This document shows, piece by piece, positions 1 through 64,000 of a DNA stretch of 64,000 nt (positions are counted from its first letter, which is position 1; each line of letters starts with the position of its first letter). Position numbers and translations under genes: made by a program. The notes beneath the pieces are model-generated. The model had not been told where the DNA came from. It did no database searches and saw only the letters and a list, made by a program, of their open reading frames with translations. This DNA is from an uncultured Pseudomonadota bacterium (GTDB taxonomy: Bacteria; Pseudomonadota; Gammaproteobacteria; Burkholderiales; SG8-39), in assembly GCA_903829815.1 (NCBI GenBank), contig CAIKRR010000076.1:1-64000 (forward strand). Direction: 5' to 3'.

Positions 1-1295
1 CCGATCATGATGCCCGAAGCTGCCCCGATCATGAAGAGGTCGAGCACCGAGACACCGGTCTCGCGCAGCATGCCGATCAGGTCAGTCCAGGTGATGCGCT
101 TGCCTTCGAACGGAAACGCCAGTGCCAGGGCGAGGGTGGTCACGATGGCGAGCAGGCCCGCTGCCTCGGGCTCCCAGCTCTGCCAGAACAGCACGTAGAT
201 CAGTACCGCAAAAGGCAGGATGAAGAACCAGCCGCGACGGAATACCTCGCCCAGGCGCGGAATCTCCGACTCTGGCATGCGCTGGATATCGCTGCGTGCT
301 GCCTCGAGGTCGACCTGAACGAAGAGAGCGATGTAGAAAAGAAGCGCCGGAATCGTCGCAGCCAGCGCGACCGCGTAGAAGGGCACCTGCAGGAATTCGG
401 CCATGATGAAGGCCGCGATGCCCATCACGGGCGGCGTGATCTGCCCGGCAGTCGATGCACAGGCCTCGATCGCTGCCGCCAGGTGCGGCTTGAAACCAGC
501 CCGCACCATCAACGGTATGGTGACCGTGCCGACCGTCATCACGTTGCTGACGATGTTGCCCGAGATCGACCCGAAGAGCGACGAGCCGACGATGGCGATC
601 TTGGCCGGGCCGCCGCGGTAGCGGCCCATGAGGGCCATCGCGATGCCGGTGAAGAATGCCGAGCCACCAGCCTTGAAGAGAATCTGACCGAACAGCACGT
701 AGACGACCACCACGGTAGCCACGATCTTCATGGTGATGCCGAAACTGGCCGTCGAATCCCATACGAGGTAGTAGGCAAGCCGATCGGCAGGAATCGAACG
801 GGCAGCCAGTTCGCCCGGCAGGCTTGCCCCGAACAAGGCCAGCAGCATGAACGCAATCGAGGTGTAGAAGAGCGAAGTGCCGGTGGTGCGACGCAGCCCT
901 TCGAGGAAAAGCACCAGCAGCAGGCCGGCCACGAACAGACCATCCACGGGACGCCGCGAAACCAGTTCCGACAACACCGGAAAGCGCACGGCCACATAGG
1001 CTGCGGCCAAAAATCCAGCCAGCGCCGCGATCTGGTCGAACCAGGGCACCGGGCTCATCGAGTTCCGATCGCCATTCACGCGCACCTGCAGGAAAAGGAG
1101 CGGCAGCGCAATGGCCACGAGCGCAGCCAGATACTGTTCGGTATAGGCAGAGCCGATTTCGACAAGGAACTGCGCCACGAGCCCACCCTCGGGCAAGCGA
1201 GTAGCGAATTGTCCGAGCAGGCGGAACACATCAGCCGATACGGCCACGGCGCCCACGCTGAGCGCGATGGCAAGAAACGATTTGAGCTTGTTCAT
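1..1295 (-). CDS. TRAP transporter fused permease (4TM/12TM, DctQM-type), C-terminus beyond window
   Basis: This is an integral inner-membrane permease of a TRAP solute:sodium symporter with the small and large subunits fused. The ORF track misses it because it runs off the window edge. Reading the minus strand from the ATG at 1295 gives about 431 residues without a stop, starting MNKLKSFLAIALSVG. Family members are usually 600-700 residues, so about one third is missing. Many hydrophobic segments are visible, along with the DctM-like stretch GGPAKIAIVGSSLFGSISG followed by an AGQITPPVMG loop, which is typical of the large-subunit core. The TAXI receptor lies divergently 149 bp away, and TAXI receptors normally partner with fused permeases. 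The substrate is unknown. The aromatic enzymes next door suggest an aromatic or hydroxylated carboxylate (inference). Confidence 0.88.
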   Translation of the reverse strand, partial: MNKLKSFLAIALSVGAVAVSADVFRLLGQFATRLPEGGLVAQFLVEIGSAYTEQYLAALVAIALPLLFLQVRVNGDRNSMSPVPWFDQIAALAGFLAAAYVAVRFPVLSELVSRRPVDGLFVAGLLLVLFLEGLRRTTGTSLFYTSIAFMLLALFGASLPGELAARSIPADRLAYYLVWDSTASFGITMKIVATVVVVYVLFGQILFKAGGSAFFTGIAMALMGRYRGGPAKIAIVGSSLFGSISGNIVSNVMTVGTVTIPLMVRAGFKPHLAAAIEACASTAGQITPPVMGIAAFIMAEFLQVPFYAVALAATIPALLFYIALFVQVDLEAARSDIQRMPESEIPRLGEVFRRGWFFILPFAVLIYVLFWQSWEPEAAGLLAIVTTLALALAFPFEGKRITWTDLIGMLRETGVSVLDLFMIGAASGIMI

Positions 1296-1444
1296 TCAAC
1301 CCCCCGGTGCGTCCCCGCCCCAGCTGGCAGATCGCGCCGCCGATTCTAACCGCAGGCCGGGGCCATTCGATCCCGGATGATGGACAGCGAGCCGGGCTCG
1401 ACTACAATGCCCCAGCCGTTCAAACCATTCGGAGACCCTTCACC

Positions 1445-2452
1445 ATGCCAACTTCCGCCCTGCCCCCGTGCGGTAAAAACGCGCGCCACCGATCACTCTC
1501 TCGTGCCCTGGTGGCAACCGCCCTGCTGGCCGTGACCGTATCGGTCGCCAACGTACAGGCGCAGTCGGTTGGTATCGTGACAACGCCGGCCGGTTCATTT
1601 TCCAATTCGGCAGGGTCAGCCATCGCCAAGGTGCTGGTCGACCAGGCGAAGCTGCGCGCGATCGTGCAGGCGCAGGCAGGCACCGGCTTCGAGGAAGTCG
1701 AGAGCGGTTCGGCCGACTTCAACGTCTCCAACGCCTTTGATGCCACCTTCTACGCAACCGGCACCGGCGAATACGAAGGCATGGGCGCCAAGGCGACCAT
1801 GCGCCATGTCGCCACCATGCTGCCTTACCGGGTCGCGATGCATGTGCGGGCCGATTCGGGTATTCGAACCATCCAGGACCTGAAGGGCAAGCGGGTCTCG
1901 AGCGGCTTCAACGCGCAAAAAACCATCGCCCGCATCATCGAGGCCCATCTGGCCAATGGCGGCCTCAAGTACACCGATGTGCTGCGGGTGCCAGCCCCCA
2001 ACGTGACTCGCGCCGCCGAGGATTTCAAGAGTGGCAAGGTCGATGTGCTCTTTTTTGCCCTCGGCTCGGCAGCGGTCAAGGAAGCAGCAGCCAGCGTGGG
2101 TGGACTGCGGGTGATCGAGGTCGACACGGCGCCGGTGGCACTGGCTCGCACCCAGGCCATCCTGCCTGGCTCCTACGTGATCAAGGTGGCACCGGCACCG
2201 TCGCTCGATGGCGTGCTGCAACCCACCAACCTCATCGCCTTCGACATGGTGATGATCGCCAGCGCGAAGGTGTCTGACGACATCGTCTATCGCAGCGTCA
2301 AGGCACTGCACGACAACAAGGCTGAACTGGTGGCCACCTTTCCGCCGTTTGCCCTCTTCCAGCCCGAGAACATGACCCGTGCCGTGCAAAGCGTGCCCCT
2401 GCATCCAGGCGCCGAGCGTTTCTATCGCGAAGCCGGCCTGATCAAGAACTGA
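1445..2452 (+). CDS. TAXI family TRAP transporter solute-binding receptor
   Basis: This is a periplasmic receptor that should deliver its ligand to the divergent fused TRAP permease. I place the start at the ATG at 1445, internal to the tracked ORF, because a GGAG precedes it and a signal peptide follows directly (basic start, hydrophobic ALVATALLAVTVSVANVQA, cleavage near AQA-QS). The mature protein has the TAXI pattern: SVGIVTTPAGSFSNSAGSAI at the N-terminus, a ligand-loop segment with SGSADFNVSNAFDA, and LKGKRVSSGFNAQKTI in the middle. The product is 335 residues, normal for the family. It is followed after 13 bp by a dehydrogenase and then an aldolase-family gene, so it may head a short catabolic operon. 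The ligand cannot be read from the sequence. Confidence 0.9.
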   Translation: MPTSALPPCGKNARHRSLSRALVATALLAVTVSVANVQAQSVGIVTTPAGSFSNSAGSAIAKVLVDQAKLRAIVQAQAGTGFEEVESGSADFNVSNAFDATFYATGTGEYEGMGAKATMRHVATMLPYRVAMHVRADSGIRTIQDLKGKRVSSGFNAQKTIARIIEAHLANGGLKYTDVLRVPAPNVTRAAEDFKSGKVDVLFFALGSAAVKEAAASVGGLRVIEVDTAPVALARTQAILPGSYVIKVAPAPSLDGVLQPTNLIAFDMVMIASAKVSDDIVYRSVKALHDNKAELVATFPPFALFQPENMTRAVQSVPLHPGAERFYREAGLIKN

Positions 2453-2465
2453 GCGGCATACGCCG

Positions 2466-3500
2466 ATGCAGGCACTGTGCAAAGTAGAACCGGCCGTGGG
2501 CGGCATCGCGATACGCGAGGTCGAGCAGCGCTCGCCCGGGGCCGGCGAAATCGGCATCCGGGTGGCGGCTGCCGGCATCTGCGGCACCGACATGCAGATC
2601 TGGCGATGGGCGCCGCGCATGGCGCGCCGGATGCAGTTGCCGCGGGTACTCGGGCATGAAGTAAGCGGAGAAATCGAGTCGCTGGGCAGTGGCGTCACGC
2701 ATCTGAAAATCGGTGACCGCGTCACCCTCGAGAGCCACATCTACTGCGGTCAGTGCAACACCTGCCGTCGCGGCCGCGCGCATTTGTGCGAGAACACGCG
2801 CTACCCCGGGATCGATATCGATGGTGGTTTCGCGCCGCATGTCGTGGTGCCATCGAGCATCGCCTGGGTGAACCCGCCCGAACTCCCCCACGAGATTGCC
2901 GCAATGCTCGAGCCATTCGGGATCGCGGTACACGCCAGTCTGGCCGGTTCGGGTGTCAGCGGGCAGAGCGTTCTGGTGAACGGGTGCGGTCCGATCGGGC
3001 TGATGAATGTTGCCGCAGCACGCGCACTGGGTGCGCGGACCGTGATTGCCGCCGACCCCAATCCGCTGCGCCGCACGACCGCACTGTCAATGGGCGCCGA
3101 TCATGTGCTCGATCCTGGCAACGAAGATACGGCCACCCGGGCACGGGCCCTGACCGGCGGCCTCGGTGTCGATGTCGGCATCGAATACTCGGGCACCGAA
3201 GCTGGGTTCCGCTCGGTGTTCGACAGCCTGTGCAAGGGAGCCGACTTCAGGCTCGTGGGCGCGCCCCCCGAAGCCATACCGGTCGATTTCACCTGGTGGC
3301 TGCTGAAATGCCCGACGATGATCAACATCCACGGCAGGCGCATCTGGGACACCTGGACGGTATCCACCGCGCTGGTGCTCGAAGGCAAGGTCGACCTGCG
3401 CCCGATTGCCAGCCACACACTGCCCTTGCGCGACGCAGCCCACGGATTTGATCTGATTCTGCGCGGCGAAGCCTTGAAACCCATTCTCGTGCCGGGCTGA
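2466..3500 (+). CDS. Zinc-dependent medium-chain alcohol/threonine dehydrogenase-like
   Basis: This is an NAD(P)-dependent zinc dehydrogenase of the MDR superfamily, 344 residues, closest in my reading to L-threonine 3-dehydrogenase and sorbitol dehydrogenase. Visible features are the catalytic-zinc region ICGTDMQIW with GHEVSGEI, the four-cysteine structural zinc loop CGQCNTCRRGRAHLC, and a Rossmann motif NGCGPIGLMNVAAARALGA followed by an acidic ADPN end to strand two, which favours NAD over NADP. It starts 13 bp after the TAXI receptor and is probably co-transcribed with it. The substrate is likely a secondary alcohol or hydroxyacid handled by this cluster. True threonine dehydrogenase activity is possible but not implied by the context. 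Confidence 0.85.
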   Translation: MQALCKVEPAVGGIAIREVEQRSPGAGEIGIRVAAAGICGTDMQIWRWAPRMARRMQLPRVLGHEVSGEIESLGSGVTHLKIGDRVTLESHIYCGQCNTCRRGRAHLCENTRYPGIDIDGGFAPHVVVPSSIAWVNPPELPHEIAAMLEPFGIAVHASLAGSGVSGQSVLVNGCGPIGLMNVAAARALGARTVIAADPNPLRRTTALSMGADHVLDPGNEDTATRARALTGGLGVDVGIEYSGTEAGFRSVFDSLCKGADFRLVGAPPEAIPVDFTWWLLKCPTMINIHGRRIWDTWTVSTALVLEGKVDLRPIASHTLPLRDAAHGFDLILRGEALKPILVPG

Positions 3501-3530
3501 TGCCCACCCAACCTTGAGGGAGATGACCCA

Positions 3531-4244
3531 ATGAGTCTGTTTGAAGATCTGGTCGCCGCCAATCGCATCCTTGCCGAGCACGGCGTGATCGATGGCTACG
3601 GGCATGTGAGTGTGCGCTGCGAGAACAACCCAGACCGCTACTGGATTTCGCGTTCACTCGCACCCGAGCTGGTCACCGAAGAGGATCTCATGGAGTTCGA
3701 TCTGGACAGCAAGCCGATCGATCAGCGGGGCCGCACGATGTACACCGAACGCTACATTCATGGCGAGATCTACAAGACCCGTCCTGAAGTGCGGGCTGTC
3801 GTGCACAACCACTCGCCTTCAGTCATTCCGTTCGGCATCATCGATCAGCCGATGAAGCCGGTCTATCACATGTCGCACTTTGTCGGCATGGGCGTGCCGA
3901 TCTTCGAGATTCGCGATCTGGTGCCTGACTCCGACCTGCTGATCCGCGACACCTACCTGGGCGCCGCACTCGCGCGCTCACTCGGCGGCAAGGCGTGTGC
4001 CCTGATGCGTGGACACGGCGCCGTGGTGGTGGCCGAGAGCCTGCCTGTGGTGGTCGGGCGCAGCATCTACCTGGAGATGAACGCCAAGCTGCAGGCGCAG
4101 GCGATGACACTCGCCGGCCCCGGCGGTGCTGTCAATTACCTCACGCCGGGCGAATCTGCGGCATCGGTGGGAACGCAGGATTACTTGCGAGCATGGCAAC
4201 TGTGGCGCGCGCGCGGGCTGCGTGACGTGAAGCCCAAGGCCTGA
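3531..4244 (+). CDS. Class II aldolase/adducin family protein, possibly a dihydroxy-aromatic-acid decarboxylase
   Basis: This is a 237-residue soluble protein of the fuculose-1-phosphate aldolase (class II aldolase/adducin) fold. The metal-binding histidines are visible in AVVHNHSPSVIPFG and in ALMRGHGAVVVAES, with a further acidic/histidine region at IHGEIYKTRPEV. The family covers sugar-phosphate aldolases and also decarboxylases such as the 3,4-dihydroxyphthalate decarboxylase of Gram-positive phthalate pathways. Given the ring-hydroxylating oxygenase, the dihydroxyphthalate-decarboxylase-like protein and the extradiol dioxygenase nearby, a decarboxylase role is plausible but is inference only. 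A Shine-Dalgarno GAGGGAG lies just upstream, and the gene follows the dehydrogenase by 30 bp, consistent with one operon. It converges on the oxygenase genes. Confidence 0.85.
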   Translation: MSLFEDLVAANRILAEHGVIDGYGHVSVRCENNPDRYWISRSLAPELVTEEDLMEFDLDSKPIDQRGRTMYTERYIHGEIYKTRPEVRAVVHNHSPSVIPFGIIDQPMKPVYHMSHFVGMGVPIFEIRDLVPDSDLLIRDTYLGAALARSLGGKACALMRGHGAVVVAESLPVVVGRSIYLEMNAKLQAQAMTLAGPGGAVNYLTPGESAASVGTQDYLRAWQLWRARGLRDVKPKA

Positions 4245-4255
4245 TGCCAGGCGTT

Positions 4256-4280
4256 GCCGGCGGCTCGACTGACCGCCGGC
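4256..4280. terminator. GC-rich hairpin between convergent genes
   Basis: A perfect 8-bp inverted repeat, GCCGGCGG/CCGCCGGC with a 9-nt loop, lies between the convergent aldolase-family and oxygenase beta genes. It has no T tract on either strand, so it is a weak candidate for bidirectional termination or 3'-end protection. Confidence 0.45.
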
Positions 4281-4299
4281 GAGGGCATCCCGATATCGA

Positions 4300-4818
4300 T
4301 CAGAGAATCAGACTCACCGACCCGAGGCTGCCCAGTTCCATCGCATCGATGAGGGCAATCCGATGTGCGATGCGCAGCCCCGCCTGGGTGAAACGCAGGG
4401 TATGGCGGTAGTGACCGACATACTCGCGCACCTTTTCACCGCGGCGAAAGCGCCAGACGACGAAGTTTGAGTGCACCAGCGCCTGCGCTTCGCCGGCAGG
4501 CGCTGGCGGCGCCTCGAACACCCGCACGTTGCCGATCATGCGACGCGTGCGCGACCGGGGGTACTCGGCATGGGCAGCCGGGTCCTTCAGCCGGGTCACG
4601 CGCGCACGGATGCGAGCGATGTCATCGGCAATGGTGAAGAGCGTGCTGGCCGGATCAGCGTCAGGCGTATCGTTGGGCGGAACCCAGTAACGCGCATCTT
4701 CGGTGAGCAGGCCCAGCCAGTCATCCAGGCGCCATTCGTCGAGGAGGGCGGCCTCAGCGTAAAGAAAATCCTCGGCTTCACTGCGCGAGAGGCTGCCAGG
4801 CAAGCTGGGGGCGCTCAT
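4300..4818 (-). CDS. Aromatic-ring-hydroxylating dioxygenase, beta subunit
   Basis: This is the small structural subunit of a Rieske non-haem-iron oxygenase, an alpha/beta cone of the NTF2-like fold, 172 residues. The start is set at the ATG at 4818 because it overlaps the alpha-subunit stop in an ATGA arrangement. The tracked ORF begins 15 codons too early. Typical beta-subunit features are the N-terminal SEAEDFLYAEAALLDEWRLDDW, the TEDARYWVP segment, the RTRRMIGNVRV strand and the C-terminal AHRIALIDAM. Translational coupling to the alpha subunit indicates an alpha-beta oxygenase. No reductase or ferredoxin gene is adjacent, so electrons must come from proteins encoded elsewhere. Confidence 0.93.
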   Translation of the reverse strand: MSAPSLPGSLSRSEAEDFLYAEAALLDEWRLDDWLGLLTEDARYWVPPNDTPDADPASTLFTIADDIARIRARVTRLKDPAAHAEYPRSRTRRMIGNVRVFEAPPAPAGEAQALVHSNFVVWRFRRGEKVREYVGHYRHTLRFTQAGLRIAHRIALIDAMELGSLGSVSLIL

Positions 4819-6110
4819 GCTGCCGTCCTCTTGCGGGGTACCGTCTGCATGCGTTGCTGCCACTCCAGCCAGAAGGCACGCAGGTGCAGTTCATCGGTGT
4901 TGAGCTGCTCGCCCTCCTTGGCCATACCGCGGGTCATGACCGACCAGGGCATCTCGCGCCAGGTGGCAAGACCGGCCTGCACCATCTCCAGCGCCTCGAT
5001 GTCATCGGGCGTGGCAAAGCCGCCCGGCCCGTAGAAGGTGAGGAAACTGTCGAGCCTGATCGCACGTGCTGCCGGGGTCTCCTCGACCGGTCCGAGCGCC
5101 CAGGCACGCACCTGCATCCGATTGGCCGCCAGCGGGTGGAAGGTGCGTATCGTCACCGACGATCCGTCGTTGATGACCAGATTGGGAAACACCACCAGAT
5201 TTCGGTTGGTATCGGCCACCCGTGCCGCGCGGCGCTCGCCCAGACGAGCAACCAGTTCGGCACGGATACGTTCGATCTCGGGACGGGCAGCTTCGCCATA
5301 GACCGGAATCCACTTGGCAACGGGCCGGCCGCGAAAATTGACATTGTCGACCACGGCATGTCCGTTGCCCAGGACACGCCCTACCCCGTGCGCCGGCAGC
5401 AGGTGACCGCGCTCGGGGCGCTTCATCTCGACCCCGGCATTGCGCAGGTAGTCGAGCCAGGTCGAATGCGTGGTGAGCAGGTGGTAATCGTCAAAGCTGT
5501 TCTCGACCAGCAGCTTCCAGTTGGCCTCGATGTCGTACTCCTGGACACCGCGAATCACCTCCATCTGGCCCGATGGGGACTGGTCGATCACGAGGTCGAT
5601 GTATTCGCGGGCACCGGCCAGGTAGTCCTCGAGGGGCATTGCCGCCGGGTCGAAACAAAGGAAGACAAAGCCACGATAACTCGCCACGTGCGCCGGTTCG
5701 AGCAGCGGAAATTGCGCCGGGTCGAACGACGGAGGATAAGCACTGCGCCCGGGCACGCCATCGAGGCAACCGGCCCGGTCGTACGACCAGCCATGATAGA
5801 AGCAGGTGAAATGGCGCGCGTTGCCCTCGGGCTCGCGGCACACAACCGCGCCGCGGTGACGACAGCTGTTGAGAAAGACCCGTACACGCCCGGCATCGTC
5901 GCGACAGAGGATGACCGGACGACCGCAGATCTGACGGGTGCGGAAATCGCCAGCCAGAGGCACTTCGGACTCGTGCCCGACATAGATCCAGCACAGATCG
6001 AAGATCCGCTCGCGCTCACGCTCGAGCACCCCGGGGTCGACCAGTGCCGCCCGATTGACCCGAAAATCGCAATTGGCCGGATCGTTGATCACCATCGGCT
6101 GCTCGGTCAT
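4815..6110 (-). CDS. Aromatic-ring-hydroxylating dioxygenase, alpha subunit (Rieske)
   Basis: This is the catalytic subunit, 431 residues, that inserts O2 into an aromatic ring with electrons from a separate reductase. The Rieske [2Fe-2S] ligands are C83 and H85 (NSCRHRGAVVC) and C103 and H106 (FTCFYHGW). The mononuclear iron ligands are H210 and H215 within NSFDDYHLLTTH, with the bridging aspartate just before and a likely distal aspartate in GPGGFATPDDIEALE. These match the benzoate/biphenyl/salicylate-type alpha-subunit layout. It is the first gene of a two-gene minus-strand operon, divergent from the decarboxylase-like gene at 6306. No regulator gene is nearby. The substrate is probably an aromatic carboxylate, judging by neighbours (inference). 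Confidence 0.94.
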   Translation of the reverse strand: MTEQPMVINDPANCDFRVNRAALVDPGVLERERERIFDLCWIYVGHESEVPLAGDFRTRQICGRPVILCRDDAGRVRVFLNSCRHRGAVVCREPEGNARHFTCFYHGWSYDRAGCLDGVPGRSAYPPSFDPAQFPLLEPAHVASYRGFVFLCFDPAAMPLEDYLAGAREYIDLVIDQSPSGQMEVIRGVQEYDIEANWKLLVENSFDDYHLLTTHSTWLDYLRNAGVEMKRPERGHLLPAHGVGRVLGNGHAVVDNVNFRGRPVAKWIPVYGEAARPEIERIRAELVARLGERRAARVADTNRNLVVFPNLVINDGSSVTIRTFHPLAANRMQVRAWALGPVEETPAARAIRLDSFLTFYGPGGFATPDDIEALEMVQAGLATWREMPWSVMTRGMAKEGEQLNTDELHLRAFWLEWQQRMQTVPRKRTAA

Positions 6111-6305
6111 GCCTGTCGCTCCCTGCCATTGCGCAACCGTTCGATCAGATCACGCGAGCTTCGGGGTGTCAATGCACTCCGACCGCAGCGTGCACAGCGG
6201 CAGATGAGCACATTCGTGTCGGGAGGCCAGAGCAGCCGGGCCGGCAGTTGCTAAACTCCGGGTGTCCATGTCAAACCCCCACACGCTCTGGCGGAGATTG
6301 ATCTC

Positions 6306-7229
6306 TTGTCACACCTGAAGATCGGCACTACCCAGTACCTGCACACACTGCCCCTCATCAACGGGGCGGTCACCGCGCCCGAACTGACCTTCGATGTGAC
6401 GGTAACGCGCACTATCGACGAGTGCACGCTGCGCACGATCGCCGGTGACTTCGATGCCGGCGAGTTCTCGCTGGCCACGTTCGTGAAACTGTGCGAGACC
6501 GATCAGCGATTCGTCGCCTTCCCGGTGTTTGCGAAGAAACTGGTGTCGCAGTACGCCTTCTGTCGCGAGGATGCCACCTTCGACGGCCATGGTTCACTCG
6601 CTGGCAAGCGCATCGCGGTGCCACAGTTCTGGGTCACCGCAGCGCTATGGCACCGCTGGACCCTGGAACAGTGCGGACTGGCTGCGGGCGATGTAACCTG
6701 GTGCCCGCTCGCGCCCGACCGGATCGACGGCATGCCTTACCCGACCCATTTCAAGTATGACCGGTCGCTGACCGGCCGCAAACCGTCCGATATCCTGCGC
6801 AGTGGCGAGGCCGACTGCTTCATCTTCGCGCGCCGCCCCGATGACCTGCGCGGTCTGCGCTATCTGGCCCGCGATCCGATCGCCGACACCCTCGCACTCA
6901 CCCGTCGAACCGGGGTCATCCCGATCACGCACGTACTGGCGGTCAAGCGCGAATGGCTCGCCGCCAACCCCGGGCGTGATGCCGCTGTGCTTGATCTTTT
7001 CTCGGCGGCGCTCTCCCATGGCGATCACGAAGTCGGCCATCACGTTGCGCAGTACATGCCGCTCGCCGACATGCAATTCGACAGCACCACGGCCACCCTC
7101 GGTGAGGGCTGGAACCGCTATGGCTGGCAGCGCAATGAAGCCACCATCCGCGCCTTCTGCAAGACAGCCATCGCTCAGGGTTTCGTCAAAAGCATCGACA
7201 TCGACCACATCTTTCATCCGATCGGCTGA
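6306..7229 (+). CDS. 4,5-dihydroxyphthalate decarboxylase-like protein (periplasmic-binding fold)
   Basis: This is a 307-residue protein resembling 4,5-dihydroxyphthalate decarboxylase, an unusual family with an NMT1/THI5-like two-lobed binding fold. Recognisable stretches are FDAGEFSLATFVKL, LAGKRIAVPQFWVTAALWHR, TGVIPITHVLAVKREWLA and the C-terminal GWNRYGWQRNEATIRAF. No signal peptide is visible, which favours a cytosolic enzyme over a transport receptor. The start codon is TTG, preceded by GGAG at good spacing. No ATG occurs until well inside the fold. It is 14 bp upstream of the extradiol dioxygenase, so the pair probably acts consecutively: removal of a carboxylate from a catechol-type acid, then ring opening. 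Whether this protein decarboxylates or only binds a ligand is unproven. Confidence 0.75.
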   Translation: MSHLKIGTTQYLHTLPLINGAVTAPELTFDVTVTRTIDECTLRTIAGDFDAGEFSLATFVKLCETDQRFVAFPVFAKKLVSQYAFCREDATFDGHGSLAGKRIAVPQFWVTAALWHRWTLEQCGLAAGDVTWCPLAPDRIDGMPYPTHFKYDRSLTGRKPSDILRSGEADCFIFARRPDDLRGLRYLARDPIADTLALTRRTGVIPITHVLAVKREWLAANPGRDAAVLDLFSAALSHGDHEVGHHVAQYMPLADMQFDSTTATLGEGWNRYGWQRNEATIRAFCKTAIAQGFVKSIDIDHIFHPIG

Positions 7230-7243
7230 GCAGGAGCAAGACC

Positions 7244-8152
7244 ATGATTCGTCACAAGAAACTGGCCTACGTTGCTTTCAACGTATCCGACCTGGAACGC
7301 TCGGTCGCCTTTTATCGCGACATGGCGGGGCTCGACGTGGTCGAACACAACCCGGGACGCGATGCCTTCCTCTCCTGCAATGGCGACCATCACAACGTGG
7401 TACTGGTGCAGGCACAGACCGCAAGCCTCAAGCGGATTGCCTACGAACTGGAAAACATCGGTCAGCTCGCAGTCGCCACGCAGATCCTCGAGGCAGCGGG
7501 CATCAAGGTCGAAACCCTCGATGCCGCCGAATGCGGCCGCCAGCGCATCACCGCAGGCTTGCGTTTTCGTGACCCCAACGGCATCCCGTTCGAGTACTGC
7601 GCCGGGCTGATGTCACGGCCGCAGCGGTTTGTGCCGCACCCGATCGATTTCAGTCACCTGTCGCATGCCGTCGTGAAGGTTCCCGACTTCCCGACCAGCC
7701 TCGCGTTTTATCGCGACGTCATGAATTTCAGGGTATCGGACTTCCGGCACGAGCCTACCGGCGAACCTTATTTTGCCTTCATGCGCTGCTTTCCCAACCC
7801 GTATCACCACTCGTTTGCAATCATTACTGCACCGAAGGCCGCGTTCTTCCACATTGCCTTCACGGTGCGCTCGATCGACGAACTGATGACGGGTCGCAAT
7901 CGCCTGAAGAAGGCCGGCGTGACCGTCGCCCCTACACCGGGGCGGCACATGGCATCGGGCAGTGTGTTCCAGTACTTCTCCGACCCCGATGGCTTCACGC
8001 TCGAGTACACGGTGGGCATGGAAGAATTCCCGATCGAGGGGGGCCGTGAGCCGCGCATGCTCGACAAGAGTTATCAAACCACCGACCTGTGGGACGGCGA
8101 GCGGCCGACCAACATGCCCGACTACGGCCTCATCGAACCGCCCTCTGCCTGA
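7244..8152 (+). CDS. Type I extradiol ring-cleavage dioxygenase (VOC superfamily)
   Basis: This is a 302-residue two-domain vicinal-oxygen-chelate protein like 2,3-dihydroxybiphenyl dioxygenase, which opens catechol rings next to the hydroxyls. The three expected Fe(II) ligands are all in the C-terminal domain: H141 (FSHLSHAVVKV), H203 (AAFFHIAFTV) and E254 (DGFTLEYT), spaced like H146/H210/E260 of BphC. The N-terminal VOC domain (LAYVAFNVSDLERSVAFY) lacks such a triad, as usual. A Shine-Dalgarno AGGAGC precedes the ATG. The intact ligand set supports catalysis. The gene is coupled with the decarboxylase-like gene upstream and converges on the hemN-like gene. Confidence 0.9.
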   Translation: MIRHKKLAYVAFNVSDLERSVAFYRDMAGLDVVEHNPGRDAFLSCNGDHHNVVLVQAQTASLKRIAYELENIGQLAVATQILEAAGIKVETLDAAECGRQRITAGLRFRDPNGIPFEYCAGLMSRPQRFVPHPIDFSHLSHAVVKVPDFPTSLAFYRDVMNFRVSDFRHEPTGEPYFAFMRCFPNPYHHSFAIITAPKAAFFHIAFTVRSIDELMTGRNRLKKAGVTVAPTPGRHMASGSVFQYFSDPDGFTLEYTVGMEEFPIEGGREPRMLDKSYQTTDLWDGERPTNMPDYGLIEPPSA

Positions 8153-8197
8153 CTGCGGCAACAGGCACGGTTCGACGGGCGAAGCCGGATACGCGCC

Positions 8198-9631
8198 TCA
8201 GTCGGTCACCATACCGAAAACCGGCGCCTGCGACCCGGTCTGACGATAACGGTCGAAGACCGCGCACACGGCCCGAACGACCAGCCGCCCATCGGGTGTG
8301 AGCGTGATCCATTCGGGCGTCAACTCGAGCAGACCTGCCTTGGCCATCGTTTCCAGTTGCTGGCACTCATCGGCAAAGTGGCTGCGGAAATTGACGAGGT
8401 AGGCGATCTCGATCGACTCGATCGAGATCTCGCCGCGGCCCAGCAAGGCACGAATCACCGCGTGTCGCACCAGATCATCGCGGCTGAGTTCGATACCGCG
8501 CATCACCGGCAGCACACCCTGCTCGAGCCGATCGTGATAGGCATCGAGCGCATGCAGGTTCTGCGCATAACTGTGACCAATACGACTGATCGCCCCCAGC
8601 CCCAAGCCGATGCGGTCATGCTCGGTCTGGCTCGAGTAGCCCCACGAGTTGCGCTGCAAACGGCCTCGGCGCATGGCAATGGCCAGATCCTCATCGGCGC
8701 GAACGAACAGATCGAGCCCGACATCGACATAGCCGGCCGTCCCGAGGCGTGACCGTGCCTCGAGCATCATGTCGACGCACGCCGCGCGGTCGGGCAAGAC
8801 ATCGCGTCGGAAAGCCCGCTGGGTAGGGAAGCGCAGCGGATCATGGCGGTAGCGCAGCAGACTGATGCGATCGGGGTTCAGATCGACCAGACGCTGCAGA
8901 CTGAAACTGAACGCCTCGCGGGTCTGGGTGGGCAGGCCATACCAGAGTTCGACCCCGACAGACCGGAATCCAGCCGCCTTGGCGGTCTGCATCACCGCCG
9001 CGGTACGGTCCTCGAATTGAATGCGATTGACGGCCACCTGGACCTTGGGATGAAAATCCTGCAGACCGAGGTTCATGCGATTGAAGCCCAGTGATGCCAT
9101 CGCACGGATTTCCTCGTCGGCAAACCGGCTCGGATCGATCTCGATGAGGTAATCGCCCTGGGCAGCAAAATTGAAACACTCGCGCACGCGACGCACCAGT
9201 TGCTCGAGCTGCTCGGCGGTGAGGAAGTTGGGCGTGCCTCCGCCCAGTTGCATCTGACTCACGGTCGGCGAGCGCCCAAGCAGCGGCTCCAGAATATCGA
9301 GCTCGCGCCCCATCGCAGTCAGGTAGGGCTCGACCGCTGCGCGGGACCGACCGACCACGGTCTGGCGCGTGCACTGCACGCACTGCGACTCGCAAAACGG
9401 CACCCGAACATCCAGCGACAGCGGTTGCAGCGCGGCCAGCGGCGCGCGCGTAGCGATGGCACGCGCAAGTGCAGCACCATCGAAAAACTCGGCAAATCGC
9501 TCAACGCCAGGATAAGCGGTGTACTCGGTACCGCCCACGCCATACTGGCGCAGCAACTCGCGTGCAAGGTCGACTTCACGCGAGTCGCTCTGCTCCACCA
9601 GCGACAACTGGTTGACGGCAAGTGCATTCAT
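8198..9631 (-). CDS. HemN-like radical SAM protein (oxygen-independent coproporphyrinogen III oxidase family, divergent)
   Basis: This aligns by eye with HemN over its whole length: VPFCESQCVQC (CxxxCxxC cluster), QLGGGTPNFL, FNRMNLGLQDF, VELWYGLPTQT, LNPDRISLLRYRH, a RRGRLQRNSWGY segment and a HemN C-terminal domain. The start is placed at the ATG at 9631, giving 477 residues. The longer tracked start adds a non-homologous tail. Several positions conserved in E. coli HemN differ: LYVHIPFC is LDVRVPFC here, the fourth cysteine two residues after the triad is Arg, and GMDHFA is GLDLFV. It may therefore be a paralogue with altered activity rather than the classic enzyme converting coproporphyrinogen to protoporphyrinogen. 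An FNR box at promoter distance upstream indicates anaerobic induction. Confidence 0.8.
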   Translation of the reverse strand: MNALAVNQLSLVEQSDSREVDLARELLRQYGVGGTEYTAYPGVERFAEFFDGAALARAIATRAPLAALQPLSLDVRVPFCESQCVQCTRQTVVGRSRAAVEPYLTAMGRELDILEPLLGRSPTVSQMQLGGGTPNFLTAEQLEQLVRRVRECFNFAAQGDYLIEIDPSRFADEEIRAMASLGFNRMNLGLQDFHPKVQVAVNRIQFEDRTAAVMQTAKAAGFRSVGVELWYGLPTQTREAFSFSLQRLVDLNPDRISLLRYRHDPLRFPTQRAFRRDVLPDRAACVDMMLEARSRLGTAGYVDVGLDLFVRADEDLAIAMRRGRLQRNSWGYSSQTEHDRIGLGLGAISRIGHSYAQNLHALDAYHDRLEQGVLPVMRGIELSRDDLVRHAVIRALLGRGEISIESIEIAYLVNFRSHFADECQQLETMAKAGLLELTPEWITLTPDGRLVVRAVCAVFDRYRQTGSQAPVFGMVTD

Positions 9632-9777
9632 ATGAGCCACAGAACCCCCGTTGACAAGCCAGCAACCCAGATGGGCATTATGGTTGAACTGCACGAAGAC
9701 TCGACCCGTGCGGATTGCACCGCCGGGGCGACTGACCTAGACTGCCTGGCAAGCGCACGAACGCCAGCCGCTGCATC

Positions 9778-9807
9778 CACCGCCTGAGTGCGACTGGACA
9801 GGCGGTG
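9778..9807. repeat. 9-bp inverted repeat at the predicted 5' end of the hemN-like transcript
   Basis: CACCGCCTG and CAGGCGGTG form a perfect inverted repeat with a 12-nt loop. It lies just inside the predicted transcription start of the minus-strand gene, so it would form a 5'-terminal RNA hairpin, or act as an operator palindrome. The rest of the 303-bp gap between the two coding regions holds the FNR box and a long leader and no further ORF that I trust. Confidence 0.6.
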
Positions 9808-9808
9808 A

Positions 9809-9814
9809 ATGATA
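9809..9814 (-). promoter_or_regulatory. Candidate -10 element of the hemN-like gene
   Basis: The minus strand reads TATCAT here. It ends 21 nt from the FNR box, which would place the box centre close to -41 from a start near 9802. That is the classic class II FNR activation geometry. Confidence 0.5.
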
Positions 9815-9835
9815 AGAAGCGTGGATCGAGTCGGC

Positions 9836-9849
9836 TTGATCAGGATCAA
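9836..9849. promoter_or_regulatory. FNR-binding site, perfect consensus
   Basis: TTGATCAGGATCAA matches TTGAT-N4-ATCAA exactly. It sits between the hemN-like gene and the fnr gene, 86 bp from the fnr start codon and about 205 bp from the hemN-like start codon. Its position suits activation of the hemN-like promoter. It could also mediate fnr autoregulation. Confidence 0.85.
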
Positions 9850-9934
9850 AAGACGCCCCCCACTCCGCCGTTAGCCTCTTCTTCCGGGTGGTCCCTGCCA
9901 CCATGTGTCATCGATTGCCAGAGGAGGCAAAAAC

Positions 9935-10741
9935 ATGTCGGCGGATTCGCTCAGAAACTCAGCCCTGTCGGCTCGGATCGGCTCGCCGGTACCTGAGCCC
10001 ACTCTCGCCGCAGGCAATCTGGTGAAACTCAAGATGGCCTGTTCACATTGCCACCTGCGCGAAGTGTGCCTGCCGGTCGGACTGACGCGCGAACAGATCA
10101 CGCTGCTCGAACAGATCGTCTACACCCGCCGCCGCCTGAAGAAAGGCGAAACACTGTATCGCGCCGGCGATCCATTCCGTTCGCTCTATGCGATCCGCAG
10201 CGGTTTCTTCAAGGCGCGTGCGGCAACGCCAGACGGGCGTGATCAGGTCACTGGTTTCCAGATGGCGGGCGAACTGATCGGCATGGACGGCATCAGTCAC
10301 GAGACGCATACCTGCGACTCCATCGCGCTCGAAGACAGCGAAGTCTGCGTGGTGCCCTTCAACATGCTCGAAGACCTGTCGGTTCAGGCACCGGCGCTGG
10401 GACATCACTTTCACAAGGTGATGAGCCGCGAGATCGTGCGCGAACACGGCGTCATGCTGTTGCTGGGAAGCATGCGGGCCGAAGAACGCCTGGCAGCCTT
10501 CCTGCTCAACCTGTCACAGCGTCTGGCAGCGCGCGGTTTCTCGGCAACCGAATTCGTCCTGCGCATGACACGCGAGGAAATCGGCAGCCATCTCGGTCTG
10601 AAACTGGAGACAGTGAGCCGGGCCTTCTCGAAATTCCAGGATGACGGCATGATTGCCGTCAAGCAAAAACACGTTCAGATCCTCGAGATGGAACGACTGC
10701 GCAAGCTTCTGACCAATGGCTCGAGAAGCACGCACGACTGA
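9935..10741 (+). CDS. fnr: FNR-type oxygen-sensing transcriptional regulator
   Basis: This is a 268-residue CRP/FNR family activator. The start at 9935 is chosen for the strong AGAGGAGG at correct spacing. The tracked upstream ATG lacks one. The N-terminal C36, C39 and C45 (CSHCHLREVC) match the C-x2-C-x5-C of E. coli FNR, and C138 (SEVCVVPF) matches its C122, so a [4Fe-4S] oxygen sensor can be assembled. A cyclic-nucleotide-like beta-roll and dimer helix follow. The recognition helix carries the E-x2-S-R pattern (LKLETVSRAF) that reads TTGAT half-sites, and two perfect TTGAT-N4-ATCAA boxes occur in this window. A universal stress protein gene follows, which is common around FNR/ANR genes. 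Confidence 0.95.
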   Translation: MSADSLRNSALSARIGSPVPEPTLAAGNLVKLKMACSHCHLREVCLPVGLTREQITLLEQIVYTRRRLKKGETLYRAGDPFRSLYAIRSGFFKARAATPDGRDQVTGFQMAGELIGMDGISHETHTCDSIALEDSEVCVVPFNMLEDLSVQAPALGHHFHKVMSREIVREHGVMLLLGSMRAEERLAAFLLNLSQRLAARGFSATEFVLRMTREEIGSHLGLKLETVSRAFSKFQDDGMIAVKQKHVQILEMERLRKLLTNGSRSTHD

Positions 10742-10781
10742 AGCTCGTCGGCAAACAGACTTGCAAAGACAGGGAGACACC

Positions 10782-11228
10782 ATGTACATGCACATCCTCA
10801 TCCCCACCGATGGGTCGAAGCTCTCGGCGAAGGCGGTCAAGTCGGCACTGACACTTGCGCGCGATCTCGGTTCAAAGGCAACCGCCTTCTACGCCACCCC
10901 CGAGTACCCGTCGCCGATCTACAGTGAGGGGGCTGTCTTCACGAGTTACGTGACTCGAGCCGACTACACTCGTGCTCAGACTGAGGCTGCCCGGAAGGTG
11001 CTGGCAGCGATCGAAAAACAGGCTGCGGCGCTCGGGGTCACTCTCGCCACAGAACATGCGGCCTCGAATTCGCCCTCCGAGTCAATCATCAAGCTCGCGA
11101 CCCGACGCAAGTGCGATCTCATCGTGATGGCCTCGCACGGGCGCCACGGCGTGGCAGCACTGCTCCTTGGCAGCGAGACCCAGAAGGTTCTGACCCACTC
11201 CAAGGTCCCGGTACTGGTCGTCCGCTGA
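10782..11228 (+). CDS. Universal stress protein, UspA family
   Basis: This is a single-domain USP of 148 residues with a Rossmann-like alpha/beta fold. The N-terminal HILIPTDGSKLSAKAV and the C-terminal nucleotide loop ASHGRHGVAALLLGS (xSHG-x9-GS) indicate the ATP-binding subclass. The ATG at 10782 is preceded by AGGGAGA. An alternative ATG two codons later cannot be excluded. It lies 40 bp after fnr on the same strand and is probably co-transcribed, in keeping with USPs that support survival under oxygen limitation. The exact role is unknown. Confidence 0.9.
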   Translation: MYMHILIPTDGSKLSAKAVKSALTLARDLGSKATAFYATPEYPSPIYSEGAVFTSYVTRADYTRAQTEAARKVLAAIEKQAAALGVTLATEHAASNSPSESIIKLATRRKCDLIVMASHGRHGVAALLLGSETQKVLTHSKVPVLVVR

Positions 11229-11244
11229 ACCAGCCAGATGCGCA

Positions 11245-11267
11245 GCGGTTCGACCTCGGTCGACCGC
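11245..11267. terminator. Hairpin after the usp gene
   Basis: GCGGTTCGAC and GTCGACCGC pair with one bulged T around a CTCG loop. No T tract follows, so this is only a possible terminator or 3'-stabilising stem for the fnr-usp transcript. Confidence 0.35.
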
Positions 11268-11421
11268 GCCGCCTCGTCCGAGCCAGCGCGTTGAAGCCCC
11301 TGCGCGCTCGGTCACACGCTTGCCGCTTGTCGCTGCGCGCTGATCCACAGACCACAGCAGCGCATAGAATCGTGCGCCGCCTTGGTGGCTGGCACCCGAT
11401 TGAACCGGCAAGGAGCAGACA

Positions 11422-12399
11422 ATGCAGTCCTGGTGGATGACCGTGGTCGATGGCAACCCGAAGCTCGAGCGTCGCGAGACCGCCCTGCCTGAACCCGGTG
11501 CACACGAACTGCTTGTGCAGGTCGAAGCGGCGTCGCTCAACCGTGGCGAGTTCATCGCCGGGGTAGGCCTTCACGGCAATGCGCCCGGGCGAGCAGCCGG
11601 CATCGATGCGGCTGGCAGGGTTTGCGCCATTGGCACTGCGGTCACCGGTTTCGCGATCGGTGACCGCGTCATGGGACGTGCGATCGGCGGATTCTCGGAT
11701 GTTGCACGCATGCATCACGCCGAGGCCTTGCCGGTTCCCGACACGCTCGATGCCGTGCACGCCGCAGCCTTCCCGCTCGTATTCAACGTCACCTTCGACA
11801 TGCTGGTGGCGCGTGGGCACCTGCAGGCGGGAGAAACCCTGCTCGTCACCGGCGCATCCTCAGGCGTTGGTGTGGCCTGTGTGCAACTGGGCCATGCCCT
11901 CGGGGCTCGGGTGGTCGGCACCTCGGGCTCGGCGGCCAAGCTGGAACGATTGCGCGCGCTCGGTCTGGATGAAGGCATCGTGACCCGCCAGGCCGACTTT
12001 GCCGATCAAGTACGCACGCTCAGCGCAGGACACGGTGCCGATCTGGTGATCGACACCGTGGGTGGTTCGATTTTTGCCGAGTGCATGCGAGCCTGCGCCT
12101 TCGAAGGGCGCGTCGCGATGGTGGGTTATGTCGACCGGGTGCTCGAGGCACGCATCGACCTGGCACTGCTTCACGAGCAGCGACTGGACCTGTTCGGGGT
12201 ATCCAACAAGCTGCGTACCGCCACGCAACGCGCCGAGACCGTGCGGCGGGTTGCCACCGAGCTGTTGCCACTGGTGGCGGCCGGCCGCATCGTGCCGCTG
12301 GTTGATCGGGTATTCCCGATCGAAGCGCTACCCGAGGCAGTTGCGCACATGCAATCGGACACCCAGATCGGCAAGGTGGTGCTGCAAAGCGGCAGATGA
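11422..12399 (+). CDS. Zinc-free MDR oxidoreductase (quinone oxidoreductase-like)
   Basis: This is a 325-residue medium-chain reductase. The N-terminal GroES-like domain contains VEAASLNRGEF and GRAAGIDAAGRV, and the nucleotide fold carries LLVTGASSGVGVACVQLGHALGA with the quinone-reductase-type ASSGVG loop instead of the GxGxxG of zinc alcohol dehydrogenases. No zinc-binding cysteine cluster is present. This fits NADPH-dependent reduction of quinones or enones. AAGGAG lies at ideal spacing before the ATG. It appears monocistronic, on the plus strand between the usp gene and the convergent Bug/sox operon. The substrate is unknown. Confidence 0.85.
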   Translation: MQSWWMTVVDGNPKLERRETALPEPGAHELLVQVEAASLNRGEFIAGVGLHGNAPGRAAGIDAAGRVCAIGTAVTGFAIGDRVMGRAIGGFSDVARMHHAEALPVPDTLDAVHAAAFPLVFNVTFDMLVARGHLQAGETLLVTGASSGVGVACVQLGHALGARVVGTSGSAAKLERLRALGLDEGIVTRQADFADQVRTLSAGHGADLVIDTVGGSIFAECMRACAFEGRVAMVGYVDRVLEARIDLALLHEQRLDLFGVSNKLRTATQRAETVRRVATELLPLVAAGRIVPLVDRVFPIEALPEAVAHMQSDTQIGKVVLQSGR

Positions 12400-12480
12400 T
12401 GTCGGCGGCCGGGAGTCATGCCCGACCACGGCAGGGTGAAACTCGATACCGCTGCAGCGGGTCCACCGCCCCGGTAAACC

Positions 12481-13569
12481 CTACTGCGCCTGGATGTTGG
12501 CCGCCTTCACGACCTTGCCCCAGGTGACGTACTCACGCTCGATGGTCCGGGCGAGCTCCTCCGGCGTGGAAGGTTGTGGCTCCATGCCATGCTGCAGCAG
12601 TTGTTCGCGCACATCACTGGCGGACAAGACCCGAACCAATTCACGGTTCAGTCGCAGCACGATGTCGCGCGGCGTACGCGAGGGCGCGATGAAGGCGTAC
12701 CAGTTGGTGGCGTCATAACCGGGATAGCTCTCGGCAATGGTCGGTACGGAAGGGAAGAAGGCCGAACGAGTCGCCCCGGTGGTGGCCAGTGCCCGGATCT
12801 TGCCTGACTTCACATGCGGCAGTGCCGAGGGTGCAGAGGCAAACACCGAAGGCACCTGATTACCCAGCAGGTCGGCCATCGCCGGCCCGCCCCCCTTGTA
12901 AGGCACATGGACGATATCGGCTTTCGCCATCATCCGGAAAAGCTCGCCCGCCAGATGCCCCGTGCCACCGATGCCTGATGTCCCGAAGGTCATGCTGCCC
13001 GATCGTGCATTGGCCAGTGCCACATACTCGGCGAGGGTCTGGGCCGGCACCGAGGCATGCACCACCAGGACGTTGGCAAAGACCACCCCCATCGATATCG
13101 GGGCAAAATCGCGCCGCGGGTCGTAGGCGAGATTGCTCACCATGTGCGGGGCAACCGCCAGCGGACCGACGGCGGAGAGCGAGATCGTGTACCCATCGGC
13201 GGGCGCACGTGCGATGGCCTCGGCGGCAATGTTGCCACCAGCGCCAGCCCGGTTTTCGACGACCACCTGCTGCCCCAGATTGTCAGCCAGGCGCCGGGCA
13301 ACGATGCGCGCCGCCGTATCCGTGCCACCCCCCGGGGCAAACCCGACGGTGAGAAGCAGCGGCCGTACCGGATAGCCTTGAGCGAAGATCGGCCCGGCCA
13401 TGAGCAGACTGACGATGAGCAGGCCCCACGGGAGCAGACCATGCGGCAGCAGCCCGGCAGGCACGAGATCGCAGCGCACGGTGCGCCAGAGCCACTGTGC
13501 GGTGGCCTGGCACGGCGTGACTGCGGCGGATGCAGCGATCGAGCCATCGGAGGGGTTGAGTGCAATCAT
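12481..13569 (-). CDS. Bug (TctC) family tripartite tricarboxylate transporter receptor
   Basis: This is a periplasmic binding protein of 362 residues. The start at 13569 overlaps the upstream gene's stop as ATGA, which supports it even though the leader is long. The hydrophobic stretch LLPWGLLIVSLLMAGPIFA ends in a plausible signal cleavage site before QGYPVRPLLLTVGF. Bug hallmarks are APGGGTDTAARIVARRL, VENRAGAGGNIAAEAIA, PYKGGGPAMADLLGNQV and the aspartate-containing ligand loop. No TctA or TctB membrane genes are nearby, as is usual for orphan Bug receptors. It is the last gene of a run beginning with soxY, an odd pairing. Confidence 0.9.
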   Translation of the reverse strand: MIALNPSDGSIAASAAVTPCQATAQWLWRTVRCDLVPAGLLPHGLLPWGLLIVSLLMAGPIFAQGYPVRPLLLTVGFAPGGGTDTAARIVARRLADNLGQQVVVENRAGAGGNIAAEAIARAPADGYTISLSAVGPLAVAPHMVSNLAYDPRRDFAPISMGVVFANVLVVHASVPAQTLAEYVALANARSGSMTFGTSGIGGTGHLAGELFRMMAKADIVHVPYKGGGPAMADLLGNQVPSVFASAPSALPHVKSGKIRALATTGATRSAFFPSVPTIAESYPGYDATNWYAFIAPSRTPRDIVLRLNRELVRVLSASDVREQLLQHGMEPQPSTPEELARTIEREYVTWGKVVKAANIQAQ

Positions 13570-14552
13570 GGGCGCAGCAGTATCTTGCCGATGGCCTCGC
13601 CTCGCTCGAGCCGCTGATGGGCAGCGACTGCCTCATCCAGCGGAAATTCGTGATCGATGCGGGGCACGATCAGACCTGCCATCTGCGGCCACAACCGGGC
13701 CAGCAGACCCTCGGTGATTCGGGCCTTGCGTTCAATCGACAGAGGCCGCAACAACGATCCGGTGACACGGGCCCGCTTTCGCATCAGCAGTTCGAGCGGA
13801 ACATGGTAGGCCGGCTCGATGGCGCCGGTCAGGTGCGTGATACGGCCATCGAGGGCAAGCGCCTGCAGATTGCGCACCGCATAAGTGCCACCCGCCATAT
13901 CCAGAATCACATCGGCGCCGTGCCCCCCGGTCACCTCCGCGATCCAGGGCACAAAATCATCACGCTGGTAGTTGCAGGCGGCGAGCGCTCCCATCGAAAG
14001 AGCAACCGCACACTTGTCATCGCTGCCACAGGTCGCCACGGGTCGAGCCCCCAGCCAACGGGCAAAGGCCATGCCGATCGACCCCACGCCGCTGGTGCCG
14101 CCGTGCACCAGCAACCAGTCACCCGGCGCAATTGCGCAGAGCTCGATGAGGTTGTGCCATAGCGTGTAGAGCGCCTCTGGCAGCGCCGCAGCCTCGCGCA
14201 TGCCAAAGCCCGGGGGCAAGGGCAAGGTCGTGCGCTCATCGGCCAGACAATACGGTGCGTAACCACCCCCATTCACCAGGGCGCAGACCCGGTCGCCGAT
14301 GCCCACGCGGGTCACCGCCTCACCAGTGGCCACCACCGTACCCGAGACCTCGAGCCCGGGGATATCGGTCGCCCCAGCCGGTGGGTGGCCGCGTCTGCGT
14401 TGACCGGCGTCGTGGCGGTTGACGCCGGCATATTCGACTGCAATCAGCAATTCACGCCCGCCCGGCACCGGCAGCGGGCGCACGACGGGCACCAATTGTT
14501 CCGGGCCGCCAGGGCCGGCAATCGTGATCGCACGCATCGTGGAGGGCAGCAT
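13566..14552 (-). CDS. NADPH:quinone reductase-like MDR oxidoreductase
   Basis: This is a 328-residue zinc-free MDR protein. I moved the start from the tracked 14711 to the ATG at 14552, which has GGAG at correct spacing and avoids running into soxX. Features are MRAITIAGPGGPEQLV at the N-terminus, VEYAGVNRHDAGQRRRG, a substrate-domain GLEVSGTVVATG and the nucleotide loop LLVHGGTSGVGSIGMAFARWLGA. It resembles PIG3/QorA-type quinone oxidoreductases. It is translationally coupled to the Bug receptor downstream and lies 44 bp after soxX. A link to sulfur oxidation is not obvious. Confidence 0.87.
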   Translation of the reverse strand: MLPSTMRAITIAGPGGPEQLVPVVRPLPVPGGRELLIAVEYAGVNRHDAGQRRRGHPPAGATDIPGLEVSGTVVATGEAVTRVGIGDRVCALVNGGGYAPYCLADERTTLPLPPGFGMREAAALPEALYTLWHNLIELCAIAPGDWLLVHGGTSGVGSIGMAFARWLGARPVATCGSDDKCAVALSMGALAACNYQRDDFVPWIAEVTGGHGADVILDMAGGTYAVRNLQALALDGRITHLTGAIEPAYHVPLELLMRKRARVTGSLLRPLSIERKARITEGLLARLWPQMAGLIVPRIDHEFPLDEAVAAHQRLERGEAIGKILLRP

Positions 14553-14596
14553 CAAGGTGTCTCCAGCAGGATGCCAGCCAAGGGCCAGCATCGAAC

Positions 14597-15298
14597 TCAA
14601 CGATTGATCGGGGAGTCGGGGGCGAGCAGCAGGGCGACCAGATCGCGTATCTGGTCCTGGGTGAGGATGCCGTGGCTGCCAAATCGCGGCATATTGCTGC
14701 ACGCAAGCCATGCCTGTGGGTTGTAGATACGGCCGTAGGTATAGCGTTCGAGCTCGGTCCTGGGCATCTGGGCACGCAGCACTGCATAACGCAGCAGGCT
14801 GGGACCCAGCGTGCCATAAGAGAACTCATCGGGCGAGAGCTGATGGCAGGCATAGCAGTTGCCACCAGCGGGCACATCGGGCGCATCGCTCCACTGACGG
14901 CCGACCCCCGACTGCGCGATGCGCTCGCCCGAGCGCCAGTCGCCCAGCAGCGGGGTACCGGCAGCAGGCCAGCGAATGAGTGCCTGATTCTCGCGCTCGA
15001 TCGCCTGCACCCGGTCGTCTGAAAGCGGTTTGCCGGCAGCCTCGGCCTCCGAACACAATCGCTGCGCGAGGTCCTGCTCGAGCCGATCGAGCCCGGCCTG
15101 GCCACGCGCGACAAACGACGCGGAGAGCGCCGCGCGTACGCGCTGGGCATCGCCCGGCTCACGCGGCATGGTCTGCGGCGGGCCGACGACGCAAGCGGCC
15201 AGAACGAGCGAGAGCGCCACCGAACCCAGGACAAGGCAGAGCGCACGTGCCGATGTCCGTTGCAGCGCAGACAGGGCTCGGGCAAGAAGGCGCCGCAC
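14597..15298 (-). CDS. soxX: SoxX, monohaem cytochrome c of the thiosulfate-oxidising complex
   Basis: SoxX pairs with SoxA to attach sulfur substrates to SoxY oxidatively in the periplasm. The GTG at 15298 starts one base after the soxA stop, with GAGG upstream. The N-terminal segment has a hydrophobic helix ending in LVLAAC, a good lipobox, so this SoxX may be membrane-anchored (inference). The haem site CYACH lies in PAGGNCYACHQLSPDEF, followed by YGTLGPSLLRYAVLR. A likely axial methionine sits in SNMPRFGSHGILT. At 233 residues it is of the longer SoxX type with an extra helical N-terminal region. Electrons would pass to a small cytochrome c encoded elsewhere. Confidence 0.92.
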   Translation of the reverse strand: MRRLLARALSALQRTSARALCLVLGSVALSLVLAACVVGPPQTMPREPGDAQRVRAALSASFVARGQAGLDRLEQDLAQRLCSEAEAAGKPLSDDRVQAIERENQALIRWPAAGTPLLGDWRSGERIAQSGVGRQWSDAPDVPAGGNCYACHQLSPDEFSYGTLGPSLLRYAVLRAQMPRTELERYTYGRIYNPQAWLACSNMPRFGSHGILTQDQIRDLVALLLAPDSPINR

Positions 15299-15299
15299 G

Positions 15300-16130
15300 C
15301 TAGCGCCTCACGCCTGGAGCGGCCAGTGCGGCACCACTGGCATTGTGGAGCAGATAACTCACCAGGGCCACCGAGACCTCGGAGCCGAAGACGAGATCGG
15401 GAAAGCGCTGCTGACGAAAGCAGTCATTCATGCGCCATTGCAGGGTTCGCATCTCGCCTTGCGACACGCGATAGGCGGGCCAGGTCCCGAGCACCCGACG
15501 CGCCTCTTCAGGTCGCGAAAGGTTGGGCAACTCCTGCAATCGAATGCGACGGCCACTCTGTGCATGGCAGGTCGTACAGGCAAAGTCGTGCGTACCACCA
15601 CGAACGAAAAAGAGCTCGCGACCCAGGCGCCAGGCCGCACGCTCGGCGGGGTGATCAAGCGGCGGAGCGAGGGTCATTCCGCGCGACTGGGCAGCAATCC
15701 AGGCCGAGAGTGCCTCGAAGTCGGATCGCTGCTCGCCGTTGCCGAACGGCTGCCGTCGGAGCACTGCCGGATCAAGCCCCTGCAGGGTCACCATGCAATG
15801 GAGCAGTCGGGTTTCCAGGTCCATCACACGGTCGGCATCGGCGAACCAGCGAGGCAGCCGCGCCAGGGCGCCCGCAACCACACCCGGCCCCTGGCCCAGA
15901 TCGCATCGCTCGAGCGAAACATTGCGCGGGCCGCGCGGCATCTTCCAGAGGTCTTCACCACGCGCTTCCCAGAGCTCGCCCGGGCTGCTGTCGGCGACGG
16001 CTTCCCGGTAACGCTCGATCTCGCGTGCCGTTTCCTGCGCCGACTGGGCAACGACCGATGCCGTGCCGAGCGCGAGGGCAAGCAGGCCCCCCAGAGCCGC
16101 CCACCACACCGGGCGGCGAGAGTCAGGCAC
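15300..16130 (-). CDS. soxA: SoxA, haem-thiolate cytochrome c of the thiosulfate-oxidising complex
   Basis: This is the catalytic partner of SoxX, 276 residues with a signal peptide (LLALALGTASVVAQS). One CxxCH haem site is present, ACTTCHAQSGRRI (C185-H189). C237 in WRMNDCFRQQRFPDL is the expected active-site cysteine that ligates haem and forms a persulfide. At the position where dihaem SoxA proteins carry a second CxxCH, this protein has C76 and C112 without the motif, so it is the monohaem type. The start is a GTG that overlaps soxZ by 8 bp, giving a tight soxZ-soxA-soxX coupling. Confidence 0.94.
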   Translation of the reverse strand: MPDSRRPVWWAALGGLLALALGTASVVAQSAQETAREIERYREAVADSSPGELWEARGEDLWKMPRGPRNVSLERCDLGQGPGVVAGALARLPRWFADADRVMDLETRLLHCMVTLQGLDPAVLRRQPFGNGEQRSDFEALSAWIAAQSRGMTLAPPLDHPAERAAWRLGRELFFVRGGTHDFACTTCHAQSGRRIRLQELPNLSRPEEARRVLGTWPAYRVSQGEMRTLQWRMNDCFRQQRFPDLVFGSEVSVALVSYLLHNASGAALAAPGVRR

Positions 16131-16437
16131 TCACCACTGCCTCATCAGTACGGCGATCGCCCCGGGTATCGACCCAGGTGACCTGGATGCGGTCGCCCAC
16201 CTTGGCGCCTGCGTAGCTGAACTGGATGACTGGGTTCTTCGATACGGCGGGGCCCCAGCTTGCACTGAAGACGACGCGACCACCGGTCGTTGCCGTGACG
16301 CGCTGGATGAACCAGGCCGGGACCAGCCGACCCGTGGCATCGCGACGCTGACCGGTTTCCATTTCATGCCCGATCAGCACCCGAACCACACACTGGTCGC
16401 CCTCGATACGGGCACGGATGCGCATTGGGTCAGCCAC
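16123..16437 (-). CDS. soxZ: SoxZ, partner subunit of the SoxYZ sulfur carrier
   Basis: SoxZ is a 104-residue immunoglobulin-like protein that dimerises with SoxY. I use the GTG at 16437 as start because it gives the family N-terminus (M)ADPMRIRA, has GGAGGT just upstream within soxY, and overlaps the soxY end by 8 bp. The tracked start is too long. Conserved segments are LIGHEMETGQRRDATG, ASWGPAVSKNPVIQFSY and VTWVDTRGDRRTDEA. There is no signal peptide, as expected, because SoxZ is exported with SoxY. Confidence 0.94.
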   Translation of the reverse strand: MADPMRIRARIEGDQCVVRVLIGHEMETGQRRDATGRLVPAWFIQRVTATTGGRVVFSASWGPAVSKNPVIQFSYAGAKVGDRIQVTWVDTRGDRRTDEAVVSA

Positions 16438-16918
16438 CGCAACCTCCGATCGTGACCTTGATCTCGTGGCGCGCAACCAGTACACGCCCCTCGGCTTTCA
16501 CCAGCGCATAGATATTGGAGGACTCGCCCAGCTTGAAGTTGGTACGAAACGATGGCCGCGTTCCCGCTGGCACCTCGAAGAGCGCGGCTACCGGGGTGGG
16601 GTTCTTCTCGATGTAGAGGCCGATCGACTCGACGCCGGCGAGCGTAGTGGCAATCGATATCGGCACCACCAGCCCGTTTTCCGCGATATCGGGCGTGTTG
16701 CCCCAGGAGACATCGCGGGTTTCAATCACCGCTGTGCCACCCATGGCACGAACCGCCTCGAGGAGCGTACGAGCACCGAACACGCCCTGCGCCCAATCGG
16801 GTGCAGGCGGTGCAGATTGCGCCTGGGCACACGTGCCCAGGGCCAGCAAGGGGCCCGCCGCTCCGAAGAGGGCGACACGGGCGCCGCGATTGACGAATGT
16901 TCTGCGTACTTTGTCCAT
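16430..16918 (-). CDS. soxY: SoxY, sulfur-carrier protein
   Basis: SoxY carries sulfur intermediates on a C-terminal cysteine. The protein ends IGGCGG, the diagnostic flexible GGCGG arm with C160 as carrier residue. The N-terminus has a twin-arginine signal (VRRTFVNRGARVALFGAAG) followed by an AQA-type cleavage site, so SoxYZ should leave by the Tat route. The length of 162 residues is normal. It heads a minus-strand run with soxZ, soxA, soxX, an MDR gene and a Bug receptor. Only 26 bp separate its ATG from tRNA-Leu, leaving very little room for a promoter. Confidence 0.95.
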   Translation of the reverse strand: MDKVRRTFVNRGARVALFGAAGPLLALGTCAQAQSAPPAPDWAQGVFGARTLLEAVRAMGGTAVIETRDVSWGNTPDIAENGLVVPISIATTLAGVESIGLYIEKNPTPVAALFEVPAGTRPSFRTNFKLGESSNIYALVKAEGRVLVARHEIKVTIGGCGG

Positions 16919-16924
16919 GGTGCG

Positions 16925-16932
16925 ATTATACT
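16925..16932. promoter_or_regulatory. Overlapping -10-like elements between soxY and tRNA-Leu
   Basis: The 26-bp gap contains TATAAT on the minus strand (16930-16925) and TATACT on the plus strand (16927-16932). The plus-strand copy is 12 bp before the tRNA, which suits a short-leader tRNA promoter. The minus-strand copy is only 6 bp from the soxY ATG, implying a leaderless message if used. No good -35 was found for either. Confidence 0.35.
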
Positions 16933-16944
16933 GCCAGCCCTACC

Positions 16945-17031
16945 GCCCGGATGGTGAAACTGGTAGACACAGGAGACTCAAAATCTCCCGCCAGCGATGG
17001 CGTGTCGGTTCGAGTCCGACTCTGGGCACCA
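16945..17031 (+). tRNA. tRNA-Leu (anticodon CAA)
   Basis: The 87-nt gene folds as a class II tRNA. The acceptor GCCCGGA pairs with TCTGGGC (one G-U). The anticodon stem GGAGA/TCTCC has loop CTCAAAA, giving anticodon CAA for UUG codons. A long variable arm (CGCCAGCGATGGCGT) is typical of leucine tRNAs. The T loop GTTCGAGTC is followed by an encoded CCA end. Confidence 0.95.
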
Positions 17032-17058
17032 GGCATTCTCTGCCGCTGAACAATTCTC

Positions 17059-19289
<2,231 letters not shown>

Positions 19290-19311
19290 GCGGCGCGAAA
19301 GCTTCGGTGCG

Positions 19312-19317
19312 TATAAT
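19312..19317 (+). promoter_or_regulatory. Candidate -10 (TATAAT) before yajC
   Basis: A perfect TATAAT lies 35 bp upstream of the yajC start codon, in the gap after tgt. No convincing -35 sits 16-18 bp upstream, so an internal promoter for yajC-secDF is possible but weakly supported. Confidence 0.35.
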
Positions 19318-19352
19318 CAAGGGTTTGCCAACCGAACAAGGAAAGTGGCGAC

Positions 19353-19682
19353 ATGCTGATCGAAAACGCGTACGCACAGGGCACCGCAGCTACAGGCGGC
19401 ATCGAGAGCCAGATCATGGGCATGCTGCCCCTGATCCTGATGTTCGTGGTCCTCTACTTCCTGATGATCCGCCCACAGATGAAGCGGCAAAAGGAAATGA
19501 AGGCGATGATCGAATCGTTGCAAAAGGGCGACGAAGTCATTGCCGCCGGTGGTCTGGTCGGGCGTATCGTAAAGCTCCAGGATGCCTACATGACCCTCGA
19601 GATCGCCACCGGCGTTGAAGTGGTCGTGCAGCGTGGCTCGGTCAACACAGCGCTCCCCAAGGGCACGCTGAAGTCTCTCTGA
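19353..19682 (+). CDS. yajC: YajC, accessory subunit of the Sec holotranslocon
   Basis: YajC is a single-pass inner-membrane protein of 109 residues that associates with SecDF. A hydrophobic helix (MLPLILMFVVLYFLMI) is followed by the signature RPQMKRQKEMKAMIESLQKGDEVIAAGGLVGRI and a small beta domain. AAGGAAAG precedes the ATG. Its position between tgt and secD is the classic one. A 169-bp gap separates it from secD, longer than in many relatives. Confidence 0.95.
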   Translation: MLIENAYAQGTAATGGIESQIMGMLPLILMFVVLYFLMIRPQMKRQKEMKAMIESLQKGDEVIAAGGLVGRIVKLQDAYMTLEIATGVEVVVQRGSVNTALPKGTLKSL

Positions 19683-19743
19683 TGTGATCTACTCGCCTCG
19701 ATCCCGACACCGTCGTCGTGGTCGAGGTGCTCGAACGATGGCC

Positions 19744-19774
19744 ACCCGAGTACGACTGCCTGTCGTCCTCGGGT
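19744..19774. other. Hairpin in the yajC-secD gap
   Basis: ACCCGAG pairs with CTCGGGT, and inside it CGAC pairs with GTCG. No T tract follows. It may tune yajC/secD expression. Nothing else was seen in this gap. Confidence 0.35.
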
Positions 19775-19851
19775 GACCGACGCCCGCCAACCGTTGCCAA
19801 CCGCGCAGGGCCCCCGGGCCCGGTGGTTCACCGTCACCCTGAGCCGCTCTC

Positions 19852-21747
19852 ATGAACCGGTATCCGATCTGGGTCTATCTCACCGTCGCCGTGGCACTCG
19901 CGCTGGGTCTGCTCTACACCCTGCCCAACTTCTACGGCGAAACACCGGCCGTGCAGGTCTCCAGTGCACGGGTCACCGTGAAGGCTGACGAGTCGATACT
20001 TGCCCGTGTCGAAGACGAGTTGAAGCGCGCTGGAGTCCCCTACACCGGTGTCCTGCTCGACGCGACCGGGGTACGCGTGCGTTTTGAGTCGGTCGACATG
20101 CAGGGACGTGGCAAGGACGCGATCAACAGCCTGCTCAACCCCGATCCGGCGCAAGCGCAGTTCACGGTTGCGCTCAACCTGATGGCCAACTCGCCCGACT
20201 GGCTGCGCAGTCTGCGCGCACTGCCCATGTACCTCGGTCTGGATCTGCGCGGCGGCGTGCACTTCCTCTACCGGGTCAGTCTCGATGACGCCCTCATCAA
20301 GCGCCTGGACGGCTCCAGCGGCAACATCCGCGCCCAGTTGCGCGAAAAGTCCCTGCGGCACAACGGCATCAGCCGTGAGGGCCGCGCGCTCGTCATCCGC
20401 TTCCGCGATGCCGAGACACGCGACCGGGCGCGCAGCGTGATTGCGGAGAGCTTCACCGAACTCTCGCTCGAACCGCAGGACAGCGAAGGCGAACCACGCC
20501 TGATCGCACGCATCCGGCCCGAGGCCGAGAAGCAGATCCAGGACGACGCGATCAAGCAGAACATCAGCACCTTCCACAACCGGGTCAACGAACTCGGCGT
20601 GTCCGAGCCGGTGATCCAGCAGCAAGGCCTGGACCGTATCCTGGTGCAATTGCCCGGGGTGCAGGACACCGCTCGCGCCAAGGAGATTCTGGGGCGCGCC
20701 GCCACCCTGGAATTCAGGATGGTCGATGCCCATGCCGGCAGCCCCGACTCGCGCGACTATGACGCAAGCAAGATCGAGGCCGCCATCAAGGGCACAGTCC
20801 CGATGGGCACCGAACTGCAATTTGCGCGCAATGAAGGCCGCGGTGGTGCTCGCGGCGAGCCGCTGCTCCTGTCCAAGCAGATCATTCTCACGGGCGATCG
20901 ACTGACCGGCGCCTCGGCCGGCTTCGACCAGAACCAGCGGTCCTCGGTCAACATCGACCTCGATGCGCAGGGCGGCCGCATCATGCGCGACGTGACGCGC
21001 GAAGCGGTCAAGCGGCGCATGGCCGTGCTGCTGGTGGAGAAGGGAGTGCCCGAAGTGCTGACAGCGCCGGTCATCCAGTCGGAACTGGGCAACCGGTTCC
21101 AGATCACCGGGCTCTTCAGCGCGCGTGAGGCAGCCGACCTGGCTCTGCTCCTGCGGGCCGGGTCACTCGCGGCACCCATGGAAATCATCGAGGAACGCAC
21201 TGTAGGCCCGAGCCTTGGCCGCGACAATATCGAGAAGGGCTTCAATTCAACCCTTTGGGGCTTCGTCGCGATCTCGATGTTCATGCTCGTCTACTACGTC
21301 GCCTTCGGCGCATTCAGCGTCGTGGCCCTGTCGGCCAACCTGCTGCTGCTGGTCGCGATGCTCTCCATCATGCAGGCGACGCTCACCTTGCCGGGCATCG
21401 CCGCCATCGCGCTCACCCTGGGCATGGCCATTGACGCCAACGTGCTGATCAACGAGCGCATCCGCGAGGAACTGCGTGCAGGTGCCTCGCCGCAGGCATC
21501 GATTGCAGTGGGCTACGAGCGCGCCTTCGGCACCATTCTCGACTCCAATGTGACCACCCTGATTGCCGGCATCGCGCTGCTACTGGTGGGCTCGGGGCCG
21601 GTACGCGGCTTTGCGGTGGTGCACTGCCTGGGCATCCTCACCTCGATGTTCTCCTCGGTGGTGGTGTCACGCGCGCTGGTCAACCTCGTCTTTGGCCGCC
21701 GGCGACGTCTCGCCAGCGTGCCGATCGGCAACACTGCCTGGGAGTAA
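19852..21747 (+). CDS. secD: SecD, protein translocase subunit
   Basis: SecD uses the proton gradient with SecF to pull exported proteins out of SecYEG. The 631-residue protein has an N-terminal membrane helix (YPIWVYLTVAVALALGLLYTL), a large periplasmic region containing YLGLDLRGGVHFLYRV, and five further helices starting near SLGRDNIEKGFNSTLWG. The RND-like region GMAIDANVLINERIREEL holds the conserved aspartate and the arginine-containing loop of the proton path. Size and order agree with other betaproteobacteria. SecF begins 4 bp downstream. Confidence 0.97.
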   Translation: MNRYPIWVYLTVAVALALGLLYTLPNFYGETPAVQVSSARVTVKADESILARVEDELKRAGVPYTGVLLDATGVRVRFESVDMQGRGKDAINSLLNPDPAQAQFTVALNLMANSPDWLRSLRALPMYLGLDLRGGVHFLYRVSLDDALIKRLDGSSGNIRAQLREKSLRHNGISREGRALVIRFRDAETRDRARSVIAESFTELSLEPQDSEGEPRLIARIRPEAEKQIQDDAIKQNISTFHNRVNELGVSEPVIQQQGLDRILVQLPGVQDTARAKEILGRAATLEFRMVDAHAGSPDSRDYDASKIEAAIKGTVPMGTELQFARNEGRGGARGEPLLLSKQIILTGDRLTGASAGFDQNQRSSVNIDLDAQGGRIMRDVTREAVKRRMAVLLVEKGVPEVLTAPVIQSELGNRFQITGLFSAREAADLALLLRAGSLAAPMEIIEERTVGPSLGRDNIEKGFNSTLWGFVAISMFMLVYYVAFGAFSVVALSANLLLLVAMLSIMQATLTLPGIAAIALTLGMAIDANVLINERIREELRAGASPQASIAVGYERAFGTILDSNVTTLIAGIALLLVGSGPVRGFAVVHCLGILTSMFSSVVVSRALVNLVFGRRRRLASVPIGNTAWE

Positions 21748-21751
21748 TGCC

Positions 21752-22684
21752 ATGGAATTCTTCAAGATTCGCCGTGACATCCCGTTCATGCGGCATGCGC
21801 TGGTCTTCAACGTCATCTCAGGCCTCACCTTTCTCGCAGCGATCTTCTTTCTCTTCAGCCGCGGGCTGCACTTCTCGATCGAATTCACCGGTGGCACCCT
21901 GATCGAGATGTCGTACGCCGGCAGCGCCGATACTGATCGCGTCCGGGCCGCCCTGCAGAAGGCTGGGTTCGAGGACGTCACGGTGCAGAACTTCGGCTCC
22001 TCGCGCGACATACTGATCCGCATGCCGGCCAAGGCTGACCAGACCAGTGCCGACCTCTCGTCGAAAGTGCTCGAAGTGCTGCGTGCCGATGACCCCACTG
22101 CCGAGCGCCGCCGTACCGAATTTGTCGGACCGCAGGTAGGCTCCGAGCTGGCCCGAGACGGACTGATCGCGCTGCTGGTGACCGCCATCGGCATCGTGCT
22201 CTACCTGGCTCTGCGCTTCGAGTGGAAGTTCGGGGTCGCGGCCGTCATCGCCAATCTGCACGATGTGGTGATCATTCTGGGATTCTTCGCGCTCTTTCAG
22301 TGGGAGTTCTCGCTGCCCGTTCTGGCAGCCGTGCTGGCAGTACTGGGCTATTCGGTCAACGAGTCGGTGGTCATCGCCGACCGGATCCGCGAAAACTTTC
22401 GCCGCATGCGGCGCGCCTCGGTCAACGAGGTGATCGACAACGCCATCACGCGCACGATTTCGCGCACCATCATCACCCACGGGTGCACGCAGGCAATGGT
22501 CACCTCGATGCTCTTCTTTGGTGGTGCGGCTCTGCACTATTTCGCATTGGCCCTCACCATCGGCATCCTGTTCGGCATCTACTCGTCGGTACTGGTGATG
22601 GCACCGCTCGTGCGCTGGCTCGGGGTGAAACGCGAGGACCTGGTTCGCGCCGCACCAAAGAAGAAAGACGAGGCGGTTGTCTGA
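21752..22684 (+). CDS. secF: SecF, protein translocase subunit
   Basis: This is the partner of SecD, 310 residues and six membrane helices. The start is the ATG at 21752, right after the secD stop with GGGAG upstream. The tracked ORF extends backwards inside secD without homology. Recognisable features are MEFFKIRRDIPFMRH at the N-terminus, FSIEFTGGTLIEM, FVGPQVGSELARDGLIALL, LGYSVNESVVIADRIRENFR and RTISRTIITHGCTQAMV. It ends in a basic, lysine-rich tail (APKKKDEAVV). Confidence 0.97.
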   Translation: MEFFKIRRDIPFMRHALVFNVISGLTFLAAIFFLFSRGLHFSIEFTGGTLIEMSYAGSADTDRVRAALQKAGFEDVTVQNFGSSRDILIRMPAKADQTSADLSSKVLEVLRADDPTAERRRTEFVGPQVGSELARDGLIALLVTAIGIVLYLALRFEWKFGVAAVIANLHDVVIILGFFALFQWEFSLPVLAAVLAVLGYSVNESVVIADRIRENFRRMRRASVNEVIDNAITRTISRTIITHGCTQAMVTSMLFFGGAALHYFALALTIGILFGIYSSVLVMAPLVRWLGVKREDLVRAAPKKKDEAVV

Positions 22685-22685
22685 C

Positions 22686-23465
22686 ATGGCGACCGGTCCC
22701 GATCGCGCAGACTCAAGCGGTAACCCGGCGAGCAGCCGGCCGGTGGTGGGTGCGCTGAGGGTCTGGGACCTGCCACTGCGGCTTTTTCACTGGTTGCTGG
22801 CCGCGCTCGTGAGCGCCGCTGTAGTGACAGTGAAACTGGGCGGTGATGACTGGATGGTGTGGCACGAGCGCTGCGGCCGCGCCATTCTGGTACTGCTGGC
22901 CTTTCGTCTCGCCTGGGGCTTTGCAGGGAGCCGCGAGGCGCGCTTCCGCACGTTCGTTCGCGGCCCGCGCGCGGTCCTCGCATCGGTGCGCGATCTGCCG
23001 CGCCGCTTGAGCAACCGGTACCGCGGCCACAATCCACTGGGGGGCTGGTCAGTACTGGCGATGCTGGCTGCCCTGATCACCCAGGGCGTGACCGGGCTCT
23101 TCGCCAATGACGACGCCACCTTTGAAGGGCCTCTGGCGGGACGCGTCAGCAAGGCAACCAGCGACTGGTCCACCAGCATTCACACCACAGGCGAATGGGT
23201 ACTCTACGGTCTGGTCGCGCTGCATCTGGCAGCCATCGCCTGGTACTGGCTGCGCAAAGGTGACAATCTGCTCATGCCGATGATCACCGGCGACAAGACG
23301 GTATCAAGCGCGGTATCAAGCGCGACATCAAGCGCCGAGGTCAGCAAGGCCGCGTCGGGAACAGAGACCGCAGGCGGTACCGATGGTGCACGACTGTGGC
23401 TGCGGGCAGTCGTGCTCGCCGCCCTCGCCACTGCATTGGTGCTGCTGCTCACCGCACGGGGCTGA
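22686..23465 (+). CDS. Cytochrome b561 family di-haem membrane protein
   Basis: This 259-residue integral membrane protein resembles prokaryotic cytochrome b561/Ni-hydrogenase b-type subunits. The haem-ligand histidines are likely in RLFHWLLAALVS, WHERCGRAILVLLAFRLAWGF, TSIHTTGEWVLYGLVALHLAAIAWYWL. Four main helices are followed by an SSAVSSATSSAEVSKAASG linker and one extra C-terminal helix (VVLAALATALVLLLTA). The linker DNA is a short tandem repeat of GTATCAAGCGCG-like units. ATG at 22686 is preferred over a TTG inside secF. It converges on a periplasmic cytochrome c', and the two probably exchange electrons. Confidence 0.87.
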   Translation: MATGPDRADSSGNPASSRPVVGALRVWDLPLRLFHWLLAALVSAAVVTVKLGGDDWMVWHERCGRAILVLLAFRLAWGFAGSREARFRTFVRGPRAVLASVRDLPRRLSNRYRGHNPLGGWSVLAMLAALITQGVTGLFANDDATFEGPLAGRVSKATSDWSTSIHTTGEWVLYGLVALHLAAIAWYWLRKGDNLLMPMITGDKTVSSAVSSATSSAEVSKAASGTETAGGTDGARLWLRAVVLAALATALVLLLTARG

Positions 23466-23600
23466 ACACACAACACCAAGCGCAGCGGGCGACAAGCCCG
23501 AGGACTTGGGGCCGGGAGCACACGACAGGAGAGGGGAAGCCCTGAAGCCGCCCCGGCCGCCAGCGACGGGCCCGGGCCGGACACCCACGCTGCCGGTCGA

Positions 23601-24065
23601 TTACTGCGCGCGGTAGGCGTCGTGACACTGCTTGCAGGACGCGCCCACAGCTGCGAATGCGGGCTTGATAGCGGCGAGATCGCCTCCCTTGGACACTGCA
23701 ACCAGCTTGCCGGTCTCTTCCTGGAGCTTCTGGGCCATGCCGAGGAACTTGTCCTTTTCACGGGCGATCTCGGGTTTCATGCGGTGCTTGCCCTGATCGG
23801 CGCCTGCCACCCAGAATGAATCCCAGGGCAGGTGCGAGAAGTGCTCGACCTGCGCTGCGTTCCACTGGAAGACTGCAGCATCAAATGGACGATCTCCACG
23901 CACCATGGCGGCCATCGGGCCCACGTGTTGCCCCATCATGAACAGAGCCGACTGGCGATAGCGCTGAGCGTCCTCGCCCTTGGCCGGGGCGAACGACTGC
24001 GCCTGAGCGACAGACAGCGAGACGAGGGAGCCGACGATGACGCCAGCAACAAGCATTGCTTTCAT
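23601..24065 (-). CDS. Cytochrome c' (class II c-type cytochrome)
   Basis: This is a 154-residue periplasmic four-helix haem protein. The start is the ATG at 24065, with AGGAGA upstream and a signal peptide (MLVAGVIVGSLVSLSVAQA). The tracked start is 43 codons too early. The haem site is at the C-terminus, SCKQCHDAYRAQ, as in cytochromes c' and c556. The N-terminal part contains RQSALFMMGQHVGPMAAMVRG, and a methionine or phenylalanine there may occupy the distal haem face. Roles of the family include NO binding and electron transfer with membrane b561 proteins. The convergent b561 gene supports the latter. Confidence 0.92.
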   Translation of the reverse strand: MKAMLVAGVIVGSLVSLSVAQAQSFAPAKGEDAQRYRQSALFMMGQHVGPMAAMVRGDRPFDAAVFQWNAAQVEHFSHLPWDSFWVAGADQGKHRMKPEIAREKDKFLGMAQKLQEETGKLVAVSKGGDLAAIKPAFAAVGASCKQCHDAYRAQ

Positions 24066-24274
24066 GAGAAATCTCCTGGGTTCTGCAGAGGTTCCAGAGG
24101 GAGGACTCGAACCTGTTCCACCCTCCACCGACGTGCCGGATCGAGGAAAACAGGGTGCAAGGCCGCAGCGCATGAGTCCGGATGATCGGACCACACCGGA
24201 CCGAGACTCTACCGGATGCAGGCAGACAGTGCTCGCTCGGTCAGGATGCCACCCGGTTTCATGCCAGCAGAACC

Positions 24275-25750
<1,476 letters not shown>

Positions 25751-25770
25751 TCAATCACATCAATTCCTGC

Positions 25771-26379
25771 ATGAAGCTGATCGGAACGCACGCCAGTCCC
25801 TATACCCGCAAGGTACGCGTTGTTGCCCTGGAGAAGAAGATCGATCTTGCCTTCGAGATCGACAACCCCTGGGCACCGGACACGAAAGTCCCGATGCACA
25901 ACCCGGCCGGCCGCGTTCCAGTACTGCTGCTCGAGGACGGGACTGCACTCTACGACTCGCGCGTGATCGCCGAATACCTTGATCTGGCCTCACCGGTCGC
26001 ACGACTGATTCCAGCCGACAACCGCGAGCGAATCGAAGTGAAGCGTTGGGAAGCGCTTGCCGATGAGACGCTCAGCGCTGGTGTGCTGATGAGACTCGAA
26101 GGCAACCGCGAACCAGCCCTGCGTAGCCAAGCCTGGATCGCGCGGCAACTGGGCAAGGTCGAAGCCGGCCTCGATACCATCGAGCAGAATCTGGACAGCC
26201 ACACCTGGTGCACGGGCAATTCAGTCACCTTGGCAGATATCGCGGTGGGATGCATGGCGCTGTGGCTCGAGTTCCGCTTCCCGGACACGCCGTGGCGCAA
26301 GACGCGCCCCGCGCTTGACCGACTGGTCAGCCGATTGGCGACGCGCCCGTCGTTTGCCGAGACCCTGCCCGTCGCTTGA
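25771..26379 (+). CDS. Glutathione S-transferase family protein (YibF-like)
   Basis: This is a 202-residue soluble GST. The start is the ATG at 25771, where MKLIGTHASPYTRKVRVVALEKK opens the thioredoxin-like domain. The tracked upstream extension is non-homologous. SPYTRK holds the likely glutathione-activating serine. The N-terminal domain continues with GRVPVLLLEDGTALYDSRVI (cis-proline and glutathione-binding loop), and the helical C-terminal domain includes VTLADIAVGCMALWLEFR. Detoxification or a reductase role cannot be distinguished. It is divergent from purB across a short gap holding a TATACT motif. Confidence 0.9.
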   Translation: MKLIGTHASPYTRKVRVVALEKKIDLAFEIDNPWAPDTKVPMHNPAGRVPVLLLEDGTALYDSRVIAEYLDLASPVARLIPADNRERIEVKRWEALADETLSAGVLMRLEGNREPALRSQAWIARQLGKVEAGLDTIEQNLDSHTWCTGNSVTLADIAVGCMALWLEFRFPDTPWRKTRPALDRLVSRLATRPSFAETLPVA

Positions 26380-26458
26380 TCCGGGGCGCCTGCTGCGCTT
26401 CTCGTACCGGTGGCGTCGCAGCGCACGGCGTATGTTCCTGCGCGCGTCCCTTGCCGGC

Positions 26459-27535
26459 CTACTGGATCACGCCCCCGCCCAGGCAGGCCTCGCCGCGGTA
26501 CAGAACAAACGACTGGCCAGGCGTCACCGCCCACTGTGGCGACATGAAGCGGGCAGCGATGCTATCGGGGGCCGAAAAGTCCATCATGCAGGGTGCATCG
26601 ACCTGACGATAACGGGTCTTGCCGGCGTCGTCCCGATGGGCACAGGGCGCTTCGCCAGCTACCCAGGCGAGGTCTCGTGCGACGAGTTGCTCGCGCCACA
26701 GCAGCGGATGATCGTGCCCCTGCACGACGATCAGCTCATTGCGTTCGATGTCCTTGTGCGCCACATACCAGGGCGAGCCATCGGCATCACGGCGGCCACC
26801 CAGGCCAATGCCCTTGCGCTGGCCGATGGTGTAGAACATCAGGCCGATATGCTCACCCACCGTGACACCCTCGGAGGTCCGCATCGGACCCGGTGAACGG
26901 GGCAGGTAGCGGTTCAGAAATTCGCGAAATGGCCGCTCGCCGATGAAGCAGATGCCGGTCGAGTCGCGTTTGGCATGGACCGCCAGACCCGCCTCGCGAG
27001 CGATGGTACGGACCAGCGTTTTGGGCATTTCGCCCAGCGGAAAGAGCGTACGAGCCAGTTGCGACTGGTTGAGACGATGCAGGAAATAGCTCTGATCCTT
27101 GCTGGCATCGAGTGCGCGAAGCAACTGCATCTGACCGCGTTCGTCCACCCCCACACGGGCGTAATGCCCGGTGGCAATACGACTCGCGCCCATCGCCATC
27201 GCATGATCAAGGAAAGCCCGGAACTTGATCTCGGCATTACAGAGCACGTCGGGATTGGGTGTGCGACCTGCCGAGTACTCGCGCAAAAACTCGCTGAACA
27301 CGCGCTCGCGGTAGGTCTGGGCGAAATTGACCACTTCGAGGTCGATGCCGATCACATCGGCAACAGCGGCCACATCGACCAGATCCTCGCGGGTCGAGCA
27401 GTACTCGCTGTCGTCGTCATCCTCCCAGTTCTTCATGAACAGTCCGATGACGTCATGCCCGGCGCGCTTGAGCAGCAAGGCGGCCACTGCCGAATCGACG
27501 CCGCCCGACATGCCGACCACGATGCGCTCAGCCAT
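26459..27535 (-). CDS. mnmA: MnmA, tRNA-specific 2-thiouridylase
   Basis: MnmA adds sulfur to U34 of tRNAs for Lys, Glu and Gln using ATP and a persulfide relay. The 358-residue form starts [24 protein letters not shown], with the PP-loop SGGVDS. The catalytic cysteines are C in [16 protein letters not shown] and C in [18 protein letters not shown]. The central tRNA-binding region and the C-terminal beta barrel ([16 protein letters not shown]) are complete. Two further in-frame ATGs lie just upstream within a 13-bp tandem repeat, so the exact start is not certain. nudJ is the upstream gene, the usual pairing. Confidence 0.96.
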
Positions 27536-27565
27536 TGCAATCATCCATTGCAATCATCCATTGCA
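27532..27565. repeat. 13-bp tandem repeat at the mnmA start
   Basis: CCATTGCAATCAT occurs twice exactly, and a partial third copy (CCATTGCA) follows. The array covers the mnmA start codon and its ribosome-binding region. Each copy contributes CAT, an ATG on the minus strand, so copy-number change would alter the leader and the candidate starts. Confidence 0.85.
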
Positions 27566-27630
27566 GGCATCGATGGCCGCAACGCTGGCGACGCGCCTCG
27601 GTACTCGGCAAGGGCGTGCAAAGCGCGGCC

Positions 27631-28086
27631 TCAACCCAGATGGGTGAGGATATCCAGCGGATACCGACGCCCCGCCAGGTAGTCCTCGACACAGCGCAGC
27701 ACGAGCGGGCTGCGGTGGCGCTTCGCACTGGCGCGTATTTCATCGGGCGTCAGCCACAGCGTGCGCACGATGCCTTCATCCAGAGCACGGCTTGCATCCT
27801 GCTCACCCGAATCACCACAGAAAGCAAACCGCAGGTAAATCACCTCCTCCGGCGCCGCCCAGGCGCGATAGATCCCGACGAGCGCCGCTGGCACGAAATC
27901 GCAGGCCGACTCCTCGAGAACCTCGCGCACGCTGGCCTCCACCAGACTCTCGCCCGGCTCCCAGTGCCCGGCTGGCTGATTGAGCACAAGTTCGCCCTGG
28001 GCCTCTTCCTCGATCAGGAGAAAGCGCCCTGCGCGCTCGATCACCGCCGCGACGGTGACATTGGGCTTCCAAACGTCTCTTGGCAC
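27631..28086 (-). CDS. nudJ: NudJ-like Nudix phosphohydrolase
   Basis: This is a 151-residue Nudix hydrolase that likely removes phosphate from thiamine pyrophosphate analogues, HMP-PP or nucleoside di/triphosphates, as NudJ does. The Nudix box is GHWEPGESLVEASVREVLEES, matching G-x5-E-x7-REVxEE, with alanine at the last glycine position. The N-terminal VWKPNVTVAAVIERAGRFLLIEEE and the C-terminal YLAGRRYPLDIL are also family-like. The order nudJ-mnmA on one strand is widely conserved and supports the assignment over a generic MutT. It follows the aminotransferase gene by 12 bp and may share its transcript. Confidence 0.9.
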   Translation of the reverse strand: MPRDVWKPNVTVAAVIERAGRFLLIEEEAQGELVLNQPAGHWEPGESLVEASVREVLEESACDFVPAALVGIYRAWAAPEEVIYLRFAFCGDSGEQDASRALDEGIVRTLWLTPDEIRASAKRHRSPLVLRCVEDYLAGRRYPLDILTHLG

Positions 28087-28098
28087 GAATGGGCGTCC

Positions 28099-29313
28099 TC
28101 AGCCTGCAACCCGATTGCTTTCGATGAATCGCGCCATGCGCGCAACCCCATCCTTGATGGCCTGGGCCGAAGCCGCGTAGCTGAAACGAATGTGCTGCCC
28201 GTCGCCTGCCACGCGAGCGCCGAAGTGGATATCGGCCAGTACCGCAACACCAGCCTCGAGCAGCAGGCGGCGGCGAAACACCTCGGAATCGGCAGCGCCG
28301 ATCATGCGACAGGCTTCGGTCACATTGGGCCAGGCATAGAAAGCCCCGCCCGGAGTGCGGCAACTGACGCCAGGCACCGCATTGAGCAGGCCCACGATCA
28401 GATCGCGGCGCTCGAGAAAGGATGAACGCATCGCCTCGGCCGCGTCCTGCGGCCCGTCGATGGCTGCCAGCGCGGCCCACTGACTGACATGGGTCGCACA
28501 AGATTCGGTATTGGTAACCCAGCGCACGAACTGGGGTGCAAGCACCGGATTGGATGCAAAACCGATGCGCCAGCCCGTCATGGCCCAGGTCTTGGACGCA
28601 CCATCGGCAATGATCGTGCGCTCGTACATGTCGGGCAGCGAAGCGATCGAGGCAAACGGCTCACCGTAGCAGAGTCGCGAGTAGATCTCGTCGGCGTAGA
28701 TCCAGACCTGCGGGTGGCGCCGCAAAATGGCAGCCACGCTCTCCAGCGTACGCCGATCGAGGATGCCCCCAGTGGGGTTGTGGGGCGAATTGAGAATCAG
28801 CAGCCGAGTACGTGGCGTCAGGCAGCGTTCGAGTTCTTCGGGGTCGAAGGCAAAGTCGCGCGATTCGCGCAAGGCAAGCGATACAGGCACCGCGCCATTG
28901 GCACGAATTTGCGACTCGTAGATCGGAAAGCCCGGATTCGGGTAAATCACCTCGTCACCGGCACCGTGATCGGTAGTGGCAAGGATGCTGTAGGCAATGA
29001 AGGGCTTGGCACCAGCGCCGATCACCACGTGCTCGGGGTCGATCGACAGTCCCCGCATCGCGCCCATGTAACGGGCAGCAGCCGTGCGCAATTCAACGAT
29101 GCCGGCCGAAGCGGTGTATCCGTGCATGCCGCCGCGGATAGCGTCGATGGCGGCCTGCTGGACATGTTCGGGGGTGCGAAAGTCGGGCTGCCCGATGCAG
29201 AAGGAGATGATGTCGCGTCCCTCGCGAATCAATGAATTCACTTCGGCCAGGACGACAAATGCGTTCTCGGTGCCCAGTTCGGCAGTACGGCGGCTGATTT
29301 GAGGATGGGACAT
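28099..29313 (-). CDS. Class I/II PLP-dependent aminotransferase (aspartate aminotransferase-like)
   Basis: This 404-residue fold-type I aminotransferase has FCIGQPDFRTPEHVQQAAIDAI, the PLP-contact asparagine in LILNSPHNPTGGILD, the aspartate/tyrosine segment IYADEIYSRLCYG, the Schiff-base lysine in ADGASKTWAMTGWRIGF, and a C-terminal arginine region (IRFSYA). It resembles bacterial aspartate/arylalkyl aminotransferases of subgroup Ib. Given the indolepyruvate-oxidoreductase-like genes elsewhere in the window, use of aromatic amino acids is a possibility, but nothing in the sequence decides it. It is divergent from an IclR regulator, which may control it. Confidence 0.9.
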   Translation of the reverse strand: MSHPQISRRTAELGTENAFVVLAEVNSLIREGRDIISFCIGQPDFRTPEHVQQAAIDAIRGGMHGYTASAGIVELRTAAARYMGAMRGLSIDPEHVVIGAGAKPFIAYSILATTDHGAGDEVIYPNPGFPIYESQIRANGAVPVSLALRESRDFAFDPEELERCLTPRTRLLILNSPHNPTGGILDRRTLESVAAILRRHPQVWIYADEIYSRLCYGEPFASIASLPDMYERTIIADGASKTWAMTGWRIGFASNPVLAPQFVRWVTNTESCATHVSQWAALAAIDGPQDAAEAMRSSFLERRDLIVGLLNAVPGVSCRTPGGAFYAWPNVTEACRMIGAADSEVFRRRLLLEAGVAVLADIHFGARVAGDGQHIRFSYAASAQAIKDGVARMARFIESNRVAG

Positions 29314-29402
29314 ACAGCGTCTCTCTTGAATGACCGACTGATGCTAGCACGGGTAAAATCGGGAACCAGCGGCGCTCGCCGCATTCCCCCGATGGAGCCG
29401 CC

Positions 29403-30176
29403 GTGCCCGAGGCCGAGAGCAAGAGTTCGATCCAGGTCATCGAACGCATGATCCGACTGCTGGACGCGCTCGCGCAGTCGCCCGATGCGGTGAGCCTCAA
29501 ACAGTTGTCGCAAGTCACAGGCCTGCACCCGTCGACGACCCACCGCATCCTGACCGCACTCTCAGGCGATCGGCTGATCGAGCGCGTTGACCAGGGCAAT
29601 TACCGCCTCGGCATGCGATTGCTCGAACTGGGCAACCTGGTGCGCACGCGCGTGTCGGTGCGCGAGCATGCGCTGCCGTTCATGCGCAAACTGCACGTCC
29701 TGACAGGCGAAGCCGTCAATCTGTCGGTGCGACGCGACGATGAAATCGTCTATGTCGAACGCACTTCGAGCGGCCGATCAATGATGCGTGTCGTGCATAT
29801 CGTCGGTGCCCGCGCACCGCTGCACGTGACCGCGGTGGGCAAACTGTTTCTGGCCGAGGACAGCCCCGAAGACCTCGCCCGCTACTGCAGCCGCACTCAA
29901 CTGCCAGCCTTCACCCGCAATTCCATCACCGATCCGGGTCTGCTGGCGAACGCACTCGAAGCCGTGCGCAAGAACCAGTACGCCTTCGACAATGAGGAGG
30001 TGGAACTGGGCGTGCGCTGTATCGGTGCCGGTGTCCACGATGACAGCGGCGCCCTCATCGCCGGACTGTCGGTATCGGCACCGGCTGAACGACTGCAGGC
30101 CCGTTGGGCAGAGGCCGTGCGCGAGACCGCCGAAGAGATTTCACGCGCCATCGGATTCGAAGGCAGCCCGGGCTGA
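29403..30176 (+). CDS. IclR family transcriptional regulator
   Basis: This is a 257-residue repressor/activator. A winged helix at the N-terminus (SIQVIERMIRLLDALAQ, LKQLSQVTGLHPSTTHRILTAL) is followed by the effector-binding IclR domain with PLHVTAVGKLFLAE and CIGAGVHDDSGALIAGLSV. The start codon is GTG. An ATG-led form would lose part of the DNA-binding domain. It is divergent from the aminotransferase across 89 bp, a layout that suggests local control plus autoregulation. The effector is unknown. IclR members often sense aromatic acids or short organic acids. Confidence 0.93.
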   Translation: MPEAESKSSIQVIERMIRLLDALAQSPDAVSLKQLSQVTGLHPSTTHRILTALSGDRLIERVDQGNYRLGMRLLELGNLVRTRVSVREHALPFMRKLHVLTGEAVNLSVRRDDEIVYVERTSSGRSMMRVVHIVGARAPLHVTAVGKLFLAEDSPEDLARYCSRTQLPAFTRNSITDPGLLANALEAVRKNQYAFDNEEVELGVRCIGAGVHDDSGALIAGLSVSAPAERLQARWAEAVRETAEEISRAIGFEGSPG

Positions 30177-30258
30177 ATCCACCGGGTCAAGCGGGCCTCA
30201 GGCGCGGCAGGGGGCTCAGCACGTTCTCAGCAGCCGGCCCCGATCAGGCAGATCGCAC

Positions 30259-31473
30259 TCAGTGCGAGCGGATGAATGCCCCGATCCGCGGGCAGATCTC
30301 CTCACGCCACCGGCGCCCGGAAAATATACCGTAGTGCCCCACCTTGGGCACCATGAAGTGCTCGCGCTTGCTCTCAGGCAGGCTGCTGCACAGCGCGTGC
30401 GCGACCTCGGTCTGCCCGCTGCCGGAAATATCGTCGAGTTCGCCTTCGATCGTGAAGAGAGCCGTACGAGAGATCGCCGCCGGTTCGACGAGTTGCTCGT
30501 GCACGTGCATCGTTCCCGTGGCGAGGCGATGCTCCTGGAACACCTTGCGTATCGTCTCGAGGTAGTACTCGGCCGGCATGTCGAGTACCGCGTTGTACTC
30601 GTCGTAGAAGCGCCGGTGCGCCTCGGCACTTTCACCATCACCGCGCACCAGATTGGCGTAGTACTGCCAGTGGGCGTCGACATGGCGGTCGGCGTTCATG
30701 GCCACAAACCCCATGTGCTGCAGGAATCCGGGGTAGACCAGCCGCATGTAGCCCGGATGGCGGGCTGGCACCCGTTGGATCACGGTGTTCTGGAACCATT
30801 CGATCGGCTTGCGGGTCGCCAGATTGTTGACCGCGGTCGGACTGCGCCGCGAATCGATCGGACCGCCCATCATGATCATGGTGCGTGGCTGAACCGCCTC
30901 ATCATCGGCAGCCATGAGAGAGATGGCCATGAGAACAGGCACCGTCGGCTGGCAGACCGAGATCACATGGACATCGCGACCCAGCAGCCGGATGAAATCC
31001 CGTATGTAGTCGACATAGTCGTCCAGATGGAAGGCACCTGCGGAGAGGGGTACCGTCTTGGCATCGACCCAGTCGGTGACGTACACATCGTGTTCGGGCA
31101 GCAGCGCGCGTACCGTGTCACGCAACAAGGTTGCGAAGTGTCCGGACAAGGGGGCCACCAGCAGCACCACCGGGTCGTCGCGGACGATTTCACGGCGGAA
31201 GTGCCGCAGCTGGCAGAACGGTCGCTCGAGCACTACTTCTTCGGTGATCAGCACCTCGCGGCCCGCGACTCGGGTGGTGGGCAGGCCGAAGGCGGGCTTG
31301 GTGTAGTCGCGAGTAAACCGCAAGAACAGCTCGGCACCAGCGACGACCTCACGCGCCCCGGGCGCGTAGGAGAGCGGACTGAGCGGGTGGCTGAAAAGAT
31401 TTCGATTGACCCCGGCTGCAGCCGACCAGGGTGCAACCATCAACTGGGACAGTTCATGCATCGAATAGAGCAT
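30259..31473 (-). CDS. phaZ: Intracellular polyhydroxyalkanoate depolymerase
   Basis: PhaZ mobilises stored poly-3-hydroxybutyrate granules. The 404-residue alpha/beta hydrolase has the cysteine nucleophile typical of intracellular depolymerases, C174 in VHVISVCQPTVPVL, instead of a lipase-box serine. The catalytic histidine is in VPKVGHYGIFSGRRW, with an aspartate in ELDDISG. The N-terminal MLYSMHELSQLMVAPW and the RHPGYMRLVYPGFLQ region are also characteristic. A perfect FNR box lies 99 bp upstream of the start codon, pointing to oxygen-dependent control. No phaC, phaB or phasin gene is adjacent. Confidence 0.95.
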   Translation of the reverse strand: MLYSMHELSQLMVAPWSAAAGVNRNLFSHPLSPLSYAPGAREVVAGAELFLRFTRDYTKPAFGLPTTRVAGREVLITEEVVLERPFCQLRHFRREIVRDDPVVLLVAPLSGHFATLLRDTVRALLPEHDVYVTDWVDAKTVPLSAGAFHLDDYVDYIRDFIRLLGRDVHVISVCQPTVPVLMAISLMAADDEAVQPRTMIMMGGPIDSRRSPTAVNNLATRKPIEWFQNTVIQRVPARHPGYMRLVYPGFLQHMGFVAMNADRHVDAHWQYYANLVRGDGESAEAHRRFYDEYNAVLDMPAEYYLETIRKVFQEHRLATGTMHVHEQLVEPAAISRTALFTIEGELDDISGSGQTEVAHALCSSLPESKREHFMVPKVGHYGIFSGRRWREEICPRIGAFIRSH

Positions 31474-31571
31474 CGAGCGTCAGACTCCTGCAGGTCATCC
31501 TTCAGGCACTGCCACAACCGGGCCAAAACAGCCGCCATCGGGCTACGCTTGACGGCTAATGTACAACAGAC

Positions 31572-31585
31572 TTGATCACGATCAA
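31572..31585. promoter_or_regulatory. FNR-binding site, perfect consensus, upstream of phaZ
   Basis: TTGATCACGATCAA matches TTGAT-N4-ATCAA exactly and lies between the Hpt gene's 3' end and phaZ, so phaZ is the only gene that it can precede. On the minus strand the box also contains TTGATC, which sits 16 bp from a TACATT. If those are the -35 and -10, FNR would overlap the -35 and could repress. Activation from a lower start has a poor -10. Confidence 0.8.
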
Positions 31586-31632
31586 GTGAAGAAGGCGGCA
31601 ACCGCGCACGGCGCAGTCGGAAAAACACCCGC

Positions 31633-32001
31633 TCAGGGCGCGACGAGCGAACCCAGGGCCAGACACAGGCCGGCCATATCGCAGTCAAGTTCATCCATGA
31701 CTGACGCCGGCACGTTATCCCTGGCGTGCCGCTCGACCCAGGAACAGCGTTCGACGATGTCGGTCGCACCGAGCGTTGCCAGCGACGACTTCAGACTGTG
31801 TGCACGGCGTTCGAGGGCTCTCCGATCGGTCATCTGCCAGGCTTGGCGCAGCTCGGCCCTGGCCCCACCCGCGGTCTGCAGAAACAGGGCCACCACCTGG
31901 CGCATCCCGGCCTCGCCGATATCCTCGGCAAGCCCGGATAATCCCGCAGCCAGTCCCTCCACCGCCACGAGGGACGCCTTGCTGCCATCGAGGATACTCA
32001 T
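31633..32001 (-). CDS. Hpt-domain phosphotransfer protein
   Basis: This is a 122-residue all-helical histidine phosphotransfer protein. The phosphoacceptor is H68 in LERRAHSLKSSLATLGA, the canonical AHxLKGxxxxxGA motif with serine replacing glycine. No kinase or receiver is encoded nearby, so this is a stand-alone relay component that would shuttle phosphate between a hybrid sensor and a response regulator elsewhere. It lies upstream of phaZ on the same strand, 159 bp away with the FNR box between, so co-transcription is uncertain. Confidence 0.87.
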   Translation of the reverse strand: MSILDGSKASLVAVEGLAAGLSGLAEDIGEAGMRQVVALFLQTAGGARAELRQAWQMTDRRALERRAHSLKSSLATLGATDIVERCSWVERHARDNVPASVMDELDCDMAGLCLALGSLVAP

Positions 32002-32190
32002 CGTGCATCCCGCCCGTTTTGCCTGCCATGGGCTACCGTGCCTTGCCGTGGTCTGGTGGCAACACTTGCCCTGAGCCCGATAGTACGCGCTTCAGCCGAC
32101 AATCCCCTGAGAGCCACCAGGAGACACACAATTCCCGGCACTCGCCGGGCCGCGCGTGGCCCTGAGCATGCGCTACGGTACAATTGGGCC

Positions 32191-34005
32191 ATGTCGACCC
32201 CACGCCCCAGTCCCGAGGCGGCCGCGCCTGCCGAGCACGCCAGCAACTTCATCCGCCAGATCATCGAATCAGACCTGGCGGCCGGCAAGCATGCATCGCG
32301 CCGCTGGTCGGGCAGCCCAGCACCTGGTCCGGTACACGCGACCGGGACGGCCGACCCGGCCTCGATCAGGACCCGGTTTCCCCCAGAGCCCAATGGTTAT
32401 CTGCACTTCGGGCATGCCAAGTCGATCTGCCTCAACTTCGGTCTGGCGCGTGATTATGGCGGCGCCTGCCACATGCGCTTTGACGACACCAATCCGGCCA
32501 GAGAAGAGCAGGAGTATGTCGACTCGATTCGCGATGCCGTCAGCTGGCTCGGTTTTTCATGGCAGACGGGCGGCGCGTCCAATCTCTACTACGCATCAGA
32601 CTATTTCGAAACCCTCTACCAGTTCGCCGAAGTGCTGATCGGTGCCGGACTGGCCTATGTCGACAGTCAGAACGCCGACGCGATGCGTGCCAGTCGCGGC
32701 ACGCTCACTGAACCGGGTCGCGACAGTCCGTACCGCAGCCGCACGGCGGAAGAAAACCTCGACCTGTTCAGGCGGATGCGCGCCGGTGAGTTTGCCGATG
32801 GCAGCCAGGTGCTGCGGCTTCGCATCGACATGGCGTCGCCGAACATCAACCTGCGCGACCCGGCCATCTACCGCATCCGCCGCGCTCACCACCATCGAAC
32901 GGGCGACGCCTGGTGTATCTACCCGCTCTATGACTACACCCACTGCATATCCGACGCGCTCGAGAACATTACCCACTCGATATGCACCCTTGAATTCGAG
33001 GATCATCGTCCACTCTACGAATGGATACTCGAGCGCCTGGTCGAGCTCGGGCAACTGCTGCGGCCGCTGCCACGACAGATCGAATTTGCGCGGCTCAACC
33101 TCACCTATGTGGTTCTTTCCAAGCGCAAGCTGATTCAACTGGTTGAAGAACGACATGTCTCGGGCTGGGACGATCCGCGCATGCCCACGCTGGCAGGCGC
33201 GCGCCGCCGCGGCTATACCGCAGCCGGCTTTCGCCTGTTCACCGAGCGGATCGGTGTGTCGCGTGCAGATTCCTGGATCGACTTCAGCGTGCTCGAGGAC
33301 TGCATGCGCGAAGACCTCAACACCGAAGCGATGCGCCGCGTGGCGGTGCTCGACCCGATCCGACTGGTGATCGACAATTTTGCCCTCGGGCAGGTCGAGC
33401 TCTGTCAGGCTCCCAACCACCCGCAGAAACCCGAACTGGGCACACGCGACATCGCGCTCACTGGCGAATTGTGGATCGAACGCGACGACTTCAACGAGCA
33501 ACCGCCCAAGGGCTTCTTCAGGCTGGCACCGGGCACCGAAGTGCGTCTGCGCTATGCCTACATCGTGCGCTGTACCGGGGTGGACCGTGACCAGGCCGGA
33601 CAGGTCACCACGATCCACTGCACCTATGACCCGACGACGCGCTCGGGCACCCCGGGTGCCGAAGCGCGCAAGGTGAAGGGCAACATTCACTGGCTCAGTA
33701 CCCGGCACGCGGTGCCGATCGAGGTACGGACCTACGACAGGCTGTTCGATGTGCAGCATCCCGGTGCAGGTGACACCGACTTCCTGCTCGATCTGAACGC
33801 CGACTCGGCGAGGACCACCACTGCCTTTGGCGAGGCAGCGCTTGCCCAGGCCAACCCCGAGGACCGGTTCCAGTTCGAGCGGCTTGGCTACTACGTGGCC
33901 GACCGCATCGATCACGGCCCGTCAAAGGCGGTATTCAACCGCACGGTGAGCTTGCGCGACACCCGACCGGCGCGGTCCGATCAGGGGCCGAAGTCGAATT
34001 CCTGA
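32191..34005 (+). CDS. glnS: GlnS, glutaminyl-tRNA synthetase
   Basis: GlnS charges tRNA-Gln. The start is set at the ATG at 32191 (MSTPRPSPEAAAPAEHASNF), giving 604 residues. The tracked ORF starts 51 codons earlier without homology. Class I signatures are RFPPEPNGYLHFGHAKSI (HIGH motif) and VVLSKRKLIQLV (KMSKS motif, about residue 310). The anticodon-binding beta barrels are present, with NIHWLSTRHAVPIEVRTYDR near the C-terminus. A charged GlnS means that the genome need not rely on the transamidation route for this tRNA. Its end overlaps the convergent dinB gene by 25 bp. Confidence 0.97.
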   Translation: MSTPRPSPEAAAPAEHASNFIRQIIESDLAAGKHASRRWSGSPAPGPVHATGTADPASIRTRFPPEPNGYLHFGHAKSICLNFGLARDYGGACHMRFDDTNPAREEQEYVDSIRDAVSWLGFSWQTGGASNLYYASDYFETLYQFAEVLIGAGLAYVDSQNADAMRASRGTLTEPGRDSPYRSRTAEENLDLFRRMRAGEFADGSQVLRLRIDMASPNINLRDPAIYRIRRAHHHRTGDAWCIYPLYDYTHCISDALENITHSICTLEFEDHRPLYEWILERLVELGQLLRPLPRQIEFARLNLTYVVLSKRKLIQLVEERHVSGWDDPRMPTLAGARRRGYTAAGFRLFTERIGVSRADSWIDFSVLEDCMREDLNTEAMRRVAVLDPIRLVIDNFALGQVELCQAPNHPQKPELGTRDIALTGELWIERDDFNEQPPKGFFRLAPGTEVRLRYAYIVRCTGVDRDQAGQVTTIHCTYDPTTRSGTPGAEARKVKGNIHWLSTRHAVPIEVRTYDRLFDVQHPGAGDTDFLLDLNADSARTTTAFGEAALAQANPEDRFQFERLGYYVADRIDHGPSKAVFNRTVSLRDTRPARSDQGPKSNS

Positions 34006-35111
34006 TTGCCCCCGGCAGAAGCGAGCGATTCGCCGAGCGCATCACCTGCGCCTGCCGACCGACGCAAATCACTGACACGCACCCCGACCAGACGCACCGG
34101 ACGGTCGAGATCGACCCGCTTCAGGCACTCGAAAGCAGCGCGACGCAAGGTGCGCACATCGGCTGTCCAGCCAGCAAAACTGAGATCGCGGGTACACGTG
34201 ACGAAATCGGCGAAACGCAACTTGATGCCGACCGTGCGCCCGGCATAGCCCTCGGCGGCCAGTTCGGCGGCCAGTTCGATGCACAAGGCACCCAGCCGAC
34301 GCGCAAGCTCGCGCCGGTCGGCGACATCCTCGGCAAAGGTGCGCTCGGCACTGCGCGAGCGCGGCTCGCGTTCGGTGACCACCGGCCGCTCATCACGCCC
34401 GTTGGCCGCCCCATGCAACCAGGCAGCGTGCGAAGAGCCGATGAGGTGGGCAAGCCAGGTGGGCGACACAGCAGCCAGATCACCGACCGTGGCAATCGAA
34501 TGCTGATGCAACCGCTCGCCGGTGCGTGGACCGACGCCGGGCAAGCTGCGCACCGGCAGCGGCCAGATGCGCCGCTCGAGATCTCCGGCCTCGAGGATGC
34601 TGATACCGTCAGGCTTGTCCAGTTCGGAGGCCATCTTGGCCAGCAGCTTGTTGGGCGCAATGCCCACCGAGCAACTGAGGCCGGTGGCCGAGCCAATCGC
34701 CCGCTTCAACCCTGTCGCAGTTTCAAGTGATGAGGATGGGAGCGCACTGATGTCCAGATAGGCTTCATCGATTCCGCGGTCCTCGAAGAGCGGCGAGCAC
34801 TCGCGCATCAACTGCTTGAACCGGGCAGACACCGGGGTGTAGGCGCTGAAATCGACTGGCAGGAAGTGTGCCTGCGGGCATCGGCGCAGGGCTTCGCGCA
34901 GCGGCATACCCGAACGGATACCGAAAGCGCGCGCCTCGTACGTGGCAGTTGCCACCACGCCGCGTGCATGATGCGCTTCACGGGGGTCACCACGGCCACC
35001 GATCACCAGGGGCTCACCCCGCAGGTCGGGACGCCGCAGCAACTCGACCGAAGCAAAGAAGGCATCCATGTCAAGGTGCAGGATTCGACGCGGAGGAACG
35101 GCAGAGGTCAT
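33981..35111 (-). CDS. dinB: DinB, DNA polymerase IV
   Basis: This is a Y-family translesion polymerase, 376 residues from the ATG at 35111 (MTSAVPPRRILHLDMDAFFASVE). The longer tracked start is unsupported. The catalytic acidic residues are in HLDMDAFFASVE and DRGIDEAYLDIS, with YEARAFGIRSGMP and SCSVGIAPNKLLAKMAS between. The little-finger domain follows SAERTFAEDV. The C-terminus NQEFDFGP resembles a beta-clamp-binding peptide (QxxxF type). No clear LexA box was found upstream. It is divergent from the giant uvrA gene 221 bp away, grouping two DNA-repair functions. Confidence 0.96.
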   Translation of the reverse strand: MTSAVPPRRILHLDMDAFFASVELLRRPDLRGEPLVIGGRGDPREAHHARGVVATATYEARAFGIRSGMPLREALRRCPQAHFLPVDFSAYTPVSARFKQLMRECSPLFEDRGIDEAYLDISALPSSSLETATGLKRAIGSATGLSCSVGIAPNKLLAKMASELDKPDGISILEAGDLERRIWPLPVRSLPGVGPRTGERLHQHSIATVGDLAAVSPTWLAHLIGSSHAAWLHGAANGRDERPVVTEREPRSRSAERTFAEDVADRRELARRLGALCIELAAELAAEGYAGRTVGIKLRFADFVTCTRDLSFAGWTADVRTLRRAAFECLKRVDLDRPVRLVGVRVSDLRRSAGAGDALGESLASAGGNQEFDFGP

Positions 35112-35332
35112 TCCGATAGAATAAACCGCTTGGCCTCGGGAGCTCCTTGTGTCCCGGACCCGGTCTCTTGTCGACTTGGCTAGCCCCATCTGGCTTGCCG
35201 CCCTGCATCGTGATGCTGCGCCTCTGCCCGTGTGCGGCCTGACCGCAGCCCGAGAGGCACACCGACACAGGCCCATGGCACAGCACACCGTGCAATGGTT
35301 CGCTCACCGCTTGCTCCCTGCCCAGAACTGCC

Positions 35333-38300
35333 ATGCCCGAGACGTACCTTCGCGACGCCATCCGCATACGTGGCGCAAGACAGCACAACCTGAAAGGCTT
35401 CGACCTCGACATACCGACCGGCGAACTGCTGGTGGTCACCGGAGTCTCCGGTTCGGGCAAATCCTCGCTGGTCTTCGACACGCTCTATGCCGAAGGCCAG
35501 AGACGCTATGTCGAGACCTTCTCGCCCTATGCGCGCCAGTTCCTCGACCGGATGGACAAGCCCCAGGTCGAGCATGTCGATGGCATACCGCCGGCCATCG
35601 CCATCGACCAGACCAACCCGGTTCGCACCTCCCGTTCAACGGTGGGCACGATGACCGAACTGGCCGATCACCTGAAACTGCTCTTCGCGCGCTCGGCACG
35701 ACTGCATTGCCGGCGCTGCGCGCAGACCGTGCGGCGCGACACCGCCGCAGACATTGCTGCCTCGATGCGGGATCGCGCTCAGGCAGCCGGTGATCCTCGA
35801 GTGGTGATCACTTTCCCGGTCGACATTCCGGCCAACTTCAGCGAAATCGAAATCCTCGCCTCGCTGGAACGTCAGGGGTATTCGCGAGTCCACGCGCGAA
35901 GCAGCACGCGCCTCGATATCATCCAGGACCGCTTGCGCATCGGCAGCGTCGAACCAGCCCGACTGGCCGAAGCCATCGAGAGTGCCTTGCAACATGGTCA
36001 GGGTCGCATCGAAGTGCACCCCGATGCCGCGAGTACCGGTGGCATCGACCTCGCGGCCCCCGCCGCCTTGCCACGACCGGCATGGCCCTGGCGCTACTCG
36101 GCTGACCTGCACTGCCCCGACTGCGATCTTCGGTACAGCGATCCGCTGCCGTCGCACTTCTCGTTCAATTCGGCAATCGGCGCCTGCGAGGCCTGCCGCG
36201 GGTTCGGCCGTATCATTGGCGTCGACTTCGGGCTGGTGGTACCCGATGAGTCAAAGACGCTGCGGGGCGGGGCGGTGCGCCCCTGGCAGACGCCCAGCTA
36301 CAGCGACTGCCAGCAGGACATGGAAAAGATGGCGCGGCGCGATGGTATCCCGCTCGATCTGCCCTGGCGTGACCTCACGGCCGAGCAGCGCGACTGGGTC
36401 ATCGAAGGTGAAGGCCGCTGGCGCGACGGCAAGTGGTACGGCATACGGCGGTTCTTCGCCTGGCTCGAGACCAAGGCCTACAAGATGCACATCCGTGTGC
36501 TGCTGTCGAAGTACCGCGCCTACAGCCCGTGCACCGCATGCGACGGTGCTCGACTCAAACTCGAGTCGCTGCTGTGGCGCATCGGCACGGCTTCCCCAGC
36601 CGCCGTCGGTCTTGGCCTGGCCTTCAGGCCGCAGGGGGTCGATTGGAGCGAGGCGGCTCGCGCCACCCTCACAGGCCTGTCCATTCATGACCTGATGCTG
36701 CTGCCGGTTGCGCGCCTGGCCATCTTTCTGAACGACTGGGCAGCCCGTACTGCGCTTGATGAGGCAGCCACGCTCGTACTGACCGAGATTCGCAGTCGGC
36801 TGGCCTATCTGGACACGGTCGGCTTGTCCTATCTGACACTGGACCGCCAGTCACGCACCCTCTCCGGGGGCGAAGTACAGCGCATCAACCTCACCACGGC
36901 CCTGGGTACCTCGCTGGTCAACACGCTTTTCGTGCTCGATGAACCGTCGATCGGCCTGCACCCGCGCGACATGGGCCGCGTGATCGAAGTGATGCAGCGA
37001 TTGCGTGATGCCGGCAACTCGCTGGTCGTGGTCGAACACGACCCGCAGATCATGTTTGCAGCCGACCGTATCCTCGACGTGGGTCCCGGCCCGGGAGAGC
37101 GTGGCGGCAACATCGTGTTCTTCGGCAATCCGGCCGATCTGGCGGCCACGCCCGGTTCACTCACCGGTGATTACCTCTCGGGCCGTCGCCGCGTGAGCCT
37201 GCGCACACCGCTGCCCGTGACCGGTCAGCCACAGATCAGCCTGCGCGGCGCCTCTGCCAACAACCTGCGCTCGATCGACATCGACATACCGCTCGAGCGC
37301 CTGGTCTGTGTCACCGGGGTCTCGGGGTCGGGCAAGTCGACTCTGATCGAGGACACCCTCTACCCGGCGCTGCGCAAGCGAAAGGGCAAGCCGGTGGAGA
37401 GTGCAGGTGCCTATGCAAGCCTGAGCGGTGATGAACTGATCGAGGATGTGGTCATGATCGACCAGACCCCGATCGGGCGCACGACGCGCTCCAACCCGGC
37501 CAGCTATGTGGGCGGGTTCGACGCGATTCGCGAACGCTTTGCCCGCACCCCGGGCGCACGCGCACGCCACTACAGCGCCGGCATGTTCAGCTTCAACTCG
37601 GGCAACGGGCGCTGCCCGGGCTGTGGCGGCAATGGATTCGAGCATGTCGAGATGCAGTTCCTCTCCGACGTCTATCTGCGCTGCCCCGACTGTGACGGGC
37701 GCCGCTACCGCGCCGAAGTGCTCGAGGTGACGCTGGAAAGCGGTGACGGCGTGGCACGCAGCATCGCCGATGTGCTCGCGATGACCGTGGCCGAGGCCAT
37801 CGACTGGTTCTGCGACGATCACGAGATCGTGGCGCGACTGCGCCCGCTTGCCCGGGTGGGGCTTGACTATCTGCGACTGGGACAGGCCGTACCCACGCTA
37901 TCGGGCGGTGAAGCACAACGCCTGAAGCTCGCCGGACACCTGGCCGATCTGGGGGCAAGCCGCCGCGGTGCCAAGGGCAAGCTCTTCCTGTTTGACGAAC
38001 CCACCACCGGCCTGCATTTCGATGACGTAGCCCGATTGCTCGGCGCCTTCGACGAGCTGCTGGCTGCCGGGCACAGTCTGGTGGTCATCGAACACAATCT
38101 CGATGTCGTGAGCGCAGCAGACTGGGTCATCGACCTCGGCCCGGAAGGGGGTGAGGGCGGCGGTCAGCTGATCTGTGCAGGTACCCAGGAAACAATCCGG
38201 GCATGCCCGGGGTCGCATACCGGACGCGCCCTGACCGAATACGCACAGGCCTTCACCGACTACGCGACGCGCGCGGCACGCCATGCTGCCCTGCCGGCGC

Positions 38301-41068
38301 ACGATGCCAGACCAGCCACGGTTCGTCGCCGGGCGATCGAAGTGGTTCGGGCCCGAGAACACAATCTGAAGAATGTGAGCGTGACGATCCCGCACGGGCA
38401 GTTCACCGTCGTCACCGGCGTATCGGGATCGGGCAAATCAACGCTGGCTTTCGACATCATCTTTGGCGAAGGGCAGCGGCGTTACCTCGAATCGCTCAAT
38501 GCTTACGCGCGCCAGTTCGTGCAGCCTGCCACGCGCCCCGATGCCGATGCGGTCTTCGGCATCCCGCCAGCGGTGGCGATCGAACAGCGCACGAGTCGTG
38601 GTGGCCGCAAGAGCACCGTGGCCACGCTCACCGAGATCTACCACTTCCTGCGACTGCTCTACGTGAAGCTGGGCGTTCAACACTGCCCCCGGGATGGCGC
38701 AGCCATTGAACCGCAAAGCTTCGATGCGATCGCAGCCCGCATCCTGCGCGACTATCGCGGTCAACATGTAGGTCTGCTGGCACCCTTGGTGACCAACCGC
38801 AAGGGCGTCTACACCGACCTGGCCAAGTGGGCCGCCAGTCACGGTTACACGCACCTGCGCGTGGATGGGGTGTTCATCCCCACCGCGCGCTGGCCGCGTC
38901 TGGATCGATTCCGCGAGCACAGCATCGAGCTGCCGGTTGCCGATATGGTGATCGAACCTGCGATCGAAACGCGTCTGCGCGAGGCCCTTGCGGTAGCCCT
39001 CGAGCATGGCAAAGGCGTGATGATGGTGCTCGAGCCGCTCGAGCGGCTGCGCAGCGCCATCGAGGCGGGCGATGCAGGCGGTGCCACCGCCTCGCTGCAG
39101 ACAGCGGTGTTCTCGACCCGCCGCGCCTGCCCCACCTGCGGGACGAGCTATCCGGACCTCGACCCACGACTGTTCTCGTTCAACTCGCGGCACGGCTGGT
39201 GTGCAAGCTGCTTTGGCACGGGCGCACGTCTGCCCGGCTTTGATGCCGAGCAGACCGGTGAAGAGGCTGGCTGGTTGGCGGGCGGTGCCAACGCCACACC
39301 CGAGGCTGTGCAGGAGACCTGCACGGCCTGCTCGGGCGAACGACTCAATCCTGTTGCACGCCATGTGCGCTTTCGCGACCTGTCGATCGGCGCGCTCACT
39401 GCCTTGCCAGTAGACGCACTCGCGCAATTCGTCAGCGCACTGCACCTGGGGCAGCGCGAAGGGGATATCGCGCGCGATCTGCTCGCCGAGATCGGTTCGC
39501 GACTTTCCTTCCTGTCAGATGTGGGACTGGGCTACCTTGCACTGGGCCGCTCGGCGCCGACACTCTCGGGCGGAGAAGCACAACGCATCAGGCTGGCGGC
39601 ACAACTCGGATCGAACCTGCGCGGGGTCTGCTATGTGCTCGACGAACCGACGATAGGCCTGCACCCACGTGACACACGGGTTCTGCTCGACACGCTTGCG
39701 CGTCTGCAGGCCAAAGGCAACACGCTTCTCGTCGTCGAGCATGACGAGGACACCATCCGGCGCGCTGACCATGTGATCGACCTGGGGCCCGGGGCTGGCT
39801 CCCGCGGTGGCGAGATCATCGCCAGCGGCACCGCCGCCGAGTTGCAGCAGCAGCCGGCATCGATCACCGGCCGCTATCTGCGTGAACCGCTGCGTCACCC
39901 GCTGTCGCCACGGCGATCGGTTGATGCCGACACGCCATCGATCGTCCTGCGTGGAGCCTGCCTGCACAACCTCAAGCAGGTCGATGCTCGCATCCCGCTG
40001 GGCCGACTGGTGGGCGTCACCGGTGTTTCAGGCTCTGGCAAGTCGACGCTCGCGCGCGACGTGCTGCTGGCACGACTCACGCATCACGTATCGGCATCAC
40101 GCACCCAGCTGCCCGCAGAACTGGGACAGATCGAGGGGCACGAGGCCATTGCGCGCGTGCTTGAAGTCGATCAGACCCCCATCGGGAAGACACCCCGCTC
40201 CTGCCCCGCCACCTACATCGGCTTCTGGGACACCATTCGCAAGCTCTTTGCCGACACGGCCGAGGCGCGCATGCGCGGCTACACCGCAGCCCGCTTCTCG
40301 TTCAATACCGGCGATGGCCGCTGTCCGGAATGCGAGGGGCAAGGCATGAAGACAGTCGAGATGAGCTTCCTGCCCGATGTCAAGGTGGGCTGCGATGCCT
40401 GCCGTGGTGCACGCTTCAACCCCGAGACGCTGTCGGTACGGTGGCGAGGACACTCGGCAGGTGAGCTCCTCGGGATGAGCGTCGATGAGGCCTTGCCCCT
40501 CTTCGAGGCTCACCCGTCGATCCATCACGCGCTCGCCCTGATGCGCGACGTCGGCCTGGGTTACCTGACGCTGGGGCAGAGCAGCCCGACCCTGTCAGGC
40601 GGCGAGGCGCAACGGATCAAGCTGGTGACCGAACTGGCACGGGTTCGCCCCGAGGCGGCAACGGCGCAGGCTGATCCGCGCCGCGGTCGCGGTGGCCCAC
40701 GCCAGTCGGTCTACATCCTGGATGAACCCACGGTGGGCCTGCACATGGCCGATGTCGAGAAGCTGATCCGAGTCCTCAACAGGCTGGTGGATGCCGGCAA
40801 CACGGTGGTGGTGGTCGAGCATGATCTCGACGTGATCGCAAGCGTCGACTGGATCATCGACATGGGACCCGAAGGTGGAGATGCGGGTGGACGCATCGTT
40901 GCCGAGGGCCCGCCCGAGCGCGTACGCTCGATGGGGGTCGCCTCGCATACGGCGCAGGTACTCGAGGAGTTCCTGCGCTCGCGCGAACGCCCGGCGAGGG
41001 CGATGCCCATGGGGGATCCGATGGGAGATCCGGTTGCATTGCCCAGTGCAACTCCGAGGTCACATTGA
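35333..41068 (+). CDS. uvrA: Giant UvrA-like protein with four ABC ATPase modules (tandem UvrA fusion)
   Basis: The 1911-residue product is about twice the length of standard UvrA (about 940). It contains two complete UvrA units in a row. Walker A motifs GVSGSGKS occur near residues 37, 661, 1028 and 1563. ABC signatures LSGGE occur near 510, 856, 1409 and 1752, each followed by a Walker B DEP (DEPSIGLHPRD, DEPTTGLHFDD, DEPTIGLHPRD, DEPTVGLHMAD). CxxC zinc modules recur in both halves, for example CPDCD/CEACRGFG, CPGCGGNGF/CPDCDGRRY, CPTCG/CASCFGTG and CPECEGQGM/CDACRGARF. Standard UvrA finds damage as a dimer, and this could be a covalent dimer. Long UvrA2-type proteins are known in Burkholderiales. 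Whether this one serves repair or drug tolerance is unknown. Confidence 0.93.
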   Translation: MPETYLRDAIRIRGARQHNLKGFDLDIPTGELLVVTGVSGSGKSSLVFDTLYAEGQRRYVETFSPYARQFLDRMDKPQVEHVDGIPPAIAIDQTNPVRTSRSTVGTMTELADHLKLLFARSARLHCRRCAQTVRRDTAADIAASMRDRAQAAGDPRVVITFPVDIPANFSEIEILASLERQGYSRVHARSSTRLDIIQDRLRIGSVEPARLAEAIESALQHGQGRIEVHPDAASTGGIDLAAPAALPRPAWPWRYSADLHCPDCDLRYSDPLPSHFSFNSAIGACEACRGFGRIIGVDFGLVVPDESKTLRGGAVRPWQTPSYSDCQQDMEKMARRDGIPLDLPWRDLTAEQRDWVIEGEGRWRDGKWYGIRRFFAWLETKAYKMHIRVLLSKYRAYSPCTACDGARLKLESLLWRIGTASPAAVGLGLAFRPQGVDWSEAARATLTGLSIHDLMLLPVARLAIFLNDWAARTALDEAATLVLTEIRSRLAYLDTVGLSYLTLDRQSRTLSGGEVQRINLTTALGTSLVNTLFVLDEPSIGLHPRDMGRVIEVMQRLRDAGNSLVVVEHDPQIMFAADRILDVGPGPGERGGNIVFFGNPADLAATPGSLTGDYLSGRRRVSLRTPLPVTGQPQISLRGASANNLRSIDIDIPLERLVCVTGVSGSGKSTLIEDTLYPALRKRKGKPVESAGAYASLSGDELIEDVVMIDQTPIGRTTRSNPASYVGGFDAIRERFARTPGARARHYSAGMFSFNSGNGRCPGCGGNGFEHVEMQFLSDVYLRCPDCDGRRYRAEVLEVTLESGDGVARSIADVLAMTVAEAIDWFCDDHEIVARLRPLARVGLDYLRLGQAVPTLSGGEAQRLKLAGHLADLGASRRGAKGKLFLFDEPTTGLHFDDVARLLGAFDELLAAGHSLVVIEHNLDVVSAADWVIDLGPEGGEGGGQLICAGTQETIRACPGSHTGRALTEYAQAFTDYATRAARHAALPAHDARPATVRRRAIEVVRAREHNLKNVSVTIPHGQFTVVTGVSGSGKSTLAFDIIFGEGQRRYLESLNAYARQFVQPATRPDADAVFGIPPAVAIEQRTSRGGRKSTVATLTEIYHFLRLLYVKLGVQHCPRDGAAIEPQSFDAIAARILRDYRGQHVGLLAPLVTNRKGVYTDLAKWAASHGYTHLRVDGVFIPTARWPRLDRFREHSIELPVADMVIEPAIETRLREALAVALEHGKGVMMVLEPLERLRSAIEAGDAGGATASLQTAVFSTRRACPTCGTSYPDLDPRLFSFNSRHGWCASCFGTGARLPGFDAEQTGEEAGWLAGGANATPEAVQETCTACSGERLNPVARHVRFRDLSIGALTALPVDALAQFVSALHLGQREGDIARDLLAEIGSRLSFLSDVGLGYLALGRSAPTLSGGEAQRIRLAAQLGSNLRGVCYVLDEPTIGLHPRDTRVLLDTLARLQAKGNTLLVVEHDEDTIRRADHVIDLGPGAGSRGGEIIASGTAAELQQQPASITGRYLREPLRHPLSPRRSVDADTPSIVLRGACLHNLKQVDARIPLGRLVGVTGVSGSGKSTLARDVLLARLTHHVSASRTQLPAELGQIEGHEAIARVLEVDQTPIGKTPRSCPATYIGFWDTIRKLFADTAEARMRGYTAARFSFNTGDGRCPECEGQGMKTVEMSFLPDVKVGCDACRGARFNPETLSVRWRGHSAGELLGMSVDEALPLFEAHPSIHHALALMRDVGLGYLTLGQSSPTLSGGEAQRIKLVTELARVRPEAATAQADPRRGRGGPRQSVYILDEPTVGLHMADVEKLIRVLNRLVDAGNTVVVVEHDLDVIASVDWIIDMGPEGGDAGGRIVAEGPPERVRSMGVASHTAQVLEEFLRSRERPARAMPMGDPMGDPVALPSATPRSH

Positions 41069-41154
41069 TCATGCGTTGAGCCTGGACGAATCCGGCATGA
41101 TCGCCCGACCATGCCCTTGAAGCACCCTGACTTGCCTGACGAGGAATGTCTTTC

Positions 41155-43866
41155 ATGCGCGACCCCCTTCCCCAGACCATACGCCTGTCGGACTACCAGC
41201 CACCGGCCTGGCTCGCGCCATCGATCGACCTCACCATCACGATCGATGGCGAGATCGCCGAGGTGCTGGCCCGAACCCGATTCGAGCGCAATCCGGCCTC
41301 GCTCGATCACACCGGACCGCTGGTGCTTGACGGCGATGCGATCGAACCGGCGGCAATCATGGTCAACGGTGCGGCAGCAGCGCCAGGCACCTGGCACCTG
41401 GATCAGGACCGACTCATCATCGAACCACCCGACGATGCCTTCGAACTGACCATCCGGACCCTGCTCAAACCGGCTGAAAACACGCAACTGATGGGGCTCT
41501 ATGCCTCGCAAAGCGGCCTCTTCACCCAATGCGAAGCCCAGGGCTTTCGTCGCATCACCTTTGCCCTGGATCGCCCCGACGTGATGTCACGCTACACGGT
41601 GACGCTGCATGCCGAGCGCACCTCGCATCCGGTCCTGCTCTCGAATGGCAATTTCGACGCGGGCGGGGATGCACCCGGGGGGCGCCACTGGACACGCTGG
41701 GTCGATCCCTTTCCCAAGCCCTCCTACCTCTTTGCGCTGGTCGCCGGCCGACTCGATGTGCTCGAAGATCACTACATCACCCTGTCCGGTCGGCGCGTCG
41801 GTCTGTTCGTATATGTCGAACCGGGCAAGCTCGACCAGTGTGCCTTCGCCATGGAAGCGCTGAAGAAGGCGGCGCGCTGGGACGAGACGGTGTTTGGCCG
41901 CGAATTCGACCTCGAACGCTATTCGATCGTGGCCGTCGGTGACTTCAACATGGGCGCCATGGAAAACAAGGGGCTCAACATCTTCAACACGAAATTCGTG
42001 CTGGCTCGGCCGGACATCGCCACCGACAAGGACTTCGAGAACATCGACCGCGTCGTGGCTCACGAATACTTCCACAACTGGACCGGCAACCGCGTCACCT
42101 GCCGCGACTGGTTCCAGTTATCGCTCAAGGAAGGCCTCACGGTCTTTCGCGACCAGGAATTCGGTGCCGATCACTATTCGCGGCCGGTGCAGCGCATTCA
42201 GGAGGTGCGCACCCTGCGTGCTGCCCAGTTCCCCGAAGATGCCGGCCCGATGGCGCATCCGATACGGCCCGCTGCGTATATGGAGATCAGCAACTTCTAC
42301 ACGGCAACGGTGTACGAAAAGGGCGCTGAAGTGGTGCGCATGATCCATACGCTGCTCGGTCCGCAGCGTTTCCGCGCCGGCATGGATCTGTACTTTGCCC
42401 GGCACGATGGTCAGGCAGTCACCACCGAAGACTTCGTCTCAGCCATGGCCGATGCCTCCGGCGTGGATCTCGTTCAATTCAGCCGCTGGTACGAGAGCGC
42501 GGGTACGCCCCGACTGGCCGTCACGGCGATACACGATGCAGCAACCGCCACACTGTCGCTCACCGTTCGTCAGTCCTCGCCAGTCACGGCCTACGATCGC
42601 CAGAACGACACGAGCGCAGCACCTGCGAGCGACTCGATCGTGACTGCCAAGGCCCCCTTGCATATCCCGCTGGCGATCGGACTGGTTGGCCGCGATGGAC
42701 GAGATCTGGGCCTGCGGCTTGCCGGAGAACCCCCCCTCGCCAGCGACACGAGTGTGCGGGAACGCACCCGAGTGCTCTCGGTGACACAGGCCGAGCAGAC
42801 CTTCGTGTTCCACGAGGTACCCGAACGTCCGGTTCCATCACTGTTGCGCGAATTCTCGGCACCCGTGATTCTCGATCATGAGCAGACGGTGGCGGATCTG
42901 GCTCATCTGATGGCGCACGATTCGAACGCCTTCGCGCGCTGGGAAGCCGGGCAGCGTCTGGCGGCTGTGGCGATCCTCGGCGCGATCAATGCTCCTGATG
43001 CGTCGACCACGCATGCCGCAACCGCGGGCCTGGTCGAGGCAATCGGGCGACTGCTCGAGGACGCACTCGATGACCCGGCCTTCGCGGCCGAGGCCGTGAC
43101 ACTGCCATCGGAGGCTTCGCTGGCAGAGCAGATGGCAACGGTCGATCCAGAGGCGCTCCACCAGGCGCGTCGTGCGCTGCGCCAGAGCGTTGCGCGCGCG
43201 CATCGCGCACGCCTGCTGGAACTCCACCGCGCGCTGGCACCCCAAGGACCCTACTCGCCGGCGGCGGCCAGTGCCGGCCGGCGGTCGCTGCGAAACGCAG
43301 CACTGGGATTCCTGCTCGACCTCGACCACGATCAGGAAGCGATCGCGTTGTGCAACCAGCAATTCGACAGCGCCGACAACATGACCGATGCCATCGCGGC
43401 TCTGGGGTTGCTGGCGGGCATCGATCACCCCTCGCGACTGATGGCGCTCGAGCACTTCGCCACCCGCTGGCAGGGTGAAGCGCTGGTGATGGACAAGTGG
43501 TTCGCGGCCCAGGCGACATCGCGCCTGCCCGCCACACTGGATGCGGTGCGCGGCCTCATGCACCACGCGGCATTCGACATCCGCAATCCGAACAAGGTGC
43601 GAGCGCTGATCGGCTCGTTCTGCCACGCCAATCATCGTCACTTTCATGCTGTCGATGGCTCGGGCTACGCGTTCTGTGCAGCACAGGTGATTGCACTCGA
43701 TGCCCTGAACCCGCAGGTCGCGGCGCGACTGGCGCGCGCCTTCGACCGCTGGCGGCGGTTCGACGCACCGCGCGTGGCCTCGGCTCGCCAGGCACTCGTC
43801 TCGATACAGACGCATCCGGGACTCTCGCGCGACGTGACCGAGATCATTGCACGCGCGCTGGCGTGA
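41155..43866 (+). CDS. pepN: PepN, aminopeptidase N (M1 metallopeptidase)
   Basis: PepN removes N-terminal residues from peptides in the cytosol. It has the zinc motif HEYFHNWTGNRVTCRDWFQL with the third ligand in the following SLKEG (HExxH-x18-E, near residues 303-325) and the exopeptidase motif VGDFNMGAMENKGLNIFN. The C-terminal helical domain is complete, giving 903 residues from the ATG at 41155. That start is preferred because GAGGA lies 9 bp before it. The tracked ATG at 41146 directly abuts the GAGGA. It follows the giant uvrA gene by 86 bp and is followed by an HDOD gene. Confidence 0.97.
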   Translation: MRDPLPQTIRLSDYQPPAWLAPSIDLTITIDGEIAEVLARTRFERNPASLDHTGPLVLDGDAIEPAAIMVNGAAAAPGTWHLDQDRLIIEPPDDAFELTIRTLLKPAENTQLMGLYASQSGLFTQCEAQGFRRITFALDRPDVMSRYTVTLHAERTSHPVLLSNGNFDAGGDAPGGRHWTRWVDPFPKPSYLFALVAGRLDVLEDHYITLSGRRVGLFVYVEPGKLDQCAFAMEALKKAARWDETVFGREFDLERYSIVAVGDFNMGAMENKGLNIFNTKFVLARPDIATDKDFENIDRVVAHEYFHNWTGNRVTCRDWFQLSLKEGLTVFRDQEFGADHYSRPVQRIQEVRTLRAAQFPEDAGPMAHPIRPAAYMEISNFYTATVYEKGAEVVRMIHTLLGPQRFRAGMDLYFARHDGQAVTTEDFVSAMADASGVDLVQFSRWYESAGTPRLAVTAIHDAATATLSLTVRQSSPVTAYDRQNDTSAAPASDSIVTAKAPLHIPLAIGLVGRDGRDLGLRLAGEPPLASDTSVRERTRVLSVTQAEQTFVFHEVPERPVPSLLREFSAPVILDHEQTVADLAHLMAHDSNAFARWEAGQRLAAVAILGAINAPDASTTHAATAGLVEAIGRLLEDALDDPAFAAEAVTLPSEASLAEQMATVDPEALHQARRALRQSVARAHRARLLELHRALAPQGPYSPAAASAGRRSLRNAALGFLLDLDHDQEAIALCNQQFDSADNMTDAIAALGLLAGIDHPSRLMALEHFATRWQGEALVMDKWFAAQATSRLPATLDAVRGLMHHAAFDIRNPNKVRALIGSFCHANHRHFHAVDGSGYAFCAAQVIALDALNPQVAARLARAFDRWRRFDAPRVASARQALVSIQTHPGLSRDVTEIIARALA

Positions 43867-43961
43867 GATAAGTCTCGGTCCACGATCGAATCTGCCTTGT
43901 CTTGCCGCTTGTTGGCCGATATGAAGGGTTGGCATCGGCAAGGCAGACGACAGGTAGAGAC

Positions 43962-44822
43962 ATGCTCACAAGCGCATTGCCCGGACTGACCGACTGGACT
44001 GCGCAACTGGCCGACACGGCACTTCCGGTACTGCGTCGAACCTGGCGCCGGATCGATGTGCTGACACAGGCGGCCGAGGAGACCAGCGCGCGCGATCTGG
44101 CCACGACGATTGCCAGTGACCCGCTGGCCACTCTGCGGCTCTTCGCCTTCATGGCGAGCCACCGGCAAGCGCGTCAACTGACCGAGATCACCAGCGTCGA
44201 GGGCTGCGTGGTGATGGCAGGTGTCCCGCCACTGCTGGATGACTTCGGCGCGGCACCTCAGATCGAGGACTATCTGCATGGTCGACCAGAAGCGCTGCGC
44301 GGCTTGTTACGCGTGGTGCGTCGATCGCATCACGCGGCACGACTCGCCTGGCTATTCGGCGCATGGCGCAACGACCACGACCCGGGCGCATTGGCAACCG
44401 CAGCGCTGCTGCACGACTTTGTCGAAACGCTGCTCTGGGCAGTAGCCCCCGACCTCGCGCTCCAGATGGACAGGCGCTTGCGCGAGGACTCGACGCTGCG
44501 CAGTCGCGTGGCGCAGCGGGCGGTACTCAATGTCGAGGTGAACGAGTTGCAGGTCGCACTCGCTTCGATCTGGCAATTGCCCGAACTCTACCGGGAGATG
44601 ATGGATGATTCGTCGGCACGCCACCCGCGCGCCCTGCTGGTCGTCCATACGGTGGCGCTTGCCCGTCATGCCGCGCTGGGCTGGGACAACGCCGCACTGC
44701 CAGACGACTACCGCGCTCTGGGCGGCTTGCTCAACACGAGCCCGGAACGGGTGCGAGCCATGGCCGAACCCCAGCAAGAGGGGCTGCGGGCCGATGTCGC
44801 CGACGAGGACAGCCCGCACTGA
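43962..44822 (+). CDS. HDOD-domain signalling protein
   Basis: This 286-residue soluble protein has an HDOD-like helical domain: TTIASDPLATLRLFAFMASHR, EITSVEGCVVMAGVPPLLDDF, and HDPGALATAALLHDFVETLLWAVAPDLALQM. Some HD residues are retained in LLHDF, but the full metal-binding HD phosphodiesterase set is not evident, so it is probably a regulatory rather than enzymatic module. The start at 43962 has AGGTAGAG upstream. The tracked ORF begins 20 codons earlier. It has no attached GGDEF, EAL or receiver domain, and its partner is unknown. Confidence 0.8.
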   Translation: MLTSALPGLTDWTAQLADTALPVLRRTWRRIDVLTQAAEETSARDLATTIASDPLATLRLFAFMASHRQARQLTEITSVEGCVVMAGVPPLLDDFGAAPQIEDYLHGRPEALRGLLRVVRRSHHAARLAWLFGAWRNDHDPGALATAALLHDFVETLLWAVAPDLALQMDRRLREDSTLRSRVAQRAVLNVEVNELQVALASIWQLPELYREMMDDSSARHPRALLVVHTVALARHAALGWDNAALPDDYRALGGLLNTSPERVRAMAEPQQEGLRADVADEDSPH

Positions 44823-44904
44823 TTGGCGGACGACTGCGGGGCAATCGCAGCGCGTACCCGGCGAGTACCCGGCAGGATGATCGAATTCGGAGGAAAATAC
44901 GGCG

Positions 44905-46137
44905 GTGGACGCCTCACCCGACCCTGCCGCCTCACCTGACCCCGCGACGGCCGACGCCACCGGCCGCCGCGCCCTGATCACGTTGATCGCATTGACGGTG
45001 CTCGTGCACATCGTCTTCAACGGTTCACGCATCACGATCTCGCTCTACGCCATCTCTCTGGGCGCCGCACCGGCCACAGTGGGTCTGTTGCTTGGCCTGT
45101 TTGGCGCACTGCCGATGATCTTCTCGATCTCTGCCGGTCGGGTGATAGACCGGATCGGCGCACGAACACCCATGGTGACCGGCGCCATCATGGCCAGCGT
45201 CGGCGCACTGAGCGTTCCTCTGGTGCCGGGGTTGAATACGCTCTACTTTGCCAGCACGATGATCGGCGCCGGTTTCATGCTGTTCCAGATCGCCCAGCAG
45301 AACGTCGCGGGCTACATCGGCCGGCCGGAACAACGGGCGCTGAATTTCAGCCTGATCGCACTGGGCTTTTCGGTCTCCAACCTCATCGGCCCGCTGCTGG
45401 CGGGCGCGCTCATCGACCATGTCGGATCGGTCATGACCTTTGCCGCCATTGGCTGGATGCCGCTGGTAACCGCGGCCTGCCTTGCGTGGGGGATTCCGGC
45501 ACTACCCACGATCCCGAAGGCAAGGACACGAGAGCGTCGGCACCTCTTCGAGCTGTTCATGCATCGGGAGTTGCGCTTCGTCTACCTGAGCACGGGCCTG
45601 GTGTCGATGGCCTGGGATCTCTATGTGTTCGTGATGCCGATCTACTGCTCTCGCATCGGGCTGTCGGCCACGCGCATCGGCCTGGTGATCGGCACCTTTG
45701 CATTCGCGACCTTCCTGGTTCGCACCGCCATCCCGATGCTGGTGCGACGACTCAATGCCTGGCAGATGTTGCGCATGGCGCTGGGGGTGAGCAGCGCGGT
45801 CTACTTCCTGTTTCCACTCACCGACCAGACGACCCTGCTGATGGTCCTGTCCTTTGTTCTCGGTCTGGGCCTTGGCAGCGCGCAGCCGATGGTGATGGCC
45901 TTGCTGCACGACACCACCCCCGAGGGACGCGTGGGCGAAGCAGTGGGGCTGCGCTCGACCTTGATGAACACCAGCCAGACGGGTCTGCCGCTGATGTTCG
46001 GGCTGCTCGGTTCGGCACTGGGCATGACCCCGGTCTTCTGGACCGTGGCTGCGCTGCAGTTGGCAGGCTGCGAGATGATCCGACGGCATCACGCTCGGCA
46101 GCAGGTCGATCGACTGAAGAGCGCGCACCGAGACTGA
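44905..46137 (+). CDS. MFS transporter
   Basis: This is a 410-residue major facilitator carrier with about twelve membrane helices. The loop after helix 2 reads SAGRVIDRIGARTPMV, a version of the MFS motif A, and a related LVRRLNAWQMLRMALG segment appears in the second half. The start is GTG with GGAGG 11 bp upstream. The first 25 residues are polar (DASPDPAASPDPATADATG). Sequence features resemble drug/organic-solute exporters such as YfcJ-type proteins, but no substrate can be assigned. A strong terminator follows. Confidence 0.87.
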   Translation: MDASPDPAASPDPATADATGRRALITLIALTVLVHIVFNGSRITISLYAISLGAAPATVGLLLGLFGALPMIFSISAGRVIDRIGARTPMVTGAIMASVGALSVPLVPGLNTLYFASTMIGAGFMLFQIAQQNVAGYIGRPEQRALNFSLIALGFSVSNLIGPLLAGALIDHVGSVMTFAAIGWMPLVTAACLAWGIPALPTIPKARTRERRHLFELFMHRELRFVYLSTGLVSMAWDLYVFVMPIYCSRIGLSATRIGLVIGTFAFATFLVRTAIPMLVRRLNAWQMLRMALGVSSAVYFLFPLTDQTTLLMVLSFVLGLGLGSAQPMVMALLHDTTPEGRVGEAVGLRSTLMNTSQTGLPLMFGLLGSALGMTPVFWTVAALQLAGCEMIRRHHARQQVDRLKSAHRD

Positions 46138-46192
46138 AGCACCGACAGGTCTGATGCGGGTTCGCGCAGGATGCAGGATCAGGCGGGCATGA

Positions 46193-46225
46193 AAAAAGCC
46201 GGGGAGCCTGCCTCCCCGGCTTTTT
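46193..46225. terminator. Bidirectional intrinsic terminator
   Basis: AAAAAGCCGGGGAG pairs perfectly with CTCCCCGGCTTTTT around a 5-nt loop, giving a T tract on either strand. It separates the MFS gene from the convergent SWIB gene and should stop transcription from both sides. Confidence 0.93.
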
Positions 46226-46255
46226 CCTGTCGGTCAGAGACCGTGAGCGCGTGGC

Positions 46256-46636
46256 CTACTTGAGGTGTGCGCTGATCAGCTTGGTCATCTCGAACATGTC
46301 GACGACCTTCTTGCCACCGAACACGGCTGCAAGCTTGGCATCGGCATTGATGCTGCGCTTGTTCTTCGCATCCTGCAGCTTGTTCTTCTTGATGTATTCC
46401 CACACCTTGCTGGTGACTTCGGTACGCGGCAGGGCCTTCGCACCGACGATGGCAGCCAGTTCGGCCGACGGGGTCAGCGGCTTCATGAATGCAGCATTGG
46501 GCGTGCGCTTGGCTGCTGCTTTCTTGGCCGGAGCCTTCTTGGCGGGGACTGTCTTCGCAGCCACTTTCTTGGCCGGGACTTTCTTGGCCGGGGCTTTTTT
46601 CGCCGGGGCCTTCTTTGCTGCTTTCTTGGTTGCCAT
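46256..46636 (-). CDS. SWIB/MDM2-domain protein with lysine-rich histone-H1-like tail
   Basis: The 126-residue protein starts at the ATG at 46636. Residues 2-47 are an AKK/PAKK repeat tail (MATKKAAKKAPAKKAPAKK and onward), like the C-terminal tails of histone H1 and bacterial HU/H1-like proteins. The rest is a compact SWIB domain: FMKPLTPSAELAAIVG, LPRTEVTSKVWEYIKKNKLQD, and a C-terminal VVDMFEMTKLISAHLK. Such proteins occur in betaproteobacteria and chlamydiae and are presumed chromatin-associated, though function is not settled. It is monocistronic, ending at the bidirectional terminator. Confidence 0.92.
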   Translation of the reverse strand: MATKKAAKKAPAKKAPAKKVPAKKVAAKTVPAKKAPAKKAAAKRTPNAAFMKPLTPSAELAAIVGAKALPRTEVTSKVWEYIKKNKLQDAKNKRSINADAKLAAVFGGKKVVDMFEMTKLISAHLK

Positions 46637-46905
46637 GTACAGGAATCTCCAATAGAGAACCGGATTTGCCGGGGACCTCACGCACCAACGCAAGGGGCCG
46701 CTGGAGAATGCCCCTGCAAGATTTGTTTGTCAATTACGCGACAGAGTGAAATCGCACTCGTTTCCCTATGAGAATCGACGATGACGTGCACGCTACACGC
46801 AACAGTCGTCCACCGACTGCACAAGGTGCATGACCCGATACCCGGGGACCGCGATTGCGCGCGCTAGAATCTGACAACCTCAGTTGCTGCCAACGGGACC
46901 GTTCC

Positions 46906-47544
46906 ATGACCCTGCCTCTGGCCGATCTTCGGCGCGAATACACCCATGCAAGCCTCGACTCGGCTGATGTGGCCACCGATCCGATCGAGCAGTTCTCGGC
47001 ATGGATGGGGCAAGCCCTCGACGCTGCCGTTGCCGAGCCCACGGCAATGGCGCTCGCCACCGTCAACACGCAAGGCCATCCGGTATCGCGCATCGTCCTG
47101 CTCAAGGGCTTTGACGCAAGCGGACTGGTGTTCTACACCAACTACCAGAGTGCCAAAGGCCGCGAGTTGGCAGCACATCCGCATGCAGCCGCGCTCTTCT
47201 TCTGGGTCGAACTCGAGCGCCAGGTGCGCGTCGAAGGAACGATCGAACAGGTATCGGCAGCACAGTCAGATGCCTACTTTGCGAGCCGTCCTCTGGGCAG
47301 CCGAATCGGCGCAATAGCCTCGCCACAGAGCGAGGTGGTACCTGACCGACTGGCGCTCGAGCAGCGATACGCGTTGACTGCATCACTGCAGGGCGAGGCA
47401 CCCGTACGTCCAGACCACTGGGGCGGCTACCGACTCAGGCCGGAACGGCTCGAATTCTGGCAAGGCCGTCCCAACCGCTTGCACGACCGCATCGCCTATC
47501 GTCGGACAAGCGACGGCTGGACCATCGAACGACTGGCGCCATGA
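46906..47544 (+). CDS. pdxH: PdxH, pyridoxamine/pyridoxine 5'-phosphate oxidase
   Basis: This FMN enzyme makes pyridoxal phosphate. The product is 212 residues from the ATG at 46906 ([18 protein letters not shown]). The family motifs are complete: [77 protein letters not shown], and the C-terminal [27 protein letters not shown] with the substrate-binding arginines. A TAGAAT hexamer about 40 bp upstream could be its -10. It is translationally coupled (ATGA) to the DUF423 gene. Confidence 0.97.
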
Positions 47545-47924
47545 ATGGCTGCGCGCGGGCAAGCATCATGGCAGGTGCGATGGCACTGCTGCTGGGGGTT
47601 CTCGCTGGTGCCTTCGGCGCGCATGCACTCGCGCAGCGCCTGACGCCTGCAATGCTCGGCGTGTTCCGCACCGCGGTTGACTACCAACTGGTGCATGGCC
47701 TCGGGCTCATTCTTGTCGGTCTGCTGGCCGACCGAGCGGCCAGCGCACGCCTGCTTGCCTGGACCGCCGCTTGCATGACGGCGGGCATCGTGCTCTTTTC
47801 CGGGTCGCTCTATCTGCTTGCGCTGGGTGCACCTCGCAACCTCGGCGTGCTGGCACCTGTCGGTGGCACCGCATTCCTGGTGGCCTGGGCACTAGTCGGT
47901 CTGAGTGCATGGCGATCGCGCTGA
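47541..47924 (+). CDS. DUF423 membrane protein (YgdD-like)
   Basis: This is a 127-residue inner-membrane protein with four hydrophobic helices and the family hallmark [12 protein letters not shown] near the N-terminus, followed by [26 protein letters not shown]423 proteins are conserved and small, and their function is unknown. It overlaps the pdxH stop codon by ATGA. Its end lies 15 bp from the convergent ankyrin gene. Confidence 0.92.
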
Positions 47925-47939
47925 GCACTTCGACGGGCT

Positions 47940-48827
47940 TCAGCGAGAAGCCCCGAGCAGTCTCGCAACCTCGTCCTCGTCGCGCTCCCTGGCCAGATCA
48001 GCCGGGCTCTGACCGGCACGGTTGAATACACCCCGACTGGCCTTGCGTGCGATCAGCAAGCGCACGGTCTCCCGATGACCTCCGGCGGCGGCCAGATGCA
48101 GGGCCGTGTTGCCATTGACGTCAGTCGTATCGATGAGCGCACCGGCATCGAGCAGTCGTTGCACCGCGGCCGTCGACCCGGCACCCGCGGCCCAGAAGAG
48201 AGGGCTCTCGCCATCCTTGTTCAAGCGAGTGGTCCAGCCGCCTGCCTGCACCAGGCTGTCTATGACGGCTATGCTGCCCCCCAGCGCGGCGCCATGCATC
48301 GGGGTGGTGCCATCCAGCGCACGAGCGTTCGCGTCGGCACCCCGAGCGATCAGCAGGCGAACAAGCTCGACCTCGCCCGACTCGGCCGCATAGTAGAGCG
48401 GCGTATAACCCCTTGCATCAGGATGATCGGGGGGCGCCCCTGCGGCGAGCAGCACGCGGGCAACCTCGGTCAATCCACGCTCGGCAGCCCGATGCAGCAA
48501 GGCGCGTCCTTCAGCATCGAGCGCCACCGGGTCGGCACCCGCCGCCAGTGCGCTGCGCAGGTGTCCCGGGTCGTCGAAGAGCGATTCGTCGGCTGCAGCA
48601 GCGGGCGTTGCGCCAACGCCTGTTGCCATACCCGCCGTTGCCTGGCCCGTGCCCGGCAGCCCAGGCGCCTTGCCAGCCTGCGCATGCGCCTGCAGCGGCC
48701 CCAAAAGCACGGTGGCGAGCGCGATGGCAGCGAGCCCGCGAGCGAACCGCAGCAATCGTGGCAATCGGCCGCAGGCATGCGAAGAACGCACACGGAGACC
48801 ATCAAGAAAGGGCAGGTCAAATGGCAT
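47940..48827 (-). CDS. Exported ankyrin-repeat protein
   Basis: This protein has about 295 residues from the ATG at 48827. An ATG 11 codons upstream is an alternative, and neither has a clear ribosome-binding site. A hydrophobic signal (GLAAIALATVLLGPLQAHA) ends in AHA-QA, so the protein should be periplasmic. Five to six ankyrin repeats follow: GRALLHRAAERGLTEVARVL, GYTPLYYAAESGEVELVRLL, GTTPMHGAALGG, GESPLFWAAGAGSTAAVQRL, GNTALHLAAAGGHRETVRLL, and a degenerate last one with QSPADLARERDEDEVARLL. It is likely a protein-interaction module. The partner is unknown. Confidence 0.9.
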   Translation of the reverse strand: MPFDLPFLDGLRVRSSHACGRLPRLLRFARGLAAIALATVLLGPLQAHAQAGKAPGLPGTGQATAGMATGVGATPAAAADESLFDDPGHLRSALAAGADPVALDAEGRALLHRAAERGLTEVARVLLAAGAPPDHPDARGYTPLYYAAESGEVELVRLLIARGADANARALDGTTPMHGAALGGSIAVIDSLVQAGGWTTRLNKDGESPLFWAAGAGSTAAVQRLLDAGALIDTTDVNGNTALHLAAAGGHRETVRLLIARKASRGVFNRAGQSPADLARERDEDEVARLLGASR

Positions 48828-48909
48828 GCGGTAGATATTACACAGACAGGCTGGCACCATCGCGATGAGGAAGCCGTTTCCAGAGCGCAGTTTTCAAAGA
48901 GAATGCCCG

Positions 48910-50331
48910 ATGATCAGAGATGCCTGCACGCTGTCCCGAACAGTTCTCTGCAGCTCACGGCTCCCCCGGAAACCCGGTCTGCTCCGGATGGGCGTGACAG
49001 CACTCTGCCTGCTCGGACTGATGGCCAGCACCCTGCCGGCCCGTGCGGCCGATGGCATCCCAGCCGCACCGAGCGACGCCAGCAGCGTCGACAACACGCA
49101 GGTGCAGATGCAGAGCACCTATGTGTTCCAGCGCAAGCCCGGCTTTGCCAGCGCCTACAGCGCCACGAACAGCCTGCGCGCTGACGCGGAGCGCAGTTAC
49201 ACCAGTACCACGACCGGTTACTTCGGACTGCGCCCCTGGCAAGGTGGCGAGGTCTACGCCAACGTCGAGGTCACGCAAGGCCTGCCGGCCTCGGGGCTGG
49301 TGGGCCTCGGCGGGTTCAGCAATGGCGAAGCCACCCGAGCCTCCAGTTCGAGCCCGAAGATCTACCGCCAGAGGCTCTTCCTGCGCCAGACGGTCGGGAT
49401 GGGCAATGGCAGTGAAAGCCTTGCCCGTGAGGCCAACCAGATGGCCTCCATCGTCGATCACGACCGCCTGGTCTTTACCGCTGGCAACTTCTCGCTGCTC
49501 GACATCCTTGACGACAATGCCTATGCCAAGGACCCACGCCTGCAGTTCCTGAACTGGTCGAACATGACCTACGCCGCGTATGACTACGCCGCTGATGCGC
49601 GCGGTTTTGGCTGGGGTGCCGCCGCCGAATGGTACTCGGGCGACTGGGTCATCCGCTTTGCCCGCATGACCGCACCGCGCGACCCGAATGCTCTGGCCAT
49701 CGATTACGCCATCACCCGTCATTACGGCGATCAGATCGAGATCGATCACGGCCACAGCCTGGGCGAACTGCCCGGGCGAGTACGGCTGCTTGCCTACCGC
49801 AACCGGGCGCGGCTTGCGACCTTCAAGGATGCCCTTGCCGCTGGCAGCGCGAACCCTGATGCGCAACCGGCCTTGCTCGGTGCACGGACCGGCGACCACA
49901 TCAAGACCGGCATCGGCGTGAACCTCGAACAGGCACTGTCGGAATCGACCGGCGTCTTCGTCCGTGCCATGACCAGTGACGGTCGCACCGAGACCATGGC
50001 CTTCACCGAAGCCGATCGCTCGATTGCCGCCGGCGTTTCCATCCGCGGCACCCACTGGCATCGTGCACAGGACACGATAGGGCTGGCGCTGATGCAGAAC
50101 CGGCTATCGGCAGATCGTCGCGACTATCTCGCGGCGGGCAACCTGTCGTTCTTCATCGGCGATGGCGGGCTGCGCTACCGGCCGGAGTCGATCCTCGAGA
50201 CGTACTACAGCCTTGCCCTGAACCGCCACCTGACACTCTCGATCGATTACCAGCACATCGCCAATCCTGCCTACAACGCCGATCGCGGGCCGGTACATTT
50301 TCTTGGCGTACGAGGCCATCTGGAGTTCTAG
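48910..50331 (+). CDS. Outer-membrane porin, carbohydrate-selective OprB-like
   Basis: This is a 473-residue predicted outer-membrane beta barrel. A signal peptide (MGVTALCLLGLMASTLPARA) precedes NTQVQMQSTYVFQRKPGF, a typical OprB-family opening. Strand-like alternating stretches continue to the terminal phenylalanine (FLGVRGHLEF), a standard outer-membrane end. Typical segments are DNAYAKDPRLQFLNWSNMTY and ETYYSLALNRHLTLSIDYQ. The start at 48910 is preferred because AAAGAGA lies upstream. An earlier in-frame ATG lacks a ribosome-binding site. It probably passes small solutes, and a link to the Bug/TRAP uptake genes downstream is possible but unproven. Confidence 0.87.
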   Translation: MIRDACTLSRTVLCSSRLPRKPGLLRMGVTALCLLGLMASTLPARAADGIPAAPSDASSVDNTQVQMQSTYVFQRKPGFASAYSATNSLRADAERSYTSTTTGYFGLRPWQGGEVYANVEVTQGLPASGLVGLGGFSNGEATRASSSSPKIYRQRLFLRQTVGMGNGSESLAREANQMASIVDHDRLVFTAGNFSLLDILDDNAYAKDPRLQFLNWSNMTYAAYDYAADARGFGWGAAAEWYSGDWVIRFARMTAPRDPNALAIDYAITRHYGDQIEIDHGHSLGELPGRVRLLAYRNRARLATFKDALAAGSANPDAQPALLGARTGDHIKTGIGVNLEQALSESTGVFVRAMTSDGRTETMAFTEADRSIAAGVSIRGTHWHRAQDTIGLALMQNRLSADRRDYLAAGNLSFFIGDGGLRYRPESILETYYSLALNRHLTLSIDYQHIANPAYNADRGPVHFLGVRGHLEF

Positions 50332-50395
50332 CAACGGGCCGCAGCCGAATCTGCTAGCCTGAACGGTAATCGTCAGGACAGCATGGAGGAGACAC

Positions 50396-51403
50396 ATGGC
50401 CGCTCGACGCCGCCCCTGGACCGCGCGAGGCGCATGCGCAACGAGCTTGTGCCTCGTGCTTGCAGCACTGACCGGCAGCCCGGTCGGGGCTGCCCCTGCC
50501 GACACCTTCCCGTCGCGATCGATCCGGCTGGTCGTGCCCTTCCCGCCAGCCGGTGCCACCGACATCCTGGCACGAGCCGTTGCCAACGATCTGCAGAAAA
50601 CCTGGGGCCAGAGCGTGGTGGTCGAGAACCGACCCGGCGCCGGCGGCAATCTGGGCGCCGACCAGGTGGCCAAGGCAAACCCCGACGGTCACACGCTGGT
50701 GATGGGCACCGTGGGCACCCACGGCATCAACGTGTCGCTCTACGCGCGCATGCCCTACGATGCGGTACGTGACTTTGCACCGGTCACCCTGGTTGCATCC
50801 GTGCCCAATCTGCTGGTGGTGCATCCCTCGGTGCCTGCCACGAGCGTCCGAGAACTGATCGAACTGGCGCGCGCCCAACCAGGAGCGCTCAATTATGCCT
50901 CGAGCGGCAACGGCACCTCGATTCACCTGTCGGGCGAACTCTTCAAGTCGATGGCCAACGTGCAGATCACGCATGTGCCCTTCAATGGCAGCGGACCAGC
51001 CATCAGCGCCCTCATCTCTGGCCAGGTACAGGCCATGTTCGACAACATGCCCTCGGCCCTGCCACAGGCCAAGTCGGGGCGAGTGCGGCCACTGGCCGTC
51101 ACCAGTGCGCATCGGTCGCCGGCATTGCCCGACATACCCACTATTGCCGAGGCGGGTCTGCCCGGCTACGAGGCCAGTTCCTGGTTCGGCATCCTCGCAC
51201 CGGCAGGCACGCCACGCGACATTGTGGCAAAGCTCAATGCCGGCATCGTGCGCGGCTTGCAGTCGCCCGAAACCCGCGATCGACTCTCGGGCCAGGGAGC
51301 AGAACCGGTCGGCGACTCGCCCGAGCACTTTGCCGATTTCATCCGCAGCGAAATCGCCAAGTGGGCACTGGTAGTGAAGGCGGCCGGCGCCCGGGTAGAC
51401 TGA
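50396..51403 (+). CDS. Bug (TctC) family receptor
   Basis: This is a 335-residue periplasmic receptor with signal peptide (ATSLCLVLAALTGSPVGAAPA) and a GGAGGAG ribosome-binding site. Bug features are FPSRSIRLVVPFPPAGATDILARA, VENRPGAGGNLGADQVAKANPDGHTL, FNGSGPAISALISGQVQAMFDN and the terminal helix. There are no TctAB genes nearby. It lies just ahead of the DctPQM TRAP operon (47 bp), so two alternative receptors may serve the same catabolic island. Confidence 0.93.
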   Translation: MAARRRPWTARGACATSLCLVLAALTGSPVGAAPADTFPSRSIRLVVPFPPAGATDILARAVANDLQKTWGQSVVVENRPGAGGNLGADQVAKANPDGHTLVMGTVGTHGINVSLYARMPYDAVRDFAPVTLVASVPNLLVVHPSVPATSVRELIELARAQPGALNYASSGNGTSIHLSGELFKSMANVQITHVPFNGSGPAISALISGQVQAMFDNMPSALPQAKSGRVRPLAVTSAHRSPALPDIPTIAEAGLPGYEASSWFGILAPAGTPRDIVAKLNAGIVRGLQSPETRDRLSGQGAEPVGDSPEHFADFIRSEIAKWALVVKAAGARVD

Positions 51404-51423
51404 GCGCAGCCCGGCGCTGGTAG

Positions 51424-52494
<1,071 letters not shown>

Positions 52495-52506
52495 CCTTGG
52501 AAGCAC

Positions 52507-53061
52507 ATGGAACATCGGCAGGAACCTGGGGCAATCGAGCAATTCGAGACGCATTACGGGCGGGTACTCGATGGGCTCGCCCTTCTCGGGTGCCTGCTGC
52601 TCTTCCTCATGATGATCACCATCTGCCTGGACGTGCTGCTGCGCAATGTCGAACTGATCCCCGGCCTTCACGGGGTACCGGCCAGTAATGATCTGACCGA
52701 GTACGCGCTCTACCTCATGACCCTGTGTGTGGCCCCCTGGCTGCTGCGCCAGGGCAAACACATCCGGGTCGACATCGTCCTGCGTGCCATACCGAAGACG
52801 CTCGCCTGGCGCTGCGAACTGGTGGCCGATGTACTGGCGCTCCTGTGCTGCCTCATCATGGCCTGGTTCAGCTGGCAGGCCACGGCCGCCAGCATTCAGG
52901 CCGGAGCGCTCACCATCAAGACCCTTGTGACCCCGGAATGGTGGTCGCTGATTCCCCTGCCGACGGCTTTCGTGCTGCTGGCGATCGAAGTCGTTTTCCG
53001 GATTCACCGTCTTGCCACAGGCCCGCGCGGACCGCGTGATGATGCCGTGTCGAGTGCCTAG
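52507..53061 (+). CDS. TRAP transporter small permease, DctQ-type
   Basis: This 184-residue membrane subunit has about four helices. The first is LALLGCLLLFLMMITICLDVLLRN, followed by LTEYALYLMTLCVAPWLLRQGKHIRVDIV, a recognisable DctQ motif. It sits between the DctP and DctM genes with short gaps (12 and 17 bp), so the complex is encoded in one operon. Its partner DctM forms the transport core. Confidence 0.92.
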   Translation: MEHRQEPGAIEQFETHYGRVLDGLALLGCLLLFLMMITICLDVLLRNVELIPGLHGVPASNDLTEYALYLMTLCVAPWLLRQGKHIRVDIVLRAIPKTLAWRCELVADVLALLCCLIMAWFSWQATAASIQAGALTIKTLVTPEWWSLIPLPTAFVLLAIEVVFRIHRLATGPRGPRDDAVSSA

Positions 53062-53078
53062 ATGACGAGGTTGCCTGC

Positions 53079-54395
53079 ATGATGAGCTGGCAGGCTGCGG
53101 CCTGGTTGTTGCTGGGTGGATCGACCGTGCTGCTCTTTCTCGGGCTCCCGGTGGCATTCTCTTTTCTGGTCATCAATATCGTCGGGGGCTGGCTCTTCCT
53201 GGGCGGCGAAGCGGGGCTTGCGCAGCTCGCGCGCAACTGCGTGGTATCGGTCACCAGCTTCTCGCTCACGCCGATTCCGCTCTTCATCCTGATGGGCGAA
53301 GTGCTTTTCCACACAGGTCTTGCGGTGAAGGTGATTGACGGCATCGAGCGACTCATCCGTCAGGTGCCCGGGCGGCTCGCGGTTGTGGCGGTGGTTGCCG
53401 GCACCGTCTTCTCGGCGATCAGCGGCTCCACCATCGCCACCACGGCCATGCTGGGCAGCCTGATGGTGCCGGTGATGCTTGCCCGCGGCTATCACCCGAC
53501 GATGGCCACCGGCCCGATCATGGCCATCGGTGCCGTTGACATGCTCATCCCCCCCTCCGCCCTCACGGTGCTGCTGGGCAGTCTGTCGGGCATCTCGATC
53601 TCCAAGCTCCTCATCGGTGGCATCGTGCCCGGACTCATCCTCTCGGTGCTCTTCATCGGCTACATCATCACGCGGGTAAAGATGTCGCCCGAACTGGCAC
53701 CCAACAGCGCGTTCGAGGAGTACGAAGGCTGGGAGAAACTGCGCCCCCTGTTCCAGTACGTGCTGCCCCTCGTGTCGATCTTCGTGATCGTGGTGGGCGC
53801 GATGATCGCCGGCTGGGCAACGCCGACCGAATCGGCTGCGATCGGGGCCTTTGCAACGGTGCTGCTCGCCATGCTCTACCGGGCGCTCTCCCTCGAGAAA
53901 CTCATCGCCTCACTCAAGGGTACGGTCTCGGTGTCGGGGATGATCCTCTTCATCATCGTGGGCGCCACCACCTTCGCGCAGATCCTGTCGTTCTCCGGGG
54001 CCAGCAGCGGACTGGTGCAACTCATCACCGGCCAGGGGCTGTCGGCGCAGGTGATCATCATGGGGATGATGTTGCTCCTCATCTTCCTTGGCATCTTCGT
54101 CGATCAGGTGAGCATGATGCTGATCACGCTGCCGATCTTCATGCCCATCGTGCAATCGCTCGGCGTCGATCCCATCTGGTTCGGCGTGATGTTCCTCATC
54201 TGCATGCAACTGGGGCTACTGCTGCCCCCGCACGGCATGCTGCTGATGACCATGAAGGGGGTTGCGCCGCCTCAGGTGACGATGCTGCACATCTTCAAGG
54301 CTGTGACGCCCTATGTGGTGATCAGCATTATCATGCTTGCAGCCGTGTTCCTGTGGCCACCCGTGGCCACCTGGCTACCCGGCTGGCTCGGCTGA
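53079..54395 (+). CDS. TRAP transporter large permease, DctM-type
   Basis: This is a 438-residue inner-membrane transport subunit with about twelve helices. DctM signatures are FSLTPIPLFILMGEVLFHTG, VVAGTVFSAISGSTIATTAM and GPIMAIGAVDMLIPPSALTVL, with IFVDQVSMMLITLPIFMPIV in the second half. It completes the DctPQM set. Tandem hairpins occupy the gap to the downstream iorA-like gene. Confidence 0.95.
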   Translation: MMSWQAAAWLLLGGSTVLLFLGLPVAFSFLVINIVGGWLFLGGEAGLAQLARNCVVSVTSFSLTPIPLFILMGEVLFHTGLAVKVIDGIERLIRQVPGRLAVVAVVAGTVFSAISGSTIATTAMLGSLMVPVMLARGYHPTMATGPIMAIGAVDMLIPPSALTVLLGSLSGISISKLLIGGIVPGLILSVLFIGYIITRVKMSPELAPNSAFEEYEGWEKLRPLFQYVLPLVSIFVIVVGAMIAGWATPTESAAIGAFATVLLAMLYRALSLEKLIASLKGTVSVSGMILFIIVGATTFAQILSFSGASSGLVQLITGQGLSAQVIIMGMMLLLIFLGIFVDQVSMMLITLPIFMPIVQSLGVDPIWFGVMFLICMQLGLLLPPHGMLLMTMKGVAPPQVTMLHIFKAVTPYVVISIIMLAAVFLWPPVATWLPGWLG

Positions 54396-54403
54396 AAGAT
54401 CCC

Positions 54404-54455
54404 GCCCCGCACCAGCGCGGGGCCCGCGGCAGGCTGCCGGCCCACCGGGCCTGCC
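54404..54455. other. Two tandem hairpins between the TRAP large permease and the iorA-like gene
   Basis: GCCCCGC/GCGGGGC with a 6-nt loop (54404-54423) is followed by GGCAGGC/GCCTGCC with a 14-nt loop (54428-54455). There is no T tract. They end 18 bp before the iorA-like start codon and may separate expression of transport from enzyme genes by RNA processing or partial termination. Confidence 0.55.
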
Positions 54456-54473
54456 CACTGATGAAGGCTTGCC

Positions 54474-56618
54474 ATGGAACGCTCGTTCAAGGAAGAGATC
54501 AAATCGCTGCGCCTGGGTGAGGGCGACGAATTCGTCGGCGAGGGCATCCTGGCCGTCACCAAGGCCCTGCTGCAATCGGGCGTCTCCTATGTAGGCGGTT
54601 ATCAAGGTGCGCCCATCTCGCACCTCATCGACGTGCTGACCGAGGCCGAGGACCTGCTCGGCGAGCTTGGCGTGCATCTGGAGACCAATGCCTCTGAGGC
54701 AGCGGCGGCGGCCATGCTCGGCGCCTCGATCAACTACCCGATCCGGGGGGCGGTGGCCTGGAAGTCAACGGTCGGTACCAATGTCGCCTCCGACGCCCTG
54801 GCCAATCTGGCCTCGGCTGGCGTACTCGGCGGCGCACTGATCGTGATTGGTGAAGACTACGGCGAGGGCGCCTCGATCATGCAGGAGCGCAGCCATGCGT
54901 TTGCGATGAAGTCGCAGATCTGGCTGCTCGACCCGCGCCCCGACCTGCCCACCATCGTGCGCATGGTCGAACACGGCTTCGAACTGTCCGAAGCATCGAA
55001 CAGTCCGGTGATGCTCGAATTGCGCATCCGTGCCTGCCATGTGCACGGCAGCTTTCGCACCCGCGACAATCGTGCGCCGGTGGTTTCGACCACCGATCCA
55101 ATGCAATCGCCCGAGTTCGACTATGGCCGCATCGTGCTGCCACCTTCGACCTACACCCAGGAAAAGCACAAGATCGATGTGCGCTGGCCAGCGGCCGTAG
55201 CCTACGTGCGCGAGCACCAGCTGAACGAAGTGTTCAAAGGTGACATCGAGGGCCTGGGCATCATCTGCCAGGGCGGCATGTACAACGCCACCGTGCGTGC
55301 GCTGCACCAGCTCGGGCTTGCCGATGCCTTTGGCGCTTCGCGTATACCGATCCTGTGCCTGAACGTCACCTACCCACTCGTACCCGAGGAAGTCACCGGC
55401 TTTTGCAGCGGGCGCGCCCACGTGCTCGTGGTTGAAGAAGGACAACCGGCCTTCATCGAAGACGCGGTACTGGCAGCCCTGCGCCGCGGTGATGTCAACG
55501 GTGCCGTGGTGCACGGCAAGGATGTGCTGCCGCTGGCCGGGGAATACACCGGTGAGACCGTCGTGGCGGGTATGCGACGCTTTCTCGAGATGACCCTCGA
55601 CGACCTGCCGGCGGGCAGTATCCGGGTCGAGACAGCAGCGGTCACTGCACGCCACGATGCGCTCGGGGCCGCCAAGCGCCAGGCCATGACGCTCCTCGGC
55701 GGTCCGGTGGCGCCACGCCCCCCGGGCTTTTGCGTCGGCTGCCCGGAGCGTCCGGTGTTCTCGGCGATGAAACTCATCGAGCGCGACGGCGGGCCCTTCC
55801 ACATCTCGGCCGACATCGGCTGCCATCTGTTCTCGACCCTGCCGCCCTTCAACATCGGCAACACGGTGCTGGGCTATGGCCTGGGCCTCGCCTCGAACGC
55901 AGCGGTCGATCCGCTCTTCAACCGTCGCACCGTCACGGTGATGGGAGACGGCGGCTTCTGGCACAACGGACTCACCTCGGGCATCACCAACGCGGTGTTC
56001 AATCGCGATGACGGCATCCTGGTGATCATGAACAACGGCTACACCTCGGCCACCGGCACCCAGCACATCCCGTCCTCGCCCCATCAGGCCGACACCAAGA
56101 TGACCGGCATGTCGATCCGCAAGGCGCTCGAGGGCATCGGCGTGAAGTGGGTGAAGACCGTCACCACCTACAAGGTAAGCCAGATGAAGGACACCTTGGC
56201 CGAGGCGATGAACTCGAGCTATGCCGGTCTCAAGGTGATCATTGCCGAGAGCGAATGCCAGCTGGAGAAACAACGTCGCATCAAGCCGGTGATCGCCAAT
56301 CTGCTCAAATCGGGCAAGCGTGTCATCCGAACACGGTTTGGCGTCGACGAAGATGTCTGTTCGGGTGATCACTCATGCATCCGGCTATCCGGATGCCCGT
56401 CACTGACCGTTCGCGACTCGAGCGACCCGTTGAAGGTTGACCCGGTTGCGCATGTGAACAACGGCTGCGTCGGCTGCAGCCTGTGTGGTGAAGTGGCGCA
56501 TGCTGCGGTGCTATGCCCTTCGTTCTTCCGTGCCGAAGTCGTCCAGAACCCGGGCTGGTGGGACTCCTTCCGCTGGCTGATCAGTCGCGCCTTCATCAGC
56601 GTCCTGCAACGGGCCTGA
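54474..56618 (+). CDS. Indolepyruvate:ferredoxin oxidoreductase alpha-like subunit, copy 1
   Basis: This 714-residue TPP enzyme subunit resembles IorA, which oxidatively decarboxylates aryl-2-oxo acids to acyl-CoA with ferredoxin as acceptor. The N-terminal pyrimidine-binding part has GEGILAVTKALLQSGVSYVGGYQGAP. The diphosphate motif GDGGFWHNG is near residue 490 and continues to VIMNNGYTSATGTQ. CVGCPERPVF precedes it. The C-terminal iron-sulfur region has a degenerate first set (CSGDHSCIRLSGC) and CVGCSLCGEVAHAAVLCP. It is the first of three related genes. The true substrate is unknown. Confidence 0.88.
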   Translation: MERSFKEEIKSLRLGEGDEFVGEGILAVTKALLQSGVSYVGGYQGAPISHLIDVLTEAEDLLGELGVHLETNASEAAAAAMLGASINYPIRGAVAWKSTVGTNVASDALANLASAGVLGGALIVIGEDYGEGASIMQERSHAFAMKSQIWLLDPRPDLPTIVRMVEHGFELSEASNSPVMLELRIRACHVHGSFRTRDNRAPVVSTTDPMQSPEFDYGRIVLPPSTYTQEKHKIDVRWPAAVAYVREHQLNEVFKGDIEGLGIICQGGMYNATVRALHQLGLADAFGASRIPILCLNVTYPLVPEEVTGFCSGRAHVLVVEEGQPAFIEDAVLAALRRGDVNGAVVHGKDVLPLAGEYTGETVVAGMRRFLEMTLDDLPAGSIRVETAAVTARHDALGAAKRQAMTLLGGPVAPRPPGFCVGCPERPVFSAMKLIERDGGPFHISADIGCHLFSTLPPFNIGNTVLGYGLGLASNAAVDPLFNRRTVTVMGDGGFWHNGLTSGITNAVFNRDDGILVIMNNGYTSATGTQHIPSSPHQADTKMTGMSIRKALEGIGVKWVKTVTTYKVSQMKDTLAEAMNSSYAGLKVIIAESECQLEKQRRIKPVIANLLKSGKRVIRTRFGVDEDVCSGDHSCIRLSGCPSLTVRDSSDPLKVDPVAHVNNGCVGCSLCGEVAHAAVLCPSFFRAEVVQNPGWWDSFRWLISRAFISVLQRA

Positions 56619-56647
56619 GCGCCTGTCACACGCACACTGGCAAACAA

Positions 56648-56676
56648 CCCTTCGCGCATGTCCGATCGCGAAAGGG
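56648..56676. other. Hairpin just upstream of the iorB-like gene
   Basis: CCCTTCGCG pairs with CGCGAAAGGG (one bulged A) across a 10-nt loop. It ends a few bases before the GGAGAG ribosome-binding site of the iorB-like gene, so it could affect translation or protect the RNA end. Confidence 0.5.
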
Positions 56677-56693
56677 CTACCGGAGAGTCTTGT

Positions 56694-58265
56694 ATGAGCA
56701 CACTGCCCGAACGTCCGCTCACCATCCTGATTGCCGCCCTGGGTGGTGAAGGCGGCGGGGTGATGGCCGACTGGCTGGTGGCGGCGGCCACCGCGCAGCA
56801 CTTCCCGGTGCAGAGCACCTCGATTCCGGGCGTTGCCCAGCGCACGGGTGCCACCACCTACTATCTGGAGATCTACCCGGTACCCACCAGCGAACTCGGC
56901 GAGCGCCGTCCGGTGCTCGCGCTCACGCCCTCGCCCGGTTATGTCGACCTGATGGTGGCCTCTGAACTCATCGAAGCCGGGCGCGCGATGCAGAACGGCT
57001 TCGTGAGTCCTGAGCGCACCACGCTCGTGGCCTCGACCCATCGCATCTACACCACGCTCGAGAAGATGCACATGGGCGATGGCCGTATCGACCCCGAGCG
57101 CATCCTGGGTGCCGCCAGCACGCTCGCGCGCAGGGCGCACCTGTTTGACATGGCGGCGCTGGCCCAGCAGGCGGGCACCGTGATCAGCGCCGTGCTCTTC
57201 GGCGCAATGGCCGGTGCCGGCGTGCTGCCCATTCCGCGTGCCGCCTGTGAAGCAGTGATCCGGGCCTCGGGCAAGGGGGTCGAGGCGAGCCTGCGGGGCT
57301 TCGACCTGGGCTGGAAGCACGCCACTGGCGAGGCGACCGAGCGGCCAGCGGCACAGATCAAACGATGGGTGGCAAACCCCTCGGAGCGCGTGCACGCAAC
57401 GCTGCCGGTTGAAGTACAGCCTTTTGCCGATGAAGGCGCTACCCGCACCGCCGACTTCCAGGATGCCGCCTACGCAAGCCTCTACCTGGACCGGGTCGAA
57501 GCAGTGGCGAAGATCGATCGTGAACAAGGTGGCGGCGCTGCCGGCTACGCCCTCACCCGCGAGACGGCCCGGTTTCTAGCGCTCTGGATGTGCTTCGAGG
57601 ACGTGATCCGGGTGGCAGACCTCAAGACTCGCCGCAGCCGGGTCGATCGGGTGCGCGAAGAGGCGATGGCCAAGGCGCATGAACCGGTGCATATCGTCGA
57701 ATACCTCAAGCCCGGGGTCGATGAGATCGCCTCGATCATGCCGGCCGCCCTCGGGCGAGCCTTCGAGGGCTGGGCAAAACGTCGCGGGCTGCGATTGCAG
57801 AAGGGACTCTACATCCGCTCGACCAGCCTCACCGGCTTTCTGATGCTGCGCACGCTGGCAGCCCTTCGCCCGCTGCGCCGTGCGAGCCTGCGCTTCGGCA
57901 TCGAGCAGCAGACCATCGATCGCTGGCTTGCCGCCATTCGCAGTGCAGCCGCAACCGATCTTGGCCTCGCGCTGGAGATTGCCTTGCTCGGTCGGTTGAT
58001 CAAGGGCTATGGCGAGACCTATCAGCGCGGGCGCGAAAACTTCCTGCGTATCATGGCCACGCTGGTCGACGCGGGCGATGGTCGCGAACCGGCCGCACGA
58101 CGAGCCGCCGTCCGCGCCGCACGCGAAGCGGCGCTCGCTGACCCGGAAGGACGCAAGCTCGAAGGCAGCCTTGCCGCTGCCGGCATCACGCCGCTGCCCC
58201 CGAGGGCCAAGCCCATCCAGTTCCTGCGCAAGCCCCCGGCACGAACGAGCGGCCGCGCGCACTGA
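56694..58265 (+). CDS. Indolepyruvate:ferredoxin oxidoreductase beta-like subunit, long form
   Basis: This is a 523-residue protein. The ATG at 56694 has GGAGAG at good spacing, and the tracked start is 12 codons early. Residues 1-200 form the gamma-type domain of 2-oxoacid oxidoreductases: ILIAALGGEGGGVMADWLV, STSIPGVAQRTGATTYYLEI and VASTHRIYTT. The remaining 320 residues match a C-terminal extension of this subfamily (DUF6537-like) with EYLKPGVDEIASIMPAALG. IorB of archaea lacks this extension. No iron-sulfur cysteines are seen. It lies between two alpha-like genes and could pair with either. Confidence 0.87.
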   Translation: MSTLPERPLTILIAALGGEGGGVMADWLVAAATAQHFPVQSTSIPGVAQRTGATTYYLEIYPVPTSELGERRPVLALTPSPGYVDLMVASELIEAGRAMQNGFVSPERTTLVASTHRIYTTLEKMHMGDGRIDPERILGAASTLARRAHLFDMAALAQQAGTVISAVLFGAMAGAGVLPIPRAACEAVIRASGKGVEASLRGFDLGWKHATGEATERPAAQIKRWVANPSERVHATLPVEVQPFADEGATRTADFQDAAYASLYLDRVEAVAKIDREQGGGAAGYALTRETARFLALWMCFEDVIRVADLKTRRSRVDRVREEAMAKAHEPVHIVEYLKPGVDEIASIMPAALGRAFEGWAKRRGLRLQKGLYIRSTSLTGFLMLRTLAALRPLRRASLRFGIEQQTIDRWLAAIRSAAATDLGLALEIALLGRLIKGYGETYQRGRENFLRIMATLVDAGDGREPAARRAAVRAAREAALADPEGRKLEGSLAAAGITPLPPRAKPIQFLRKPPARTSGRAH

Positions 58266-58269
58266 AGCA

Positions 58270-58284
58270 GGTCTGCGGCAGACC
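58270..58284 (+). terminator. Short hairpin between iorB-like and the second iorA-like gene
   Basis: GGTCTG-CGG-CAGACC is followed by CGCTTTAA. The stem is strong for its size but the T run is weak, so partial termination or an RNA-processing site is possible. Confidence 0.35.
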
Positions 58285-58322
58285 CGCTTTAACGACACGG
58301 AGACCGACGAGGAGACTGACTG

Positions 58323-60470
58323 ATGGAGCGACTCTTCACCGAAGAGATCGAGGCGCTGCAACTGGGTGAGGGCGAAACCTTCCACGGCGAGGGGATTCTC
58401 GCGGTGACCAAGGGGCTCCTGCAGTCGGGCGTGGCCTATGTCGGTGGTTACCAGGGCGCACCGGTCTCGCACCTGCTCGATGTGATGGTGCAGGCGCGCG
58501 ATTATCTGGACACGCTCGGCGTGCATGTCGAGGCCTGCACCAACGAAGCGTCCGCCGCCGCCATGCTCGGGGCATCGATCAACTATCCGATGCGCGGTGC
58601 GGTGACCTGGAAGTCGATCGTCGGTACCAATGTGGCCTCCGACGCGCTGTCGAACCTTGCCTCGGCTGGCGTCACCGGTGGCGCCCTCATCGTGGTGGGC
58701 GAAGATTATGGCGAGGGCGCGAGCGTCATACAGGAACGCACCCACGCCTTTGCCCTCAAGTCGACGATGTGTCTGGTCGACCCGCGTCCCTCACTGCCGC
58801 ATATCGTCGATATGGTCGAGGCGTCGTTCGAACTGTCCGAGGCCTGCAACGCGCCCGTCATCATGGAACTGCGGATTCGCGCCTGCCATGTGCAGGGGAG
58901 CTTTGCGACCCGCGCCAACCGCGCCCCAGCCATCTCGGCGCGCGCACCGATGGCCGAACCCGCCGCCTTCCTCTATGACCGGCTCGCGCACCCACCAGCC
59001 ACCTTCCGCCAGGAAAAACTGAAGTCCGATGTGCGCATGCCGGCTGCGCGCCGCCACATCATGGCGCGCGGCCTGAACGAACAGATCGACGGTGCCCACA
59101 GCGAACTTGGGCTCATCGTACAGGGTGGCTTGCACCCCAACCTCGTGCGGGCAATGCAGCAACTGGGCCTGGCCGATGGCTTCGGAGAGAGCCAGTTGCC
59201 GATGCTCATCCTCAACGTGGTCTATCCGCTCGTGCCCGAGCAGATAAGCGCGTTCTGTGCAAGCCGCCGCGCCGTCCTGGTCATCGAGGAAGGGCAACCG
59301 GAATTCATCGAGCAGGAACTGGCGCTCCTGCTCAGACGCGCCGGTGTCGACACCGCGCTGCACGGCAAGGACATGCTGCCACTTGCAGGCGAGTACACCG
59401 CCGAAGTGATCCTGCGCGGCCTTCATCGCTTTGTGGCAACCCACGGCCCGGACATCGACATCGCAGCAGGCACCCGGACCCTCGAGCATATCGACGCACT
59501 GCGCACCCAGGCTGCCAGCGCGCTGGGTACCGGCATGCCTCCACGTCCACCCACCTTCTGCGTCGGCTGCCCCGAACGACCGGTGTTCGCCGCCATCAAG
59601 CTCGTCGAGCGCGAGGTTGGAACGCCTCACATTGCCGGTGACATCGGCTGCCATGCACTCGCCACGTTCGAACCGTTTTCAGTCGGCAACTCGATTCTCG
59701 GCTACGGTATGGGACTGGCCAGTGCGGCCGCAGTGGGGCCTGCGATGAATCGTCGCACCCTCTCGATCATGGGCGATGGGGGCTTCTGGCACAACGGCTT
59801 CCTGTCTGGGGTGTCATCCGCCCTGCACAACGGTGACGATTCGATTCTGGTGGTGATGAAGAACGGCTACACCTCGGCCACCGGCACACAGGATCTCCTG
59901 TCGACCCCGGCCGAGAGCGCCCGTGCAGCTGCGCGCGCCAACAGTGCAGTGCATGCCGATCAGCGTATCGAACAGACGCTCAAAGGGGCTGGCGTACGCT
60001 GGCTTCGCACCGTCAACAACTACCGGGTCGGTGACATGGTGGGTGTCCTGCGCGAGGCCTTCACCACGGCCGAGGGCGGCCTCAAGGTCATCATCGCCGA
60101 GGGCGAATGCCAGCTCGAGCGTCAGCGTCGGATACGGCCGATTCTGGCAGGCCTGCTGCGCGCGGGGAAACGCGTCGTTCGCACCCGGTTCGGCGTGGAC
60201 GCCGACACCTGCTCGGGCGATCATTCCTGCATACGACTCTCGGGCTGTCCTTCGCTCACGTTGCGTGATTCGGGTGACCCGCTCAAGGTCGACCCGGTGG
60301 TCCAGGTAAACCACGCCTGTGTCGGCTGTGGTCTCTGTGGCGAAGTGGCTCACGCGGCCGTCCTCTGCCCCTCGTTCTACCGCGCCGAGATCGTGCAGAA
60401 TCCTGGATTGATCGACCGCCTGCTCTGGGGCGTACGCAATCGCGTGACCGGCTGGCTGGCACCGCAGTGA
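58323..60470 (+). CDS. Indolepyruvate:ferredoxin oxidoreductase alpha-like subunit, copy 2
   Basis: This 715-residue paralogue of the gene at 54474 is alike along its whole length. For example, copy 1 has LAVTKALLQSGVSYVGGYQG where this has LAVTKGLLQSGVAYVGGYQG. The TPP motif GDGGFWHNG (near residue 483) and CVGCGLCGEVAHAAVLCP are intact, as is the degenerate first cluster motif. The main differences lie after the TPP motif: copy 1 has IPSSPHQADTKMTGMSIR, whereas this has LLSTPAESARAAARANSAVH, and the N-terminal helix differs. Both copies look functional. This may reflect substrate specialisation or a mixed-subunit enzyme. Confidence 0.88.
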   Translation: MERLFTEEIEALQLGEGETFHGEGILAVTKGLLQSGVAYVGGYQGAPVSHLLDVMVQARDYLDTLGVHVEACTNEASAAAMLGASINYPMRGAVTWKSIVGTNVASDALSNLASAGVTGGALIVVGEDYGEGASVIQERTHAFALKSTMCLVDPRPSLPHIVDMVEASFELSEACNAPVIMELRIRACHVQGSFATRANRAPAISARAPMAEPAAFLYDRLAHPPATFRQEKLKSDVRMPAARRHIMARGLNEQIDGAHSELGLIVQGGLHPNLVRAMQQLGLADGFGESQLPMLILNVVYPLVPEQISAFCASRRAVLVIEEGQPEFIEQELALLLRRAGVDTALHGKDMLPLAGEYTAEVILRGLHRFVATHGPDIDIAAGTRTLEHIDALRTQAASALGTGMPPRPPTFCVGCPERPVFAAIKLVEREVGTPHIAGDIGCHALATFEPFSVGNSILGYGMGLASAAAVGPAMNRRTLSIMGDGGFWHNGFLSGVSSALHNGDDSILVVMKNGYTSATGTQDLLSTPAESARAAARANSAVHADQRIEQTLKGAGVRWLRTVNNYRVGDMVGVLREAFTTAEGGLKVIIAEGECQLERQRRIRPILAGLLRAGKRVVRTRFGVDADTCSGDHSCIRLSGCPSLTLRDSGDPLKVDPVVQVNHACVGCGLCGEVAHAAVLCPSFYRAEIVQNPGLIDRLLWGVRNRVTGWLAPQ

Positions 60471-60511
60471 GGGCAGTCGCTCACTACCCTCACTCATCGA
60501 CGACACACACC

Positions 60512-61306
60512 ATGATCCAGACCCTCTCGACGCTCGCCGTCACCGAACCCGCACCCGGCCTCTTGCTGGTGACGCTCAACCGGCCTGAAGTGGCCAATGC
60601 CATCAATACCCAGTGCGGACGCGACCTGAAGACCGTTTTCCAGGGACTGGAAAACGACTTTCGACCTTATCGCTGCGTGGTCATCACCGGCGCGGGGGAA
60701 CGCGCATTCTGCGCAGGCGGCGACCTGAAGGAGCGGAACACGCTCGACAACGAACAGTGGGTGCTGCAGCACGAACTGTTCGAAGCCGCCTTTCGCTACA
60801 TCATCAACTGCCCGCTCCCGGTCATCGCGGCCGTGAATGGCGCGGCTTACGGCGGCGGGCTCGAACTCGTGCTTGCCTGCGACTTTGCCTACGCGGCAGG
60901 CACCGCACGCTTTGCGCTCACCGAAACGTCGTTGGGCATCATGCCTGGCTGTGGTGGAACGCAAGCCCTGCCCCGCATCGTCGGCGAGCGTCGGGCCAAG
61001 GAGCTGATCCTGTCGGCGCGTGCGTTCAGCGCCCAGGAGGCACTCGACTGGGGCATCGTCAATGCGCTGAGCGAACCTGGCAAGGTGCTTGCCGATACGC
61101 TCGCCATTGCACAACGCGTCGCCGACAACGCACCGCTGTCGGTGCGCCAGGCCAAACAGTCGATTCACTATGGCATGCAGATGGACCTGCGCTCGGGGAT
61201 GATGTTCGAGATCGAGGCCTACCAGCGGATGGTCGGTAGCGAAGACCGCCTCGAAGGGGTGAAGGCCTTCAACGAGCGCAGAAAGCCGCAGTGGAAGGGC
61301 CGCTGA
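60512..61306 (+). CDS. Enoyl-CoA hydratase/isomerase family protein
   Basis: This 264-residue crotonase-fold protein starts at the ATG at 60512. The tracked GTG is 15 codons earlier. The oxyanion-hole segments are ERAFCAGGDLKER and VNGAAYGGGLELVLACDFAYA, and the position of the catalytic glutamate is supported by FALTETSLGIMPGCGGTQ. This fits hydration or isomerisation of an acyl-CoA. It follows the iorA-like gene closely, so it may process the acyl-CoA made by that enzyme. Confidence 0.93.
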   Translation: MIQTLSTLAVTEPAPGLLLVTLNRPEVANAINTQCGRDLKTVFQGLENDFRPYRCVVITGAGERAFCAGGDLKERNTLDNEQWVLQHELFEAAFRYIINCPLPVIAAVNGAAYGGGLELVLACDFAYAAGTARFALTETSLGIMPGCGGTQALPRIVGERRAKELILSARAFSAQEALDWGIVNALSEPGKVLADTLAIAQRVADNAPLSVRQAKQSIHYGMQMDLRSGMMFEIEAYQRMVGSEDRLEGVKAFNERRKPQWKGR

Positions 61307-61370
61307 GGCTGCACAGCGCAGCGACCTGCGCGCGAGCCCCCGGCATCAGAAAGAACACCGTGGAGACAGA

Positions 61371-62573
61371 ATGACATTGACGAAGATGACACCGACGAGC
61401 GAGCGGCGCCCCTCCCTTGATCGCGCCTCGCGCACAGCCGCACGGGCGCTGGGACTCGCGCTCACTGCCAGCCTTTGTCTGGACACGGCAGCATTCGCGC
61501 AGACACCGGCAAGCCCGATCATCGTGGGCGAAGTCACGCCGCTCACCGGGCCGGCTGCCACCGTGGGCACACGGCTGAATCAGGTGAATCGCCTGTGGGC
61601 AGATGACCTCAACCGGCGTGGCGGCATCAACGGACGACGCATCGAACTCATCACCTGCAATGACGAATCGCGGCCCGAACGGGCGGCCAGTTGCACGCGC
61701 GATCTCATCGAAAAGGGCACCAGCCTCTTTCTGTTGAACGCGCTCACGGCCGGTGTTCGTGCATCGATGCCGCTGCTTGCCAACGGCCCGGTGGCACTGG
61801 TACTCACACCCAACATCCTGCCTGCACCCGCCACATTTCTCTTTCAGGTGAGCCCCGCCGAGACCGACCTCACCCAAGCCATCGCGCAGTGGCTGCGCGC
61901 CGGCAAGGCCAGCAGCCTCGCCGTGGTGGCTGCCACCGATGCGAGCGGCGAGAGCGCGATCCAGGCTGCACGGAAGATATTTCCGCCAGCCGGCATCGAC
62001 ATGCGTCTGGCACGCATCGATCTGCGCGCAACCGACGCATCGAGCCAACTGGCGGCGGTAGCCGCTGAAGGCGTGGGCGCGATCTACTCGGCCTACTCGG
62101 GCGGTGGTGCGGGCGTGGTCGTGAAGAGCTACCGCAACTTCGATCTCACCCTGCCCCTCATCGTGAGCTATGCCAACATCAACGCAGCCTTTCTGCGCCT
62201 CATCCGTGATGACATGCCGCGCCGACTGCTCGGTACGAGCATCAGCGCGCTGGTGCCCGAAGAACTGACCTCGAGTGCCGCCCGGGCCCGGACGGCTGCC
62301 TTCGGACAACGCTATCAGGAGGTCTACAACGAGCCGCCGGACATGCTCAATCTCATCGGCAAGCTCTCGGTGGATACCGCCGAGGCGGTACTTCGCAACG
62401 TGAAGAACCCCGCTGACGCGCGCGCCGTGAAGCAGTATCTGGAAACAAACCCGGTGGAGAGCCTGCACACGATACGTTTCAGCCCCGAAAACCATGTGGG
62501 GCTGGGCGAAGCCGACACGATGGTCGTGGAATGGCGAGGCGATCGCTGGGCTCGCGCCGGAGCGGTGCGATGA
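61371..62573 (+). CDS. Leu/Ile/Val-type ABC transporter binding protein
   Basis: This is a 400-residue periplasmic binding protein of the branched-chain amino acid/aromatic acid family. The signal peptide (LGLALTASLCLDTAAFAQ) precedes IIVGEVTPLTGPAATVGTRL, the typical start of LivJ-type proteins, and RRGGINGRRIELITCNDESRPERA follows. No LivHMGF permease or ATPase genes are adjacent in the window. It is translationally coupled to the P450 gene (ATGA overlap), an uncommon pairing that suggests that the ligand may be a P450 substrate or product. Confidence 0.9.
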   Translation: MTLTKMTPTSERRPSLDRASRTAARALGLALTASLCLDTAAFAQTPASPIIVGEVTPLTGPAATVGTRLNQVNRLWADDLNRRGGINGRRIELITCNDESRPERAASCTRDLIEKGTSLFLLNALTAGVRASMPLLANGPVALVLTPNILPAPATFLFQVSPAETDLTQAIAQWLRAGKASSLAVVAATDASGESAIQAARKIFPPAGIDMRLARIDLRATDASSQLAAVAAEGVGAIYSAYSGGGAGVVVKSYRNFDLTLPLIVSYANINAAFLRLIRDDMPRRLLGTSISALVPEELTSSAARARTAAFGQRYQEVYNEPPDMLNLIGKLSVDTAEAVLRNVKNPADARAVKQYLETNPVESLHTIRFSPENHVGLGEADTMVVEWRGDRWARAGAVR

Positions 62574-63829
62574 GCGAGCAGGTCGATGGGCCTGGTCTCA
62601 TCCGGGATATTGCCCAGCGCTATGATCCGTTTGGTGCAGCGCTGCTCGATGACCCCTACCCGTTCTTCGCCGAAGCTCAGGCCGCAACCCCCGCCTTCTT
62701 CAGCGAGCGCTTGCAACACTGGGTCATCACCCGGCACGCCGATGTGCGCGAAGTACTGCGCAACACGACGCTCTACTCAGCCGCCAACACGCTCGAGACC
62801 CTGAAGCCGCTGTGCCCCTACGCACGGCAGGTGCTGGTGGAAGGGGCGGTGCGACCACCGCCCGCACTCACCAACAATGATCCGCCCTCGCACACCCGCG
62901 CGCGGCGCATTGCCAATGCAGCCTTCACGCCGCGCCGTGTCGCGCAAATGGAAGATTTCATTCGAGCAACCACGCGCCGGTTCATCGCCGAGCGCTTCAG
63001 GGACGGTCGCGCCGATCTCATCCGCGACCTTGCCTGGGAACTGCCGGCGCTGGTGATCTTCGACGTGATCGGACTCTCGGACGAAGAAGTTCACCGCATC
63101 AAGGCTGCCGCGCAGAACCGCCTGCTCTTCAACTGGGGATTTCCCAGCGATGAAGAGCAGACCGCGCTTGCACGCGACACCGTGGCCTTGTGGCATTTCA
63201 TCCAGGCCTTCGTCCAGCGCCGGGCCGAACACCCCGGTGAGGATTTCACCAGCGACCTTCTGCGCGGGCGCGATGAAGGTGCAGGCGGCCTCAGCCAGGG
63301 GGAAGCCTGCTCGGTGCTGCTTGCACTGCTCGTGGCCGGCCACGAAACCACGACCTCGCTCATCGGCAATGCGGTACGCTGGCTACTGCGCGATCGCAGC
63401 CACTGGGATGCGGTTCGCGAAGACCCGACACGACTACCCAACGCCGTGGAGGAAGTGCTGCGGATCGAACCCTCGATCCATACCTGGCGGCGCCGCAGCC
63501 TCGCCCCGGCCCGATTTGGTGACATCGCTGTGCCCTCGGGCGCGAACCTGCTGCTCCTGATTGGCGCCGCGAATCACGACCCGGCCGTGTTCGCCGATCC
63601 GGAACGCTTCGACATGGGCCGCATGAACGCACGCGAGCATCTGTCGTTTGGATATGGCGCCCACATCTGCCTGGGGGCACCGCTGGCTCGCCTCGAAGCG
63701 CGGGTGGTGCTCGAGGAACTCGGGCGTGCATTTCCCGATCTGGCGATCGACCCGGACTGGCAGATGCAGGTGTTGCCCACGCTCTCGTTCCGGGGGCCGA
63801 CCGAGTTGCCGGTGTTCTGGCGCAATTGA
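62570..63829 (+). CDS. Cytochrome P450 (bacterial soluble type)
   Basis: This is a 419-residue monooxygenase. The start at 62570 overlaps the previous stop. The haem-thiolate loop is FGYGAHICLGAPLARLE with C367. The I-helix has LLVAGHETTTSLIGNAVRWL with the acid-alcohol pair region GHETT. The ExxR motif is in VEEVLRIEPS. No membrane anchor is present. Electrons must come from a ferredoxin and reductase not seen here. The incomplete quinone-oxidoreductase-like gene that follows may or may not be related. The substrate is unknown, and an aromatic or terpenoid acid is plausible. Confidence 0.95.
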   Translation: MSEQVDGPGLIRDIAQRYDPFGAALLDDPYPFFAEAQAATPAFFSERLQHWVITRHADVREVLRNTTLYSAANTLETLKPLCPYARQVLVEGAVRPPPALTNNDPPSHTRARRIANAAFTPRRVAQMEDFIRATTRRFIAERFRDGRADLIRDLAWELPALVIFDVIGLSDEEVHRIKAAAQNRLLFNWGFPSDEEQTALARDTVALWHFIQAFVQRRAEHPGEDFTSDLLRGRDEGAGGLSQGEACSVLLALLVAGHETTTSLIGNAVRWLLRDRSHWDAVREDPTRLPNAVEEVLRIEPSIHTWRRRSLAPARFGDIAVPSGANLLLLIGAANHDPAVFADPERFDMGRMNAREHLSFGYGAHICLGAPLARLEARVVLEELGRAFPDLAIDPDWQMQVLPTLSFRGPTELPVFWRN

Positions 63830-63919
63830 GGTGGCAGGGGCAAGGCGCATGACGACATGGTCTCGAGCGACCATCGCACCAGCGCTCAGCATGACTCGAA
63901 CGATGAAGGAAGTCGCCCG

Positions 63920-64000
63920 ATGAAAACCGTACTGGTCATCACCTGCCACCCCGATACGCGCTCGCTCACCGGCGCGCTGCGCGACCACACCGTGGTCACG
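63920..64000 (+). CDS. NAD(P)H:quinone oxidoreductase-like flavoprotein, start only
   Basis: Twenty-seven codons are visible before the window ends: MKTVLVITCHPDTRSLTGAL and onward. The pattern (hydrophobic strand, then HPDxxSL) is the start of the flavodoxin-fold NQO1/YwrO/KefF family of FMN/FAD-dependent quinone reductases. AAGGAAG precedes the ATG at proper spacing. The rest of the gene lies beyond the window, so the assignment rests on the N-terminus alone. Confidence 0.65.
   Translation, partial: MKTVLVITCHPDTRSLTGALRDHTVVT

Follow-up and report, generated by a model that had tools for sequence, protein, structure and literature searches.

The window, a 64,000-nucleotide stretch of DNA from an uncultured Burkholderiales bacterium, contains two genes for IorA-like alpha subunits on either side of one gene for an IorB-like beta subunit. 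The explanation that we consider best, and hold with moderate confidence, is that these genes encode two long IorA/IorB-type 2-oxo-acid:ferredoxin oxidoreductases that rely on the same beta, a gamma-type subunit. The ThDP active site is complete in both alphas, which also carry an Fe-S domain at the C-terminus, and each alpha would pair separately with the common beta. The two pairs would act on different 2-oxo acids, probably aromatic ones (arylglyoxylate or arylpyruvate), and with CoA yield acyl-CoA, CO2, and reduced ferredoxin. Uptake of the acid would fall to a TRAP transporter, and a downstream step to an enoyl-CoA hydratase family protein. Gene content, two old alpha clades, purifying selection, a single beta per genome, and the exchange of alphas around one beta lineage were observed; the physical sharing of beta, the difference in substrates, their aromatic nature, and the reaction itself (CoA-dependent oxidative decarboxylation with ferredoxin) are inferred.

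The initial annotation had described a 714-aa alpha-like, a 523-aa beta-like, and a 715-aa alpha-like product encoded in one direction, and this description is borne out by three intact open reading frames, all on the + strand:

54474..56618, + strand: alpha1, ThDP-dependent catalytic subunit (714 aa; TPP_enzyme_C; alpha1 clade; ThDP-enzyme fold matches)
55944..55970, + strand: TPP/Mg motif GDGGFWHNG of alpha1, residues 491-499 (from the sequence; invariant in 36 homologues)
56358..56519, + strand: C-terminal Fe-S region of alpha1, C629-P682 (C-x2-DH-x-C-x5-CP, then C-x2-C-x2-C-x9-CP)
56694..58265, + strand: beta, OFOR gamma-type domain and helical DUF6537 (523 aa; NF006179, 605 bits; PF01558; PF20169; PorC/OorC fold matches)
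58323..60470, + strand: alpha2, second ThDP-dependent catalytic subunit (715 aa; TPP_enzyme_C; alpha2 clade)
59772..59798, + strand: TPP/Mg motif GDGGFWHNG of alpha2 (from the sequence and alignment)
60210..60371, + strand: C-terminal Fe-S region of alpha2, with the same modified motif as alpha1 (from the alignment)

The ATG at 56694, preceded by GGAG, gives the 523-aa beta; an alternative start at 56658 gives 535 aa. Over their whole length, alpha1 and alpha2 share 61% identity (889 bits). The host genome (4.2 Mb, 98% complete) contains no further close alpha or beta, and its next alpha relative is a distant fused-type gene with 26% identity.

Both alphas align over the full length of the TIGR03336 (IOR_alpha) profile, with 257.3 bits for alpha1 and 251.1 bits for alpha2, far below the cut-off of 650.9 for membership of this equivalog, and PF02775 is over its cut-off. 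Several features place the proteins in the 2-oxo-acid:ferredoxin oxidoreductase superfamily: PF02775, GDGGFWHNG, an invariant E75, matches to the ThDP-enzyme fold, and a beta of gamma-type fold. The predicted structure of alpha1 (pLDDT 79.5) matches two-domain ThDP enzymes (E 1e-17); because its whole-chain TM-score is low (0.2) despite such E-values, the model may be read as support for the ThDP-enzyme fold class only. A whole-chain sequence search of the PDB returned no match.

The C-terminal Fe-S region departs from the TIGR03336 type, since the alphas do not have two CxxCxxC motifs. Of 132 long alphas, 131 have both Fe-S motifs. The first motif includes an Asp (C-x2-D-H-x-C) in 131 of the 132, and its His is found in all but two of 122 sequences checked; canonical IorA proteins of relatives (L177 and L178) contain CNACQSC and CIGCTLC, with a Cys where the long alphas have Asp. 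Given this replacement of Cys by Asp, an Asp- or His-ligated cluster or a 3Fe cluster is possible in the long alphas.

Beta matches NF006179/PRK08312 ('indolepyruvate oxidoreductase subunit beta family') over residues 17-508 with 605.2 bits (cut-off 348). It is of the long type, containing both PF01558 (39.4 bits, cut-off 27.4) and PF20169 (DUF6537; 144.2 bits, cut-off 27). In the beta model (pLDDT 85), the N-terminal part matches the gamma subunits PorC and OorC (TMt 0.74-0.81). DUF6537, which makes up the C-terminal half, is confidently modeled as helical (pLDDT mostly above 85) and has no counterpart in the PDB, matches of the model being confined to the gamma domain. The combination of a long alpha with a long beta (DUF6537) is an established architecture, and the list of known forms in the initial annotation, one alpha plus one beta or a single fused polypeptide, was therefore incomplete: separate long alpha and long beta genes are recognized in NF006179 and as iadA/iadB (PMC9613470).

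For the phylogeny, 132 alphas and 91 betas were extracted from 79 loci in GTDB and 40 regions belonging to the window's family. In the bootstrapped tree of 88 alphas, a split with 100/99 support separates alpha1 of the window from its alpha2, and a quick tree gave the same result. The alpha2 clade is mostly burkholderialean (37 rows, 100/100); the alpha1 half of the tree also includes alphas of Alpha- and Gammaproteobacteria. This position on two sides of the split indicates that the duplication predates the family, which excludes a very recent event, and the near-identical sequences that would accompany one were not found. Comparison of the window with L103 and L104 gave dN/dS values of 0.03-0.13 for alpha1, beta, and alpha2, all of which are under strong purifying selection. 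The existence of separate clades across many genera, together with purifying selection on both copies, argues against recent duplication and against decay, and supports the retained specialization that the initial annotation had considered. A recent duplication or an assembly artefact was ruled out by the identity of the two alphas, the deep split, and the occurrence of the layout in independent genomes.

The alphas had also been said to differ most after the TPP motif. Identity is indeed low in residues 500-591 (42-44%), but it is as low or lower in residues 350-399 (36%) and 201-249 (44%) and at the C-terminus (692-714, 25%). We compared 34 alpha1 and 28 alpha2 sequences of the family at the 303 positions that are at least 90% conserved within both; 12 of these positions differ between the alphas. 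Eight of the 12 lie in residues 60-85 or 440-535, the segments with the invariant Glu75 and with GDGG at 491, and T71-N72-A73 of alpha1 is replaced by A-C-T in alpha2 shortly before Glu75. This enrichment gave a Fisher p of 0.0005 for segments that were picked after seeing the list of positions. The fixed differences lie mainly near the TPP-binding segments and, since these were picked post hoc, are only suggestive of a divergence in substrate. At 11 of the 12 positions, the majority residue of a Comamonadaceae-type alpha2 group is that of the family alpha2 (at least 83%).

These data bear on the unlikely alternative that both alphas share the beta and catalyze the same reaction, providing redundancy or dosage, and differ in kinetics, oxygen tolerance, or expression only. 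Their 61% identity and identical motifs would fit such an arrangement, as would the TRAP transporter that can lie beside single-alpha loci of both types. The split, however, is very old, and clade-specific residues are fixed beside the ThDP segments across genera. Moreover, the neighbors differ: Pad genes adjoin beta-alpha2 loci, whereas TRAP and gentisate dioxygenase genes are found at loci containing alpha1.

Several layouts of the three genes occur within the family. The alpha1-beta-alpha2 order is found in the window and in L103-L106, L108, L110, L111, and L114, and alpha1-alpha2-beta in, among others, L116, L117, L119, L120, L122, L128, L131-L134, L137, L139, and L140. Alpha1-beta alone is present in L107, L112, L113, L115, L121, L129, L130, L135, L136, L142, and L156, and beta-alpha2 alone, in some cases close to contig ends, in L123-L127, L141, and L158-L160. 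Among the 46 family genomes that are at least 90% complete, 19 encode both alphas, 14 alpha1 only, three alpha2 only, and eight neither, with two unclear; the sorting into classes was done manually on the bit scores of match lists, the absences come from draft MAGs, and three of the 14 alpha1-only genomes have truncated contigs. There is one close beta per family genome, with the exception of G014, which has two beta-alpha2 loci with genes split over contigs. That genome carries a pad-like phenylglyoxylate dehydrogenase cluster twice (L124 and L125), each time followed by beta-alpha2. In L138 (G045:C12), alpha1, alpha2, and beta are each in two pieces with apparent frameshifts, which are probably sequencing errors in that assembly.

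Outside the family, two genomes, both of another family, contain two full pairs in which each alpha has its own beta, i.e., G189 (L143 and L144, about 20 kb apart on the same contig) and G099 (L145 and L146). Among the 300 genomes sampled from the order, no further genome outside the family combined an alpha1-like with an alpha2-like gene. The alpha1 of G189 and G099 nests within the alpha1 clade of the family, and either order of events, with two pairs giving rise to sharing or sharing giving rise to two pairs, is compatible with the tree.

The main evidence for sharing comes from the beta tree. Betas of alpha1-beta-alpha2, alpha1-beta, and beta-alpha2 loci are interleaved in one clade (22 rows, 98/96), indicating that a single beta lineage works with alpha1, with alpha2, or with the two of them. 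Betas of alpha1-alpha2-beta and alpha1-beta loci make up another clade (19 rows, 100/100). The alpha2-linked betas of G189 and G099 group separately, together with L078 (three rows, 100/100); L078 and L145 are identical and apparently represent one genome. The window's genome thus contains two distinct catalytic sets and one gamma gene of this kind, as in POR and VOR, and the occurrence of the same beta lineage with either alpha alone suggests that one beta may physically bind both.

The initial annotation had left a choice between a heterogeneous complex and two enzymes, and had named frequent absence of either copy as evidence against retained specialization. Such absence is what the single-alpha genomes display, each alpha often being missing where the other is kept beside the beta. 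This pattern speaks against a heterogeneous complex being obligatory and favors two separable enzymes that share the beta. We therefore regard as quite unlikely a mixed alpha1-alpha2-beta2 enzyme, in which perhaps only one alpha would be catalytic and the other would have a structural or regulatory role; every catalytic motif is also kept in both alphas. In its favor, both alphas and one beta lie in one apparent operon, the alphas are retained together in 19 of the 46 near-complete genomes, and mixed OFOR assemblies have been reported in Thermococcus (PMC12016516). Mixed tetramers are possible in operons that hold both alphas. That alpha2 does not use this beta is highly improbable. It would then function without any beta, pair with the distant fused-type relative, or be on its way to loss, as might be read from its remnant in L109. 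Alpha2 of the window is, however, under purifying selection, beta-alpha2 loci lacking alpha1 carry the same beta lineage directly upstream, and the genome contains no further relative except the distant fused-type gene. The L109 remnant (G036, 8517-9113) is an in-frame product of about 206 aa without residues ~78-591, the sister locus L108 being intact, and represents either real loss or a MAG assembly error.

Returning to the two proposed enzymes with a common beta, the genes around them provide clues to transport and substrate:

51451..52494, + strand: TRAP transporter substrate-binding protein, DctP type (NF037995, 81.5 bits, cut-off 50; cluster c4, 28 loci; conserved upstream partner)
52507..53061, + strand: TRAP small permease-like protein in the DctQ position (cluster c5, between DctP and DctM in 25 loci; no NCBIfam match of its own at 1e-20)
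53079..54395, + strand: TRAP transporter large permease, DctM (TIGR00786, 283.7 bits, cut-off 268; cluster c1, 48 loci)
60512..61306, + strand: enoyl-CoA hydratase/isomerase family protein (top NCBIfam match 272.7 bits, crotonase family; adjacency)

TRAP genes lie upstream of the alphas in many relatives. The short intergenic gaps suggest that the TRAP genes, alpha1-beta-alpha2, and the enoyl-CoA hydratase family gene form a single transcript, of which the latter is probably the final gene; a GTG at 60467, upstream of its start, overlaps alpha2. Within 51-64 kb, the neighbors are TRAP, enoyl-CoA hydratase, LivK-like, and P450 genes. Iad-type neighbors (IadCDE Rieske dioxygenase, MarR) are absent from this region, which rules out that the cluster belongs to an iad locus.

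Relatives point to aromatic 2-oxo acids through their Pad, gentisate, Hpa, and alpha-hydroxy acid oxidase neighbors. The beta-alpha2 loci L123-L126 adjoin PadG, PadH, and PadI of phenylglyoxylate dehydrogenase, all over cut-off. Gentisate 1,2-dioxygenase (over cut-off) often follows alpha1-alpha2-beta and alpha1-beta loci, some of which also have a salicylyl-CoA-hydroxylase-like gene (below cut-off) nearby, and Pseudolabrys loci contain the 4-hydroxyphenylacetate genes HpaD (over cut-off) and HpaB-like. On a Variovorax boronicumulans plasmid (NZ_CP138497; L163, 11836-22412), an alpha-beta pair is followed by an alpha-hydroxy acid oxidase, a branched-chain-type ABC transporter, and an enolase-superfamily gene, which looks like a mandelate-type pathway that would feed arylglyoxylate to the alpha-beta enzyme. 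Beside the window operon itself, no diagnostic aromatic gene was found, and searches for PadI in the genome gave weak ferredoxin-like matches only. Its gentisate dioxygenase gene is located about 34 kb downstream of the cluster, near rpoA; the rpoA region is close to the cluster in relatives too, so this linkage may be partly positional. As a doubtful but broader proposal, the long alpha/long beta family might consist of arylglyoxylate (2-oxo-2-arylacetate):ferredoxin oxidoreductases that form aroyl-CoA in aerobes, rather than indolepyruvate enzymes, with the single beta of the window's family acting as a common platform for interchangeable catalytic alphas, each exchange bringing a different aromatic substrate.

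The window's proteins can be compared with four known systems. In the fused IOR of ~1200 aa (PRK13029/PRK13030), the two halves match alpha and beta, including the C-terminal part of beta, but the genes are separate in the window and identity is only 26-30%. Archaeal IorAB (TIGR03336/TIGR03334) has the same alpha domain order (PYR, PP, Fe-S) and a gamma-type beta; the window's alphas differ in scoring far under the equivalog cut-off and in having Asp-His for Cys in the first Fe-S motif, and its beta is more than twice as long. Auxin-degradation iad loci carry separate iadA/iadB (iotA/iorB) alpha and beta genes (PMC9613470), and bll3411/bll3410 of Bradyrhizobium are IadA/IadB-type genes (PMC3788728). 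By annotation, these likewise are separate indolepyruvate ferredoxin oxidoreductase subunits (COG4231, COG1014) with a link to aromatic degradation; in contrast, iad has one alpha per beta and MarR and Rieske dioxygenase neighbors, where the window has TRAP and enoyl-CoA hydratase genes. No experimental substrate of IadA/IadB was found in the literature searched on iad auxin loci, and the 'indolepyruvate' label that this large family bears, auxin-degradation genes included, would by our analysis be unsafe as a statement of substrate.

The fourth system is POR and VOR of Thermococcales, in which the gamma subunit PorG/VorG is common to both enzymes (PMC4058850, PMC12016516). As there, two catalytic sets of apparently different 2-oxo-acid specificity are encoded with a single gamma-type (PF01558-fold) subunit, which in the window would be shared. 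Natural variants (alpha1-beta, beta-alpha2, alpha1-beta-alpha2, alpha1-alpha2-beta, and two separate pairs) offer a direct way to test partner exchange and substrate specificity. The catalytic part consists of alpha, beta, and delta chains in the Thermococcales and of one IorA-type chain with an Fe-S domain in the window, and the window's beta, unlike PorG/VorG, has an added DUF6537 helical domain. Sharing of OFOR subunits is documented in these hyperthermophilic archaea; the host here is a proteobacterium, and the same economy would now extend to a betaproteobacterial family.
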